Assembly (NCBI GenBank): GCA_007571365.1
Contig: RKRN01000055.1
Coordinates: 1-64,000 of the forward strand
Direction of reading: 5' to 3'
DNA: 64,000 nucleotides
Source of the DNA: Candidatus Latescibacterota bacterium
Lineage (GTDB): Bacteria > Latescibacterota > UBA2968 > UBA8231
Positions 1 to 64,000 of this stretch are shown here, in pieces. Every line of letters starts with the position of its first letter. Position 1 is the stretch's first letter. The position numbers were made by a program, and so were the translations under genes. The notes under the pieces were generated by a model. That model was not told where the DNA came from, ran no database searches, and was given only the letters and a program-made list of their open reading frames with translations.

Positions 1-1440
1 CACCGGAAAAACTGGGGAGCGGCGGGCGGGCTGGCCTTGGGGATCGCCGCGCTGCTGCTGCCCGCCCTCCTGGGGTCGGCTTGGACGCCAAAATTTGCCG
101 AGCTTGGGCTGGCCGAGGGCTTCGGCCGGCTCTATGCCCTCTGGCAAGGGATTGAGTTCCTGCCGGACCGCGACCCCTACTATGCGCGTCAGCATTCCAG
201 TCTGCTTGCGGCGTTATTGTGGAAAGCCGGGCTGGCCTTTCCCTTCGGCCTAGTGGCCCCGCTGGCCTTGGTGGGCATCCTCTCGCGCCTCCGCGTCGAG
301 CGCCAGCCGGTCGAGACCGCGCTGCTCCTGTTCGTCGGATGTTTCGCGGTGCAGGCCCTGCTCTTCTCGCCGGCCGACTCGACCGCACGGGCCCCGGCTG
401 TACCGGCGTTGCTGATCTTTGCGGCCAGCGGCGTGGCGGCTATGGGTGCCCGGCCGCCGCGGTCGGCACTGGCTGTCGGTGCGGCCGGCCTGCTCCTAGC
501 CATCGGCCTCAACGCCGGCGATGTAGGCGCGGCCGGCCGCGCCCGCCAGCACTATTGGCTCGGCTATGGCTTTGAGCAACTCGGCCTGCGCGCCAATGCG
601 ATTCGGGAGTACGAACAGGCCCTGGCGCTAGACGCCGGCCGCCTAGCGACCTACTACGCGCTGGGCGAGCACTACCTAGCCCAAAGCGACAATATCCGCG
701 CCGGTGGCCTCTACGAGCGCCTGCTCCAGCGCTGGCCCGATCAGCACCGGGCACGCCGGGCGCTCGGGGAGGTGTACCTAGCCTCTGGACGGGCCGCGGA
801 AGCAGCGAAGTTGTACCAGGGCCTAATGGACGCGGAGGCCGCCGCGGAGGCCGAGTTGCTACCCATGCTGGGCGAGGCCCTGGTCCGCAGCGGCGATATG
901 GAAGGAGGCATCAGAGCCTACCGCGAGGCCCTGGAGGCGCTGCCGAGCAACGGCGCGGTACGCGGCAAGTTGGCCTTGTTGTACTCGGCCACAGGCCAGC
1001 TCGCCGAGGCGGTGGACGCCTACCGCATCCTGTTCGAGGAGGGCCAAGTGGCCGAATTCGGGCCCCCGCTGGCCGAGGTGCTAATCCGCAGTCGGCGCGC
1101 CGAAGAGGCGGCGGCCGTGCTCGAGCGGGTCCTGCAGGCTGCGCCCGAATCGACTGCGGCTCTGGCACTGCGGGGCAAGCAACTGTTTGAGCAGGGCCGC
1201 TACCGCGCCGCCGCTGTCCACTTCGAGCGGTTGCGCCGGCTTTGGCCGCAGGACTACCGCGTCTATTTCTTTTTAGCCCAGCTCTATGAGCAGCTCGGCG
1301 CAGAGACCAAGGCGGACGACGCCCACGCGCTCTACATCCGCTACCGGCGGCACAAAGAGCGCGAGGAAATACAGGAGCAGATGCAGCGCGTGGGAGAAAC
1401 GATGGCGGAGCAGCTAAAATCCCAACTGGAGCAAAGATAG
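1..1440 (+). CDS. Membrane/TPR protein (C-terminal part of a GT39/ArnT-like + TPR protein), truncated at window left edge
   Basis: Frame is open from base 1 (HRKNWGAAGGLALGIAALL...), so the TTG at 37 is probably not the true start. Hydrophobic N-part then several TPR-like repeats. Similar to 12775..14688 (YYARQHSSLLAALLWKAGLAFPFGLVAPLAL vs YYARHQSSLLQALLWIRGLAFPFGLVGPLAL). Confidence 0.8.
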   Translation, partial: HRKNWGAAGGLALGIAALLLPALLGSAWTPKFAELGLAEGFGRLYALWQGIEFLPDRDPYYARQHSSLLAALLWKAGLAFPFGLVAPLALVGILSRLRVERQPVETALLLFVGCFAVQALLFSPADSTARAPAVPALLIFAASGVAAMGARPPRSALAVGAAGLLLAIGLNAGDVGAAGRARQHYWLGYGFEQLGLRANAIREYEQALALDAGRLATYYALGEHYLAQSDNIRAGGLYERLLQRWPDQHRARRALGEVYLASGRAAEAAKLYQGLMDAEAAAEAELLPMLGEALVRSGDMEGGIRAYREALEALPSNGAVRGKLALLYSATGQLAEAVDAYRILFEEGQVAEFGPPLAEVLIRSRRAEEAAAVLERVLQAAPESTAALALRGKQLFEQGRYRAAAVHFERLRRLWPQDYRVYFFLAQLYEQLGAETKADDAHALYIRYRRHKEREEIQEQMQRVGETMAEQLKSQLEQR

Positions 1441-3482
1441 TGCGGAGACCGGGGCTGATGCTGCTGGCACTCGCCTGCGGGCTTTCCACCGCTGCAGCCG
1501 AAGAGGTGCGGTTCGGCCAAGGAGGCAACATCACTTGGCAAGGAGAGGTCTCCGGGTTGTCGGGCGTCTCCACCATCCAGCCCGAATTCCGCCCCGCCCT
1601 CAACCCGAACACCACCGCCATCGGCGTCGCCCCGGACGACCGGATCGAACTGGCGGAGCCCGACTACCCCCAAGCCATGCTGCCCATCCGGTTAGACGAG
1701 GGCGAGAACCTGTCTGCGAGTCTGGTCGCCGAAGGCGGCAGCATTGTCTCCGAAACGGCCGTGGAGATCAACAGAGACGAGCTGGCGGCGATTTTGCAGG
1801 GGCTTCTTTCTCCCGAACCGACGGGCGCGGCTTTCGAGCGCAAAGGCACCAATATCCTCGGCACCCTGCTGACCGTGGACCTCGGAGCCACCGTCGGCGT
1901 CAACCGCATCCGCTTCTTTCCGCGCAACACCTTCCTCCCCGCCCCGACCACGCCGTTCCAGAACGACTTTCTGCGGAGCTTTGAACTGCGAATCCACGAC
2001 GGTTTGCACCTGAACGAAGCCGGGCTGCCGGCCTTGGGGACTTGGGAGTCCTTCCTGACCGTTCACGACAGCAACGATCCGGTGATGGTCGTCGAAATCA
2101 ATCCGCCCCGCTATCTGCGCTTTGTCCGCCTGCGCGCTGCGTCGTCCATACCCTTTGAGATCGAGAAGCTACAGATTTTCGGCGAGGGCTTTTTCCCGAC
2201 CGCCCAGTATCTCTCGCCCATCGTCGATCTGGGCACCCCCAGCAACTGGGGACAAATTCGCTGGACGAGCAACGTGCTGGGAGAGGAGGCCCTCACCGAT
2301 CTCATCGTCCGCACCCGCACCGGCAGCGACGCCACGCCCTTCGTCTACAACCGCACCGAGGTGGGCAACCCCAACGCCGAGGATATACCCTTCTCCATCG
2401 ACAACCCGAGCGAACCTCTTTCCCGGGCGGAGTTTTTCAACCTGCCCGTCGAGGGGACCGCCGCTGATTCTTGGCAGCGCGGGTCTATAAGAGACGACTT
2501 AGACAACTGGAGTCCGTGGTCGCCGCCTTACTCGGCGGCCGCCGGCTCCCGCAACACCTCGCCGGCACCCCGGACCTACTTCCAGTTCCGGGTCGACTTT
2601 CTGAGCCGAGAGCTGCATTCGAGCCAAGTCCTCAACAGTCTAGCCTTTGAGTTCACTAGGCCGGCTCTGGCCGATGCCCTCATAGCCGAGGTCTTTCCGC
2701 GCACTGTGGAGGCCGCTCAGGCCACTGCCTTCGTGTATGCGGTGCGGGCCGAAATGGAACGCAGCGAGCTTCAGGGCTTTAACGGTTTTGAACTATTCAC
2801 GCAGGGACGGGTCGCACAGATCGCACGACTGGAGATCGTGGCCGCCGACGGCCAGAGCCTCTTAGATCACACCTTTGAGACGCCGGATCGCGTAGCGGAC
2901 GAGGGCGCCGCCGCCATCACTTCCATCACCGACGAGGGCTTCGCCGTCCGCTTCCCCCGCATCGATGCGGATGGCACCATACTCAAGATCCACTTCGTCA
3001 ACCGCGTTCTTGCCTACAGCAGTGATTTCGGCGGTCGGGCCTTGGTACATGAAACCGAAGCCTTTCAATGGGTGCAAGCCGGCAATGCAACGGCGCTGGA
3101 TGCAAACGATGCCCACTTCGATTCGGGCATCACCGTCTTGAGTCCGGCCGTGACCCGCACCGGACTGATCGGCAACTTCGCCCTCGACACCCCGGTCTTC
3201 ACGCCCAACGGCGATGGCGCACACGACAGCCTGCGGCTGCGTTTTGAGGTGCTCGCGGTCGTGGGCGAGGCCGATATAAGGGGGACTCTGTTCGATATTA
3301 GCGGCCGGCCGCGGGCGACGCTCTTCGAGCACCGGGGCGGCAACGGCACCTACGCCGAACATTGGCACGGCCGCAACGACCAAGGCCAACTGCTGCCGCC
3401 CGGGATCTATCTCGTGCGACTGGAGGTGGGCGGCGACGCCCGCTCCACCGCAGCTATCCGCTCGGTGGGGATTGCGTATTAA
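1440..3482 (+). CDS. Exported protein with F5/8 type C-like (discoidin) region and C-terminal FlgD-like Ig domain
   Basis: GTG start overlaps preceding TAG stop; signal peptide MRRPGLMLLALACGLSTAAA; C-terminus TPVFTPNGDGAHDSLRLRF...GIYLVRLEV...VGIAY. Confidence 0.85.
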   Translation: MRRPGLMLLALACGLSTAAAEEVRFGQGGNITWQGEVSGLSGVSTIQPEFRPALNPNTTAIGVAPDDRIELAEPDYPQAMLPIRLDEGENLSASLVAEGGSIVSETAVEINRDELAAILQGLLSPEPTGAAFERKGTNILGTLLTVDLGATVGVNRIRFFPRNTFLPAPTTPFQNDFLRSFELRIHDGLHLNEAGLPALGTWESFLTVHDSNDPVMVVEINPPRYLRFVRLRAASSIPFEIEKLQIFGEGFFPTAQYLSPIVDLGTPSNWGQIRWTSNVLGEEALTDLIVRTRTGSDATPFVYNRTEVGNPNAEDIPFSIDNPSEPLSRAEFFNLPVEGTAADSWQRGSIRDDLDNWSPWSPPYSAAAGSRNTSPAPRTYFQFRVDFLSRELHSSQVLNSLAFEFTRPALADALIAEVFPRTVEAAQATAFVYAVRAEMERSELQGFNGFELFTQGRVAQIARLEIVAADGQSLLDHTFETPDRVADEGAAAITSITDEGFAVRFPRIDADGTILKIHFVNRVLAYSSDFGGRALVHETEAFQWVQAGNATALDANDAHFDSGITVLSPAVTRTGLIGNFALDTPVFTPNGDGAHDSLRLRFEVLAVVGEADIRGTLFDISGRPRATLFEHRGGNGTYAEHWHGRNDQGQLLPPGIYLVRLEVGGDARSTAAIRSVGIAY

Positions 3483-6234
3483 CAGGCGTTTTATGGGGCG
3501 TTTTACGCAGAAAAGAGGCCGCGGCATAAGGTCACTGGCGATACCGCGACTCGCTTGTATCTTGCTCGCGGCCGGTTCCGGCCTCGGTCTCGAGCCGGCC
3601 GATGGTCAGATCGACTACGGCGGTCGCCTCGGCCAAGTGCAGGCCGGCCAGCGGAGCTTTGTACCCCATGGGCCCACAACTCTGATGGAGGCCGTCGATC
3701 CGGCCGTGCGCAAATGGTACGTGCCACAGGAGTTGTACTCGCAGTCCAAGTTCTGGCAGTGGGAGACCACCAACTACGCCCGCGAGCTGTACCAAGGCTA
3801 TGTCAACAACACCCTCGAAGGCGACTTCTTCTACGATCTCTACGGCAATCTGCTCACGCGGGGCTGGCTGCTGTACAACACCAACCAGACCAACCCGGTG
3901 GAACGCGGACACGTCGTGTTTGAATCCCGCAACCTGAACGACTGGTTCTCCAACATCGCCATCGCATCCGAGGAGAAGGGTCAGTATCGCTACGCCCTGA
4001 CCGTCGGCCGCGATCTGCGCACGACGCTGACTCCGATGGTCTTTTCAAAACCGCGGTTCAACGGGGTGCAGCTCGATTTGGCTACCGACAAGTACGAGGG
4101 GACGATACTCTATTCACAGGGCGGCATCGGTGGCCAAGCGGACGTGCGACCCCGCACCGACGTCACCACGATCATGGGGGGCCGCTTTGCGACTCAGGTG
4201 GGCGATTTCGTGGAAGTGGGGATTCACATGGCCAACGCCCATCAGTCCAACAGCCTGAACGACCAGCTAATGGACAACCTGCTCTCCGGCTCGCTACCGG
4301 AATCCAAAAACGAGCTGGTTTCCACCATCGAGATCGTCCTGCGCGACGACTCGCCCGCGGACCTGACGAGCGGAGCGTCGTACTTTCCAGCCGGCTCCGA
4401 CATCATCATCACCTATCTCGACGGCACCAAGGATGTCGGCAAGGACATTCGCTTCGCGCCCGTCGTGCAGGGAGGAATTCCCGGGCCGGGTTTCCTCACC
4501 GCCACCGGCAACGACGAGATCCGCCTGACATACGATTTCACCGACCCCTCGTTCGTCGCCCGGGCCCGGGCGGACCGCAGCGAAATCGCCAAGGTCGAAT
4601 TCCGCCTGACTCTGGCCAACGACTACCAGATATGGATGACCTCAGACCGACAGACCAGCCGCAGCGGCGAGCCTGTGCTGCTGATCGTGGAGCGGGCGAG
4701 CGGCCATGTCAGGGACGGCTCCAATCTAGGCGTCGTGCAGTTCGACTACGGTCTGCCCACCGCCACGCACCTGATCGGCAGCAGCCTGAAGGTGAATGAC
4801 GTGTGGGGCTTTGACTTCTACGGCGAATACGACCTAGGGTGGAGCTACCGCAAATACCCCAATCCGCTGGCCGAAAGCCACGAGGTCTCGTCCGGCGTCC
4901 GCGGCCAGCGCGCCCGGCCGGCCTATATGTTGAATCTGAGCAAGCAGGCCCATCCGTTCTTCTTTTTTGGCGAGGCCTACAGCATCGATCCCCTGTACAA
5001 TACCCAGACCTTCGTCGTAGATGCTGACGGCACCATGTTCTACGATGAGGACCGATTGAAGCTAGAGTTGGTCGACGACAACGACGATCAGGACCGCCTC
5101 CCCGACCTATTCCGCCTCGACACCGTAGCCCAAGGCACGGCCGATCCCTTTGCCGCAGAACTGGGTGCTGTCGACTTCCGCGTTTTTCCCGGCTGGGATC
5201 GCAACAACGATTTTATCCCCGACTACAACCAAAACGACAATCGGGCCCAGCCCAATACCATCCCCGACTACGAGGAGCCGTTTCTGCGGTTCGGCACCGA
5301 CCGCCCCGAATTCCTGCTCGGAGTCGACATGAACCACAACTTTTGGGTCGATCGCTTTGAAAACGACGAAGAGCCGGACTACCCCTACCCCCGAGATCGC
5401 CGGGGCTTCAACCTGTTCGGCGGGGTCCATTTGACCGCGGATCTGGAGGTCAAACTCGGCGCACTCCGCGAGGAATCGATTGCCTCCCAACAGCGCAATC
5501 ATAGTAACTACGCGGTGCTGGAATGCGATCGGACCTCGCCGCGTTGGGGGCGGTTGCGCCTCTTGCAAATGTTGGAGTTGGTCCACGACGATATCGCCGA
5601 CCCGCTGCTGCAATGGGCCCCCAACAATTCCCTCGCCGGCGGACGGGTCGTGCGCTTAGCCGATCCGCTGCTGGCCCGAGATGCCTCGATCAACCGTTCC
5701 TTCGTCGGCCACCACTGGCAGAAGGGGCCTTGGTTCGTGCAGAGCAAGTTGAGTTATCTCCGCTTTGACCAGCGGCTGGACGAGTCGGAAAGGCTGCGCC
5801 AGGGCCTCGACGAGTCCGACTTCTTCTTCGGCCTCGTCAACAAGGCCTCCTACCGCTATCATTGGGGGCCCTTGCAACTGGTGCCGCAGTGGAAAAGCGA
5901 ATACATCGACCAGAGTCGCAATCTGTTCAGCGACGAGGAACGCACCACGTTGACCGAGGTGCTTTCCGGCTTGGTGGTCGTGCCGCTGCTGTACGCTACC
6001 ACTTTGCAGGGCGGGGTCGAATACCTCCTTTCTTGGGACTTAGAAGGTCGGACCGCCGATTTCACCACCGCGTCCTACGGCTTGCAGTTTACTAGCACCT
6101 CGGCCTATCAGGGCTATGAGGTGTGGCTCGTCACGAGGTTTGTGGCGGAGCGCACCGACCCGCACGGGGCGGATGCCTTCACGAGGGTGCAATCGTTTAT
6201 CAGCGTATACGCTGGACTGGAAAGGTCGCCATGA
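3472..6234 (+). CDS. Large exported, putative outer-membrane protein with Asp-rich (Ca-binding-like) repeats
   Basis: 920-aa ORF overlapping the upstream gene; alternative ATG start at 3493. Hydrophobic signal segment LACILLAAGSGLGL; D/N-rich segments (DDNDDQDRLPDLFRLD, WDRNNDFIPDYNQNDNRAQPNTIPDYEE, GVDMNHNFWVDRFENDEEPDYPYPRD); aromatic-rich C-terminal half suggests beta-barrel (inference). Confidence 0.75.
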   Translation: MRINRRFMGRFTQKRGRGIRSLAIPRLACILLAAGSGLGLEPADGQIDYGGRLGQVQAGQRSFVPHGPTTLMEAVDPAVRKWYVPQELYSQSKFWQWETTNYARELYQGYVNNTLEGDFFYDLYGNLLTRGWLLYNTNQTNPVERGHVVFESRNLNDWFSNIAIASEEKGQYRYALTVGRDLRTTLTPMVFSKPRFNGVQLDLATDKYEGTILYSQGGIGGQADVRPRTDVTTIMGGRFATQVGDFVEVGIHMANAHQSNSLNDQLMDNLLSGSLPESKNELVSTIEIVLRDDSPADLTSGASYFPAGSDIIITYLDGTKDVGKDIRFAPVVQGGIPGPGFLTATGNDEIRLTYDFTDPSFVARARADRSEIAKVEFRLTLANDYQIWMTSDRQTSRSGEPVLLIVERASGHVRDGSNLGVVQFDYGLPTATHLIGSSLKVNDVWGFDFYGEYDLGWSYRKYPNPLAESHEVSSGVRGQRARPAYMLNLSKQAHPFFFFGEAYSIDPLYNTQTFVVDADGTMFYDEDRLKLELVDDNDDQDRLPDLFRLDTVAQGTADPFAAELGAVDFRVFPGWDRNNDFIPDYNQNDNRAQPNTIPDYEEPFLRFGTDRPEFLLGVDMNHNFWVDRFENDEEPDYPYPRDRRGFNLFGGVHLTADLEVKLGALREESIASQQRNHSNYAVLECDRTSPRWGRLRLLQMLELVHDDIADPLLQWAPNNSLAGGRVVRLADPLLARDASINRSFVGHHWQKGPWFVQSKLSYLRFDQRLDESERLRQGLDESDFFFGLVNKASYRYHWGPLQLVPQWKSEYIDQSRNLFSDEERTTLTEVLSGLVVVPLLYATTLQGGVEYLLSWDLEGRTADFTTASYGLQFTSTSAYQGYEVWLVTRFVAERTDPHGADAFTRVQSFISVYAGLERSP

Positions 6235-9200
6235 TTCGACGAGCTCAAGCCCTGTGCGGCATTCTCTTGCTGAGCGGCGGCAACCCGCTATGGGCGCAGA
6301 AGGGCTACGACCTGCGCAACGATCAGATCGTCGTCGACCAAGCGCGACACTGGGAGCGGTGGACGATGCCCGCCCACCTCGTCCGCGTCGCGGCGGATGG
6401 CGCGGTGCGGGCGCGGAACTTTCGCACGGTCTATGAGCTGCTGTCCGACCAATCCTTTGGCCGGCCGGTGACCCTCACCCGCTCTGCGCCGCGCATAGCC
6501 AACATGGACAGCACCCTCAGGCTGGACTTCCAAGGCAATTCAGTCGCGGACCTGAGCGGCAATCTCATCTACGACTACCTAGTCCGACCCGGCGCGAGCC
6601 GCGCCGGGTCCAATCCCCACCTCATGCAGCACATCGCCGACGGAGACCCGGACACCTTCTGGGAACCCAATCTCGACGACTCACCCGAAGACTGGTGGGT
6701 CGAAGTGGATTTGGGCCGGCCGGTGCCCTTAGAGCGAGTTCGGCTGTCCTTCGTCGCCGAGGCCCTGGGGGATCCCTTCTACCGGTTCATCCTCCTCCTC
6801 GGGCCGACCCAAGGCAACTACGCGGATGAGACGCCCGGCAACCTGGAGACCTTCATTCCCTTTGAAGGCGTGAACGCGGAGCAACGCACCTTTGTCTTCG
6901 ACGCCGAGCGGGTCAGCGCCGACCTGCCGGCAGACGACCGGGTTGCCCAGACCAGACGCCTGCCCGTCACGGACAGCAACAAGCACTCCAGTGCTTACTA
7001 CGGCGTGGCCGAACCGAGCCCAGAGTGGAACGGCAAGTTGGTCGAAATCATCCGCATCGTGGTCACCGACACCCGCGGGGGCCGCGCCGAGCCAATCAGC
7101 GAGGAGCAATGGCAGGCCCGGCCCGCGGAGGAACGCGGTGCCATCGTGTACTTCCTGAAAGACGGGGACTTTGAGGAGCCAGTGGATGAGGACACCTATT
7201 TCGCCCTGCCCGCAGACCGGCAGGGGCGGCGGGTCCACTATCGCCGCGAGTTGCCGCGCTTGGCCGAGGTAGAGGCCTGGGGTCGGGGAGACGAGATCGG
7301 TATTGAGATACTATCCGGCGGCGGCACGGTGGAGCAGACTTCGACCGGCGGTGCTCCGGCTGCCATGTTCGATGGGAGTTATGGCAGCGCCAATCAGCTC
7401 AGTACCTACCTCATCTCCGCTCCGGGGCAGAACACGCTGACTGTCGATATGGGCGGCACCGTTTGGTTGCAAGAGATTCGGACCATCAGCCAGAATCCGC
7501 CGCGGGGCTACGTCTTGCGCGGCTCGAACGGCACTAGGGACGCGCAGGGGAACCTCCAGTGGGAGCAACTCTCGGCGGTCGAGCGCGAGACCAACGTCGA
7601 CAACGGCTATTTTCGCCTCGTTGCCGATGTGCTAGCACCAGCCCGCCGCGTCCGCTTTCTCGATATGATCGCCTTTGCTCTGCAAGAGGACAGCACCGAA
7701 CTGACCAGCCGCGTCTGGCCGCGGATTCGGCTGATGTGGCTCTTCTCCGAGGGGCCCCCCGCCGAAGTGGTATTGGAATCGGACCTGATCGAACTGCCCG
7801 GCGTGGTCGCCCTCGGCGCCGTTCGCTGGGCGGCCACAGCACCCCCCGGCTCTGAGGTGCAGATTCGCACCCGCACCGGCGACCAGCTAGTGGAGCGCAT
7901 CCGCTACTTCGACAAGACCGGCAACGAAAAGACCAAGTCCCAGCACAGAAGGCTGTCCTTTACCCAGAAAGGCCCTATCGACACGTCGAACGTGGCCGGG
8001 CCGGGCTGGAGCACTTGGAGCAGGAAGTACGAGCGTTCCGGCGATCCGGCCACCTCGCCAGGGCTGCGCCGTTTCCTGAAAATCCAAGTGCGCCTCGTCA
8101 ATCACGACCGCCAAGCGGTGCCGGGCATTGAGCAGATCAGCGTCGATCTGCGGACGCCCGTGGCCCAGCGCCTGGGGGCCGAGGTCTGGCCCGAGCGGGT
8201 GCCGGCCGGTCGGCTCGATACCTTTGAGGTCTTCGTGCAGCCCAGTTTCCTCGAGCAACCCGCCAGTAGCCACAGCCCGGGTTTCGACGAGGTCCTCGTC
8301 AGGGCCGATCCGCCGATCGAGCTCCGCGTGATAGACCTAGCGGTCGGCACCGAGCCCGAACTGTCTGGGAGCGAGCCTGCACAGCTTTTCGAGCGGCCCT
8401 ACCCCGGAGGAATCGAGGCTGCCGATGGCCAAGTCCTGCAGGTACTCAGCGAGGGAGATTCGCTCTGGTTGCGCCTGCCCGCACCGATGCAGAGCGTCCC
8501 CGCGGGGTTGCTCCCGCGCCTCTACTACCGCCAGCTCGACCCCGGCGACGAAGTGCCCACCGGCCTAGACGGCCGGCTGCTAACCACAAACAGCCACAAC
8601 CGATTGCCCGAAAACGAGCGGGGTGCCATTCGCCACTTCCGCCGAGTTGGAGCCGAGCTGGAGGAAGTAGCTAGCAACGCCTACCAGAGCTTATCCGAGG
8701 AGGAGAAGGGCCCGGTGCGCTACTTCCGAGTCGTGACCAGCTTGGGGGAACAGACGGTGTTCACCGCGCTCGGGGATTCCCTAAGCGATAGCCAGTACGC
8801 TCAATTGAGCACCCACGAACGCGGCCGGGTAGTCGGCCTTGGACGGCTGTTGCGCCTGCGCTTCTCGGCGGCCGTGTACCTGCCGAGCACCCAGTTGGAG
8901 GTGGCCGTGCGCCACAGCAGTCTGGCGGTGCTCTGGCAGGGCGCCGCGGACCAAGATGTCACCACCCTGCGCCCGGCAAGCGCCTTGGCCATCCAAGCCG
9001 GGGAAACAGGCGACGTCGTCGCCAATCTCTCCATCACCCCCAACCCCTTTACGCCCAACGGCGACGGCGTCAACGACGAAGCCCAGATCCGTTTTGCCCT
9101 GTTCGCCGTCGCGGTCTCTCGTTCGGTGGCGGTGCGGATTTACTCCCTAGGCGGCGATCTCGTCCGCCGCCTAGATCGCCAGTTGGTAGGCGGTCCACAG

Positions 9201-9335
9201 GTTGTCGCTTGGAACGGCCGCGACGATCGCGGGGGCTTGGTGGCCCCCGGCCTCTACCTCTGCCAAGTCGGCGCGGCAGCGGATGCCAAAGCCGGAAGGC
9301 GCAAACGTGATCGCGTGATCGCCGTAGCGTATTGA
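6231..9335 (+). CDS. Large exported protein: discoidin-like region, internal ERG-type repeats, C-terminal FlgD-like Ig domain
   Basis: ATG at 6231 overlaps the TGA of the upstream gene (ATGA); the ORF track extends to 6123 but MIRRAQALCGILLLSGGNPLWAQ is a better start (signal peptide). C-terminus ITPNPFTPNGDGVNDEAQIRF...GLYLCQVG...VIAVAY. Confidence 0.85.
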   Translation: MIRRAQALCGILLLSGGNPLWAQKGYDLRNDQIVVDQARHWERWTMPAHLVRVAADGAVRARNFRTVYELLSDQSFGRPVTLTRSAPRIANMDSTLRLDFQGNSVADLSGNLIYDYLVRPGASRAGSNPHLMQHIADGDPDTFWEPNLDDSPEDWWVEVDLGRPVPLERVRLSFVAEALGDPFYRFILLLGPTQGNYADETPGNLETFIPFEGVNAEQRTFVFDAERVSADLPADDRVAQTRRLPVTDSNKHSSAYYGVAEPSPEWNGKLVEIIRIVVTDTRGGRAEPISEEQWQARPAEERGAIVYFLKDGDFEEPVDEDTYFALPADRQGRRVHYRRELPRLAEVEAWGRGDEIGIEILSGGGTVEQTSTGGAPAAMFDGSYGSANQLSTYLISAPGQNTLTVDMGGTVWLQEIRTISQNPPRGYVLRGSNGTRDAQGNLQWEQLSAVERETNVDNGYFRLVADVLAPARRVRFLDMIAFALQEDSTELTSRVWPRIRLMWLFSEGPPAEVVLESDLIELPGVVALGAVRWAATAPPGSEVQIRTRTGDQLVERIRYFDKTGNEKTKSQHRRLSFTQKGPIDTSNVAGPGWSTWSRKYERSGDPATSPGLRRFLKIQVRLVNHDRQAVPGIEQISVDLRTPVAQRLGAEVWPERVPAGRLDTFEVFVQPSFLEQPASSHSPGFDEVLVRADPPIELRVIDLAVGTEPELSGSEPAQLFERPYPGGIEAADGQVLQVLSEGDSLWLRLPAPMQSVPAGLLPRLYYRQLDPGDEVPTGLDGRLLTTNSHNRLPENERGAIRHFRRVGAELEEVASNAYQSLSEEEKGPVRYFRVVTSLGEQTVFTALGDSLSDSQYAQLSTHERGRVVGLGRLLRLRFSAAVYLPSTQLEVAVRHSSLAVLWQGAADQDVTTLRPASALAIQAGETGDVVANLSITPNPFTPNGDGVNDEAQIRFALFAVAVSRSVAVRIYSLGGDLVRRLDRQLVGGPQVVAWNGRDDRGGLVAPGLYLCQVGAAADAKAGRRKRDRVIAVAY

Positions 9336-11524
9336 GGGATCAGGTGAAGACTATGCGCGCCCGCGACGGATTCGCGACCGGGGCCCTATTGCTGGCTCTG
9401 GCCAGCACCCTGTGTGCTCGGGCCGAATTTCATCTGGGCTCGGGCCCGAACTCTTGGGAACGCTTTGTCGTCCCCGACGCTGGAGAGGCGGCGGGAATCT
9501 ATGTGGTCGTGGACGCGGCCGGCAACGTGCTCCAGGAGTATCCGGTCCGCTCTGTCGAGGAGGTGGGCGGCGGGACCTTTTTGGCCGAGTACAACTATCG
9601 CGGTCCCGACCTGCCCGCCCTAGAAGCCGGTGCGCTCCAAGCAATCCGAGTTGACCCGCTGGTGAATTTGTCGCGCGACAGCCTCCTGTTCGCCCGCGGC
9701 GGTAGCATTTTTCACGGCCACAACACCAACGCACACCCCACCGAAGATCTGCTGCGGCTCATCGATGGAAATCCCACCACCACCCGCCTGATACTGATCG
9801 CCCAGAATCCGCTAGCGGCTGTGCCCTTGATCCGCGGCGGCGTATTCTGGGGGGCTCATGCCTCGGCCGTCATCGTCAACCTCGGAGCGGAAATGCCTAT
9901 CAACCGCGTCCGGGTCTATCCGCGGCTGGGTCGCCTAGACGACGCTGCCGCTATTGCTGCGCTGGAGGCTCCAACGCCCGATCCAGCGCTGTTTGGGGAG
10001 ACCAGCTTTGCCGACAATTATCTCGAGTGGTACGAGATCGCAGTGACCGATAATGCCGCGCCCATCAAGGAGCGCCCCGGCGGCGGCGGCAGCGACCGGC
10101 CCGGGCAGGGGCAGTTCAAGCGTTTTTCCGAAACGACTGGTTACGTCGACTCGTCGGCCACGGACCCCAACTTCAAAGCCCTGATCCAGACCCGGGAGAA
10201 TCTGGACCCAGTGATCGATTTTCGCTTTCCCGTCCGCCACGAGCGGTTCGTTTCAGTGCGGCCCTACATTCCCGAGCGGACTTGGGAGATGGCCGAAATC
10301 GAGATCTACGGCGAGGGTCATGTGCGCCGCTCTGTCTATCGCTCGCAGATACTGGATTTTGGCCAACCCATGGCTTGGAGCAAGATACGTTGGACCGGCG
10401 ATCGCCCCCTCGGCACCCAGATAAAGGTGCGTACTCGCACCGGGAATACCCCGCAGCCAGACCTATTCCTGCGGCGCACGTTGAGCGGAAAGTTCCAGCC
10501 GATCGACTTGGTCGCGTACCAGCAGAACCTCACGTCGGACGAAGTCAAACGCACTACAGACCTAGACAACTGGAGCTTCTGGTCTGCCACCTACGATTTC
10601 GCCGCTGGCGAACGCGTCGCCGGCTCACCGGCTGCTGCTTGGACGGACGGGACCCCGTTGCTCTCGCCCGGGCCGAGCCGGTACCTTCAGTTTGAGATCG
10701 TCCTGCTGGCGACCCGTGCTCGGACGCCGCGCCTAGACGAGTTGTCCCTGCTGTTTTCCGAGACCCTCGCGGCCGCGGAACTCATCGGCGAAATCTGGCC
10801 CATCGCGGTGGACAGTTTCGAGCCTCAGCTCTTTACCTATGTGGTTAAGCCCATCCTCCGCGAAGGCAATCGCGGCTTCGACCGCCTAGAGATATTCACC
10901 GGCGGACCGGCCGCCGGGGTCCGCTCGGTGCGCGTGGGCGGGGAAGGAGTCATGGAGCGGTTTCCGCCCGAAATCCAGCCGGATCGCATCGTCGTCTCCT
11001 TTGACCGGCTGGTGGATCCCCAGCAGGACAGCGAAAAGCGCATCGAAGTGGAATTCAAGGCCCGCGTATTGCGCTTCGGCAGCGAATTTAGCGGTTGGGT
11101 TTACGACAGCCGGGAGCCGGAGCTGAAGCAAAACATCACCCCCGGAAACGCCACGATCCGTTTCGTCGGGGACGGCCTTTCCGTGCGTACGCCCACTGGG
11201 GGCGACCTCGTGCAACGGCTCGAGCTCCGCCCGGAAGTTTTCACGCCCAACGGCGACGGGGTCAACGACGCGGTCTTCATCTCCTTTGACCTGCGCGATC
11301 TGACCGCGGTGCGCCCGGTTGAGGTGCAGATATGGACGCTGGACGGGCACCCGGTGCGGCAGTTGCGGCCGGCCGCAACTGCCAGCGGCAACTTCACCCA
11401 CCGCTGGAACGGCCGCGATGATGCGGGTCGCTTGGCACGGCCCGGAGTCTATTTAGTGCAGGTCGAGTTGGACAGCGATGATGGACGAAAAGCAGCCATC
11501 GGGATTCTCTCTCTCGCCTATTGA
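9332..11524 (+). CDS. Exported protein with discoidin-like region and C-terminal FlgD-like Ig domain
   Basis: TTG 9332 overlaps the upstream stop; ATG at 9353 is an alternative. Signal peptide GALLLALASTLCARA; PEVFTPNGDGVNDAVFISFDL...GVYLVQVEL...GILSLAY. Paralogous in layout to 1440..3482. Confidence 0.85.
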   Translation: MRDQVKTMRARDGFATGALLLALASTLCARAEFHLGSGPNSWERFVVPDAGEAAGIYVVVDAAGNVLQEYPVRSVEEVGGGTFLAEYNYRGPDLPALEAGALQAIRVDPLVNLSRDSLLFARGGSIFHGHNTNAHPTEDLLRLIDGNPTTTRLILIAQNPLAAVPLIRGGVFWGAHASAVIVNLGAEMPINRVRVYPRLGRLDDAAAIAALEAPTPDPALFGETSFADNYLEWYEIAVTDNAAPIKERPGGGGSDRPGQGQFKRFSETTGYVDSSATDPNFKALIQTRENLDPVIDFRFPVRHERFVSVRPYIPERTWEMAEIEIYGEGHVRRSVYRSQILDFGQPMAWSKIRWTGDRPLGTQIKVRTRTGNTPQPDLFLRRTLSGKFQPIDLVAYQQNLTSDEVKRTTDLDNWSFWSATYDFAAGERVAGSPAAAWTDGTPLLSPGPSRYLQFEIVLLATRARTPRLDELSLLFSETLAAAELIGEIWPIAVDSFEPQLFTYVVKPILREGNRGFDRLEIFTGGPAAGVRSVRVGGEGVMERFPPEIQPDRIVVSFDRLVDPQQDSEKRIEVEFKARVLRFGSEFSGWVYDSREPELKQNITPGNATIRFVGDGLSVRTPTGGDLVQRLELRPEVFTPNGDGVNDAVFISFDLRDLTAVRPVEVQIWTLDGHPVRQLRPAATASGNFTHRWNGRDDAGRLARPGVYLVQVELDSDDGRKAAIGILSLAY

Positions 11525-11655
11525 CTGATAGATCAGCGTGATCCGTTTTTAGGCCCCGGCCCTAGGGAGAAAGGGGGTGGACTAACTACTGATCACGGCG
11601 CGCCAACTACGCTTCAGACCCAGTGCAGTAAATTCGTGGCGCAGCAAAGTTTTAG

Positions 11656-11686
11656 TTGTATTGCACAAATTTAGTTCGTATCTTGG
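11656..11686 (+). promoter_or_regulatory. Possible Bacteroidetes-type promoter (TTG-N20-TATCTTGG) upstream of 11772 gene
   Basis: TTG at 11656-11658, 20-nt spacer, TATCTTGG at 11679-11686, resembling TTG-N19..21-TAnnTTTG. Pattern match only. Confidence 0.25.
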
Positions 11687-11771
11687 CCACAAGTCTTCAA
11701 GCTCTCAGGCGGCAGATATATCATCTGTACGCTTTCCCACCAACTCACACTTTACGTAAGGAGAGGTAATC

Positions 11772-12701
11772 ATGCGAAAAATACAGATGATTGCCATCGG
11801 CGTAATAGCAGTTTCGACGGCCGTTTGGGCCCACGATCCGCCGGACGAGGTCCGCAACGCGGTCCAGTTCCCGCCCGGCCTCGAGCCCACGATCGACGGC
11901 GATTGTTCCGACTGGGCCGTCGTCCCGGGGGATCAGTACTGGACGTTCACCGAGGACCTCTTTCCCCTGCATGGCCACGAAACAGAGGGACTCGGGCGCG
12001 GCGAGAACGATGCCAGTTCTTTCCAAACCACCTACCGGGTCGGCTGGAGCGCCAGCACCGGCCAGCTCTACTACTGCAATTCAGTGTTCGACGACCGCCA
12101 TGTCATCGATCGCCCCGATTCCTACGACTGGTACAACGACGACTCAAACGAGTACTTCTTCACGACCCGGCACCTGTCGGAGCAGGAAGTGCGGGATCTG
12201 CTCGAAACGAATGTCGCCGCCTATTGGGGCTTCAACTATGCCCTGCCGAAGTTGCCCGACGGTGGCTTCTGGATGGTGATCGGCATGTGCATCGGCTGCG
12301 AATGGTTGGATAACGGCGACAACGAATGGTACACCCTAGTCCATGGGTTTGAGGGCGAGGAGTTTGGCGAAAGCACCTATCACTACGAGCACCGGATCCA
12401 ACCGATCGACTCTTGGACTAGCGGGTTGGGCGAAGACTTCGGGCCCAGCGACATTACCCCCGCAACGCTCAGCGAGGGGCAGATCATCCATATCACCTTT
12501 GGGACTAACGACGACGACGGTGCCAGAGCGGATGGCAGCCAAGGTGGTGGCCATTGGAGCAGCAGTAGCGGCCTCGTCGGAGGCACTTGGCTGGGCCAAG
12601 GCGACTACTTCCTAGAGCCGATCAACCCGTCCATCAACTGGCCCGAGGTGGCTACCTCGGTCGAGTCGGAAAGTTGGGGCCGGATCAAGGCTCAGTTCTA
12701 A
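11772..12701 (+). CDS. Secreted CBM9/DOMON-like protein
   Basis: AAGGAGAGG ribosome-binding site before ATG; signal peptide MRKIQMIAIGVIAVSTAVWA; 'PTIDGDCSDWAVVPGDQYW' typical of CBM9/DOMON-like folds. Confidence 0.75.
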   Translation: MRKIQMIAIGVIAVSTAVWAHDPPDEVRNAVQFPPGLEPTIDGDCSDWAVVPGDQYWTFTEDLFPLHGHETEGLGRGENDASSFQTTYRVGWSASTGQLYYCNSVFDDRHVIDRPDSYDWYNDDSNEYFFTTRHLSEQEVRDLLETNVAAYWGFNYALPKLPDGGFWMVIGMCIGCEWLDNGDNEWYTLVHGFEGEEFGESTYHYEHRIQPIDSWTSGLGEDFGPSDITPATLSEGQIIHITFGTNDDDGARADGSQGGGHWSSSSGLVGGTWLGQGDYFLEPINPSINWPEVATSVESESWGRIKAQF

Positions 12702-12731
12702 ACCCCCTAGCAGAGTCTCTTGCACAACTCG

Positions 12732-12769
12732 CGCTGGACAGGTTCGTTAGGCCTGTCCAGCGTTTTTTT
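12732..12769 (+). terminator. Rho-independent terminator
   Basis: Perfect 11-bp stem CGCTGGACAGG (12732-12742) / CCTGTCCAGCG (12752-12762) followed by TTTTTTT. Confidence 0.9.
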
Positions 12770-12774
12770 ATTCT

Positions 12775-14688
12775 ATGGAACGTCGGCACCAAATCGGCTT
12801 GGCCCTGCTGGCCCTGTTGGCCCTCGCCCTGCGGTTGCTCTACTTACTTCAGGCCGATGATAGCCCGCTTTTCACCCATCCCGTCGTCGACGCCCGAACC
12901 TATGTGCGCACGGCCCGGCACCTGTCTGCGGGCCAGTGGCTCGGTGCCGCGCAGCCGTTCTGGCAGCCGCCGCTGTATCCCTATTTTCTCGGCGGGTTGT
13001 TCGCCCTGTTCGGTGAGAATTACTACCTGCCCCGGCTCGTGCAGGCGGCCTCCGGAGCCGCGGTCTGCCTCCTAGTCTTTTTCTTGGGTCGCCGTGCGTT
13101 CTCCGCTCCCGCAGCGGGCTGGTTTGCCGCGGCTGCGGCCGCGCTTTACGGCCCGTTCCTCTACTTCGAGGGCGAGCTGTTACCCGCCAGTTTGGCGGTG
13201 TTCCTCAACACCCTGGCACTGCTTGCCCTGCTCTGGGCCGGCGGCGGCGGTATCGGGCGCGGGCTGGTCGCGGGCGTACTCCTCGGCGCGACGGCGCTGA
13301 CCGTCGCCAGCGTGCTCCTCTTCATTCCTGTGGCCCTCCTGTGGGCACGATACCAAGCGCGGGTGCCAGTCTCTACGCTAAGTGCCCTGATTCTCGGTCT
13401 CGCCCTGGTCATCGCGCCGGTCACCCTGCGCAACCGCGTCGTCGGGGGCGAGTGGGTGCCGATTTCCTACAACGCCGGCATCAATTTCTACCTAGGCAAC
13501 AATCCCGATTACGACCGCACGACCCACATCCGCCCCGGGCGCGACTGGCGGGACCTGACCGACCTGCCTGAGCGGGAGGCCGGCATCACCGCCAAGGGAG
13601 CCTCCTCGAGCTACTTTTTCGGCCGCTCTTGTGATTATATCGCCGCTGACCCAGCCGGCTATGTCCGCCTGCAACTGCGCAAGCTCTATCTCTTCTGGCG
13701 CGGCGACGAAATCCCGCGCAACCTGAACCTTTATTACGCCCGCCACCAGTCCTCGCTGCTACAGGCCCTGTTGTGGATCCGCGGCCTCGCCTTCCCCTTC
13801 GGCCTCGTGGGGCCGCTGGCCCTGACTGGGCTGTTGCTCTACTTGCGGGATCCCCAAGCCCGCTCGTCAGCCGCGGACCTGCTGCTGCTGTTCGCCGCCA
13901 CCTACACGCTAGCGGTAGTCCTGTTCTTCGTCACCGGGCGCTATCGTCTCCCGGTCATTCCGCCCCTGCTGCTATTCGCCGGCTACGCGCTGACGCGGTT
14001 GCGCCTGTTGCGAGGGCGACAACGGGCCGGGGGAATGGCCTTGCTTGCCGCGCTGGTGGTGGGCCTCAACATCGGCGTCCCGGCCATGGATATGCAGGGC
14101 GACAGCCAACAGCACGTCTATTTGGCCTCGGCCTACGCCGCGGAGGGCTTGCTGGCCAATGCACTTAGGCACTACGAGCAGGCACTGGAGATGGAACCAG
14201 CGCACGAAATCGCCCTCGACGACGCCGGTGCCGTGCTGGCGCAACGCGGAGATTTGCGCCGGGCGGCGGCAAACTGGGAGCGCCTGCTGCACCATTATCC
14301 CGACCGCACTGACGTCCGTTTCCGGCTGGCCGCGATGAGCTTCGACACAGGAGACTATGCACGGGCGGAACGGCACTTCGAGCATCTGACGGCCGAGGAA
14401 CCCGAGCGCGCCATTTTCCACGCCCGCTTAGCCCAATCCCGCAGCCATCTGGGCGATCTCGGCGGAGCTGCCGCCGCCTACCGCCGCGCCCTCGAGCTGG
14501 ATCCGATGGCACGGCCATTGCATCGGCAACTTGCCCAGTTAGAGCTCCAGCGCGGCAACCAAGCCGCCGCCCTGCCGCATGTGCGGGCACTGGCACGACA
14601 GGCCGGCGAGGACGCCGCCATCCACCGCGAGGTGGAAGAATTCTACCGGCGCATGGGCCGGGAGCGCGAACCGGCGGTGGGCCCGTGA
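12775..14688 (+). CDS. GT39/ArnT-like polytopic glycosyltransferase with C-terminal TPR repeats
   Basis: N-terminal TM segments with 'DARTYVRTARHLSAGQWLGAAQPFWQPPLYPYFLG' typical of GT39-like PMT proteins; C-terminal TPRs. Confidence 0.8.
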   Translation: MERRHQIGLALLALLALALRLLYLLQADDSPLFTHPVVDARTYVRTARHLSAGQWLGAAQPFWQPPLYPYFLGGLFALFGENYYLPRLVQAASGAAVCLLVFFLGRRAFSAPAAGWFAAAAAALYGPFLYFEGELLPASLAVFLNTLALLALLWAGGGGIGRGLVAGVLLGATALTVASVLLFIPVALLWARYQARVPVSTLSALILGLALVIAPVTLRNRVVGGEWVPISYNAGINFYLGNNPDYDRTTHIRPGRDWRDLTDLPEREAGITAKGASSSYFFGRSCDYIAADPAGYVRLQLRKLYLFWRGDEIPRNLNLYYARHQSSLLQALLWIRGLAFPFGLVGPLALTGLLLYLRDPQARSSAADLLLLFAATYTLAVVLFFVTGRYRLPVIPPLLLFAGYALTRLRLLRGRQRAGGMALLAALVVGLNIGVPAMDMQGDSQQHVYLASAYAAEGLLANALRHYEQALEMEPAHEIALDDAGAVLAQRGDLRRAAANWERLLHHYPDRTDVRFRLAAMSFDTGDYARAERHFEHLTAEEPERAIFHARLAQSRSHLGDLGGAAAAYRRALELDPMARPLHRQLAQLELQRGNQAAALPHVRALARQAGEDAAIHREVEEFYRRMGREREPAVGP

Positions 14689-16589
14689 GCTCCTTGAGCC
14701 CAACCTATCGAGCCCTGTTTCTGGGCGCCCTCGGCTGCTTACTGGTCGGGGCCGGTTCTCAGTACACCGACATGATGCTCAAGCGCTCTGGGTTCACCGG
14801 GTGGTACTACACGCCGGGTGCTCTGATCATCCTGTTCCTCGTAATACTGGTCGCCAACCCGCTCGCGGGTCTCATGCGCCGGCGCTGGATGTTGAGCTCG
14901 GCCGAGCTAGCGCAGATGTACGTGATGTGGATCGTCGGCTCAGCGGTAGCCACTTGCGGCATCGTCTCCTATCTGCTGCCGATGCTGACCAGCGTCGTCT
15001 ACTACGCCAGTCCGGAAAATAACTGGAGCTACGAACTGCTGCCGTTGATTCCGAGCTGGGCCATTCCCAGCAAGGAATTCGGCCAAATCAAGGATTTCTA
15101 CGAGGGTGGGGCCGACGGCGTACCTTGGCGGATGTGGCTCCCGCCCCTACTTCACTGGTTGCCTTTCGCCCTGTCGCTGCACCTGGCGATGATCGCCATC
15201 ATGGTCATCCTGCGCCGGCAATGGGTCCAACACGAACGCTTGATCTTCCCCATGACCCAGTTGCCGATCGCCATGATCCAAGACGGGAAATCCCCGGCAC
15301 TAATCAAACCGTTGTTCAAGAGTTGGCTGTTCTGGCTCGGGTTCGCCATCCCCTTCTTCATCCAGAGTTACAACGGCGTCATTCGCCACTTTCCCTTCCT
15401 GCCCCCGCTCGCTATCGGGGGGTATTATCTCTATTTCCTCGAGGACCAGCTACGCCTGCGGATCGGCATCAATTTCATGATGATCGGCTTCACGTACCTA
15501 GTGCGGCGCGAAGTTTCGCTCGGGTTTTGGGTCTTCGCAATCATCAACTTCGCCCAAGAAGCAATGATGATCGTCTTGGGGGTTGAACGCCACGAACCGC
15601 TGTTTAGCCACTTCTCCCGCGGGGGCACCATGGCCGCGCACCAAGGGTTCGGGGCCTTTCTGGTGCTGGCCCTGTTCAGTCTGTGGAATGGCCGTGGCCA
15701 CATCGCACAGGTGGTGAGGCAGGCGTTGGGGCGCGGCCAGCGCATGGACGACAGCGACGAAATTCTCTCCTACCGGACCGCCGTGCTGCTGCTGTTAGGT
15801 TGTGTGAGCTTTATGGGCTTCTGGCTGTGGCAGGCGGGCCTGCCGGCGTGGATCGCGGCGATCTTTCTCTTTTTAGTCTTCATCCTGTTTCTCGGCATCA
15901 CCCGGATCATCTCCGAAGGGGGCTTGCCCTACCTGCTAGCGCCGATGGTCGCTTCCGACGTAGTCGTTGGCGGGATCGGCACCCGGGCCTTGGGCGCAAC
16001 CGGCATCGCCGCCCTGTCCCTTACTTATATGTGGGCCAGCGACATCATCACCTTCGTGATGGTCTCCTGCGCCAACGGGCTCAAGGTGATCGAAGAGCAC
16101 GTCAAGCGAGGACGGCGGTTCATTTTCCCGAGTCTGGTGGTGGCCCTGATCGTGACCATGTGCAGTTCGGCTTGGGTGCTGCTGACTATTGCCTATGAGC
16201 ACGGCGGGCACAACACCTCCCACTATTTCGCCGGGCAGTCGCAATATCCCTTTGAAGACGCCATGGTCCGCTTGCGCACCACTGTGGGGCCCCAGTGGGA
16301 GTACTGGGGATATATGACCATCGGCGGCGGAATCATGGGCGGGCTGATACTGCTGCGCCAGCAATTGGTCTGGTGGCCTCTGCACCCGATCGGCTTTCCC
16401 ATCAGCCTAGTGATTCACAAGATGTTCTTCACGGTGCTGGTAGCTTGGCTCCTAAAGACCGCGATCCTTCGCTACGGCGGTCCTAGGCTGTTCAGCCGGC
16501 TGCGGCCGTTTTTCCTCGGACTCATTCTCGGAGACTTCTTTCCGTTGGCTTTTTTGTTGCTGCTCGACCAGTTGGCGACGCGGTTGTGA
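14685..16589 (+). CDS. Polytopic membrane protein, DUF6785/DUF6784-like (OPT-like) family
   Basis: ATGA-type overlap region with upstream gene; about a dozen TM segments; similar to 16621..18612. Confidence 0.7.
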   Translation: MSSLSPTYRALFLGALGCLLVGAGSQYTDMMLKRSGFTGWYYTPGALIILFLVILVANPLAGLMRRRWMLSSAELAQMYVMWIVGSAVATCGIVSYLLPMLTSVVYYASPENNWSYELLPLIPSWAIPSKEFGQIKDFYEGGADGVPWRMWLPPLLHWLPFALSLHLAMIAIMVILRRQWVQHERLIFPMTQLPIAMIQDGKSPALIKPLFKSWLFWLGFAIPFFIQSYNGVIRHFPFLPPLAIGGYYLYFLEDQLRLRIGINFMMIGFTYLVRREVSLGFWVFAIINFAQEAMMIVLGVERHEPLFSHFSRGGTMAAHQGFGAFLVLALFSLWNGRGHIAQVVRQALGRGQRMDDSDEILSYRTAVLLLLGCVSFMGFWLWQAGLPAWIAAIFLFLVFILFLGITRIISEGGLPYLLAPMVASDVVVGGIGTRALGATGIAALSLTYMWASDIITFVMVSCANGLKVIEEHVKRGRRFIFPSLVVALIVTMCSSAWVLLTIAYEHGGHNTSHYFAGQSQYPFEDAMVRLRTTVGPQWEYWGYMTIGGGIMGGLILLRQQLVWWPLHPIGFPISLVIHKMFFTVLVAWLLKTAILRYGGPRLFSRLRPFFLGLILGDFFPLAFLLLLDQLATRL

Positions 16590-16620
16590 AGCAGGAGGAG
16601 ATGCGGCGGCGGCCGGGCCT

Positions 16621-18612
16621 CTAGTAGTGGTGGGAGAAGACCGGAACTTTGTTGCCGGTGCCACCGGCCAGCAAGTCCACGCCGAGCCAAAACGCCGAGC
16701 AGGTAATCTGCCCCAGTATGAAACCGAGAAAGAGGGGTCGCAGGGCGCGGTAGAGCCGGACTCCACCATACTTCAGGATGAAAGCCTTCAGGACCGATCC
16801 CAAAAAGATGCTGAACCAACTCGCCGAGGTCATGTTGGTGGCACTGACGGCAAAGCCGATATAGTGTATGGGCCACCACAGAAAATGGTGCCGGGCCCAG
16901 ATGAGGGCGGTCATGACGGCGCCGCCGATGCCGGTGAACAACAACCGCGGGCCCATTACGTCGAAAGGCTCCAGCAGGCTGACGGGGTTCAGAATTTTGT
17001 AGGCGGTGAAGCTAGCAGGGCTCTTGGCCATGGCCTGATATGCCCACAGCTCCAAATTGATGCCGCCGTGCTCGTAGGCGAGGTAGATGACCAGCCAGAC
17101 TGAAGAGAGCAGGCTGACGACCATGGCGACGACCATCGCCCAGAACAGGGGACGCCGAAGCGCCCCGACGCCCTCGGCCAACTTCATGCCGTTGATGGCC
17201 GAGGCCATGAGCAGAATGCGCAGGTTGCCGGCCCAGCTAAAGGTCATGGCCAAGCTGAAGATACCGGATGGCGTGACGGAACCGGTGCCGAGAACGTTGA
17301 TGACGATGGTCTGGGCCGTCATTTGGGGCCGGATGAAGCCCAAGCCGCTCTCGGCGATGAGGCGGGCCATGAACAGGAAGACGCCGAATGCCACCAGTAG
17401 GAAGACGATGGTCACCCACAGCGGCACTCCCGATAAGGTGAGCCAAGCCGTCACATAAAGGCTACAGACGCCCAGCAGCAGGGCGGCTGCCCGGTAGGAG
17501 AGCATCTCACCGCTGTCGTCGATGGCGGTGGGGCCGGAACGCCAGACTTTGCGGGCGACCGCCTTGAGGTGATAGCGGGCGGTCCAGATGCCGTACGCGA
17601 TGAGGGCCAGCATGGCACCCATGCCTTGGTGCGCCAGCATCAGGGTCCCCTCCATGAACTTCTCGATTTCTCCCGACAGCCGGTAGCCGAAGGTGTACTG
17701 GAGCCCCATCTGCAGATTGGCCAACAAGTGGAACACCCAGAGGCTGGAGGCCAACGCAAAGCTGAGGAAGTAAGCCAAGCCGAGCACGGTAAAGCTGAGG
17801 AGGACTTCGAGGGCCCCGAAGTCGCGAAAGGGTACGATGACGGTGTACAGATTGACCTTGGGAATGACCGGGAAATAGAAATTCAGTCCGTGGGTACTCA
17901 TCAGGCAGAACGGCACCAAGAAACCAACCCACATGAGCGGGCTCTTCAGAAATGGGCCGAAGCGATCGCCGGGCCGGCCCTCCTCGATCATCTGCAAAGG
18001 GAGCTGCACTAGCGGGAAAAGCAGTCGCTCGTGGTCCACCCACTGCCGGCGCAGCAGCACCATCAGCGCGATCATCATCAGGTATATGGCCACGATGAAG
18101 GTGAGCCAAGCGACCAGCGGCACGACCCAAGCACCCCAAGGAATGGCCGCGCCTTCGGGCAGGCCCTCGAAGAAATAGGTGACCGCGTCGCGGTCGTGAA
18201 CCACCATCCAGCGGTGAATGTGGGGGTGGATGAGCTCGGACCAGTCATTCTCGGCCGTGGCGAAGTAGTAAACCGCCGGGAGCATCGGGATGAGGTTGGC
18301 CGAAAAGCCCCAAGTGGGAATGGTCGAGGCGATAATGAGCATGGCGTAAACCACGGCCAACTCGCCGCGATTGAAGCCCCAAGGCGGATGCACCAGCTTG
18401 AGCAGCGGATTGAGAAAAGCGGTGAGGAGAAAAAATACGGCCACGGCCCCAGCAGTAATGTAGTCCGAGGACATACCGGCCGTGGACAGGGCCAGCCGAC
18501 AGTAGGCAAAGCCGACACTAATGAGCAGGGACAACAAGGCCCCGGCGACGATGCTGCGAACAAAGCGCAGAGGGGACTCGCCAGCGGCTTGTGGGGTGCA
18601 GGAAGCGGCCAT
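16621..18612 (-). CDS. Polytopic membrane protein, DUF6785/DUF6784-like (OPT-like) family, paralogue of 14685..16589
   Basis: Shared motifs: LRRQWV(D/Q)HERL(L/I)FP(L/M)(V/T)QLP, AYEHGG.N, AHQG(M/F)GA. Confidence 0.7.
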   Translation of the reverse strand: MAASCTPQAAGESPLRFVRSIVAGALLSLLISVGFAYCRLALSTAGMSSDYITAGAVAVFFLLTAFLNPLLKLVHPPWGFNRGELAVVYAMLIIASTIPTWGFSANLIPMLPAVYYFATAENDWSELIHPHIHRWMVVHDRDAVTYFFEGLPEGAAIPWGAWVVPLVAWLTFIVAIYLMMIALMVLLRRQWVDHERLLFPLVQLPLQMIEEGRPGDRFGPFLKSPLMWVGFLVPFCLMSTHGLNFYFPVIPKVNLYTVIVPFRDFGALEVLLSFTVLGLAYFLSFALASSLWVFHLLANLQMGLQYTFGYRLSGEIEKFMEGTLMLAHQGMGAMLALIAYGIWTARYHLKAVARKVWRSGPTAIDDSGEMLSYRAAALLLGVCSLYVTAWLTLSGVPLWVTIVFLLVAFGVFLFMARLIAESGLGFIRPQMTAQTIVINVLGTGSVTPSGIFSLAMTFSWAGNLRILLMASAINGMKLAEGVGALRRPLFWAMVVAMVVSLLSSVWLVIYLAYEHGGINLELWAYQAMAKSPASFTAYKILNPVSLLEPFDVMGPRLLFTGIGGAVMTALIWARHHFLWWPIHYIGFAVSATNMTSASWFSIFLGSVLKAFILKYGGVRLYRALRPLFLGFILGQITCSAFWLGVDLLAGGTGNKVPVFSHHY

Positions 18613-18748
18613 TCTGCTTTTGCGGCACCGGAGTTTGTAGGGGACGAGTTGACGGCCTCCGGAGGATTAGCCTGCTTGTCCGGAACTGATTAAAGAAGCG
18701 ACAATTTATGCGTTCTGTCGATGCAGTCCGATTAGGGGGAAAGAGCTT

Positions 18749-19885
18749 ATGACCCAAGACACCAAGACCTATCGCGTCGCCTTGATCGGCTGCGGCCGCA
18801 AGGGGCACGGACACGCCCGGGGGTACGCGGGCAATCCGCGCACCGAGATCGTCGCCGCCGCCGATTCGGACGCCGACAACCTGAAGCTGTTTCTGGAACA
18901 CTTTCCAGTGCCGGGCTATGCCGACTATCGCCAGCTACTCGCCCGCGAAGAGATCGACATCGCCGCCCCGATCCTGCCAGTGCAGCCCAACCCGCAGGTC
19001 GTCATCGCTTGTGCCGGTGCCGGTGTTAAGGCCATTTACTGCGAAAAGCCGATGGCGGCGAGTCTGACGGAATCCGACGCCATGGTTCAGGCCTGCGAAT
19101 CGCGGGGCATCGCCTTTGCCTCGGGCGATGCCTACCGGAACATGCCCCAACATTGGAAGGTCAAGGCCCTTATGGACTCGGGCGACCTAGGGGAGCTGTG
19201 CAGTATCAATCTGTACCAGTCCACCAACGAGATCTCGGGGGGCGGCTGTCAGGGCCTCAGCGTCCTGCGCCTGTTCGCCGCCGACGCCGACGTGGAATGG
19301 GTGACCGGTTGGTGCCTCGGCGACCCGTTTTCGGACGACGACCAGTGCATGGGTGGGCACATCCGATTTGCCAACGGCGTGGACGCCTTCATCCACACCA
19401 AGCGCTCGCCTCTCGAGGGCATTGAGGTAGTGTGCAGCAAGGGCGTGTACCATTCGACTTGGAACAGCGGTCGTCTCTGGCGGGGTGAGCCCCATAAGAA
19501 ACTGGTGGAAGAGGAAGGTTTTTTCGCGGAATTTGGCGATCCAGCAGACTGGATCAACCCCAGCGGTACGCGCCAGCGCAGCGGCATCCAGTCCATTGTT
19601 GAGGCCCTTGACCGAGGCAGCGAACCCCGCTGCAGTGGGGACAACATGAACAAGGTGCTCGAGATCGCCATCGGCCTGCGCCAGTCGCACCGCGAGAATC
19701 ACACCCCGGTTCGCTTCCCGATTCGGGACCGCAGCCAGAAGATCATCCCGGCGCGGAGCCGCTTTCTCAACAAGAAGGAGACCCTAGGCGAGCAGCGTTA
19801 TCGCGAGCAGCTCAAGTCAGCGGCCGAAAAACCGCTCGGCGGAGCCGCCGTAAAAACGGCGAAGCGTTTTCTCGGTTTGGCCTAG
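18749..19885 (+). CDS. Gfo/Idh/MocA family oxidoreductase
   Basis: N-terminal Rossmann motif RVALIGCGRKGHGHARGY; 'AIYCEKPMAASLTESDAMVQACE' (EKP motif). Confidence 0.9.
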   Translation: MTQDTKTYRVALIGCGRKGHGHARGYAGNPRTEIVAAADSDADNLKLFLEHFPVPGYADYRQLLAREEIDIAAPILPVQPNPQVVIACAGAGVKAIYCEKPMAASLTESDAMVQACESRGIAFASGDAYRNMPQHWKVKALMDSGDLGELCSINLYQSTNEISGGGCQGLSVLRLFAADADVEWVTGWCLGDPFSDDDQCMGGHIRFANGVDAFIHTKRSPLEGIEVVCSKGVYHSTWNSGRLWRGEPHKKLVEEEGFFAEFGDPADWINPSGTRQRSGIQSIVEALDRGSEPRCSGDNMNKVLEIAIGLRQSHRENHTPVRFPIRDRSQKIIPARSRFLNKKETLGEQRYREQLKSAAEKPLGGAAVKTAKRFLGLA

Positions 19886-20007
19886 AGTCGTATATTCTGT
19901 CCCTGCTCCCGCCCATCACATACTACCGGCCGCTTTGGCGCGTGGGCCATCGGCCGGGGCTAGGTGAAGCAGATGGCCGGGCAGAACCAACGATCAAGGA
20001 GGCTACT

Positions 20008-22038
20008 GTGACCGATATGAGTGCATTGCCGCAGATCACCGCGACCCGGGTGGGGGCACCGCCGGCTTGGGCCTTACTAGAGCGCAATCTCATCGCCCAG
20101 ATGGAGGAAGGGGCTCGGCTCAGGTTTCGCCAGTGTACGGAGCGCGGCGGGGCCATCCTCTACGCCGAGGACTTCGACGATCTCTTTGAGCAATTCTACA
20201 ACTGGGGCTTGTTCTACGCCATGGGGGCGGACGATAGCTTGCTCGAGATGGCGGCGACCGCGTGGAACGCGACCGTCCGAATCAGCGATGAGAACATCGT
20301 CCATCGCACCCGGTTCAACGACCACAAGAAGGTCTTCCGGCCCTCGGCCCGGCGGGAGTTCTGGAATATCGAACAGGCCATGGAGTGGCATCATCTGGGC
20401 GAGGGCATGATGGCCTTCTACGACTTCGGCGTCGCCGACCCGACGATCTCGGAGATGGCCCGGCGCGCCCAGCTCTTCGCCGGATTCTACACGGGCGAAG
20501 ACCCGGAGGCACCCAACTACGACCCAGAGCACAAAATTCTGCGATCCCCTTTCCAATCGAGTCAAGGGCCGTTGCAGGAAGTGGGGGCCGAGACTGCACA
20601 CGCCATGCTCCTCGCGGGGCGCTGGCTAGGCGGCGACGTCAACTACTACGGCGTCCGCGCTAGTCTCTACCCGATCGTGGAAGACCTAGAGCTCGACTGG
20701 TGGGAGGACCCGGCGCGACGGGCGGAGATCGTCGACCTGTTCAACAAGGTGATTTTGCAGTCGGACACGCCCAACAACCTAGGGGCCACGGCGCTGATGA
20801 CCCACGCCTACCTGTACACCGGGGACGAGAAGTACAAACGCTGGGTGCTGGAGTACACCGAGGCGTGGATGGAGCGGGCCGCCAAAAACGGCGGCATCAT
20901 GCCCGACAACGTGGGTCCCCACGGCATCGTCGGCGAGCGTCGCAACGGCAACTTCTGGGGCGGCCAGTACGGTTGGAACCACTATCAGGGCTTCAACATC
21001 ATGTTTCACAGCCTCAACATCGCCGCCGAATGCGCCTTGCTGCTGACCGGCGACTTCGGCTACCTCGATCTGCTCCGCGATCAAGTCAAAATCCTCCTCG
21101 ATGCCTCCATCAAGAGAGAGGACGGTCAGCTAATCATGCCGACGCGCTACGGACCCTCTGGCTGGCAGTACGACCCCCCCCTGCCACGGCGGGAAGACAC
21201 AATTGTGCCGATGCGCCACGTCTACACCGGCCCGATTCCCTGGCGCATGCAGGAGCTGACCCACCTGTACCACGCCTCTATGGCGCGGGAGGACTACGAG
21301 CTGATTGAACGGGTGCGCGAAGGGGAGGTCGAGCGCGACTGGAACGCCATCGGCGACACTGGCGGCGAAAAAAACGGGGGGCAGACCGAATTCGCCCGGT
21401 TCCAGTATTACGACGGCAAGAACTTGGACTGGCCCGAAAAGATCCTAGCGGCCGAGGCGGAGTGGTCCATGCAGGCCATTGACCGGATGTGCAAGGACCA
21501 GCGCACCGCGATCGAAAGACTACAGGAAAACGCCATTGCCGAAAACCCAGTCTTTACCAAGGGGCTGACCCAAGTGACGATGGGAGCCCCCCAGTCCATC
21601 TACAACGGCGGGCTACTGCGCGCCACGGTCCGCTACTACGACCGCGATGAGCAGCGGCCCGGGTTACCGCCCGATGTCGCCGCACTCGTCGACTTTCTCG
21701 CGGCCGACGCCGTGGGGGTCCAGCTCGTGAACTGCAGCCGGGAAGCGGAACGCCGGTTGATCGTGCAAGCGGGCGCCTTCGGGGAGCACACCTTTACGGA
21801 GGTGCGGGCAGAGCATGGCGCGGGGGAGGCACCAGCCATAACGGCCGTAAACGGCCGGTATGTCGCCGTCAATCTGCCGCCGGCGACGCAGGTGCGGCTC
21901 AACGCCGGTCTTTCCCGGTTCAGCAACAAGCCGAGTTATGCTTTCCCTTGGCACGGCGGAGAGATCCCGATCCCGTTTCCCGTAAACGCGGGTGCAACCG
22001 GGCACTCGGGTTCAGCGTACGTGGCGCCGTCTCGTTGA
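20008..22038 (+). CDS. Uncharacterised, predicted (alpha/alpha)-toroid protein with C-terminal beta-sandwich-like region
   Basis: GTG start at 20008 preceded by AAGGAGG; ORF track start 19942 is too early. Paralogue at 61353..63173 (YNGGLLRATVRYYDRDEQRPGLPPDVAALVD vs YNGGMLQTHLHYFDPQRRRPGLPEYVAALVD). Confidence 0.75.
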   Translation: MTDMSALPQITATRVGAPPAWALLERNLIAQMEEGARLRFRQCTERGGAILYAEDFDDLFEQFYNWGLFYAMGADDSLLEMAATAWNATVRISDENIVHRTRFNDHKKVFRPSARREFWNIEQAMEWHHLGEGMMAFYDFGVADPTISEMARRAQLFAGFYTGEDPEAPNYDPEHKILRSPFQSSQGPLQEVGAETAHAMLLAGRWLGGDVNYYGVRASLYPIVEDLELDWWEDPARRAEIVDLFNKVILQSDTPNNLGATALMTHAYLYTGDEKYKRWVLEYTEAWMERAAKNGGIMPDNVGPHGIVGERRNGNFWGGQYGWNHYQGFNIMFHSLNIAAECALLLTGDFGYLDLLRDQVKILLDASIKREDGQLIMPTRYGPSGWQYDPPLPRREDTIVPMRHVYTGPIPWRMQELTHLYHASMAREDYELIERVREGEVERDWNAIGDTGGEKNGGQTEFARFQYYDGKNLDWPEKILAAEAEWSMQAIDRMCKDQRTAIERLQENAIAENPVFTKGLTQVTMGAPQSIYNGGLLRATVRYYDRDEQRPGLPPDVAALVDFLAADAVGVQLVNCSREAERRLIVQAGAFGEHTFTEVRAEHGAGEAPAITAVNGRYVAVNLPPATQVRLNAGLSRFSNKPSYAFPWHGGEIPIPFPVNAGATGHSGSAYVAPSR

Positions 22039-22057
22039 ACAGGGCACAGCCGGCGTC

Positions 22058-23239
22058 CTAGGCCGAGGCCAGCACCCGCACGACGTTTTCCCCCATGATC
22101 TTGGCCGCGTCCGTCTCGGAATAGCCATGGTCGATCAACGCCGCGGTGTACTCCTTCCACTGCGGCACACTTTGTGCATGGGAGGAAAGGCCGACATGGT
22201 CAATTCCCACCGCGTTGATTACATGGTCGATGGTGGCTAGGTCGAGCTTGGTGCCCCAGATTTCGGCGTCGGCCAACTTGGCCCGGGCGCGCTCGAACGG
22301 ATCGGGATAGTGCTGTTCCAAGGCGGCGTCGCGCTTGCGTCGGGCCTCGTGTCGTTCGTGCGGAGTTCTCGGCGTCGGTGCCAAGACGCAGACCACGCCG
22401 CCGCCCTCTGCTACTTCCCGCATCAGATCGTCCGGCATGTCGCGCAGACTCCGGCTGAGCACCCGGGCTTTGGTGTGGGTGGCTATCATCGGCTTCGTCG
22501 CCACTGTTAGGGCATCTTTGCAGGTGTAGTCGGAGCAGTGTGCCAAGTCGACGAGCATACCAAGTTCGTTACAGGTGCAGATCACGTCGCGCCCAAAGTC
22601 GGTCAAGCCGGGGGGATCGTTCAACTCGGCGCTGGAGTCGGCCCAAGAGGTCGCGCTCAGGTGACTGGGGCACATGACCCGTATGCCCTCGCGGTACAAC
22701 TCGCGGAGCACGTCGAGACGGTCCGCGATAAAACCGCTCGCCAGCATCAGCACCATCGCGATTCGGCCGTCGGCGACGATCCTAGAGACGTCATCGCCGG
22801 AGTAGGCGACCTCGATGTAGTCCCCGTAGGCCGCGGCGAACTGCTTGTGCTCTTTGAGGTTCATCATCACGCGCTCGCCGAGTTCCTCGCCGGCAAAAAA
22901 TGGCTTCCACTGCCTAGATCCGCGCGTCGGTTCGGTTAGGGAATCGAACTCCGGCGTCTCAGCTACGTACTGTTCCTCCACCCCGAATGCTTGGATGACC
23001 ACGTCAATGCATCCGCGGATGTTCTCCGCTAGATCGACCACCGCCGAGTAGGCGTCGACCACGGTGAGCTGCCGATGGAACTGATCGTACGGGCCGCGAT
23101 CGAAGCGGTCGTCGAGGACGCAATGGCTGGACGCGTCCAGCCGGCCGATCTTTTGCCCGAGCGGCAGGCCCAACCTCTCAGTCTCGCGGCTTTCGACGTA
23201 CTTAGTGCCTATGTCAGGTCGCCTAGTCATCTCGATCAC
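22058..23239 (-). CDS. Peptidase M19 (membrane dipeptidase)-like protein with degenerate metal site
   Basis: GMLVDLAHCSDYTCKDALTVATKPMIATHTKARVLSRSLRDMPDDLMREVAEGGGVVCV matches the M19 core. Confidence 0.8.
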   Translation of the reverse strand: MIEMTRRPDIGTKYVESRETERLGLPLGQKIGRLDASSHCVLDDRFDRGPYDQFHRQLTVVDAYSAVVDLAENIRGCIDVVIQAFGVEEQYVAETPEFDSLTEPTRGSRQWKPFFAGEELGERVMMNLKEHKQFAAAYGDYIEVAYSGDDVSRIVADGRIAMVLMLASGFIADRLDVLRELYREGIRVMCPSHLSATSWADSSAELNDPPGLTDFGRDVICTCNELGMLVDLAHCSDYTCKDALTVATKPMIATHTKARVLSRSLRDMPDDLMREVAEGGGVVCVLAPTPRTPHERHEARRKRDAALEQHYPDPFERARAKLADAEIWGTKLDLATIDHVINAVGIDHVGLSSHAQSVPQWKEYTAALIDHGYSETDAAKIMGENVVRVLASA

Positions 23240-23284
23240 CGACGGCAGATGGCCGATAAAGTGGGCAGCGGCAGCACCTCGCGG

Positions 23285-24340
23285 CTAGGCCGCCCCACCG
23301 CTTTCGTTGAGGACCGCCTGCACCAGCGCCCGCATATAGGCGATGGAGTACGCCACGCCCACGCGACTTCCTCCGAGCATGTCCGGGATGTGATCGGGGA
23401 TGATGGCACCGTCGAACTCGACGGCGCGCAGAGCCTGCATCACGCGGTGCATGTCCTGATAGCCGTCGTCCATCAGGGTTTCAGTCCACGGCTCGGGCAT
23501 GGGGTTGGAGACGTTGCGGAAGTGGATTTTGAAGAGCTTGTTGCGTGCGCCAAAGTAGTGTATCGCCTCCTCAACCGACGCCCCCATGCCCTGCTTGCCG
23601 CCCTCCAACCAGCAACCAACGCACAGACAGACGCCGATATTGGGGCTATCGGCCATGTCCATCGCCCGCTTGTAGCCGGCAAAATTGCCGAAGATGCAGC
23701 GCGGTATTCCGCCCAGGGCATAGACCGGCGGGTCGTCGGGATGGATGCCGATATAGACTCCAGCGTCCTCGGCGACTGGGGCCACCTTGCGGATCATGTA
23801 TTCGTAGTTTTCCCACAGTTCATCTTCTGTGTAGGCGCGGCCGTGGGTCAAGTCGCCGGCAAAGGTCTCGCTACCCCAGCGTCCTGTGGCGTTTTTGATG
23901 TCGAGGGTACGCGCACTCATACCGCCGCGGCGAGTGGTGCGGCCGGTGCTCCAGATGCCGTTGCCCATGTGGGCGTACGTGTGGTAGCGAATGCCAGCGG
24001 CACCGAGGTCGCGGATAAATTGAATGAGTTCAGCGATTTTTTCGTCGCGACCGGGCAGATTGAGCGTAATCTCCGGGACGTTGTGGACCGCGTGATTGGC
24101 GATGCGATAGATATGCAAGCCGTATTGAGCAAAGCGCTCGGCGAACTGCTTGTAGTGCTCAACGCTGTGCAAGGCCGGGTCGTCGATCCCAAGCATGACC
24201 CACTCGACGCCGAGCTGTTGGAAGAATTGCAGATCCTCGTCGCAGACCTTGTGCGAGGTCTGGACGGCAACTTGGATGCCCGGCTTGCTGGCGTACAAAC
24301 CGGGGACAGCGCGTAGTGGGTAGGGTCTGTCGGTGGTCAT
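23285..24340 (-). CDS. Mannonate dehydratase (UxuA)-like protein
   Basis: ATG 24340 (MTTDRPYPLRAVPG) overlaps the upstream stop; 'VAPVAEDAGVYIGIHPDDPPV' and C-terminal 'IIPDHIPDMLGGSRVGVAYSIAYMRALVQA' are typical of UxuA. Confidence 0.8.
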   Translation of the reverse strand: MTTDRPYPLRAVPGLYASKPGIQVAVQTSHKVCDEDLQFFQQLGVEWVMLGIDDPALHSVEHYKQFAERFAQYGLHIYRIANHAVHNVPEITLNLPGRDEKIAELIQFIRDLGAAGIRYHTYAHMGNGIWSTGRTTRRGGMSARTLDIKNATGRWGSETFAGDLTHGRAYTEDELWENYEYMIRKVAPVAEDAGVYIGIHPDDPPVYALGGIPRCIFGNFAGYKRAMDMADSPNIGVCLCVGCWLEGGKQGMGASVEEAIHYFGARNKLFKIHFRNVSNPMPEPWTETLMDDGYQDMHRVMQALRAVEFDGAIIPDHIPDMLGGSRVGVAYSIAYMRALVQAVLNESGGAA

Positions 24341-25125
24341 AGCGCATGTTCCTTTATCAGGTCTGAGACCGGCTGCGACGTCTCCCAACGCAGCGCGACC
24401 TCTTGGTCCATGCCGCAGAGCCAGTTCCAAGTGCGGATGCGCCGCACCCGGTCGCGGTAGGATTCGACTTCGGTCGCGTATGGCAGGCGCGGACGCTCGC
24501 GATAGGCGGAAACCTTCGCCGCATCGCAGAGCCAGTCTCGCTGGGGCGCGGCCGCACGGTGATAGGAGAACTTGATCATGCTACGGGCGCGGTCGTTGGT
24601 TTTGGGACCGGCCTTGTGCCAGATGCCATAGCGAGTCAGCACCACAGTGCCGGCCGGCACCGTCAGCGAGACTTGGCCGCAGATATCGCCGTAGTGGGCA
24701 ATGGCCTCGCGATCGACGGCGCGGCAATGCGAGCCGGGCAGAACCATGGTCGGCCCGTCGGCGAGCGCGACGCTGTGTGGGTAGTAGTAGCACTGGAGTT
24801 CGACCACATCGTAGCCGCTACCCGAAAGCCCGTCCGAATGCCAAGTCTGGCCGAGGTGTGGCTCCTTAAAAAAGTGGTGGTGGCCGCCTCGGGGCACCAA
24901 GAAATCCTCGCCCAAAAGCGAGCGTACGACCCCGGCGACTTGGGGATGCAGGAGCACCTGCTGAGTGAAATCGTCTGAGGCGATAAAGACGTCGCAGTTG
25001 CCGGGAGCAAGGTCGTCGCAGCGGCGGTTGAAGCACTCGTCAATGACGCTTTCGAGGACGACTAAGCCGGAGGCGACAAAGTCCATGACACCGTCGTCGT
25101 CTAGCGTTGGTCTAATTGGGGACAT
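24337..25125 (-). CDS. Phytanoyl-CoA dioxygenase (PhyH) family Fe(II)/2OG-type protein
   Basis: HSD (HLGQTWHSDGL) and distal H (GIWHKAGPKTNDRARSM) consistent with an intact facial triad. Confidence 0.85.
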   Translation of the reverse strand: MSPIRPTLDDDGVMDFVASGLVVLESVIDECFNRRCDDLAPGNCDVFIASDDFTQQVLLHPQVAGVVRSLLGEDFLVPRGGHHHFFKEPHLGQTWHSDGLSGSGYDVVELQCYYYPHSVALADGPTMVLPGSHCRAVDREAIAHYGDICGQVSLTVPAGTVVLTRYGIWHKAGPKTNDRARSMIKFSYHRAAAPQRDWLCDAAKVSAYRERPRLPYATEVESYRDRVRRIRTWNWLCGMDQEVALRWETSQPVSDLIKEHAL

Positions 25126-25133
25126 AGCTCCTC

Positions 25134-25493
25134 CTAAACGAATTTTTCGAGCACAAACTCATAGCCAAGGTAGTCGTTGTCCTGGCCCTCATACGCGTAG
25201 AGCTTGGCGATGGGAAACTGCACCACGCGCCAGCCATCGGCCACCGCTGCGAGCACCGACTCGTAGGGCGGTTTGGCACTGGGTAGAGTCGGCGTTTGCG
25301 GCTGGGTGGCGTCGTACAAAGCCCAGCTAGCCAGCGGCGAGCGCATATTGGTCGATTTGGCGTAGAGATAGAGAATCTGCTGACGGGGTTGGGCGAGTAC
25401 ATCGCTGAGGCGATCGAGATCAGCGGCGGTAATTGCCTCAGTGCGGATCTTGTCTCGGCAGTGGGTCAACCAGTCTTGTATAGCTTCGTGCAT
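25134..25493 (-). CDS. Hypothetical protein, 119 aa
   Basis: Only 8 bp upstream of the PhyH start, same strand; no recognised family. Confidence 0.65.
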   Translation of the reverse strand: MHEAIQDWLTHCRDKIRTEAITAADLDRLSDVLAQPRQQILYLYAKSTNMRSPLASWALYDATQPQTPTLPSAKPPYESVLAAVADGWRVVQFPIAKLYAYEGQDNDYLGYEFVLEKFV

Positions 25494-25561
25494 ATAGGGC
25501 TCCTATGGCGGCGACATAAGAAAGTGCCCTCATTTAGCGCGGTCAACAAGCGGCGGCGTGC

Positions 25562-26584
25562 TTAGTAATCAACCACCACTTTGATGGTTTGCGGCTGGAG
25601 CGCGGCGTCGAAACCAGCTAGCAAGTCGGGAAAGGCGACGCACTGCGAAATGAGGGGGACGAGATCTAATTGCCGCCGCACCAACAGGTCGAGAGCTTGG
25701 GGAAATACGTGGGCAAAGCGGAAGGAGCCGCGCACGGTTAATTCCTTTTGCATGACCAAGTTGACTGGCAATTCAACCGGGCCGCCCTGAACGCCCAACT
25801 GGACGATAGTACCACCGGCCTTGCAGTGCAGGTACGCAGTCTGCAAGGCGGCTGGAGCACCGGAGGCTTCCACGACCACGTCGAATCCCTCGCCCGCCGC
25901 CTGCGCCACGGCTGCCGGATCGTCGGCATGCACGGACTGATCGGCCCACAGCAACGCGGCCAAGTCGAGCGCGCTTTGGCGAATATCGCTGACGGCGAGA
26001 TGGGCCGCTCCGTAGTGCCGGGCGATTAAGCCGATGAGCTGGCCGATGGGACCAGCACCCGTCACCAGTACGCGCTTGCCAGCGATGCTCCCGGCTTGGC
26101 CGACGCCGTGGATGGCGATGGATAGTGGTTCAAGTAGGGCCGCTTGGCGATAGTCCAGCGCGCGGGGAAGCAGATGGCAGTTGTGCGCTTGGACGGGTAC
26201 GTATTCGCGGAACGAGCCGTCTTGGGGCGGGCTACAAGCAGCAGAGCCGAAATAGCGCATCTGCGGGCAGAGGTTGTAGCGGCCTTGGCGGCAATAGGCA
26301 CAAGTACGGCAGGGGTGGGACGGATCAATGGCCACTCGGCTGCCGGCTGGCAGCCCATCTGTAAACGCACCCGCATCGACGACTTCCCCGGCCGACTCGT
26401 GCCCGAGGACAAAGGGGCACTCCGGGACGAAATCGCCGTTTCTGCCGTGTATGTAGTAGTGCAGGTCTGAGCCACAGATACCAGTAGCGCGGACTTGCAC
26501 CAAGACTTCGTCCGCGGCGATCTGCGGCTGCTCGATTTCCGCGGCTCGCAGGTCGCGGGCACCGTGTAAGTAAAAGGCTCGCAT
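25562..26584 (-). CDS. Zn-dependent alcohol dehydrogenase, L-idonate 5-dehydrogenase-like
   Basis: ATG 26584 (MRAFYLHGARDLR); GICGSDLHYYIHGRNG, GHESAGEVV, CRTCAYCRQGRYNLC structural zinc, VLVTGAGPIGQ Rossmann motif. Confidence 0.85.
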   Translation of the reverse strand: MRAFYLHGARDLRAAEIEQPQIAADEVLVQVRATGICGSDLHYYIHGRNGDFVPECPFVLGHESAGEVVDAGAFTDGLPAGSRVAIDPSHPCRTCAYCRQGRYNLCPQMRYFGSAACSPPQDGSFREYVPVQAHNCHLLPRALDYRQAALLEPLSIAIHGVGQAGSIAGKRVLVTGAGPIGQLIGLIARHYGAAHLAVSDIRQSALDLAALLWADQSVHADDPAAVAQAAGEGFDVVVEASGAPAALQTAYLHCKAGGTIVQLGVQGGPVELPVNLVMQKELTVRGSFRFAHVFPQALDLLVRRQLDLVPLISQCVAFPDLLAGFDAALQPQTIKVVVDY

Positions 26585-26695
26585 GCAGCGGATAGTAGCG
26601 GCCACAGTACGGAGCGTCAAGAGCAACGAAGTTTGCCGGCCGCCGGCTTTGTGCGTACTGTGCAAGTACCTTTTTCGTTAGAAAGGAGACCTGTT

Positions 26696-27667
26696 GTGAA
26701 ACTCGGCCTCAAGTTCAACCTCGACGCACTTAGCAAAGAAAACCTGCAATTCGCCCAACAGATGGGCGTCACCCACATCGTCGTCCACAGCCCCCATCTC
26801 GGCAACGAAGGTGTGCTCGATTACTGCGAGTTGCTGCGGATGAAAAAATTCATCAACTCGTTCGGCTTGGAACTGTGCGCCATTGAGAATTTACCCGGCG
26901 ACCAAATGCACCCCATCACCCACGCAACCCCAGAGCGCGACGCCCAGTTGACGAAAGTCTGCATATCCATTGAAAACATGGGGAAAATCGGCATCCCGAT
27001 CCTCGGCTACTACTTCAGCTTGGCGGGTGTCTCCGGGCACTGGCGTGCTTACGACAGCGGCGGCGGACGTGGTGGGGCCGGCCTTAAAAGTTTCGACTAC
27101 AGTTTAGTCAAGGACGCACCGCCAATCGTCGATGAGCCGGTCTCGGTCGCCGAGATGTGGGAGCGATTGGCCTATTTTCTCGCCCGGGTGGTGCCCGTCG
27201 CCGAAAACGCCGGCGTCAAACTCGCCGCCCACCAAGACGACCCCCCAGCCGAAACCCTCTTCGGCACGGGGCGGCTCCTGACCAATCACGACGCCATGCA
27301 GCGATTGATTGACCTCGTGCCCAGTCCGAGCAATGGGTTGGAGTTTTGCCAGGGAACGGTGGCGGAGATGGGGCCGGAGAGGACGATTGCAGCCGTGCAT
27401 CGCTTTGCCGCCCAAGGCAAGATATTCTACGTACACTTTCGCAATGTGCGCGGCAGCTTCCCCAAGTTCGACGAGGTCTTTATCGACGAGGGCGACGTCA
27501 ACATGATCGCCGCGCTTAAAGCCTATCGCGACGCGGGCTACGATGGGGTCATCACGCCCGATCACACGCCCCGCGTAATCGGCGACGAGCCGTACGGACA
27601 CCGGGGCCGCGCTTTTGCCCTAGGGTACATTCGCGCAGCAATGCAGGCACTGGAGTTGCTGAATTAA
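26696..27667 (+). CDS. Mannonate dehydratase (UxuA)-like protein
   Basis: GTG start at 26696 after GAAAGGAG; 'AENAGVKLAAHQDDPPAE', 'FYVHFRNVRGSFPKFDEVFIDEGDVNM', 'VITPDHTPRV'. Confidence 0.85.
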   Translation: MKLGLKFNLDALSKENLQFAQQMGVTHIVVHSPHLGNEGVLDYCELLRMKKFINSFGLELCAIENLPGDQMHPITHATPERDAQLTKVCISIENMGKIGIPILGYYFSLAGVSGHWRAYDSGGGRGGAGLKSFDYSLVKDAPPIVDEPVSVAEMWERLAYFLARVVPVAENAGVKLAAHQDDPPAETLFGTGRLLTNHDAMQRLIDLVPSPSNGLEFCQGTVAEMGPERTIAAVHRFAAQGKIFYVHFRNVRGSFPKFDEVFIDEGDVNMIAALKAYRDAGYDGVITPDHTPRVIGDEPYGHRGRAFALGYIRAAMQALELLN

Positions 27668-27675
27668 GGGGCTAG

Positions 27676-27763
27676 TGGTGCCGAGGGCCGGACTCGAACC
27701 GGCACGTCCTAAGCGGACAGTGGATTTTAAGTCCACCGCGTCTACCAATTCCGCCACCCCGGC
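27676..27763 (-). tRNA. tRNA-Leu (TAA)
   Basis: Minus strand GCCGGGGTGGCGGAATTGGTAGACGC...GGACTTAAAATCC...GGTTCGAGTCCGGCCCTCGGCACCA; anticodon loop CTTAAAA, long variable arm, encoded CCA. Confidence 0.95.
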
Positions 27764-27778
27764 ACTTAGACAAAAAAA

Positions 27779-27852
27779 TGGAGGCGACGCCCGGAATCGA
27801 ACCGGGGATAAGAGCTTTGCAGGCCCCTGCCTTACCACTTGGCCACGTCGCC
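27779..27852 (-). tRNA. tRNA-Cys (GCA)
   Basis: Minus strand GGCGACGTGGCCAAGTGGTAAGGCAGGGGCCTGCAAAGCTCTTATCCCCGGTTCGATTCCGGGCGTCGCCTCCA; anticodon GCA, discriminator U, encoded CCA. Confidence 0.95.
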
Positions 27853-27919
27853 TCAAATAGGGATTTGAAAATACGCGGCGGGTACGCTCCTGTCAACCTG
27901 CCCGTCGCCTGATTGCGCT

Positions 27920-28711
27920 ATGCGACAATACCTCGACCTAGTAAGCCATTGCCTCGACCACGGCGAGGCCAAAGATGATCGCACGGGCGTCGGCACCCGC
28001 GCCATCTTCGGCTATCAGATGCGCTTTGATCTCGCCGACGGGTTCCCCTGCCTGACCACCAAAAAGCTGCATTTGCGCTCTATCATCCACGAACTATTGT
28101 GGTTTCTCAAAGGCGACACCAACACGGCCTATTTACAAAAGAAAAAGGTCCGCATCTGGGACGAATGGGCCGACGCAAATGGCGACCTCGGTCCCATCTA
28201 CGGCAAGCAGTGGCGCCAGTGGTCAACCTCAGACGGCCCTATCGACCAAATTCAACGCGCCATTGACCTGCTCAAGACTAATCCCGATTCGCGGCGCATC
28301 CTCGTCAGTGCGTGGAACGTCGGCGAGTTGGAACAAATGGCCCTCATGCCCTGCCACTGCCTGTTCCAGTTTTTCGTCGCACGCGGTCGACTTTCCTGCC
28401 AACTCTATCAACGCTCTTGCGACGTGGGGCTTGGTGTGCCGTTCAACATCGCCAGCTACAGTTTGCTGACCATGATGATGGCCCAAGTCTGCGGCTTGCA
28501 ACCCGGGGAATTCGTCTGGACCGGCGGCGATATCCACATCTATCAAAACCACGTCGCCGCACTGCGGCAACAACTCGCCCGCCCACCCCGGGCACTGCCG
28601 GTGATGGCCATAAAAAATCGCAGCCAGTCGATTTCCGACTTCCGCTACGACGATTTCAAACTGCTCAACTACCACCCGCACCCGGCCATCCCCATGGAGA
28701 TCGCCATCTGA
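27920..28711 (+). CDS. thyA: Thymidylate synthase
   Basis: [49 protein letters not shown] active-site Cys; C-terminus [10 protein letters not shown]. Confidence 0.97.
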
Positions 28712-28724
28712 TGGGCCTGTTTGC

Positions 28725-29081
28725 TCAGTCTTGGTTCAGGATCTTCACCTTTGAATGTACAGCATCTATGGTCCAAGCCCCACGCTGACCGTCCCCGTCC
28801 AAATCGGCCCGCACCACCAACCAGAATCCGGTGCTCATAGGCCAGAACTCCCAAGTATAGCCCTCTATCTGCCACCAAGCGCGCCGAATTCGCTCGTCAT
28901 TGGGGTCGAAGTAGCGACCATGCTTGGCAAAATAGGCTTTTTCGAACAGGTAGAGCTGCTCCAAGCACACCTCCAGTTGGATCTGGTCTCGCTCATCTGG
29001 GGTCAAGCGAGAAAAATGCACAACCCCTAAGCCTAGGAGCACTAGCACCAAAAATGTCAACTCAGTCAGCTTCAGCGGCAT
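28725..29081 (-). CDS. Small single-TM protein, pilin/pseudopilin-like C-terminal region
   Basis: Hydrophobic N-terminus followed by LEQLYLFEKAYFAKHGRYF and DLDGDGQRGAWTIDAVH as in type IV pilin-like proteins; no recognisable prepilin cleavage motif. Confidence 0.6.
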   Translation of the reverse strand: MPLKLTELTFLVLVLLGLGVVHFSRLTPDERDQIQLEVCLEQLYLFEKAYFAKHGRYFDPNDERIRRAWWQIEGYTWEFWPMSTGFWLVVRADLDGDGQRGAWTIDAVHSKVKILNQD

Positions 29082-30634
29082 GGGATATTTATCTCTTCGA
29101 CGATTTGGCCTGCATCTAAGTCAATCGGCTCGCCATAGCGTCCATAAGGCTCAGAATAGCGAAAAGGGCTGAGCGAGCCGCTGCTGTACTCTCCGTCGCC
29201 ATCGCGATCTACAAACGCCCACAGCGAATAGGTCCCAGCCAGCAGACCATTTAGATCAAATCGCCCCGCTTCGTCCGCCCACTCCGCGTACGTCCGCCCG
29301 TCCTCGTTGAAAGCCGCGATTCGGATGCGACCTTGTTCCCCGGCCAGCCCCTGCCCCCGAATCGCCGCCGTCTCCGCGCCGACGCTAAAAGAAAGCGTCA
29401 GCAGGCTGTCGGCGAGGCCATTGCCAGCCCGGTCCGCGAATTGGGCCGCCGACCCGGCGAGCCGATACGCCCCCGGTGCCAGCGGTTCGGCCGGCACAAA
29501 GCGGGCGCGGTTGGCGGCCGGCCACTGCCACTGCCCGGCTAATGCTTGCGTCGAGTCGCTCGCCGTCCAAACCTTTGCCAACGCGGCCGCCTGCATCGCT
29601 TCAGAAAAAAGCAAGTCCAGCGCGTCTCTTGGGGCGAGTCGATTTCGCACCAGCCCGACGAAAGAGGGCGGCTTGTGGTCGGGCCGCACACTGCCGCGCA
29701 CGGGCGCGTCCCACAGCACGGGCACACCAGCGACTGCAAGCTGTATGGCATAGTGCCGATCCGGCTCTTGCGCTGCCGTCTCGACGTAAATTTTCTCCTC
29801 GACATCTGGGGCCGCATATAGCGACTCTACCGCTAGGCCGCCGACTTCCAATTCTAATTCTCGAAAATTTACAGCCTCGGCAAAAAGCAACATCAGCCGT
29901 TCGGCGTGTATGGCTTGGACCCGCTTGAGCACGGGTGCTGGCATCTGCTGGCGCACGAGTGCTAAGTCGCCGGCTCGCACTGCTTCCTCCGCCACTTCCA
30001 CAGAAGACGACGGCAGGGCCAACCACTCGTCGGTGTCTGGCCGGGCGTTGCGATTCGCATCCCTAAAGGCCAGCACCCGATAGGGCCCCGGAGCGAGGCG
30101 GACAAACTCGTAGTCCCCATCGGCGCCACTCTGCGTCTGATAGGATGGTTCGCCCGATCCTACTTCCCCGCTAAAGGTTCCCAAATCATAGGCCCAAACA
30201 TGGGCACCGACCGCGGGTTGATGATCTTGGTACACCCGGCCGCGCACCAAACCTTGGTCGAGCTGCGAGCCGGTGGCAAAAGCTAAGGTGAAGGATTTAG
30301 TCAAAGCATTGCCTCGCAGATCCCGCGCTCCAGTACCCACCGTCAACACATAAGTTCGCTCTTCGGCCAAGGGCCTAACAATGCGCAGCCGTGGACCGTG
30401 CCACGACAGTTGCAGCGGCCCGACCGGCGATATAAAAAGAGCGGCCTCGGTCTGCTCGCGGTTCATGGGTTCGCTGAAGACGATTTCTACTTCGGTATCC
30501 CGCGCCACGGCCAAGGCGTCGCTCTCCGGGTAGTGAGACAGAATGCGGGGAGGCTCTTTGTCCACCGGCCCGCCGCTGGGCGGCCCGACTTTGGCACAGC
30601 CCAACAACAGGGCGACCAAGATGCTAATCAGCAC
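29072..30634 (-). CDS. Lipoprotein with SbsA-type Ig-like domain
   Basis: Lipobox LLLGC; 'PPRILSHYPESDALAVARDTEVEIVFSEPMNREQTEAALFISP' typical of Big_5/SbsA Ig domains. Confidence 0.8.
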   Translation of the reverse strand: MLISILVALLLGCAKVGPPSGGPVDKEPPRILSHYPESDALAVARDTEVEIVFSEPMNREQTEAALFISPVGPLQLSWHGPRLRIVRPLAEERTYVLTVGTGARDLRGNALTKSFTLAFATGSQLDQGLVRGRVYQDHQPAVGAHVWAYDLGTFSGEVGSGEPSYQTQSGADGDYEFVRLAPGPYRVLAFRDANRNARPDTDEWLALPSSSVEVAEEAVRAGDLALVRQQMPAPVLKRVQAIHAERLMLLFAEAVNFRELELEVGGLAVESLYAAPDVEEKIYVETAAQEPDRHYAIQLAVAGVPVLWDAPVRGSVRPDHKPPSFVGLVRNRLAPRDALDLLFSEAMQAAALAKVWTASDSTQALAGQWQWPAANRARFVPAEPLAPGAYRLAGSAAQFADRAGNGLADSLLTLSFSVGAETAAIRGQGLAGEQGRIRIAAFNEDGRTYAEWADEAGRFDLNGLLAGTYSLWAFVDRDGDGEYSSGSLSPFRYSEPYGRYGEPIDLDAGQIVEEINIPCR

Positions 30635-31580
30635 CGTGCGGATGGGCCTCAGCGTAGATGGCTTGCAGGTGCTCCAAGCTCACTTCAGTATAGCTCTGTG
30701 TCGCGGCTAAAGTCGCGTGGCCGAGAAGTTCTTTGACGGCCACTAAATCGGCCCCAGCGTCGAGGAGATGGGCGGCAAAAGAGTGGCGCAGACGATGCGG
30801 GCTGAGCGAATCGTCTGCCGACACAGTGCGTAAGTGGCGCTCGACGATGCGCTGCACAGTACGGCGACTCAAGCGCTTACCGCGCCCGTTGAGGAAGAGG
30901 GCACCGGCTTCTACTTGGGACATGTCGAATTCGAGCAGGACCTCGGCGCGGCGTTGCAAGTACGCTTTGAGTGCCTCTTGCGCCTTTGCGCCAATGGGGG
31001 CGATGCGCTCTTTGCGGCCCTTGCCCATCACCTTGATGGTGCCTTCGGCCAGAGCCAGCGACGAAAGATTGAGTGCCACCAACTCCCCGAGGCGAATACC
31101 CCCTCCGTAGAATACTTCTAGAATGGCCCGATCCCGCACGCCGCTAAACCGCTCGGTCGCCGGGGCTTCCATGGCCTCTGCGACCTGTTCTACGGGCAGG
31201 TGCCGCGGCAATGCGCGCTCGACCACGGGCGATGCCACCGCACCAGCCGGATTGGCGGCAATCGCACCTTCGCGACAGAGATAGCGGAAAAGCGAGCGCA
31301 GGGCTGTCAATTTGCGGGCAACCGTGCTGGTCTTAAGGCCCTTTTCCTCTAGGTCGGCGACAAAGGCCTGCACCTGCTCGCGCTGCACCACGCGCAGCGG
31401 CAGTTGCAAATTATCGACTCGCGGATAGAGAAAGCGGGCGAATTGCTGCAAGTCACAGCGATATGAACTGAGGGTGTACTCGGCGCAGTTGCGCTCTTTG
31501 TGCAAGTATTCCAAGAAGCGGGCAATGCCCTCTTCAAGGCTGGATCCGGCGTGCAGAGCGCTCTGCGGTGCATCGGCCAT
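30624..31580 (-). CDS. xerC: Tyrosine recombinase XerC/XerD family
   Basis: SAM-like N-domain; GGGIRLGELVAL, SPHRLRHSFAAHLLDAGADLVAVKELLGHATLAATQSYTEVS; start ATG 31580 (MADAPQ) more likely than 31739. Confidence 0.9.
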   Translation of the reverse strand: MADAPQSALHAGSSLEEGIARFLEYLHKERNCAEYTLSSYRCDLQQFARFLYPRVDNLQLPLRVVQREQVQAFVADLEEKGLKTSTVARKLTALRSLFRYLCREGAIAANPAGAVASPVVERALPRHLPVEQVAEAMEAPATERFSGVRDRAILEVFYGGGIRLGELVALNLSSLALAEGTIKVMGKGRKERIAPIGAKAQEALKAYLQRRAEVLLEFDMSQVEAGALFLNGRGKRLSRRTVQRIVERHLRTVSADDSLSPHRLRHSFAAHLLDAGADLVAVKELLGHATLAATQSYTEVSLEHLQAIYAEAHPHGAD

Positions 31581-31609
31581 GGCGTAGCAAGCCAAGGAGG
31601 AAAGGATAG

Positions 31610-33889
31610 TCAGGCAGCTTGGGCGCTTTTGTCTTTTTCGCCCTCTTCTCTTTCGTACTTCGTGCCGCAAATCCGGCAGTACATGGCAGGGCTGCGGCTC
31701 CCCTTTTCGTAGAGCAAGGCGGCCTCGCAATGCGTACACTTGCGGTCAATGGGGCGGTCCCAACTGGCAAACTTGCACTGGGGATACGTGCTGCAACCAA
31801 AGAAAACCTTGCCTTTGCGCGATCGCTTCTCCGCAATCTGCCCTTCGCAACCGTCCTCTGGGCACTGGATTCCAAGGACATAGGGCTTGACGTTTTTGCA
31901 ATCTGGATAGCCGCTACAAGCCAAGAAGCGACCATAGCGCCCCATCTTGACAAGCATAGGCGCACTGCATTGATCGCAGACCTCGGCGGTCTCCTCTTCA
32001 TTTTGCTCTTCGAGCGGTTTGGTGTTTTTGCACTTGGGGTAACCAGAGCACGCGAGGAAGCGACCGTTGCGCCCCCACTTGACGATCATGTCGGCCCCGC
32101 ATTCCTTGCAGTCCTCGTCCGATATCTCTTGTAGCGCGAGCTTTAGCTCCTTGCGTTGGCTATTGGCCGCGTCTAAGTCGCCCTTCCACGAGCTGTAGAA
32201 CTGCTGCACGATCTCCACCCAGTTGGTGCCGCCATCTTCGATCTGATCGAGCTTGTCCTCCATATTGGCCGTGAAAGCTACGTTGAAGAGGTGCGGAAAG
32301 GTATCGACAAGTAGTTTGTTGACGGTCTGGCCGCGCTCAGTGGCCACAAAGTAGCGGTTATCGACCTTTTCGACGTACTGGCGGTCGAGGATGGTAGTGA
32401 TGATTTGTGCATAGGTCGAGGGGCGGCCAATGCCCTCGGATTCCAGTTGCTTGACGAGCGACGCCTCCGTAAAGCGCGGCGGTGGCTTAGTAAAGTGCTG
32501 CTCAGGAGCGATCTGCTCTAACTTTAGCACCTCGCCCTCGGCGATATCAGCGGGTATGGCCCGCGACGCGTCCTCTCGTGCCCCCTCGACACTAGACGCG
32601 CCCTCCGACTTGTCCTCTTCTTCCTTGCTTTCGCTGTAGAGCAGGGTAAAGCCCGGAAACTTGACGACGCTCCCAGTAGCGCGCAGCAAGTAGGGTCCGG
32701 CCTCGACATTGGCCGTCGTGATGTTGAGAACCTGCGGCTTCATCTGCGAGGTCACGAATCGCTTCCAGATCAGGGAGTACACCCGCGCCTGATCCGACGT
32801 GAGCAAGTGCTTGACCTCGTCTGGATGCAAGGCTACCGAGGTAGGACGTATGGCCTCGTGGGCGTCTTGGGCGCTGTTCTTGGTCCGGTAGTGATTGGGC
32901 GTCTCGGGCACGTAATCGCGGCCGTAAAGGGCGGCGATCTGCTCGCGCACCTCGACGATGGCGTCGGCTGAAACGCGTACTGAATCCGTGCGTATATAGG
33001 TAATGAGACCTCGGGTTTCGCCCTCAACCTCAATGCCTTCGTATAGCTGCTGAGCTACTGTATCGGTGCGCTTGACCGAAAAGCGCATCCGCCGGGCGCA
33101 TTCTTGCTGCAAGGTGCTGGTCGTGAAGGGCGGCGCCGGGCGGCGCACTTGGTCGCGTTCCTTGACTTCTTTGACCGCTATATCTTGCGCGGCCAACTCA
33201 CCAGCGATGCGATCAGCCCCCTCCTGATTGCCGATACTGAGCTTATCGCCGTCTTTGGCCAAAAGGCGCGCCCAGAAAGACCCCCGGCCATCGCGGCCCA
33301 AAAGCGCCTCAATTGACCAGTACTCCTGAGGCTCAAATGCCTTGACTTCGCGGTCGCGCTCGCAGATTAATCGCACGGCGACGGACTGCACTCGGCCAGC
33401 TGATAGCCCAGAGTGTATGACCTTCCACAACAGCGGGCTGATCTCGTAGCCGACTAAGCGGTCGAGTACGCGCCGCGCTTGTTGGGCATCGACCTTGTGG
33501 AAATCTAGCGCACCCGAGTGTTCTAACGACTCGTGTACCGCTTTGGGTGTAATCTCGTTGAAGAGAATTCGCTTGACGTTGTCGTTCTTGGGGGAGATGG
33601 CTTGAGCCACGTGCCAGGCAATGGCTTCGCCCTCGCGGTCGGGATCGGTAGCCAAGTAGGTGGTATCGGCGGCTTGGGCTGCTCTGCGGAGGTCGCTGAG
33701 GATTTTGCCCTTGCCCCGAATGGTCACGTAGCGCGGCTTGAAGCCGTCCGCAACGTCGATGCCCAGCTCTTTCGGCGGCAGATCCCGCACGTGCCCCATA
33801 CAGGGTTTGACTACAAAATTTTTGCCTAAAATTTTGTTGATTGTCTTGGCCTTGGCTGGCGACTCGACAACTACCAATGACTTACCCAT
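31610..33889 (-). CDS. topA: DNA topoisomerase I with C-terminal zinc ribbons
   Basis: MGKSLVVVESPAKAKTINKILGKNFVVKPCMGHVRDLP; GLITYIRTDSVRVS active site; several C-terminal C4 ribbons. Confidence 0.97.
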   Translation of the reverse strand: MGKSLVVVESPAKAKTINKILGKNFVVKPCMGHVRDLPPKELGIDVADGFKPRYVTIRGKGKILSDLRRAAQAADTTYLATDPDREGEAIAWHVAQAISPKNDNVKRILFNEITPKAVHESLEHSGALDFHKVDAQQARRVLDRLVGYEISPLLWKVIHSGLSAGRVQSVAVRLICERDREVKAFEPQEYWSIEALLGRDGRGSFWARLLAKDGDKLSIGNQEGADRIAGELAAQDIAVKEVKERDQVRRPAPPFTTSTLQQECARRMRFSVKRTDTVAQQLYEGIEVEGETRGLITYIRTDSVRVSADAIVEVREQIAALYGRDYVPETPNHYRTKNSAQDAHEAIRPTSVALHPDEVKHLLTSDQARVYSLIWKRFVTSQMKPQVLNITTANVEAGPYLLRATGSVVKFPGFTLLYSESKEEEDKSEGASSVEGAREDASRAIPADIAEGEVLKLEQIAPEQHFTKPPPRFTEASLVKQLESEGIGRPSTYAQIITTILDRQYVEKVDNRYFVATERGQTVNKLLVDTFPHLFNVAFTANMEDKLDQIEDGGTNWVEIVQQFYSSWKGDLDAANSQRKELKLALQEISDEDCKECGADMIVKWGRNGRFLACSGYPKCKNTKPLEEQNEEETAEVCDQCSAPMLVKMGRYGRFLACSGYPDCKNVKPYVLGIQCPEDGCEGQIAEKRSRKGKVFFGCSTYPQCKFASWDRPIDRKCTHCEAALLYEKGSRSPAMYCRICGTKYEREEGEKDKSAQAA

Positions 33890-33976
33890 CTGCTCCCTCG
33901 GTTTGTAGCTTTTAAGCCGTAAGTTACGCAATTTTTTGAATATATAGACGCCCTCAGACAATCGCAAGACGCGCTC

Positions 33977-34804
33977 TTGACAAACCAGAGCCACCGTCTT
34001 TTTGTAACACGTTTAGTATTGTGCATTACATTCTTCGGGGTTTGTACCTTGATTCACCGCAAAAAATCAAGCGAAATAGCGCACATTGCCGCGAGCTGCG
34101 AGATCGTCTTCGCCGTCCAGCAGAAGCTCGAAGTGCTCATCGCGCCTGGCGTCAGCACCTTCGAACTAGATCAAGTCGCCGAGGCCGAAATCTGCGCCTT
34201 AGGAGCAGTACCCGCTTTCAAGGGATACCACGGCTTCCCCTACTCAATTTGCGCTTCAGTAAACGCCGCAGTCGCGCATGGGTTTCCCGACGAAACTCCG
34301 TTGCAAGAGGGCGACATCGTCAGCATTGACGTGGGTGCCTGTCTCGGTGGTTACTATGGCGACGGGGCCTTTACCGTCGCGGTTGGCGCGGTCAGCACAC
34401 AGGCACAGCACCTTATCAATGGCACGCTCGACTGCCTCGCGCAGGGCATTGACTGCGCGCGGCCCGGCGGGCGGCTCTCCGACATTTCGCACGCCATCCA
34501 GCACCGCGCCGAGAGCCAAGGACTGGCCGTAGTGCGCGAGTACGGGGGCCACGGCATTGGCCGCGAATTGCACGAGTTACCCCACATCGAAAACTATGGT
34601 TCGCCCGGTAAAGGCCCGCTGCTCAAGCCGGGACACGTATTCTGTATCGAGCCGATTCTCTGCCTAGGGAGCCCGCAAATTGACCATCTCGATGACTGGA
34701 CTGCTCTCACCGCCGACCGCTCGCTTGCCGCTCACGCCGAACATACCGTCGCCATTACTGAGGACGGGCCCCGGATTCTGACCCTGCCCGCTGTGCCAGC
34801 ATGA
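33977..34804 (+). CDS. map: Methionine aminopeptidase, type I
   Basis: HGFPDETPLQEGDIVSIDVGACLGGYYGDGAFTV, GHGIGRELHELPHIENYG. True start possibly TTG at 34049 (LIHRKKSSEIAHIA). Confidence 0.93.
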   Translation: MTNQSHRLFVTRLVLCITFFGVCTLIHRKKSSEIAHIAASCEIVFAVQQKLEVLIAPGVSTFELDQVAEAEICALGAVPAFKGYHGFPYSICASVNAAVAHGFPDETPLQEGDIVSIDVGACLGGYYGDGAFTVAVGAVSTQAQHLINGTLDCLAQGIDCARPGGRLSDISHAIQHRAESQGLAVVREYGGHGIGRELHELPHIENYGSPGKGPLLKPGHVFCIEPILCLGSPQIDHLDDWTALTADRSLAAHAEHTVAITEDGPRILTLPAVPA

Positions 34805-35556
34805 AGGTCACCTTCCTCGGCACTGGCACCTCTATCGGGGTGCCGCGCATCGGCTGCTACTGCCCAGTTTGCGCCTCGGACGACCCGAAAAATAAGCGCC
34901 TGCGCTGTGCCTTACACTTAGCACATCAAGGCCGGTCAATCCTCGTTGATGCTGGCCCGGATCTCAGAACTCAGGCCCTGCGCTATCAGATCGACCGCGT
35001 CGATTGCGTGCTGTTGACTCACGGCCACGCCGATCATCTGCACGGCCTCGACGACGTGCGCGCCTATTGCTTTGACCGCGATCAGCCGCTGCCCTGCTAT
35101 GCGGATCCGCACACCATTGCACGTATCGAACGAGTCTTCGACTACGCTTTTGACAAAGACGCTCCAAGTGCGACGCCGCAGCTAGCCCTGCGTCCGATTG
35201 CCGGACCGTTCACAGCTTGTGGACTCGCCATTGAGCCGCTCACCATCTATCATGGCCGGTCCCCGGTTCTCGCCTTCCGCATCGGCAACTTCGCCTATGC
35301 CACGGACACTAATTACATTCCAGAGGCGGCCATGGCGCGACTGCATGGCCTAGAGGTTTTGGTCCTTGACGCGCTGCGCTACAAAGAACATCCCACCCAT
35401 TTCAACGTCGAGCAGGCGTTGGCCATTGTCGCCGAACTCCAGCCCGCTCGCACGTATTTCACGCATGTAGCCCACGACCTCGACCACCATCAGACCAATA
35501 CCGAACTCCCCTCCGGCGTACAACTAGCCTACGATGGATTGGCGTTGGAGTTATAA
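34801..35556 (+). CDS. MBL-fold metallo-hydrolase (PhnP-like)
   Basis: MKVTFLGTGTSIGVPRIGCYCPVC; LLTHGHADHLHGLDDVR; HVAHDLDHHQT. Confidence 0.9.
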   Translation: MKVTFLGTGTSIGVPRIGCYCPVCASDDPKNKRLRCALHLAHQGRSILVDAGPDLRTQALRYQIDRVDCVLLTHGHADHLHGLDDVRAYCFDRDQPLPCYADPHTIARIERVFDYAFDKDAPSATPQLALRPIAGPFTACGLAIEPLTIYHGRSPVLAFRIGNFAYATDTNYIPEAAMARLHGLEVLVLDALRYKEHPTHFNVEQALAIVAELQPARTYFTHVAHDLDHHQTNTELPSGVQLAYDGLALEL

Positions 35557-35557
35557 C

Positions 35558-35597
35558 AAAAAACGAGGATGCCGCCGGTCTCCCGACGACATCCTCG
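35558..35597 (-). terminator. Rho-independent terminator for nrdJ
   Basis: Stem CGAGGATG (35564-35571) / CATCCTCG (35590-35597) with further inner pairing; AAAAAA at 35558-35563 gives a T-tract on the minus strand. Confidence 0.75.
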
Positions 35598-35634
35598 CCT
35601 CGAACAAAAAGCACAGTCCGGCTTTAGTTTAAGT

Positions 35635-37980
35635 TTAACACTTGGACCAGCCACAGTGCTTGCATATCAGACAGCTACTCTCATAAGCTACCGTCGCCCC
35701 GCACTCTGGACAGGTCGTTAGGGTCTTTGGCTCGCTGCTTGCAACGGAAAAAGATGGCCCGTCCTCGGAGGGCTGATTGCCTACCTTCCGCTGCAAATAG
35801 CGCTCCATCGCCTTGCCAATGGCGTCCGGCGTAGACAGGACCAACTCGCCATCTTCCCACACCGGACTCGGCCCCGAAATGCCCTTTAACTCGCTGATGA
35901 CTTCTTGGGGATCAACCCCCGAGCGCAGCGCAAGCGAAATCAGCCGACTAATGGCCTCAGACTGGGCGGCCGCATTGCCGCCCGCTTTGCCGATGGTGCT
36001 AAAGACTTCGCAGATTCCGTATTCGTCTTCGTTGATCGTTACATAGATCTTGCCCTCGCCGGTGTTGATCCGCTCGGTAATACCCGTGGTGACGGCCGGG
36101 CGACGACGACGGTGCCGAAAGCCATCCGGCCCGAGTGAATCTGGAATCTCCACAGCCGGAGTTTCAGCTTCCTTCTTGTCGGCTTGGCCCTCGGTCTGTA
36201 GGATGCCCTCGCGGCTACCCTCGCGGTACACCGTCACCCCTTTGAGGCCCTCCTTGTACGCGGTGATGTAAATGTCGGCGACCGTTTCTAGGGCGATGTC
36301 TTCGGGTAGGTTGATCGTCGAGGAAATGCTACTATCGGTGTACTTCTGGATCACGCCCTGCATCTTGACGCGGAAGTACGGGTCAATTTCGTGAGCTGTC
36401 ACGACGTAGTCGGGCAGGTCCTCGTCGCCGCCGAAGACGCGCTGGATGAGCGGGTGATAGACCTTGTATTCGCGGAAGCTTTCGCCGTCGTTCTGCTTTA
36501 CCCGGCGGGTGTAACTGGTGCAAAAGATCGGCTCAATCCCCGAACTCGTCTGCGCCACAATCGAACCCGTGCCGACCGGCGGCATGGTAATCAAGGTGCA
36601 GTTGCGCAGACCGTGCGCGGCGATTTTCTCTTGCAGGGCTTGGGGCAGGCCCTGGATAAATTTGCTCTGCTTGACGCCCTCCCAGCCGAAAAGCGGAAAG
36701 GAGCCCTTCTCTCGAGCCAGTTCGACCGACATTTCATAGGCGTTGTGACAGATGGTGGCCATAATGCGGTCAATGATCGCCAGAGCTTCGTCCGAATCGT
36801 ACTTGCTCTGCATCAAGACCAGCGCATCGGCCATGCCGGTGATACCCAAACCCACCCGGCGGTCGGATGCTACGGCTTCGCGGATTTTGGGCAAGGCATG
36901 ATTGTCCACGTTGTAATCAATGACGTTATCCAAAAAGCGGGTCGCCACGCGGGCGGCCTGCCCCAACTCCTCGTAGTCGAGTTCGCCATCGGCCCGGACG
37001 AAGTTCACCAAATTGAGATTGCCTAAGTTGCAGGCTGTGTACGAGGCCAGTGGCTGTTCGCCGCAGGGATTAGTACTAGTGAGTGGATTGGCGTATTCGA
37101 CATTGTGGTGCTCGCGCATCGTGTCCCAAAAAATGATGCCCGGCTCGGCACTAGCGTGGGCATTGGCAATGATCTTGTCCCACAATTGGCGCGCTTTGAC
37201 CGTGCGGAACACCTTGCTCCCCCAGCGCAAGTCAAAGTCTGAGTCGGCCAACACAGCCTGCATGAACTCATGGGTGATCAGTACGCTGATATTGGCGTAC
37301 TGCACTTTGGTGCGATTGGAGTCGTTTTTGATGGTGATGAAGTCTTCGATATCGGGATGATCGACCCGCAAGGTCAGCATCAGAGCACCGCGGCGACCGG
37401 CTTGGGAGACGGCATTGGTGCTCTCAGAGAGCAGGTTCATAAAGGCGGTGCAACCCGGCGAAGCATCCACCGTGGCGTTGACCGGAGCCCCCTGCGGCCT
37501 GAGAATCGACAAGTCCGTGCCGACCCCACCGCCCGTGCGGTACACCATCGCCGATTCGCTCAGACAGCGATAGATGCCTTCCAAGCTGTCCTCTTCAATG
37601 GGGATGACATAGCAGTTGGACAGCGTCGGCTTGCGCCTAGCCTCGTCGCGGCCAGCACCGTGCATGACGCGCCCGCCGGGGATGAACTTGAAATCCATTA
37701 ATAGCGAGAAGAAGCGGTCGTACCAGTATTGGGGATCCTTCTCTACCGAGGCCATCGCCCGGGCGATGCGATCCCAGATGTGCAGCGGGCCGGTTTCGCC
37801 GGGTGCCAAGTACTTGTTGTGCAAAACGTCAATGGCGAGATCGTTGTCGCCGTAATAGGTCTTAGCATCGGCGGCACGGGCCAAGAGAGCGTCGTGGCCG
37901 TTGCGCTTGAGCCCGTGGCCTTCAAGTTGTGCCAGCATATCTTTAAAGCGGTGTGCGACTGCGCGTTCGGACTCCATCAT
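35635..37980 (-). CDS. nrdJ: Adenosylcobalamin-dependent (class II) ribonucleoside-diphosphate reductase
   Basis: PGGRVMHGAGRDEARRKPTLSNCYVIPI; NPCGEQPLASYTACNLGNLNL; C-terminal CPECGATVAYESSCLICKHCGWSKC. Confidence 0.95.
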   Translation of the reverse strand: MMESERAVAHRFKDMLAQLEGHGLKRNGHDALLARAADAKTYYGDNDLAIDVLHNKYLAPGETGPLHIWDRIARAMASVEKDPQYWYDRFFSLLMDFKFIPGGRVMHGAGRDEARRKPTLSNCYVIPIEEDSLEGIYRCLSESAMVYRTGGGVGTDLSILRPQGAPVNATVDASPGCTAFMNLLSESTNAVSQAGRRGALMLTLRVDHPDIEDFITIKNDSNRTKVQYANISVLITHEFMQAVLADSDFDLRWGSKVFRTVKARQLWDKIIANAHASAEPGIIFWDTMREHHNVEYANPLTSTNPCGEQPLASYTACNLGNLNLVNFVRADGELDYEELGQAARVATRFLDNVIDYNVDNHALPKIREAVASDRRVGLGITGMADALVLMQSKYDSDEALAIIDRIMATICHNAYEMSVELAREKGSFPLFGWEGVKQSKFIQGLPQALQEKIAAHGLRNCTLITMPPVGTGSIVAQTSSGIEPIFCTSYTRRVKQNDGESFREYKVYHPLIQRVFGGDEDLPDYVVTAHEIDPYFRVKMQGVIQKYTDSSISSTINLPEDIALETVADIYITAYKEGLKGVTVYREGSREGILQTEGQADKKEAETPAVEIPDSLGPDGFRHRRRRPAVTTGITERINTGEGKIYVTINEDEYGICEVFSTIGKAGGNAAAQSEAISRLISLALRSGVDPQEVISELKGISGPSPVWEDGELVLSTPDAIGKAMERYLQRKVGNQPSEDGPSFSVASSEPKTLTTCPECGATVAYESSCLICKHCGWSKC

Positions 37981-38120
37981 GCCCTCCCATTAAAACAAAA
38001 AAGTCCATGGGCGAAGTGGAAAACATCGCCAAAATAAGTTAACTGCTGTTAGGATCAGGGGAGAGCAAACAAAAAAGTGCAGCCCTAAAATACACTATCT
38101 TAGAGCATTACACTCGTTTG

Positions 38121-38136
38121 ACACAAGATGTTGTGT
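38121..38136 (-). promoter_or_regulatory. NrdR-box-like palindrome upstream of nrdJ
   Basis: ACACAAGATGTTGTGT: 16-bp, 6-bp palindromic arms, close to the NrdR-box consensus acaCwAtATaTwGtgt; between nrdR and nrdJ. Confidence 0.7.
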
Positions 38137-38242
38137 CGAGGTCTAAAGTAGAGTAGGGGCGGATACTTGTCAAGTCAAAAACAAGGCCCAGAGCAATTTC
38201 TTTTTAATTCAGTTACGACGCACGAAAAACACAGCACCGACC

Positions 38243-38695
38243 TCAATTACTGGCCAATTGCTCCAATTCGCGCATGAAATCGCTCTTGTCCTTGAACTGA
38301 CGATAGACCGAGGCAAAACGCACATACGCCACATCGTTGAGCTGGCGCAGATGCTCTATAATGCGCTCGCCGATCTGCTTGGAGGGAATTTCTTTCACGT
38401 TGAGACTGCCCACTTCGGCCTCGACCTGATCGACGAGTTGCTCGATTTCCTCGGCCGAAACGGTCGTCTTGTAACAGGCTATCTGTATCTTGTCGAGTAG
38501 TTTGCTGCGATCAAAAGGCTCGCGGCGACCGTCGGCTTTGATGACAGATAGGGGTACGTTTTCGATATACTCATAGGTTGTAAAGCGCTTGGCACAGCTT
38601 ATGCACTCGCGGCGACGGCGAATCGCTATACCTTCGCGACACGACCGCGAATCCACCACCCGATCTTCTTCACAATTGCAATAGGGACACCGCAT
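38243..38695 (-). CDS. nrdR: Transcriptional repressor NrdR
   Basis: MRCPYCNCEEDRVVDSRSCREGIAIRRRRECISCAKRFTTYEYIE zinc ribbon followed by ATP-cone. Confidence 0.97.
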   Translation of the reverse strand: MRCPYCNCEEDRVVDSRSCREGIAIRRRRECISCAKRFTTYEYIENVPLSVIKADGRREPFDRSKLLDKIQIACYKTTVSAEEIEQLVDQVEAEVGSLNVKEIPSKQIGERIIEHLRQLNDVAYVRFASVYRQFKDKSDFMRELEQLASN

Positions 38696-38807
38696 AGATC
38701 AATCCTCCCACTAGTCTGTTCAGAGTACTGTGGACGGTGCTTGTGCGGGGAAGAAAGAAAAGGGAAGTACTACTAAATATAGAAGAAATAGGAGGATATG
38801 GCAACCG

Positions 38808-39464
38808 TCAGTTGAGCCTGAAGGTGAAGGGCAAACTAACCCAAACCTTGACGGGCCTGTCGTTTTGCATCGCCGGCGTAAACTCCGACTGGCGAGCGGC
38901 CGCTCGGGCGACCTCGTGGAATACCTTGGGCCCTGTGATCTCGCCGATCTGCTCAACCTTGCCGTCTTTGCCCACGAGCGCGGTGACAAACACCTTGCCA
39001 GTAATATTGGCCTTCTGGGCGGTAGCCGGATACTTCGGCTTCACTTTTTTAATGAGCACAGGCTTTTTCTCGACCCGCCACAGCTCGACGATTTCCTCTT
39101 CCTCTTCTAACTCAACCACCTCAACCACCTCTTCCTCTAATGGCGGCGGCGGTGCCAGATCGTCGAGACCGAAATCAAGGTCTGTGTCCTCAATGGTCAC
39201 ATCATCCGGGACATCCGGGTTGTCGGTAGGCACGGGCACGACCGGTCGGGCTGGTGGTGGCGGCCGGCGTTCCTGTTTGGTCTCGGGAATTTCTTCGAGT
39301 TGAATGACAATTGGCTCTTCGGATTTGGCGTAGGCTTCCGGCTCAAAGCTAGGGAAGAAGCCAAAGAGGGCCGCATGCAAGAGGGTGGAAAGACCTGTAC
39401 AGGCCCATAACGTCTTTCGGTACGTCAACCGCAGGTTGGCTTCAGGCTGTTTGCCGCGGATCAT
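38808..39464 (-). CDS. TonB-family energy transducer
   Basis: N-terminal TM; acidic/Pro region; C-terminal KVKPKYPATAQKANITGKVFVTALVGKDGKVEQIGEITGPKVFHEVARAAARQSEFTPAMQNDRPVKVWVSLPFTFRL. Confidence 0.9.
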   Translation of the reverse strand: MIRGKQPEANLRLTYRKTLWACTGLSTLLHAALFGFFPSFEPEAYAKSEEPIVIQLEEIPETKQERRPPPPARPVVPVPTDNPDVPDDVTIEDTDLDFGLDDLAPPPPLEEEVVEVVELEEEEEIVELWRVEKKPVLIKKVKPKYPATAQKANITGKVFVTALVGKDGKVEQIGEITGPKVFHEVARAAARQSEFTPAMQNDRPVKVWVSLPFTFRLN

Positions 39465-39874
39465 TCGTCCAACTCCCGCTTTGTGGAGAAATTGACCCGC
39501 AGGGCTTCGACCTTGCGCAATTCCTCCATGACATCGGAAATCACCCCGAACTCGGAGTCTTTATCGCCCCGCAACGAGATGATCAACCGAGGATTGGCCG
39601 TCAGGTACCTATGCACCAACTTGCCCACTTCAGAAAGCGGGATATTCCGGTCTTCAATGTTGACGACCCCTTCGCTGTTGACCCAAACCTGCAATACGTT
39701 GCGACGGCTTTCTAGTTTTTCAATTTTTTCGGCTTGTGGCAATTCTACCGGCACGCCCCGATAGCGCACGAAAACCGTCGAAACCATAAAAAACACGAGG
39801 AGCAAGAAGGATATATCAGCCATGGAGGCCGTGGGAATGACACTAACTACTTTGGCTTTGCGTACGAATTTCAT
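39461..39874 (-). CDS. ExbD/TolR biopolymer transport protein
   Basis: IPTASMADISFLLLVFFMVSTVF. Confidence 0.9.
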   Translation of the reverse strand: MKFVRKAKVVSVIPTASMADISFLLLVFFMVSTVFVRYRGVPVELPQAEKIEKLESRRNVLQVWVNSEGVVNIEDRNIPLSEVGKLVHRYLTANPRLIISLRGDKDSEFGVISDVMEELRKVEALRVNFSTKRELDE

Positions 39875-39877
39875 CGA

Positions 39878-40291
39878 CTATTCTTCCGGGTTGGCAATCG
39901 AGATTTTGGTGGCCCCGGCCAGTTTGAGCTCGTCTAACACATCAACAAAGGTCCGATAGGTAGCCCCGCGCTCGGTCTTGAGCGAGACGATCAGATTCTC
40001 GTTTTCTCGCAGACGCCCTTCGATTCGCGCCTTGAGCTCGGCAAACGGCACGGGCGTTAACTGATCATTCTCAAAAAAGGCGACTTGATCGCGGGCGTTG
40101 ATCCACACGTTGAGAATATTCTTTTCTTGTATTTCCTTAGTCTCGCCCACCGGCGGCAAGTGCAACGAAAGACCCTTGTCTTGGTTCATGGTAGTCGTGA
40201 CGAGGAAGAACACGATCAGCAAAAAGGCGATATCCGCCATCGAAGCCGTGGGGATTTCCGGGGAGACCCGGCTCTGACGCCTTCCAATCAC
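39878..40291 (-). CDS. ExbD/TolR biopolymer transport protein
   Basis: IPTASMADIAFLLIVFFLVTTTM. Confidence 0.9.
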   Translation of the reverse strand: MIGRRQSRVSPEIPTASMADIAFLLIVFFLVTTTMNQDKGLSLHLPPVGETKEIQEKNILNVWINARDQVAFFENDQLTPVPFAELKARIEGRLRENENLIVSLKTERGATYRTFVDVLDELKLAGATKISIANPEE

Positions 40292-40293
40292 GC

Positions 40294-40923
40294 CTAGGCT
40301 CCTCGGTGCTCGCGCTCGGCCAATAAGTCGATCAATAAGTCGATAAAGTTGGCCGTCTGTTCGGTCATGTCGGCGATGATCTTATCGATGCGACTGGCGC
40401 AGAAGTTGTAGCAAAACTGGATCAGGATGCCCACGATCAGACCCGCAGCTGTGGTGATTAGGGCCTCGGAAATACCACCGGCAACCATGGAAGGCTCGAC
40501 ATCGCCAGCTTTCTTGATCGCCTGAAAGGCGTTGATCATACCACTGACCGTGCCCAAAAAGCCGATCATCGGGGCCAAGTTAGCTACGGTCGAGAGCCAG
40601 ACCATGCCGCGCTCGAGAAAGGCCATCTCTACCGCACCAGAGTTGTCAATGGCTTTCTCGACGTGGTCAATGCCGCGCTCCAAGCGCAGGAGCCCAGCGT
40701 GGATAACGGAGGCAATCGGACCGCGCGTGTTTGAGCACAACTCAGCCGCGGCCTCGGGGTCTCCGTCTTTGAGTGCTTTTTCGAGGCCCTTGAAAAAACT
40801 CTCAGCATCAATCGACGACCGCGACAGATTGTACAGGCGCTCAATAGCCACTCCAACGCCGACGATGAGTAGAACGAGTAAGGGATACATGGCCCATCCA
40901 CCGTCGTGAAAAAGATCTAGCAT
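40294..40923 (-). CDS. MotA/TolQ/ExbB proton channel family protein
   Basis: ATG 40923 with upstream AGGAG; APMIGFLGTVSGMINAFQAI; GISEALITTAAGLIVGI. Confidence 0.92.
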   Translation of the reverse strand: MLDLFHDGGWAMYPLLVLLIVGVGVAIERLYNLSRSSIDAESFFKGLEKALKDGDPEAAAELCSNTRGPIASVIHAGLLRLERGIDHVEKAIDNSGAVEMAFLERGMVWLSTVANLAPMIGFLGTVSGMINAFQAIKKAGDVEPSMVAGGISEALITTAAGLIVGILIQFCYNFCASRIDKIIADMTEQTANFIDLLIDLLAEREHRGA

Positions 40924-40972
40924 TTTTTCTCCTCGCAAATGTTAGCCCCGGCCCAACAGACCGGAGCGGTGT

Positions 40973-42094
40973 TTAGTTTTGCTCCTCTTGAGCCTCTTCG
41001 CCCCCGAAGAACTGCCGCTTGAGCTTTTCTTCTTCGGTTTCGGGCGGTCGGAGCTGCCAGATGCGCTGCTGGGCCACCTTTTCCCAAGCCGGATCGGCTT
41101 TGGCTTTCTCAAAGGCGGCGATGGCCTCTTCCTCGTCGCCCTCTTTCACCAGATTGTCACCTTTGAGTAGCAGTAGGTGTGCATCCTTGGGATTTACCTT
41201 CAGCCCCCGCCCCAGCCACTTTTTTGCCGCGGAGAACTCGCTGCGGCCTTGGTGCCACTCTACTAGCTCAGCTATGCTCGGCAAATCCTTGGGGTCAGCC
41301 TCTACCATGCCCTTGAGGCCCTTGCAGCGCCAAGTGTCGTCGTCCTCTTCAGAGGCAATTGATGCAATGCGGTTATAGTAGGAATAGGCGTTCTGAGAAT
41401 CCACCTTGGCCAATTTCAACAGCGTGTCGTAAGCCCCTTCGATATCGCCGACCTTTAGCTTCAGTTCGACGATGCTCTCCAATTGGTCGACTCCGCCCGT
41501 CCCGCCCTCGACTTGGCGTTTACACCACTCAAGTGCTTGCTCCACCTGTCCCAACTCCTGGTGCAACAACGCAAGTATTTCAAATAGATCGGCATCCTCT
41601 GCCCCATCCTCGATCAACTTCTCGTAGTGGGCGACAGCTTGCTCGTTGTGGCCTTCACGGCGATAGAGATCGGCTAATTTGTGACGATGTTCAGCCGCGT
41701 CCGGTTTTTTGAGCAATACGCGCTCCAAGCTCCAAGCAGCCGAATCGGGAAAGTCAGCTTGATAGACCGAATAGAGAAGCAGATTGGTATTCAGATGCAG
41801 TGAGTCAATACTGATTGCTTGGCGCAGTGCAGTACGCACACCGACATAATCCTTTTTTTGGTAATACACCTTTCCCAAGAAGTAGGCGGCCTGTAGGTCT
41901 TGAGGGCTATATTGCAAAAGAGTCGTATAATAGCTTATAGCTCTGTCGTACTCTTTGTTTTGGCGAGCTGTCTTGGCGTAGTACTTATACTTGCGGATTG
42001 AATCCGCCTTTGCAATTTCTTCGGCCTCAACCCCGGGACCAAAAATTAAAGTACAGATCGCTAGTCCTAAAGTACGCATCAGATTACATTTCAC
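40973..42094 (-). CDS. TPR protein associated with ExbBD-TonB
   Basis: Signal-like N-terminus; multiple TPR repeats (AISYYTTLLQYSPQDLQAAYFLGKVYYQKKDY). Confidence 0.85.
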   Translation of the reverse strand: MKCNLMRTLGLAICTLIFGPGVEAEEIAKADSIRKYKYYAKTARQNKEYDRAISYYTTLLQYSPQDLQAAYFLGKVYYQKKDYVGVRTALRQAISIDSLHLNTNLLLYSVYQADFPDSAAWSLERVLLKKPDAAEHRHKLADLYRREGHNEQAVAHYEKLIEDGAEDADLFEILALLHQELGQVEQALEWCKRQVEGGTGGVDQLESIVELKLKVGDIEGAYDTLLKLAKVDSQNAYSYYNRIASIASEEDDDTWRCKGLKGMVEADPKDLPSIAELVEWHQGRSEFSAAKKWLGRGLKVNPKDAHLLLLKGDNLVKEGDEEEAIAAFEKAKADPAWEKVAQQRIWQLRPPETEEEKLKRQFFGGEEAQEEQN

Positions 42095-42434
42095 GGTAGG
42101 TAATCCTCAATATGGCTACGGTCAATTCGCGGTTCATCGCCTTAAAACCAACCCTTCACTGAGTCGTCAAGATATGGATTTACCCTTTGAGATGCAACTT
42201 CAGCAACTTCAAAGACCGCATAAATATCGCAGTATTATAACGACTCCCGCCATTACATCTTTATAGCAACTGCGTTACATTTTCGCAGTTTGCCTCGCAT
42301 CTGTAGATTGACAAGTATTTATTTTTAATGCACTTTATTCACTATTTATCAACGCTTTTACGCGCTCATCCGAACTAGCACCACGTTTACTTCTGCCGGA
42401 TTCAAATGGCAGGGCTAATCTGAGAGGAGCAGCC

Positions 42435-43289
42435 TTGAACTGGTTTGAAAAAATGAAATCTGGGATCAAGTCCCTAATAAAACGCGAAATTCGCCAAGGC
42501 ATCTGGATCAAGTGTAAAAAGTGCGGCCACTCCAACTACGAGATGGCTCTGCGACGCCGGCACTGGATCTGCCCGGAGTGCGCTTGCCACTACCCCATTG
42601 GCCATCAGCAGTATATCGACCTGCTCGTCGACGACGGTACATTCACCGAAATTAACGCCAACGTAGCACCTGTCGACCCGCTCAAGTTCAAAGGCTATCG
42701 AGACAAAATCAAGACCAGTCGCCGCCAGAGCGGCCTAAAAGAATCAGTGTACACCGGCATTGGCCAAATCGGCGGCCACCCTGTCGCCTTGGCGATCATG
42801 GACTCGCGTTATCTCACAGGCACTTTGGGCGGCGCGACCGGCGAAAAGCTCTGCCGTCTCATCGACCGCGCTATGGCCGAACGATGCACGCTGGTTATCG
42901 TCTGCCAGTCGGGTGGTGCTAGAATGCAGGAAAGTGCCTATTCGCTGATGCAGATGGCGCGGATTAGCGCCAAGCTCAACCAACTCTCACAAAACGGTTT
43001 ACTCTATATTGCGATTCTTACCGACCCAACGTATGGCGGTGTCACTGCCAGCTTTGCCATGCTCGGCGATATAGCCTTGGCCGAACCTAGTGCGCGCATC
43101 GGCTTTGCGGGCCAAACCGTCATCCAACAGTTCCTCGGCACGGACGCCCCCCTACCCGAAGGCTTCCAACGAGCCGAGACCGTCCTTGAACACGGCTTTA
43201 TCGACCGCATCGTCTCGCGCGACCGCATGGCGGCGGAACTGGCGCGTTTGATCGCACTTTTGGCTCCGAATCCGAAGGCTGCCTGCTAG
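42435..43289 (+). CDS. accD: Acetyl-CoA carboxylase carboxyltransferase subunit beta
   Basis: C4 zinc finger CKKCGHSNYEMALRRRHWICPECACHYPIG; TDPTYGGVTASFAMLGDIALAEPSARIGFAGQTVIQQ. Confidence 0.95.
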   Translation: MNWFEKMKSGIKSLIKREIRQGIWIKCKKCGHSNYEMALRRRHWICPECACHYPIGHQQYIDLLVDDGTFTEINANVAPVDPLKFKGYRDKIKTSRRQSGLKESVYTGIGQIGGHPVALAIMDSRYLTGTLGGATGEKLCRLIDRAMAERCTLVIVCQSGGARMQESAYSLMQMARISAKLNQLSQNGLLYIAILTDPTYGGVTASFAMLGDIALAEPSARIGFAGQTVIQQFLGTDAPLPEGFQRAETVLEHGFIDRIVSRDRMAAELARLIALLAPNPKAAC

Positions 43290-43295
43290 CCACGC

Positions 43296-44591
43296 CTAGA
43301 AGTTGTGTCCTAGGCTCAGCCAGACATCCATTTGCTCATCGGCTATGCCCGTACCCATGCGGATCACCAGATCGGCGTCCCAGACCATGCGCACCCCAGT
43401 GCCGCCGCTGATGTGCATACCCGACCACCGGATCTTATCCAAATCGGGCCAGACTCGGCCCGCATCGAAAAAAGTTACCCCCTGCCACTCTATGTACTGT
43501 CCGTAAAACCAGATGTCGTACAGTTGGTAGCGCAGTTCGACATTGGACAAAAAGCGCACATCGTCTGTAAACCGCTGGGTGTCGAAACCGCGCAGCGAAT
43601 CGCTGCCGCCTAGCCCCTTGACCCGGCGGCTGCCGCCTATTTCGCCATAGGCGTAGAGGGGGACTTCGCCACTGAGGACCTCCAATACGAGGCGGTGCGA
43701 GAAATTTATCCGCGGCGACAGCGGGATGTAGTAGTAGTTGGTCAGGGTCACGCGGCTGAAATCAATTGGCTCGAAGAACAGCGCCAACAGAGAGTTGCGC
43801 GCCGACTCGTACGACCACTCCTGAAAGAAGCCGCGCCGCGGTACCACTTCGTCGTCGCGGGTATCCCACTGGAGAGCAGCACTGATAAACCCCGAAAACC
43901 CATCTATCACCCCGTCTGGGGTGCCTCGCTCTAAATAGAACGCCGGCGTCCCCCGCTGGTCCACATCAACGCGCTCCAGCCCAAAACCGGCCGATATAGA
44001 TACTGGCCCGTACAACTGGCGAAAAAGGCTTACCAATAGCCGCGGGTTTCTTTCTAGAATGTAGTAGTAGTAGTTTTCGTCTTTGAAATCAGCGCTCTTG
44101 GGATTGGTGAAGTCTCGATTGAATGCGCTATCGTTGCCCAACCCATAGTAGCGCGTGCGTATATTGCGCTCGCGGAACAACTCCAGTCTCAGGCCGAAGC
44201 CCGTCCCCGAGATGCGAGGCACTCTCAGTCGTACGCGATTTTTTAGTTTACCCTCAGAAGACTGCTGGACGTGCAACGTCAGCTTGTAGAGATAGGGCTG
44301 CCGCCGGTAGTCAGCCCAGTGGACGTGCGCCCCCCAATTCCAGCCCGTGTTGGGGCTGAGGTAAGCAAACGGCAGGCCGGTGACGCCATAGGGAATGCCC
44401 CGCAGGGTAAACTGGCGTCGTTTTGCCAGCCAGCGCACGGCCTCCACGGTCTGCTCAGTTGCCGACTCCAGCAGCGGGGACGAGGGCTGACTGTGGGTGG
44501 AATCGACGCGGCCCTCACCCCATGTGCTCCCGGCGAGCAATAGGACGCCGATACAACTGCCGTTTGCGAGAAGCCGCTTAACCACGACCAT
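43296..44591 (-). CDS. BamA/TamA (surface antigen D15)-like outer-membrane protein
   Basis: RGFFQEWSYESARNS, GGSDSLRGFDTQRFTDDVRFLSNVELRYQLY, C-terminal barrel strand ...WLSLGHNF. Confidence 0.8.
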   Translation of the reverse strand: MVVVKRLLANGSCIGVLLLAGSTWGEGRVDSTHSQPSSPLLESATEQTVEAVRWLAKRRQFTLRGIPYGVTGLPFAYLSPNTGWNWGAHVHWADYRRQPYLYKLTLHVQQSSEGKLKNRVRLRVPRISGTGFGLRLELFRERNIRTRYYGLGNDSAFNRDFTNPKSADFKDENYYYYILERNPRLLVSLFRQLYGPVSISAGFGLERVDVDQRGTPAFYLERGTPDGVIDGFSGFISAALQWDTRDDEVVPRRGFFQEWSYESARNSLLALFFEPIDFSRVTLTNYYYIPLSPRINFSHRLVLEVLSGEVPLYAYGEIGGSRRVKGLGGSDSLRGFDTQRFTDDVRFLSNVELRYQLYDIWFYGQYIEWQGVTFFDAGRVWPDLDKIRWSGMHISGGTGVRMVWDADLVIRMGTGIADEQMDVWLSLGHNF

Positions 44592-44600
44592 CTTGCTTTC

Positions 44601-45491
44601 CTACGCTTTCAGGGAAATGCCGCACTCAAAGCGCTGGCGATCAAGCGAGCTTATCGGAGCATCAAGCGCATAGCGAAGCGGCGTAATCGCGACTGCGCCG
44701 CGCCCCAAGGCTGCCACATCGCTGTTAGCTCCGTCGCCAATCAACTGCAACCGACAGCTATGGTATGCGAAGTGCGGCTCGGCCCCATGCCGAGCGAATA
44801 GCGGACCATAGCTCGTCTTCGCCAAACCCGTCAGGCACCTCGGTGATTCGCGCTTGGTACTAGCGGGCATGTTTACTGCGATCATGTCGGCACCAACTGG
44901 CAACCCCCCGCGCAGAATTTCGGCGGCGATGTCCGCAGTGACGGCCGCCGCCGCCGAGACCAGCGCATTGAGCGCGGGATCGAGCTGCCGATGTCGCCGC
45001 CAGAGCGCAAAAGCCGATTCGGGCAACTCCAGCGAAAAGGCTGCGGATGGCACCCCAGCGAGAAAGCCCTCTACAGCCGCTCCTATGGTGCCGGAACTCA
45101 GCGCGAAAGCGAGACCAGAATTGACGCCCATATTGATGCCAGAAACAACTAGGGCCGGCTTTTGCGGACAGAGGTTGTGGATGCCGATATGGGCACAGTC
45201 GGCCGGCTTGCCGGTCAACGTCTGGATGGGAAAGCCGCCGCATTCCATCTCAGCTAGTACCAATGGCTCAAAGCGGCTCATACTCTTGCTGGTCCAACTG
45301 CATTCCGCCGCCGGCACCACCACGCATAGCCCGGTCAACTTGGATAGCTCCCGCAGCAAAGGCACTAAAAGAGGCGAATCAGCACCGTCGTCGTTTGTCA
45401 CCAATACTTGGGATTTTGCAGCGGTCACCGTTGGTTTTCTCTTCGCTAGGGATGCGCTCTGAACTGGAGACATATAATAACAATCCGCCAT
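44601..45491 (-). CDS. surE: 5'/3'-nucleotidase SurE
   Basis: VLVTNDDGADSPLLVPL; VVSGINMGVNSGLAFALSSGTIGAAVEGFLAGVPSAAFSLE. Confidence 0.93.
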   Translation of the reverse strand: MADCYYMSPVQSASLAKRKPTVTAAKSQVLVTNDDGADSPLLVPLLRELSKLTGLCVVVPAAECSWTSKSMSRFEPLVLAEMECGGFPIQTLTGKPADCAHIGIHNLCPQKPALVVSGINMGVNSGLAFALSSGTIGAAVEGFLAGVPSAAFSLELPESAFALWRRHRQLDPALNALVSAAAAVTADIAAEILRGGLPVGADMIAVNMPASTKRESPRCLTGLAKTSYGPLFARHGAEPHFAYHSCRLQLIGDGANSDVAALGRGAVAITPLRYALDAPISSLDRQRFECGISLKA

Positions 45492-45547
45492 TCAGTTCCC
45501 AATAATTTCCTTGCTTAGCGGCGACCTGCGGTTCTATTATTTTTTTA

Positions 45548-45811
45548 ATGGATGCTACCATTCTCCTGCAGGAACTTGAAACCCTCGCCGCCGGGCTGGA
45601 CATTGAGGTGCGCTACGACGACTTTGAGGGCCAAGGTGGGCTTTGCCGCTATGGCGGTAGATCCTACTTGATTGTCAATCGCAAACTCGATACCGAAGCC
45701 CGGGTGCATCTGTTGTGCTGTGCTCTTGCGCGGCTGTCTCTCGATGCAGTCTTTATCCGTCCCCAAGTACGGGAACAGATCGAAAAATGTAGATCGCCGG
45801 CCCCCGCCTAA
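45548..45811 (+). CDS. Hypothetical protein, 87 aa
   Basis: Small ORF divergent from surE; protein-like composition (LETLAAGLDIEVRYDDFEGQGGLCRYGGRSYLIVNRKLDTEARVHLLCCALARL). Confidence 0.65.
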   Translation: MDATILLQELETLAAGLDIEVRYDDFEGQGGLCRYGGRSYLIVNRKLDTEARVHLLCCALARLSLDAVFIRPQVREQIEKCRSPAPA

Positions 45812-45905
45812 TCGCCTACCCTCCCACTGGCCGCGCTCCAGCATTTAGACGGGGCCGCGAGTTTTCCCGCCAAAATTCACCGCCTGAAGGGCGGACTGCT
45901 CTTTC

Positions 45906-45934
45906 TTGACAGCCCCTATGTCATGGTCTATTTT
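45906..45934 (+). promoter_or_regulatory. Sigma70-like promoter for rpmI-rplT
   Basis: TTGACA (45906-45911), 17-nt spacer, TATTTT (45929-45934). Confidence 0.5.
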
Positions 45935-45969
45935 TCCTCTTTCTGCTTAATTAAGACAAAGGGATTATC

Positions 45970-46167
45970 ATGCCCAAAATCAAGACGCACAAATCCTCAT
46001 CCAAGCGCATTAAGCAACGCGGATCGGGCAGCCTAAAACGGCGCAATGCCTATGCCACACACCTTTTGGGAGGCCGTTCGACCAAGCGCAAACGGGCTTT
46101 CCGCAAAAACAGTTCGGTCTCGTCCGCCGATCTAGCCAATGTTCGCCGTGCCCTGAACCTCAAGTAA
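45970..46167 (+). CDS. rpmI: 50S ribosomal protein L35
   Basis: MPKIKTHKSSSKRIKQRGSGSLKRRNAYATHLLGGRSTKRKR. Confidence 0.97.
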   Translation: MPKIKTHKSSSKRIKQRGSGSLKRRNAYATHLLGGRSTKRKRAFRKNSSVSSADLANVRRALNLK

Positions 46168-46190
46168 GCGAGTTTAACGGAGAGTAATCC

Positions 46191-46544
46191 ATGCCACGGG
46201 TAAATCACGCCGTAGCTACCAAAAAGCGCAAAAAGAAGGTACTCAAACAATCCAAGGGTTATTGGGGTGCGCGCAGCCGCCTCTTCCGCACCGCCAGGGA
46301 AGCCGTTGACCGCGCTCAAGCCTACGCCTACCGCGACCGGCGTCAGCGCAAGCGGGATTTCCGCCGCCTCTGGATTGTCCGCATCAATGCCGCCGCCCGC
46401 CGCAACGGCATGTCTTATAGCCAACTCGTCCACGGGCTGGCCCAAGCCGGCGTTGCAATCAACCGCAAGGTGTTGGCCGACCTAGCCGTGCGCGATCCGG
46501 CCGCCTTTACTGCGGTAGTCGAACAAGCCCGGCCCCACGTCTAA
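46191..46544 (+). CDS. rplT: 50S ribosomal protein L20
   Basis: [42 protein letters not shown]. Confidence 0.98.
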
Positions 46545-46559
46545 ATTTACACCCATCTG

Positions 46560-46604
46560 ACAAAAAGGGGCCGGCGATACGCGCTGGGCCCTTTTTGTTT
46601 TATT
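46560..46604 (+). terminator. Rho-independent terminator between rplT and pheS
   Basis: ACAAAAAGGG (46560-46569) / CCCTTTTTGT (46589-46598) perfect 10-bp stem with T-rich 3' side. Confidence 0.8.
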
Positions 46605-46612
46605 AGTCTATA

Positions 46613-47623
46613 ATGTTAGAACAAGTGCGACAATTGGCGTCGGTCGCCGTCGCGGAAATCGAGGCGGCCCAAGACGATAAGGCACTGGAGGCACTGCGAG
46701 TTTACCACCTCGGGCGCAAGAGCCGCTTGCGCCAGATCGCCCGGCAGATCGGTCGCCTGCCCGCGGCCGAAAGGCCTGCGCTTGGGCAGGCCACTGGTCG
46801 CGCCCAACAGGCCATTCAGCAGGCGCTAGACGACAAGGCTCTGGCCCTCCGGCAGGTGGCTGAAGCGGCTTCTGCTCTCGACGTAACACTGCCGGGCCGA
46901 CGGCCCCTGTTTGGCTGTGCTCACCCCCTGCCTCAGCTTACCGACGAGTTAATCAGCATTTTCCAAGGCATGGGTTTTGACGTGGCCGACGGGCCAGAAG
47001 CCGAAGACGAGTACCACAATTTCGACGCCCTCAATACGCCGGCTGATCACCCCGCACGCGACCTGCACGACACCTTCTATTTAGAGGGCGGCGGCCTCAT
47101 GCGTACTCACACCTCCACGGTGCAGATCCGCGTTATGGAGCAAACGCCGCCGCCGGTGCGGATCATCTCCTTGGGACGCTGCTACCGCAAGGAGACAGCC
47201 GATGCAACCCACTACTTTGCCTTCCATCAGATCGAGGGCCTATATGTCGATCGCGGGGTTTCTTTCGCCGATTTGAAGGGCACTATTGAGGCTATGGGAC
47301 GCCAGCTTATGGGCGCGGAGACTCAAGTGCGCTTTCGACCGCACTTTTTTCCCTTTACTGAGCCAAGCGTGGAATACGATTTTACCTGCATCTGCCAGAG
47401 GCAAGGCGCGAACTGCTCTATTTGCAAAGGAACTGGGTGGATCGAAATCGCCGGCGCCGGCATGGTCGATCCGGCCGTCTTTGCCGCGGTGGGCTACGAC
47501 CCAGACGAATATACGGGCTTCGCCTTCGGCATGGGGTTGGAGCGGATCGCCATGATCCGGCACGGCATTGACGATGTGCGGCGTTTTCTCGAAAACGATT
47601 TGCGGTTTATCCGCCAGTTCTAA
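46613..47623 (+). CDS. pheS: Phenylalanine--tRNA ligase subunit alpha
   Basis: HPLPQLTDELISIFQGMGFDVADGPEAEDEYHNFDALNTPADHPARDLHDTFY. Confidence 0.97.
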   Translation: MLEQVRQLASVAVAEIEAAQDDKALEALRVYHLGRKSRLRQIARQIGRLPAAERPALGQATGRAQQAIQQALDDKALALRQVAEAASALDVTLPGRRPLFGCAHPLPQLTDELISIFQGMGFDVADGPEAEDEYHNFDALNTPADHPARDLHDTFYLEGGGLMRTHTSTVQIRVMEQTPPPVRIISLGRCYRKETADATHYFAFHQIEGLYVDRGVSFADLKGTIEAMGRQLMGAETQVRFRPHFFPFTEPSVEYDFTCICQRQGANCSICKGTGWIEIAGAGMVDPAVFAAVGYDPDEYTGFAFGMGLERIAMIRHGIDDVRRFLENDLRFIRQF

Positions 47624-47640
47624 GGTTTCCGGCAACCGCT

Positions 47641-50019
47641 ATGAAAATCACTTATAACTGGCTCAAGGAATACGTGGACTTCGCTTGGGATTGGCCCGAG
47701 CTAGTCGAGCGCCTAACTATGGCGGGCTTGGAGTTCGAGGGCGTTGAGGATCTCGGTGTGCGCTACGAAGGCGTCGTCGTTGGTCGCGTCAACTCCTGTT
47801 GCCCACACGAAAATGCCGATCGCTTGACCGTCTGCCAAGTTGATGTGGGGACCGGGGTCAACACCATCGTCTGCGGGGCGCCTAACGTCGCAACCGGGCA
47901 AACCGTCGCTGTCGCCCTGCCCGGCACCACACTGCCCAGCGGCATGCAAATCAAAAAAGCCAAGATCCGCGGCGTCGCATCCGAGGGCATGCTCTGCGCC
48001 GAAGACGAACTCGGGCTGGGCGATAACCACGACGGCATTGTGGTACTCGACGAGGCGCTCGCGGTCGGCACCCCCTTTGCCGCAGCCACCGGGCTGGGCG
48101 ACGTGGTCATTGACTTCGAAGTTACCCCCAACCGCCCGGACTGCCTGAGCCTCTTGGGCATTGCCCGCGAGGTCCACGCACTCACCGGCAATCCCCTCCG
48201 TTTTCCCAACGCCCAGGTCCCCGAAAGCGGACCAGCCACCGCACAAGACGTGCAGATCGACATCGAGGTCCCAGACGATTGTCCGCGCTACGTTGGCCGC
48301 ATCGTCCGCGGCGTCGAGGTTGGCCCCTCGCCCGAGTGGCTCCAACGCCGGCTCCAAGCCGTGGGGCAGCGCCCGATCAATAACGTCGTCGATATAACCA
48401 ACTACGTACTCCTGGAACTGGGGCACCCTCTGCACGCCTTCGATCTGCAGGCACTGGACCAGCGGCGAATCGTCGTCCGCCGGGCGTGCGCTGGCGAAAC
48501 CTTAGCGATGCTCGACGGCACCCGGTGTCAGCTCGACGAAGAGATGCTAGTCATCGCCGATGGAACGCGCCCCCAAGCACTAGCCGGGGTCATGGGTGGG
48601 GCCCATTCCCAAGTATCGGCCAACACCACGGACCTCCTGCTCGAAAGCGCGTATTTCGCCCCATCGTGCGTGCGGCTAGCCCGGTCGCGCCTAGGGCTTT
48701 TCACGGAGGCCGCCACGCGCTTTGAACGCGGTGCCGATTGGGACGCCCCGGTGCAGGCGATTGACCGCGCCGCTCACCTAATCGCCAAACTGACCGGCGG
48801 CGCAGTCGCCCCAACTCCTTTAGACGTGTACCCGCGCCCCGGCCAACGCCACCAGATCCCACTCTGCGTCGAGCGCACCAACCAGCTCTTGGCTACGGAG
48901 TTAGATTCCGCTGCCATCGTTCAGATTCTCATACGCCTCGGCTGCCGGGTCGAATCGGGTCGGCCTCTCGTGGTAACGGCCCCGAGCTTCCGTCCCGACC
49001 TAACCCGTCCCGTCGACCTCATCGAGGAAGTTGGCCGTATCTACGGCTTCGACCGCATTGAGGGCCGCCAAGAGGCATCCGGCCCTTGGATCACCCGGCG
49101 CGACCCCGAACTCGCCTTTAGGCAGGTCGCACGGCAACGGCTCTTGGGCTTGGGTTTAGACGAAGTTGTCAGCAATACGATCGTCGAATCCCGCTGGCTC
49201 GAATTAGTCAGATCCGCCGGCCAATCCGCCCGCTTGACCAATCCGCCGACCGAAACCCAAGACGCCTTGCGCCCCACCTTGGTGCCGAGCCTGTTAGACA
49301 TCGCACGTCGCAACTTCAACCAACGGGCCACAAGAGTGGCCATCTTCGAGCTGGGCAAGTGCTTTATCGCCGCGGCCGAAAAGGGCGCCAGGCCCGAGGA
49401 AAACTGGCACCTCGCCGCTTTATGGTCGGGCCGCGTTTCAGCCTCTCCCTATCAGGCCGATGCCCGCGAGGCCGACTTTTTCGACCTCAAAGGCTTGCTC
49501 GAAGTGCTGGTGGGCAAGGGGGATTTGCGCTTTACGCCCGCCGCCCGCCCCGAATGCCGCTCGGGACACGCAGCCTGCATCTCCCTCGGTGGCGAGCCTC
49601 TCGGCTGGCTGGGCCAAGCTTCGGCCGACTTATGCGCGGCATTTGATTTAGAGCACCAAGTACATATTTTTGAAATATCGTTTACCGCGCTAGTACGCCA
49701 TTGGCACGGTCGGGAGTACTCGTTTGTCCCGCTTCCCAAATTTCCGCCGATCGAGCGCGACCTGGCCATAGTCGTACGCGCAGATACTGCAACCGCCGAA
49801 CTTATCGCCACCATGCGAGATAGTGCGCTCCAGCTCGTCGAGTCCATTGAGGTTTTTGACCTCTATCAAGGGGATCAAATAGAAGCAGGCCACAAGAGCG
49901 TGGCATTCGCCATCCGTCTGCGCGACCGCCAACAGACGTTGCAGGACGCTCAGGCCGACGCGGCGATCTCGGCGATGCTCAAGAGTCTCCAAGCGCGGTT
50001 CGGCGCTCGTTTGCGCTAA
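47641..50019 (+). CDS. pheT: Phenylalanine--tRNA ligase subunit beta
   Basis: MKITYNWLKEYVDF; tRNA-binding, B3/B4, B5 and FDX-ACB domains recognisable. Confidence 0.97.
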   Translation: MKITYNWLKEYVDFAWDWPELVERLTMAGLEFEGVEDLGVRYEGVVVGRVNSCCPHENADRLTVCQVDVGTGVNTIVCGAPNVATGQTVAVALPGTTLPSGMQIKKAKIRGVASEGMLCAEDELGLGDNHDGIVVLDEALAVGTPFAAATGLGDVVIDFEVTPNRPDCLSLLGIAREVHALTGNPLRFPNAQVPESGPATAQDVQIDIEVPDDCPRYVGRIVRGVEVGPSPEWLQRRLQAVGQRPINNVVDITNYVLLELGHPLHAFDLQALDQRRIVVRRACAGETLAMLDGTRCQLDEEMLVIADGTRPQALAGVMGGAHSQVSANTTDLLLESAYFAPSCVRLARSRLGLFTEAATRFERGADWDAPVQAIDRAAHLIAKLTGGAVAPTPLDVYPRPGQRHQIPLCVERTNQLLATELDSAAIVQILIRLGCRVESGRPLVVTAPSFRPDLTRPVDLIEEVGRIYGFDRIEGRQEASGPWITRRDPELAFRQVARQRLLGLGLDEVVSNTIVESRWLELVRSAGQSARLTNPPTETQDALRPTLVPSLLDIARRNFNQRATRVAIFELGKCFIAAAEKGARPEENWHLAALWSGRVSASPYQADAREADFFDLKGLLEVLVGKGDLRFTPAARPECRSGHAACISLGGEPLGWLGQASADLCAAFDLEHQVHIFEISFTALVRHWHGREYSFVPLPKFPPIERDLAIVVRADTATAELIATMRDSALQLVESIEVFDLYQGDQIEAGHKSVAFAIRLRDRQQTLQDAQADAAISAMLKSLQARFGARLR

Positions 50020-50043
50020 TTCCAACCCTCAATCAGGAGTACA

Positions 50044-50388
50044 GTGACCCCAATGGATGTAAACGAAAATTTTGAACGCCTCGAGCTCTACATCAATCGC
50101 CTGACGAGAGTCCTCGAAAAGCTGCGCAAGGAAAACGACGAACTGAAGGGTCAGATCCAGCACCTTCGAGAAAAAAATGACACCCTGCAGGCAGACGTCG
50201 AGAGCCTCGAAGCAAAAATCAGCGTCGTTAGCAGTGAAAACGAACAGATCAAAAAGGACAAAGAAGTGGTAAGGGGACGCATCGAACAGCTCCTCAGCCG
50301 CTTGGATAGTACCTTCAGCAGCGAAAACGAACAGTTCAAGCAGATCGAAGCAGCCGACACAGAGGTCGAAGTAGACAAAGGCATCTGA
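50044..50388 (+). CDS. Short coiled-coil protein, ZapB-like
   Basis: Heptad-rich FERLELYINRLTRVLEKLRKENDELKGQIQHLREKNDTLQ, directly upstream of zapA. Confidence 0.65.
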   Translation: MTPMDVNENFERLELYINRLTRVLEKLRKENDELKGQIQHLREKNDTLQADVESLEAKISVVSSENEQIKKDKEVVRGRIEQLLSRLDSTFSSENEQFKQIEAADTEVEVDKGI

Positions 50389-50402
50389 GAAAGGGATCTA
50401 GT

Positions 50403-50717
50403 ATGCCGTCCCAAGTAGTAGTCAAAATATTCGACAAGCACTATACCCTAGAAGTTGACGAAGATCACTCTGCCGAACGCGTACAAAAGATCGCCGAGAT
50501 GGTGGACGAGCGCATGTACGAAATAAAGCGCGAGCTCAAGGGCGGCTCCCCACTCCAAGTGGCCATCTTGGCCAGTCTGAGCTTAGTAGAGGAACTCCTC
50601 TCCCTGCGGGAGGCCTACGATTCCACTGAAGCTGATATAGCCCAGCGAACTTCTCAGCTTACTACCTCACTTGGGTACCTTTTCGCCGAAGTAGAAGTCC
50701 CCCGTTCCGATAGCTGA
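50403..50717 (+). CDS. zapA: Cell division protein ZapA
   Basis: VVVKIFDKHYTLEVDEDHSAERVQKIAEMVDERM...QVAILASLSLVEELLSL. Confidence 0.88.
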   Translation: MPSQVVVKIFDKHYTLEVDEDHSAERVQKIAEMVDERMYEIKRELKGGSPLQVAILASLSLVEELLSLREAYDSTEADIAQRTSQLTTSLGYLFAEVEVPRSDS

Positions 50718-50732
50718 AGTATTCCGAGCCGC

Positions 50733-52364
50733 GTGCTCTGGCCCGATGCCGAAGGCGTCGAGACCGATAAGGATAAGAAAGAGATACCCTTGTTTAATGG
50801 GTTTGACTACATAGTCCTAATCTGTTCTGCCGTCGCCTTTTTCGCCGGCGGCTGTCTCCTCGGCTGGCTAGGGAGTGAGTGGCTGCGCAACAGCAAACTG
50901 CAAAGCACACAAGCCACCGCCGATCAGATCGTCGCCCGCGCCCGCCAAGAAGCCGAGGCTTTAAAAAAAAATGCCTTGCTCAAAGCAAGGGACGAATGGC
51001 ACCGCGAGCGGGCTCCGCTGGAAAAGGAGCAAGAGACCCAGCGGCGCTCGTTGCGCGATCTGGCGGCCAAGCTGTTAGAGCGCGAACAGCAACTAGAGCG
51101 CAAAATAGACCTGCTCACGAGCAAGGAGCGCGAACAACTCAAACACGAGCAGGATCTCGACCTCCGCGAGGCGGCCATAGCTGCCGCCGAGGCCCAAGCC
51201 CAAGACCTCGTCCGCGAGCAGAGTCAGCGGCTGGAAGAATTGGCTGGCATCAGCCAACAGGAAGCTCGGCGCATACTCTTTGATCAGCTAGAGGGGGGCA
51301 CCCGCCGAGTTGCCGCCCGCAAGGTCCGCGAGATCAAGGACACCGCGGTTGCCACGGCCAACCTAGAGGCCAAAGAAATCATCACCCGCGCCATCCAGCG
51401 CTTCGCCGGGGAACTGACCGTCGAGAGTACGCTTTCGGTCGTGCCCATCCCCTTTGACGACATGAAGGGGCGCATCATCGGTCGCGACGGACGCAATATC
51501 CGCTCTTTTGAAATGATCACCGGCGTCGAAGTCATCGTCGATGATACTCCTAGCATGGTCATGCTCTCGGGCTTTGATCCACTGCGCCGCGAAGTGGCCA
51601 GATACACTCTCGAAGCACTCATCCGCGACGGACGCATCCACCCCGGGCGCATCGAGGAAGTATATGACAAAGCCCGTAGCACCGTTGAGGAGATGATCCG
51701 CGAGTCCGGTTCCAAAGCCGCTTTTGACCTCGGCATTCACGATTTATCCGAGTCGCTATTGGAAACGCTGGGCAAGCTCCGCTTCCGCACCAGCTACGGA
51801 CAAAACTTATTGGTCCACAGCAAAGAAGTTGGGTTTTTGGCCGGCATGATGGCCGAAATGCTCAACCTTGATATAGGGCTAGCGCGCCGCGCTGGTCTCT
51901 TGCACGACATCGACAAGGCACAGGACTTTGAGTTGGGCAACGACCCAGCGCAAACCGGTGCCGTACTGGCCCGCAAGGGCGGCGAAAGCCCGGAAGTTGT
52001 GCAGATTATCGAAACCCATAGCAAGCACACCCCCTCGCGCTCAGCCATCGCCGTCCTAGTCGGAGCCGCCAATGAAATCTCCACCCACCGTCCGGGTGCT
52101 CGCAAAGAAAAGGTCGAGGAGTACATCCGCCGCTTGCACCACATCGAAGAACTCGCGGCCGACTACGTGGGCGTGAAGCAGGCTTTTGCCCTGCAAAACG
52201 GCAAGGAGGTTCGAGTCTTGGTCGACAGCGAGGTGGTGGACGACACGTATGCCGAACAACTCGCCGACGACATCACCGCCAAGCTCGAGCAACAACTCGA
52301 ATACCCCGGGCAGTTGCGCGTCTGCATCATCCGCGAGATGCGCACCGAGTCTCACGCGCGGTGA
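50733..52364 (+). CDS. rny: Ribonuclease Y
   Basis: N-terminal TM + coiled coil; KH domain DDMKGRIIGRDGRNIRSFEMITGVEVIVDDTPSMVMLSGFDPLRREVA; HD domain LLHDIDKA. Confidence 0.96.
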   Translation: MLWPDAEGVETDKDKKEIPLFNGFDYIVLICSAVAFFAGGCLLGWLGSEWLRNSKLQSTQATADQIVARARQEAEALKKNALLKARDEWHRERAPLEKEQETQRRSLRDLAAKLLEREQQLERKIDLLTSKEREQLKHEQDLDLREAAIAAAEAQAQDLVREQSQRLEELAGISQQEARRILFDQLEGGTRRVAARKVREIKDTAVATANLEAKEIITRAIQRFAGELTVESTLSVVPIPFDDMKGRIIGRDGRNIRSFEMITGVEVIVDDTPSMVMLSGFDPLRREVARYTLEALIRDGRIHPGRIEEVYDKARSTVEEMIRESGSKAAFDLGIHDLSESLLETLGKLRFRTSYGQNLLVHSKEVGFLAGMMAEMLNLDIGLARRAGLLHDIDKAQDFELGNDPAQTGAVLARKGGESPEVVQIIETHSKHTPSRSAIAVLVGAANEISTHRPGARKEKVEEYIRRLHHIEELAADYVGVKQAFALQNGKEVRVLVDSEVVDDTYAEQLADDITAKLEQQLEYPGQLRVCIIREMRTESHAR

Positions 52365-53143
52365 ACATTCTCTTCGTCGCCGATATCTTTGCTCAGCCGG
52401 GCCGCCGGGTCGCCGCAGCCGTAATTCCCAAATTAGTGAAACAGCGCGAAGTCTCTCTGGTAATCGCCAACGGCGAAAATGCCGCCGGAGGGTTTGGCCT
52501 CACCGACCGCATCGTGCATAAGCTGCACAGCTATGGTGTCGACGTCATCACCAGCGGCAACCACGTCTGGGACCGCCGCGAGTTCATCCCGTACCTAGAC
52601 CAATACGACCGCGTCCTGCGCCCCTTCAACTATCCCAAAGACGCGCCCGGCATCGGGGTGACTGTAGTCGCCGGACGCGGCTATCCCTCCGTGGCGGTGC
52701 TCTGCCTCCAAGGGCGCACCGGGATGCCCACTATTGACTGCCCCTTCCGCACAGGCCGCGCCGAGGTCGAGCGCTTGCGCACAGAGACGCCCTTAGTCTT
52801 CGTGGATTTCCACGCCGAATCTACGGCTGAGAAAATGGCTATGGGCTTCCACCTCGACGGCTTAGCCACTGCCGTCATCGGCACTCACACCCACGTGCAA
52901 ACCGCAGATGAGCGCATCTTGCCCCAAGGCACGGCGTACCTAACCGACGCCGGCATGACCGGCATCCGCGAATCCGTGATTGGCGTCCGTCCCGAAATAG
53001 CCATCCAACGGTTCCTCACCCAAGTACCCACCCGTTTCAAGCCCGCCGACGGCCAAGCAGTCCTCTGCGGCGCACTAGTCGAGGCCGACGAGGCAAGCGG
53101 CCGGGCCACCCGGATCGAGCGGTTGCAGCTAGCCGAGCCTTGA
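52361..53143 (+). CDS. YmdB-family metallophosphoesterase
   Basis: MNILFVADIFAQPGRRVAA; NGENAAGGFGLT; TSGNHVWDRRE; GTHTHVQTADERILPQGTAYLTDAGMTG. Confidence 0.93.
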   Translation: MNILFVADIFAQPGRRVAAAVIPKLVKQREVSLVIANGENAAGGFGLTDRIVHKLHSYGVDVITSGNHVWDRREFIPYLDQYDRVLRPFNYPKDAPGIGVTVVAGRGYPSVAVLCLQGRTGMPTIDCPFRTGRAEVERLRTETPLVFVDFHAESTAEKMAMGFHLDGLATAVIGTHTHVQTADERILPQGTAYLTDAGMTGIRESVIGVRPEIAIQRFLTQVPTRFKPADGQAVLCGALVEADEASGRATRIERLQLAEP

Positions 53144-53155
53144 CCGCACGTGAAT

Positions 53156-53212
53156 TAGGAATTAAAAATTAGAAATTGGGTGCGACGAGCACACACTAAT
53201 TTTCAATTCCTA
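53156..53212. repeat. AT-rich imperfect inverted repeat between ymdB-like gene and xseA
   Basis: TAGGAATTAAAAATTAG (53156-53172) vs CTAATTTTCAATTCCTA (53196-53212): 16/17 complementary. Confidence 0.7.
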
Positions 53213-53236
53213 CTAATGGATTAACCCGGAGCACCT

Positions 53237-54481
53237 ATGTCCTTTCGAGAGCCGGTCTTCTGGGCCGATGCCGAAGACGCTACTCACTCGCCTTACTCGG
53301 TCTCCGAAATCACCAGCCAAGTCAAGGGGCTGCTCGAAGAGAGCCTGCCCAAGTGCTGGGTCGAGGGCGAGATCTCTCAGTACACCCACCATAGCTCCGG
53401 CCACCGCTATTTCACGCTCAAAGACAATGCGAGCCAGCTAAGCGCGGTGATGTTCAAGTGGCAGGCCGGCTCGCTCTCCTTCAGCCCCCAACAGGGCATG
53501 CAAGTACAGGTGTACGGCTATATCTCCGTCTTCGAGCGCGCCGGGAAGTACCAACTCTATGCCGAGCAGATCAAACCTGCTGGCGTCGGTGAACTGGCCA
53601 TTGCCTTTGAACAGCTCAAAAACCGCCTAGAGGCCGAAGGGCTTTTCGCCGCAAGCCGCAAGCGCCCTCTGCCTCCGTATCCCCGCAAAATCGGCGTAGT
53701 AACCTCGCCGACCGGCGCGGCCATCCGCGACATCATCCAAATCCTCGACCGGCGCGCCCCGGACATCGAGATCGTCCTTTGCCCCGCTCGGGTTCAAGGC
53801 GAGGGGGCCGCCGCTGAGATCGCCGCCGCCATCGCCAGCTTGAATCAGCTAGGCGACATCGACATCTTGATTGTCGGCCGCGGCGGTGGTGCCCCCGAAG
53901 ATCTCTGGCCCTTCAACGACGAATCTGTCGCCCGGGCTATCTACCAGTCGCTTCAACCTGTCATCTGTGCTGTCGGCCACGAGATCGATTACACCATCGC
54001 CGACTACGTGGCCGACTACCGCGCTCCGACTCCCTCGGCCGCCGCCGAAATAGTCGCCCGCGAACGCAGTGCTCTGCGCGAGCGCGTCGCCGAGCAACAA
54101 GGCCGCTTGTTCGCGGAAATGGAGCGCTATTTCAGTTCCTTAGGGGAGCGGGTGCGCCACTGCGACCCGAGCCGCCTGCGCGCCCGCCTCGACGATCGCT
54201 TGCAGCAGCAAAGCCTATACCTCGACGAGCGGCGCCAAGCCCTTTATACCGCTTTCGATTGGTTTTTGCACACTCGGGTCGAGGCCCTAGCCACCGCGAC
54301 CACCCGCCTCGACGACCTCAGCCCGCTTACGAGCCTAGCGCGCGGTTTTGCTCTAGTGGAACGCGTCGCCAATAAACGCCTCGTCCGCGACGGCAACGAG
54401 CTTCAGCCGGGCGACAAACTGCAACTGCGCTTTCGCCGCGGCGGTGCTATCTGCCGCGTGGAGGAGAAACTCAATGAGTGA
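53237..54481 (+). CDS. xseA: Exodeoxyribonuclease VII large subunit
   Basis: YSVSEITSQVKGLLEESLPKCWVEGEISQY; GVVTSPTGAAIRDIIQILDRRAPDIEIVLCPARVQGEGAAAEIAAAI. Confidence 0.96.
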   Translation: MSFREPVFWADAEDATHSPYSVSEITSQVKGLLEESLPKCWVEGEISQYTHHSSGHRYFTLKDNASQLSAVMFKWQAGSLSFSPQQGMQVQVYGYISVFERAGKYQLYAEQIKPAGVGELAIAFEQLKNRLEAEGLFAASRKRPLPPYPRKIGVVTSPTGAAIRDIIQILDRRAPDIEIVLCPARVQGEGAAAEIAAAIASLNQLGDIDILIVGRGGGAPEDLWPFNDESVARAIYQSLQPVICAVGHEIDYTIADYVADYRAPTPSAAAEIVARERSALRERVAEQQGRLFAEMERYFSSLGERVRHCDPSRLRARLDDRLQQQSLYLDERRQALYTAFDWFLHTRVEALATATTRLDDLSPLTSLARGFALVERVANKRLVRDGNELQPGDKLQLRFRRGGAICRVEEKLNE

Positions 54482-54704
54482 ATCTTTTGAAGAAGCCCTA
54501 GCCGTACTAGAAGAGAGCGTTCAGCACCTCGAAGCAGGCGACCTCAAGCTCGAAGAGGCCCTCGAAGTATTTGAAAAAGGCGTTGCCGCCTCGCGCATCT
54601 GCGGCCAGTGGCTCGACCAGACCCGCGAGCGCGTCCAAGTCCTCACCGCCGATGCTGAGGGCCAATTCCGCCTCTCTTTTCTGGACGCCGAAGACGACCA
54701 ATAG
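54474..54704 (+). CDS. xseB: Exodeoxyribonuclease VII small subunit
   Basis: SFEEALAVLEESVQHLEAGDLKLEEALEVFEKGV; overlaps xseA 3' end. Confidence 0.93.
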   Translation: MSESFEEALAVLEESVQHLEAGDLKLEEALEVFEKGVAASRICGQWLDQTRERVQVLTADAEGQFRLSFLDAEDDQ

Positions 54705-54725
54705 CTCCCCTTCGGCCCCGGCCCG

Positions 54726-56417
54726 ATGTTGACTCGCCTCTACATCAAGGACTTTGCCCTTATCGAAGAAGCGGTGATCGAATTTGGCCCCGGCCTCAAC
54801 GTCATCACTGGGGAAACCGGGGCCGGTAAGTCCATCCTCATCGGCGCTCTCAATTCTATCCTCGGTGGCCCCGCCAACGCCGACCTAGTGCGCAAAGGGG
54901 CCAACTCGTGTGCGGTGGAGGGCTTTTTTGAGTTAGACGACCAAGGCCAAATCGTACGCTTGGCCGAGCTGGGCGTTCTTTTGGAGGAGGGCCAACTCAT
55001 CCTCCGTCGCGAAATCCGCGGCCAAGGCCGCTCGCGAGCCTTTGTCAACGGCCGAGGTCAGCCCATCAAGCAGCTAAAGCAAATCGGCGCGATCTTGATT
55101 GACCTGCACGGCCAACACCAACACCAATCGCTACTTGACCCCAAGCTCCACGCCCGCTTTCTCGACGCATTTGCCGGTCTCGACGACCAGCGTCGCCTCG
55201 TGGGCCAGCACTGGCGCAGTTACCGGGATAGCGTGGCCCGCCTCAACCGGCTGTGCGCCGAGCGCGACGCACTCGCAGCCGAAGACGAGTCGTGCGCCTT
55301 GCAGCTAGCAGAGATTCGCCGCCTCACTCCCCGACCGGGCGAAGAGGCCGAATTGGAACGCGAGTTGCAAGTCCTCGACAACGCTGACACGCTATCCCAA
55401 GGCGGCCTCCAGCTCTACGACTTGCTCTATCAGCGCGACGGCGCGGTTTGCGAGGTACTCGGCCAAATTCGTCGTCAGCTCGACCGACTCTGCGAAATCG
55501 ATCCTGCACTTGGTCTTCAAGCTGCGGCCTTAGAGGAGCTGATCTACGAGGTCGAAGACCTAGCCGGCCAGTTCCGCGACTACGCCCGCGGAATCGAGGT
55601 GCGCCCCGGGCGCGCCGACGAATTGCGCGAGCGCCGCGATGGCCTGCGCGCCTTAAAAAAGAAATACGGCGGAACCCTCAACGCCGTATTAGACCACGCC
55701 CGCGAGCTTGAAGCGCGTGAAGATCGCGCTGATCGCCTCCGCTTTGAGTTGGCCCAAGCGGCTGACCGCCGCGATCAAGCACTCGCCGAATTTGCCTCCT
55801 GTTGCCTCACCCTTTCTGCAGCGCGCCAGCAGGCCAGCACCACCTTGTCGCGGTCGCTAGTCGCTGCTCTCGGGGAATTGGGCATGGCCAAGGCCCAGTT
55901 TTACATCGAACTGGCAACCACCGAAGACCCGGAGGGAGCGGTTGAGCGCGATGGGCGGCACTACGCGGCCGGTGAGCACGGCATGGAGCACATTGCCTTC
56001 CACATTTCCGCCAATGCCGGCCAACCACCGCGACCCCTAGCGCACATTGCCTCGGGCGGGGAAATTTCGCGCGTGATGCTGGCTCTAAAGGAAGCGGGCG
56101 CCGGGCGCGACTTCGTTTCAACCTTGGTCTTCGACGAAATCGACGCGGGAATCTCGGGGCGCATCGCCGCCGCCGTTGGCCGCAAGCTACAGGCCCTCGC
56201 CGCGGCGCACCAAACCATCGCCATCACCCACCTGCCACAGATTGCCAGCCTCGCCGACCAGCACTTTTCAGTGCGCAAGCAGCAGCAGCAACAGCGGACC
56301 ACCACCGAGGTTGTACTGCTCGACGCGACGGCTCGCGCCGAGGAAATTGCCTATCTGTTGGCCGGCGAGACCATTTCAGACACAGCGCGCCAACACGCCC
56401 GCGAAATGCTGCAATAG
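54726..56417 (+). CDS. recN: DNA repair protein RecN
   Basis: MLTRLYIKDFALIEEAVIEFGPGLNVITGETGAGKSILIGAL; FDEIDAGISGRIAAAVGRKL. Confidence 0.96.
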   Translation: MLTRLYIKDFALIEEAVIEFGPGLNVITGETGAGKSILIGALNSILGGPANADLVRKGANSCAVEGFFELDDQGQIVRLAELGVLLEEGQLILRREIRGQGRSRAFVNGRGQPIKQLKQIGAILIDLHGQHQHQSLLDPKLHARFLDAFAGLDDQRRLVGQHWRSYRDSVARLNRLCAERDALAAEDESCALQLAEIRRLTPRPGEEAELERELQVLDNADTLSQGGLQLYDLLYQRDGAVCEVLGQIRRQLDRLCEIDPALGLQAAALEELIYEVEDLAGQFRDYARGIEVRPGRADELRERRDGLRALKKKYGGTLNAVLDHARELEAREDRADRLRFELAQAADRRDQALAEFASCCLTLSAARQQASTTLSRSLVAALGELGMAKAQFYIELATTEDPEGAVERDGRHYAAGEHGMEHIAFHISANAGQPPRPLAHIASGGEISRVMLALKEAGAGRDFVSTLVFDEIDAGISGRIAAAVGRKLQALAAAHQTIAITHLPQIASLADQHFSVRKQQQQQRTTTEVVLLDATARAEEIAYLLAGETISDTARQHAREMLQ

Positions 56418-56424
56418 CTCGACC

Positions 56425-56958
56425 ATGTTGGCCAATTTCCTCAGCGTCCTGCGGGTCCTGCTCATTCCCTTCCTGCTCTACTTCATCGCCCGAGAGGACC
56501 AACTCCAAGCCGTGCTCCTGCTGCTCCTCGCTGGGGCCACGGACATCGGCGACGGCTGGGTGGCGCGGCGCTACAGCCAAGTCTCCCGCCTCGGCAAGGT
56601 ACTCGACCCACTGGCCGATAAAATTTTCCTCGCTTTTCTACTCGGTGGGCTAGTTTTCTGGCGCGATTTGCCGCTATGGCTTTTGGCGATGCTCTTTGCC
56701 CGCGATATGGTGATCGTATCGGTGGGGGGATTGCTTTTGCGTTCACAGGGGCTAGTCATTGCCGCCAACCGCTGGGGCAAGTACACAACCGTCTGCATGG
56801 TGCTCACGGCCCTCAGCTACGTCCTCGAGGCCCCGGCTAGCTTACGCACCGGGCTAAGCCTAGCGGCAGCGGCCTTGGTCGTCGTCTCCAGCTTGAGCTA
56901 CGCCCAGTTCGCGCTGAGGCTCTTGCGACAAGGCCGAACTGAAGGTCAGTTGGGCTGA
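56425..56958 (+). CDS. pgsA: CDP-alcohol phosphatidyltransferase (PgsA-like)
   Basis: MLANFLSVLRVLLIPFLLY; ATDIGDGWVARRYSQVSRLGKVLDPLADK (CDP-OH-PT motif). Start 56425, not 56176. Confidence 0.9.
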   Translation: MLANFLSVLRVLLIPFLLYFIAREDQLQAVLLLLLAGATDIGDGWVARRYSQVSRLGKVLDPLADKIFLAFLLGGLVFWRDLPLWLLAMLFARDMVIVSVGGLLLRSQGLVIAANRWGKYTTVCMVLTALSYVLEAPASLRTGLSLAAAALVVVSSLSYAQFALRLLRQGRTEGQLG

Positions 56959-57095
56959 ATCAGGCGATACCAGCGCAAATAGGCCTCGTCGAGGCGGCGG
57001 CGACGGGCGTATAGGCCGATCATTTCTATCACTTTGAGCCGCAAGGCCAACTTGTGCAGATCGACTTTGCCCACCTGACGCTCTGCGCGTTTCAC
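56946..57095 (-). CDS. Possible 49-aa basic small protein (not in ORF track)
   Basis: GTG start (57093-57095) overlaps the TGA of 57092..60541 (GTGA); VKRAERQVGKVDLHKLALRLKVIEMIGLYARRRRLDEAYLRWYRLIQPN. Confidence 0.45.
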   Translation of the reverse strand: MKRAERQVGKVDLHKLALRLKVIEMIGLYARRRRLDEAYLRWYRLIQPN

Positions 57096-60000
57096 AGCCC
57101 GAACCCAAAGTAGAAGCGCCACTTGTCAATCTCGCTCAGGCCGCCTTCGGAGTCCCGCACGGTCAGATAGCAGTCCTGCTCGGTCGGGTTGCATTCGGAT
57201 TCCCCCCAACCGCCATTGGACGATCTCTTGAACCACTGCACCCGGGACGATGAGAGCGGACGCGCCACTTGCAGATAGGCAAACATCGGGATGCGGTAAA
57301 AAGTAAAAAGCTGTAGCCGCAACTGGCCGCCCACGTCGGTCAGGAATTGGTCGGTATTGGGCCAAGACCGCCATCGCTTTCCCGACCAGAAGTCAATGTC
57401 CTCAAAGCGCGAGAAATTGCCCACCACCCCGGCTTCGGCGAATAGCTCGGCGTAGAGCTTGGAAAAGTTGAAGTTGATAAAGCGGCTGCTGATGCGCTTG
57501 AGCACCGGAAACTCGTAGCCGACGCGGGCGTAGAGCAACTTGGTGCCAGAATCAGTGAAGTAGGGATAGCCGCTGAGGAAGTCGCGCCCGCCGACATAGT
57601 AGCGCAGGGGCCAGTAGAAGCGGCCTTCGAGAAACCCGCCATCTTCGATAAAGCGGGGCTTGAGGCGGACGTTTTTGTACGCGCCAATAAGATTGATGTT
57701 GAGCGAGTTGTTGAAGGGCAACCTGACCCGCTCGTTGTACGCGGCTATGTATTCGTTGGCCCGCATACGACGCTCGACGCCGACGAACTGATCGCGGGGG
57801 ACTCCATCGGTGGATATTTGCTCGGTCAGCGAATCGGCTACCGTCGGCATTAAATAGCGATAGACTAAAGCCAAGGCGCGGCCCGACGGACTGATCAAGC
57901 GGTCGGCCGTGGGGTTGATCTTCTGGTAGCGCCAAGCCATGCTGAGAGTGTGTGTGCGAAAGAAGCTGAGATCGCCGTAGAAGGTCAGCGGATCTTCGCT
58001 GTCAACCAACAGGGTATCTTGGGTCAAAAGCGACGGATCTAAGGAGGCTGATATATCGACGCCGTCTTGTTCCAAATAGATCTGGTTCTGGCTGCGAAAG
58101 CGTCGTAAGGTCCAGCCCTCGGCGTAGTCGCGCCATATATAGAGGGCGTTCAACTCGGTTCGCCGAGTCAGCGGCACATCGACGCCCACGGCCAGTTGCC
58201 CCAAGGATGTCTTGAACAAATCTTCGCGGCTCGTGCTCTGATAGATGTATTGGCGGACGTTCGGGATGAGCAGGCTGGTGACCGAATCGACGGGCACCGG
58301 ATAGATATTGTCCACGTCGAGCGTATCGGGCGCGATCTGGCGATCTTTGATCAGGTTGTCGATCTCGCGCCGGCGGCCCGCGATGTAAAACGAGGGGTTG
58401 AAGGTCCGATTATTGCCCACCTGTGGCCGGAGTCGGCGCTCGTAGAAAAAGCCGACATCCGTATTGAGGTCTGTGGCATTGCGCATGTTCTTGCCGGCAA
58501 TGCCCCAAGCCGTCAGTTCCTGCCCACCAAGCATGTCGCCGGTGGAAAACTGCAAGCCGCCGCTGGCCTGATTGAGGCCAAAAGTGTTGCCGACATACGT
58601 AGGGCCGACCTGTAGAATCGGGATGTAGCGCAAGACGTTGCGCCCCCGGTACGGCGCGACTTGGTACTGATCGGCGAGCTTGGGGCCGTCGAAAATGGAG
58701 CGATAGTCGCGCATCGCCACCGGCTCAAAGCGTGCGTCGCGCTCGAATTCGCCCATCTCAAAACTATAGAGGCTATAGTCGTTGGAGTGGTAACCACTGT
58801 ATACCACGCGCTCGTCGTCGGCTACGGTCGGCACGAAAGCTCCGCCAATGACGTTGGTTAGCTGTTCGACTTGGTCGTTTTCCAAGCGGTAGCGGTAGAT
58901 GTTGAAAATGCCACTCTGGTCCGACGAAAACACAAAACCTGAGCCATCGGGCAGCCAGTACGGATCGCGCTCGTCGGCCGGCGAGGCTACGACCGCGCGA
59001 AACCCCGACGAGTCGGGATGGGCGAAGGCAACCGTATCGGGAAAGACGTCGATGGTTTTCTCTTCGTCTGCTTCGCCTTCTTCGTCTTCGCTCTTCTTTT
59101 CGGCCTTCGCAAAAACCTTGGGTCGCGGCGGACTATCGGCGCGGATCATCGCGATGTCGCGGTCTTGGCCGCGGAACACGCTGAAGAGCAGCCACTCGCC
59201 ATCGGGCGAAAAACGCGGTGCCATGTATTGGGTGGCGTCGTTGTTGTTGGTCAGATAGGCCAAGTCCGTGCCGTCGCGATCAATGAGGCCGAGGTTATTG
59301 GTCCCGTCCTTGTTGTGGACAAAGGCGATGCGCTGGCCATCGGGAGAGAACGAGGGGTCTTTGGCGCGCAGATTGGCGCTGATGCGGCGCTCCTGGTCCT
59401 CGGCCAAATTGTAGATATATAGATCGTTAAAACCGCCCTTGTTGCGGACAAAGACAATCTCCTCCCCGTCGGGCGACCAGCCAATCCGCGTATCAATCCA
59501 GCCTTTGAGCTCGGTCTTTTCGTGCGTCTTGAAATCGTAGATCTTGAGCACCGTGAGCGCGTAATCCTGCTGCTCGCTGGTCAGGTACGCCAGTTTTTTG
59601 CCGTCCGGCGACAGCACGGGATGGTATTCAAGCACGCCCTCGTTGACCTGGTCCAGCGGCTCGCCCTGAAAGAAACCCTGGGCGCGGATCTCGGATTCGA
59701 GGCGACCGTAATTCTCGGCCAAGAAGGCGACCCAATCCGCGTAAAACTGATCCGCGGAAACGCCCAACACCCGGCGAATGGCCGGGTCGAAGCTCATTGA
59801 GCCGATCTGATGCGTCAGTTCATCGACCTTTTCGGCACCGTACTGTTCGTGGATGTACACCATCATCGCGTAGCCCTGATTGTACACGAACTCGCCGTAG
59901 AACTTGCCCATGCGGTCCAAAACCGTCCCCATTTCCTCCCACGAGAGCAGATCGTCTTCGAGCACTGCCATCCGCAGCAACATGTCGCGGTGCGAATCCC

Positions 60001-60541
60001 AAGAGTCGTAGCCGAATTTGTGCGCCCCGTACTGGGCGATGCCCTCGGTCCAACCGCGCGGGGCATTGAGATGGTACAGCGGAAATTGAAATGTAATGTC
60101 TGGATTGGAGTCGAAGCGCGAGACTGCAAGCAGGGCGAACTGGAAGGGCCACTTCTTGCGCGCCTTGTTGAGCGTAATGATGTGCGTCAATTCGTGCGTG
60201 ACCACGTTTTTGATCCAATCGTGACTGCCGCGCAGTTCAAAATCGAGGCTGGTGGCCCAAATGGCCATGGTATTGCTGTAGTAATTGGCCCAACCATTGC
60301 CGAGCACGTCGGAGTTGTCGAAGACCATGACGTGGATGGTGCGGAAGTCGTCGTAGTAGTCGTAGGCCGCCGCGAGCGTGGGAAAGACCTCCTCGCAGGT
60401 TTCGGCTACTCGGCGTGCAGTACCCTCGGCCCCGCGTGCGAAATGGACCCGGAAGTGATCGGTGACGATGGTTTGTATCTGGGCTTGGGCTGCTCCGGCG
60501 AGGAACAGCGCGGCCATGGCGGAAAAAATCGCTCGACGCAA
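57092..60541 (-). CDS. Peptidase MA-like (HELTH) / TolB-type beta-propeller / putative outer-membrane barrel protein
   Basis: VVTHELTHIITLNKARKKW metalloprotease motif; repeated 'SPDGKKLAYLTS', 'SPDGEEIVFVRN', 'SPDGQRIAFVHN', 'SPDGEWLLFSVF'; C-terminal BamA-like segment. TTG start as tracked; exact start uncertain. Confidence 0.85.
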   Translation of the reverse strand: MRRAIFSAMAALFLAGAAQAQIQTIVTDHFRVHFARGAEGTARRVAETCEEVFPTLAAAYDYYDDFRTIHVMVFDNSDVLGNGWANYYSNTMAIWATSLDFELRGSHDWIKNVVTHELTHIITLNKARKKWPFQFALLAVSRFDSNPDITFQFPLYHLNAPRGWTEGIAQYGAHKFGYDSWDSHRDMLLRMAVLEDDLLSWEEMGTVLDRMGKFYGEFVYNQGYAMMVYIHEQYGAEKVDELTHQIGSMSFDPAIRRVLGVSADQFYADWVAFLAENYGRLESEIRAQGFFQGEPLDQVNEGVLEYHPVLSPDGKKLAYLTSEQQDYALTVLKIYDFKTHEKTELKGWIDTRIGWSPDGEEIVFVRNKGGFNDLYIYNLAEDQERRISANLRAKDPSFSPDGQRIAFVHNKDGTNNLGLIDRDGTDLAYLTNNNDATQYMAPRFSPDGEWLLFSVFRGQDRDIAMIRADSPPRPKVFAKAEKKSEDEEGEADEEKTIDVFPDTVAFAHPDSSGFRAVVASPADERDPYWLPDGSGFVFSSDQSGIFNIYRYRLENDQVEQLTNVIGGAFVPTVADDERVVYSGYHSNDYSLYSFEMGEFERDARFEPVAMRDYRSIFDGPKLADQYQVAPYRGRNVLRYIPILQVGPTYVGNTFGLNQASGGLQFSTGDMLGGQELTAWGIAGKNMRNATDLNTDVGFFYERRLRPQVGNNRTFNPSFYIAGRRREIDNLIKDRQIAPDTLDVDNIYPVPVDSVTSLLIPNVRQYIYQSTSREDLFKTSLGQLAVGVDVPLTRRTELNALYIWRDYAEGWTLRRFRSQNQIYLEQDGVDISASLDPSLLTQDTLLVDSEDPLTFYGDLSFFRTHTLSMAWRYQKINPTADRLISPSGRALALVYRYLMPTVADSLTEQISTDGVPRDQFVGVERRMRANEYIAAYNERVRLPFNNSLNINLIGAYKNVRLKPRFIEDGGFLEGRFYWPLRYYVGGRDFLSGYPYFTDSGTKLLYARVGYEFPVLKRISSRFINFNFSKLYAELFAEAGVVGNFSRFEDIDFWSGKRWRSWPNTDQFLTDVGGQLRLQLFTFYRIPMFAYLQVARPLSSSRVQWFKRSSNGGWGESECNPTEQDCYLTVRDSEGGLSEIDKWRFYFGFGL

Positions 60542-60557
60542 CAGGCATCCCTTTCAC

Positions 60558-60589
60558 AAAAAGGCGACCCGCAGCCAATTGCCGGTCGC
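60558..60589 (-). terminator. Terminator/attenuator-like hairpin in the leader of the 57092..60541 gene
   Basis: GCGACC (60564-60569) / GGTCGC (60584-60589), with AAAAA at 60558-60562 reading as T-tract on the minus strand. Confidence 0.45.
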
Positions 60590-60617
60590 TCCACAAGTTG
60601 TTAGGAAAATACTTGAG

Positions 60618-60644
60618 GCCGTGCCCCTCGTCAAACGGCACGGC
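60618..60644. repeat. Perfect 8-bp inverted repeat in divergent intergenic region
   Basis: GCCGTGCC (60618-60625) / GGCACGGC (60637-60644), 11-nt loop. Confidence 0.75.
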
Positions 60645-60684
60645 ACCGCTTTCACGCGGCTTCACCGTTGATTATTATATCTGT

Positions 60685-61356
60685 ATGCACTACACCATTC
60701 ATCCCACCGACGCCCTCGACCTGCCCGACGCCGATTGGGAGCGTCTCCAATGGCAAGCGGCCGAGACCCTAGAGATTACCCACTTTCCTTGGGATGATTC
60801 CGGCCACCGCCCCCGCACTCAGGTGCGCCTGCTCTACGACGAGCGGGCACTATCCATTATCTTTCGCGTTGAAGATCGCTACGTCCGCGCTGTAGCCGAG
60901 TGTTTCCAAGATTCAGTCTGCACCGATTCTTGCGTCGAATTCTTCGTCGCACCTCTACCCGATTCGCCGGCTTACTTCAATTTCGAAGTCAACTGCGGCG
61001 GCACCATGCTCCTGCACCGCTGCCCTTCAGCCGCCGAGCGCGCCCAAGGCCGAGAAACTGAAAATGTCAGCGATGCCGACGGAGCCACCATCCGCATCGC
61101 CACCACGCTGCCCCGGATCGTCGAGCCTGAGCGCACTATCCCCACGACTTGGGCGGTCGAGTACCGCATCCCCCTTGCCCTCTTCGCCCAGTACTTCGGT
61201 GCCCAGACGCCCGTGTCCGGCACCCAGTGGAAGGGCAACTTCTATAAATGCGGCGACCGCACCTCTCACCCGCACTGGGGCACGTGGGCACCGGTAGATA
61301 CGCCCAAGCCGAGCTTTCACCAACCCGACTTTTATCAGCCGCTCGTATTTGCCTAG
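60685..61356 (+). CDS. Carbohydrate-binding family 9 (CBM9)-like protein
   Basis: ATG 60685 (MHYTIHPTDALDL); 'QVRLLYDERALSIIFRVEDRYVRAVAECFQDSVCTDSCVEFFVAPLPDSPAYFNFEVNCGG' typical of CBM9-like proteins. Confidence 0.82.
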   Translation: MHYTIHPTDALDLPDADWERLQWQAAETLEITHFPWDDSGHRPRTQVRLLYDERALSIIFRVEDRYVRAVAECFQDSVCTDSCVEFFVAPLPDSPAYFNFEVNCGGTMLLHRCPSAAERAQGRETENVSDADGATIRIATTLPRIVEPERTIPTTWAVEYRIPLALFAQYFGAQTPVSGTQWKGNFYKCGDRTSHPHWGTWAPVDTPKPSFHQPDFYQPLVFA

Positions 61357-63173
61357 CGCAGAGGCGAGTGGTAGGAAGGCCGGTGAGCAAAGCGTCTCAG
61401 CCCAAGATGTAAGCGAGCCTGAGCGGCCGGTCCCAAATGCACAGAGAGATACCGATCCCCTACTTCAACAGACTGGTCTTGGTCGTCTTCGTTTGCTAGT
61501 TGGGCGTTGGTGAATTGATGCTCGCCAAAGGCACCGGCCAGTAACAGGACATCGCGTCCTGCCACTGGGTCCGTATTCACCAGCGTCAGGCTAACTCGGT
61601 CGGTGCTGACCCGATCCACTAAAGCCGCGACGTACTCGGGCAGACCGGGGCGACGACGCTGTGGGTCAAAATAATGCAGATGGGTCTGGAGCATTCCCCC
61701 GTTGTAAATCGCCGCGGGTGTGCCCAAGGCCATCTGGATCAGAGCTTCGGGCAGCACGGGATTGAGCCGCTGGAAGTGGTAGCACTCGCGCGTTTCGGGA
61801 TCGCTGTCGTCGTTCTCTAGGCGATTCAGACTATGGCAGATGCTGGAGTAGGTCGAGTCGATCACTTGATCGACGTAGCTTGGGTTTTTGCCTTCGACAA
61901 AGGAAAACCAAGCGGTCGGCGGGCAGATGCCGGCTTTGGCAGCACCCCAGTCGGCGGGCAGACCGGCAAAAGCGGTGCGGTCGGAAAAGACTTCCTCGAG
62001 GCGGGCCAAATCCCGCTCGCTTTGGCTCAAATAATATAAATGAATATACAAGTAGGGATCGGGCGGCCGAAAATCGAACCAGCCTCGGTCGCCGTGGCGG
62101 GCTGGCACCTTGACGAGGCCATCCTCCTCGCGCCGCAGTTCCCACAGCATGTCGAGTTGCGAGCGGGCCAAGTCCAAATGGGAATCATCGCCGGTCATCA
62201 GTAGGGCGCAACTGCCAGCGACCAAGGCCGGCTCGACGATATTGCGTGCGCCGTGCGGCCAGCGCCAGCCGTAGTATCCACCCCACCACTTGCCGTCCAT
62301 CAACTCGCCAATGACTCCCTCCGGCCCGATATTATCGGGCATGATGCCGCCGTTGGCCTTGCAGCGCTCCTCCCACGCCTGCAAATAATTGAGCACCCAA
62401 GTTTTGTACTGATCGTCGCCAGTGTGGAGATAGGCGTTGGTGATCAAACTGGTGGTGCTCAAGTTGAGAGGTACATCGCAACGGGTCATGCGCCGGTTGA
62501 TCAAGTTGAGGATCCGAGCAAATAGTTCGTCGTCCTTCCAATCAACCTTGAAGAGTGGATCGGAGCTATCGGCACCGGGAATATCCTCAAAGGGTGCTAA
62601 ATAATCTGCCAAGATGGGTCGGTGGTAATCCCAGTCGACTTGGGTGGTGACAAAGCGCGGCCCCTTGCTGCCATTGAGCGGCGAGCGGATCATCTTGCGC
62701 TGGGCGTCCCAATTAGGTGCCAGTGGATCGGCGCCGGTGTACATGGCAGCGTAGCGCAGGGCGCGGGTGCGGTTGATGAGGTGGTTGGGATCGGCCAAGG
62801 CCAAATAGTAGATGTAGGTATAGCTCTCGGAGTGGTGGAACCAGTCAAAGCCAGTGACAAACTCGCGCTCAACCGTGCCGTAATTGGTGTACTGCCAAGT
62901 GATAGCATCCCATTCTTTGCAGGCAATCTGGTAGATGTGCTCTCCGCCGCCTAGCAGATAAAATAAGGGGAACGAGAGGAAGGCCTCGTAGCCATTGTCC
63001 GTGCCGTCCATACTGGTCCACTCTGTGCGCTGGATCAGGGTGCCGTCTGGACGGGTGCTGTGCTCGACAAAGGGATGGGCGGCGCGGTCCATTAAAGCGA
63101 TCAAGTCGCGTTGGCGCACGGCCCAATGAGGCGGGTTTTTGCGGGTCTTAGCTGCAATGGATGCGTAGGCCAT
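61353..63173 (-). CDS. Uncharacterised, predicted (alpha/alpha)-toroid protein; paralogue of 20008..22038
   Basis: Shared motifs: TGDDQYKTWVLNYLQAWEERCKANGGIMPDNIGPEGVIGE, AGAFGEHQFT. Confidence 0.75.
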   Translation of the reverse strand: MAYASIAAKTRKNPPHWAVRQRDLIALMDRAAHPFVEHSTRPDGTLIQRTEWTSMDGTDNGYEAFLSFPLFYLLGGGEHIYQIACKEWDAITWQYTNYGTVEREFVTGFDWFHHSESYTYIYYLALADPNHLINRTRALRYAAMYTGADPLAPNWDAQRKMIRSPLNGSKGPRFVTTQVDWDYHRPILADYLAPFEDIPGADSSDPLFKVDWKDDELFARILNLINRRMTRCDVPLNLSTTSLITNAYLHTGDDQYKTWVLNYLQAWEERCKANGGIMPDNIGPEGVIGELMDGKWWGGYYGWRWPHGARNIVEPALVAGSCALLMTGDDSHLDLARSQLDMLWELRREEDGLVKVPARHGDRGWFDFRPPDPYLYIHLYYLSQSERDLARLEEVFSDRTAFAGLPADWGAAKAGICPPTAWFSFVEGKNPSYVDQVIDSTYSSICHSLNRLENDDSDPETRECYHFQRLNPVLPEALIQMALGTPAAIYNGGMLQTHLHYFDPQRRRPGLPEYVAALVDRVSTDRVSLTLVNTDPVAGRDVLLLAGAFGEHQFTNAQLANEDDQDQSVEVGDRYLSVHLGPAAQARLHLGLRRFAHRPSYHSPLR

Positions 63174-63198
63174 TTTGGGTTTCTCCTAGTCGAATTAT

Positions 63199-63522
63199 TC
63201 AGGTCGCAAGTCCGTGTACCGATCTCCCCGTGCCCCGCGTAAAGAAGGCGTCAAGGACTTCTGCTATACATACAAAGGGGTCAAAGCGGTTGGGATATGA
63301 GGTGTTCGGGGAGCGCACTTTGAGCAGTTCATGCACGGCAGCATCCACTTCTGGGTGGGAATGCAAGAGATGTTTGTAACCTAAAAGATGCCCGAGCCCC
63401 ACGAAACCATATACGAGAAGGTACAGATGTTTCTCGCTGGGTTCAAATCGCATGTGGAGTGCGGTGGGCCCTAGTGAGACTAGACGAAGTTGGCGGCTGG
63501 AAGGCTCCACCGGCAACGGCAT
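63199..63522 (-). CDS. Hypothetical ORF, 107 aa (weak)
   Basis: Open frame with plausible composition in an otherwise empty interval; no family recognised. Confidence 0.3.
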   Translation of the reverse strand: MPLPVEPSSRQLRLVSLGPTALHMRFEPSEKHLYLLVYGFVGLGHLLGYKHLLHSHPEVDAAVHELLKVRSPNTSYPNRFDPFVCIAEVLDAFFTRGTGRSVHGLAT

Positions 63523-63749
63523 AAGCGTACTTTTCTGGTAAGTTGCTGCACAACGCGTTATAGCTATACTTTAGACGCTAGACACCACGCATAACACCAC
63601 ATTGATCCACCTCTATAAAAATATAGAGGGCCCCTCGTTGAGTATTCTGCCCTCGTAGATCGCCCAGTACCACACTTCGGCGCGGATGCGATGATTGCAG
63701 AGGCAGACTGGCAGTGGGCAATAATGACAATAACAAGGTAGATCGCTCT

Positions 63750-64000
63750 ATGCAGGTCCCAATTATTGTAGGATGGTTTCTCGTCTTGGTAGCCTGTGCT
63801 GAACGAGAGCAGGCGGTTAGCACCCAGCGCATGGCTGAACTTCTAGAAGAGATAGCCGTCAATGTCGATCCCGCCACGCATCCGTATGTGAATTTGGACC
63901 GAGTTACATATTTCCGCGCTCAATTGGACCACCTACGCCAAGCCGGTGCAGCCACCAGTCGTCGTGGGCGGGAGCAAATCCTACAAGCCCGCTTTTCTCT
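63750..64000 (+). CDS. Lipoprotein, N-terminal fragment truncated at right window edge
   Basis: ATG 63750; MQVPIIVGWFLVLVACAEREQAVSTQRMAELLEEIAVNVDPATHPYVNLDRVTYFRAQLDHLRQAG..., lipobox LVAC; open to window end. Confidence 0.6.
   Translation, partial: MQVPIIVGWFLVLVACAEREQAVSTQRMAELLEEIAVNVDPATHPYVNLDRVTYFRAQLDHLRQAGAATSRRGREQILQARFS

Follow-up and report, generated by a model that had tools for sequence, protein, structure and literature searches.

The Asp-box is a short, stable motif that is found in different folds, repeated in beta-domain proteins and described as a 'micro-scaffold'; it forms a beta-hairpin with the consensus S-X-D-X-G-X-T-W and is phylogenetically ubiquitous (PMC2716378). 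Rickettsia palindromic elements are DNA elements of ~150 bp that enter unrelated genes (PMC10969869). A repeated unit in the Latescibacterota protein P0001 resembles the Asp-box in being a short repeated motif of beta-domain proteins, and the Rickettsia elements in being an in-frame insert of tens of residues into existing proteins. It differs from the Asp-box in its greater length, its helix, its consensus and its occurrence as tandem pairs or triples, and in having been found in one protein family only. The Asp-box consensus is present in none of the six P0001 copies, and in place of a beta-hairpin each copy is modelled with a short helix between strands. Unlike the Rickettsia elements, the unit has no palindrome and no recent DNA identity, and it occupies fixed sites of one family. 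No copy in an unrelated gene was found, all 92 unit-bearing ORFs being P0001 homologs and all 30 ORFs checked from a broader profile search carrying the family core. As the unit departs from both systems in these defining features, we consider the likeness to be one of behaviour only.

P0001 (6231..9335, forward strand, 1034 aa) is encoded by the third of four tightly overlapping genes that form an operon at 1440-11524 of the window, the whole 64,000-nucleotide stretch of DNA analysed. The operon encodes a 680 aa discoidin/FlgD protein, a 920 aa outer-membrane barrel-like protein for which a Pfam match was absent, P0001, and a 730 aa discoidin/FlgD protein, and gene order is identical at the closest ortholog locus, L021. 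A preliminary description of this DNA had read P0001 as a 1070-aa frame. The GTG at 6123 that opens this frame lies inside the upstream gene; the ATG at 6231, with a signal peptide and a 4-base overlap with that gene, fits better and is the likelier start.

The protein comprises a signal peptide, two discoidin domains, Ig-like domains and a CHU_C/FlgD-like C-terminal domain. One domain scores above the Pfam gathering cut-off for PF00754 (F5/8 type C; 30.7 bits vs 28.2), and the P0001 model resembles the tandem C-domain proteins FV, FVIII and NRP2 (Foldseek against the PDB; Factor Va/VIII, E 5e-6 to 1e-5; NRP2, 4e-5), so that Pfam score and fold both place P0001 among discoidin proteins. The model also matches multi-Ig proteins of the PDB. 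FlgD_ig and CHU_C, the latter a C-terminal domain of type IX secretion, are weak C-terminal Pfam matches, CHU_C scoring 21.2 bits in P0001, under the cut-off of 27, and 37.7 in the paralog L006, over it. P0001 differs from PF00754 discoidin domains in that a two-unit insert splits the C-terminal strands of the second domain (discoidin-2); discoidin-1 is likewise split by another insert in one subgroup of P0001 relatives. The same genome encodes a SprA homolog (SprA_N, PF14349; G000:C77:37060-38520, E 1.1e-24), which suggests that the P0001 family may be exported by a type IX system. The literature searched held no paper pairing Latescibacterota with discoidin or with type IX secretion, and a paper on sponge Latescibacterota mentions neither.

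Unit copies in P0001 and their predicted structure

The preliminary description had listed five imperfect copies of a peptide repeat, and these peptides are present letter for letter at 7098-7166, 7185-7253, 8592-8651, 8673-8738 and 8784-8849. The corresponding units, all on the forward strand, are 27-31 residues long, with the consensus [YF]-x(n)-G-x-E-[VI]-[ST]-x(3)-[YW]-x(2)-L-P-x(3)-[RK]-G. Two are inserted in discoidin-2, in the loop that precedes its last strand: B1 (PISEEQWQARPAEERGAIVYFLKDGDFEE, 7092..7178, E 1.7e-10) and B2 (PVDEDTYFALPADRQGRRVHYRRE, 7179..7250, E 2.8e-9). Three form site D: D1 (LLTTNSHNRLPENERGAIRHFRRVGAELEE, 8577..8666, E 4.4e-10), D2 (EVASNAYQSLSEEEKGPVRYFRVVTSLGEQ, 8664..8753, E 2.6e-11) and D3 (LSDSQYAQLSTHERGRVVGLGRL, 8781..8849, E 1.9e-5), the last being the most divergent D copy. 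These E values come from a whole-genome search with a profile of 33 rows, the five P0001 copies among them. A sixth, diverged copy overlooked in the preliminary description is recognised by its sequence as unit C (RYFDKTGNEKTKSQHRRLSFTQKGPID, 7902..7982, forward strand, residues 558-584), a single copy before a GWSTWS motif, which scores E 2.0e-8 with a permuted-unit profile of 28 rows, one of which is unit C itself.

The five copies are real and not a product of chance. The two repeat regions align to each other with a Smith-Waterman score of 55, compared to a maximum of 47 in 2000 shuffles, and the scores of most copy pairs, c1-c2 (49) and c3-c4 (52) among them, were equalled in none of 1000 shuffles; for the weakest pairs, c2-c4 and c2-c5, p = 0.03-0.05 by shuffling. 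Iterating a profile that started with the five copies led to convergence, and the copies score between 1e-5 and 1e-9 with it. Self-BLASTP of P0001 returned the full-length match alone, with no off-diagonal match, and a profile is thus needed to detect the repeat.

AlphaFold2 modelled mature P0001 (31-sequence alignment) with a pLDDT of 86 and a pTM of 0.72, and in this model every unit has a helix of 5-6 residues that leads into a strand of 8-10 residues. Modelled alone, the site-D segment (127 residues, 32 sequences) reached a pLDDT of 89 and a pTM of 0.75, with a strand after each of its three helices (31-35, 60-64 and 98-102). Structure prediction thus bears out a helix-strand unit for every copy, and the units are predicted to be stable without their host domain. 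Each unit would run from a strand through a Gly turn and a short strand to the 5-6-residue helix (xxxYxxLP), then xxxRG and a long strand. With the site-D segment as query, Foldseek gave no match in either structure collection (PDB: best E 2.0, probability <= 0.07; BFVD: best E 0.86), and the unit is accordingly predicted to have a fold not seen in solved structures.

No unit match above cut-off was found in Pfam, NCBIfam or PHROGs, and none in PDB sequences (best E 0.34), in line with the preliminary description, in which no named family was recognised. Muc_B2 matched weakly (2 of 32 members, best E 0.0018), P0001 scoring 16.9 bits against a cut-off of 23.5. Judged on its sequence, the unit is a hitherto unnamed, conserved structural module. 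A phage origin was considered and rejected: tblastn against 50,697 phage records found nothing, and neither PHROGs nor BFVD folds gave a match.

Filled and empty insertion sites

Unit positions are fixed in 86 homologs, at about residue 148 (site A), 288/317 (B), 568 (C) and 783/812/850 (D). Site A is empty in P0001 itself (6669..6689, forward strand), where it corresponds to the FWEP...WWVEVDL loop of discoidin-1; one paralog clade has a tandem pair of units at this position. A further site, E, is also empty in P0001 (approximately 8250..8282, forward strand, before GFDEVLV), and is filled in two further families within the phylum, f8 and f9, which have a tandem pair before GF[DN]xxL. Elsewhere it is empty, relatives thus including both E-empty and E-filled proteins.

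The preliminary description had proposed that the repeat is inserted, which is borne out by paralogs of ~770-870 aa in the same genome in which sites A, B and D are empty and the flanking strands are joined directly. At site B, for example, the paralog L167 reads IQYIRIGADEQSKDA-LAEVEVSAVGDN (first strand taken from the same alignment row), compared to IETIRIVITDTRGGRAEQ-(units)-PRLAEVEAWGWGDN for the filled site (alignment and consensus). Since homologs with an empty loop exist, the tandem sets of two or three units at A, B, D and E are each a genuine in-frame insertion. Two units may form an out-and-back excursion that keeps the loop ends in place and leaves the host fold undisturbed, and this would account for the arrangement of the inserts in pairs or triples.

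Site C is occupied differently. Nearly all members, short ones included, carry a lone unit just before the W-S-x-W-S motif. Profiles of site C align in register with those of sites B and D (hhalign scores 21 and 29), above the maxima of 14 and 16 obtained by column shuffling (none of 300 shuffles reached the real score), the C-B match being weak at an hhalign probability of 50%. Across the phylum, the B/D-type unit was found in 28 of 64 genomes and the site-C profile in 35 of 64, including families f8 and f9; this wider range comes from a longer profile that includes the conserved flanks, and a module-only profile without flanks detected site C in two of the more distant genomes (~1e-11). Because it is near-universal, wider-ranging and homologous to B and D, site C is likely the ancestral copy and the source of the others. 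The direction from C to B, D, A and E is drawn from this distribution, 27 residues being too few to resolve a rooted tree of units.

We consider it probable that the unit is an undescribed module, ancestral at site C, that was pasted as tandem sets into loops, was inherited vertically and enlarges the protein surface. The family ancestor would have carried one copy, beside the WSxWS motif of an Ig-like domain. Tandem pairs and triples would later have been pasted in frame into loops of neighbouring beta-sandwiches, namely discoidin-2 (B), an Ig-like domain (D), discoidin-1 (A) and, in another branch, site E, with vertical inheritance and retention by selection after each insertion.

History of the insertions

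The history was read from a FastTree tree without an outgroup, computed for 147 proteins over the core that they share. Site B marks one clade of 88 tips (support 0.97), with site D nested inside it, and site A is limited to 8 tips (support 1.0). Filled and empty states change 3 times for B and 4 times for D, whereas shuffling the labels gave no fewer than 39 and 40 changes; some of the B/D exceptions are fragments. Site A requires 4 changes, no better than shuffled labels, because just 5 tips were scored as carrying A. The three remaining members of the A clade were scored as empty because of a detection limit; the pair is present in their sequences. Sites A, B and D thus appear to have each been gained about once, with vertical descent thereafter.

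Units could instead be ancestral to the domains, the short paralogs having lost them. The conservation of B units across 88 proteins fits such a history, and at the DNA level loss is as easy as gain. However, Fitch reconstruction assigns the root state 'absent' to A, B and D (on the FastTree topology without outgroup), A and E are each filled in a small group only, and units match those of other sites beyond chance, which requires duplication regardless. To our knowledge, ordinary discoidin domains carry no such insert, which also counts against loss. We therefore regard ancestral presence as unlikely.

The preliminary description had further proposed that the repeat is mobile. A still-active peptide-coding element, entering genes in frame as the Rickettsia elements do, would account for clean in-frame inserts at several sites that are empty in homologs. 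Against this, the insertion sites are common to nearly all homologs, the tree gives about one gain per site, and the DNA identity between copies within one gene is at most 0.70, with a mean of about 0.45. No palindromes were found in module DNA (fold z-scores -1.5 to +1.7) and no terminal repeats at module ends, and no carrier outside the one protein family was met among the ORFs checked. An active element is thus very improbable, and of the proposed 'short mobile peptide-repeat module' the repeat and its insertion stand, current mobility being unsupported in view of the fixed sites, the single gains and the low identity. 'Mobile' appears to hold for the distant past only, the unit being, as far as its sequences tell, an old and fixed feature.

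Units that share a site in different proteins are more alike than those of different sites. In a comparison of P0001 with its closest ortholog, dN/dS is 0.21 for the modules and 0.30 for the rest of the protein, with dS near saturation, and the Gly of B1 and of B2 are among 29 columns invariant in 31 homologs. From the tree, the low DNA identity, the lack of DNA signatures and dN/dS, we conclude that the spread was ancient and that the copies have been kept.

Possible functions and occurrence of the family

Site A (the loop from W to the W-x-x-x-D-L strand) and site B (the loop before the last strand) lie at what we take to be the ligand-binding end of the discoidin fold, opposite the termini. 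For this reason we favour a role of the arms as extended loops on a binding surface, where they may enlarge and diversify the surface with which an exported discoidin protein binds glycans or partner proteins. A strong rival, which differs in function and not in history, is that the arms brace neighbouring domains or dock P0001 to its operon partners, the candidates being the 920-aa barrel-like protein and the two smaller discoidin/FlgD proteins. Units also lie between domains (site D) and not just inside them, the operon neighbours overlap, likewise at the closest ortholog locus, and the site-specific consensus sequences suggest fixed contacts per site. We regard bracing or docking as a serious possibility, short of probable.

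Protein evolution is believed to use short peptides as building blocks, and cases in which a donor can be compared with empty and filled targets are uncommon. If the history of copying from site C is correct, protein growth by sub-domain peptide copying can be traced here, with the ancestral copy surviving alongside empty and filled sites, often within a single genome. That the unit is a new small fold and a plug-in loop extender, with tandem pairs pasted into at least four beta-sandwich loops and kept there, seems to us about evenly balanced.

The source genome (5.47 Mb, 344 contigs) contains 179 matches to P0001, which therefore belongs to a giant paralogous family; for a single surface-protein family, this number is unusually large for a genome of this size. 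At E <= 0.01 the unit profile matches 50 times in this genome, and with the five-copy profile the unit was found in each of the 20 paralog loci retrieved from it. The unit was present in 25 of 25 searched genomes of the bacterial family and in some others of the phylum. The family thus offers dozens of paralogs per genome that differ in the number of filled sites, and names a very large group of Latescibacterota surface proteins whose repeat is not annotated in the public libraries searched.

Named relatives bearing the family are Latescibacterota MAGs, many from sponges; several had been given other titles by their submitters, such as Gemmatimonadetes. Family members were also seen on contigs titled Gemmatimonadaceae, Gemmatimonas phototrophica, Bryobacterales and Chloroflexi (L021, L083, L096 and L098), which are likely mislabelled or contaminated MAGs. 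The L021 ortholog seemed 1.4 kb longer than P0001 because its match ran on into the next paralog; the two proteins have the same units. At site D of this ortholog (L021:6706-7086), a stretch of 14 residues, ELPEEERGPVRYFR, is identical in D1 and D2, which are closer to each other than in P0001, possibly reflecting local homogenisation.
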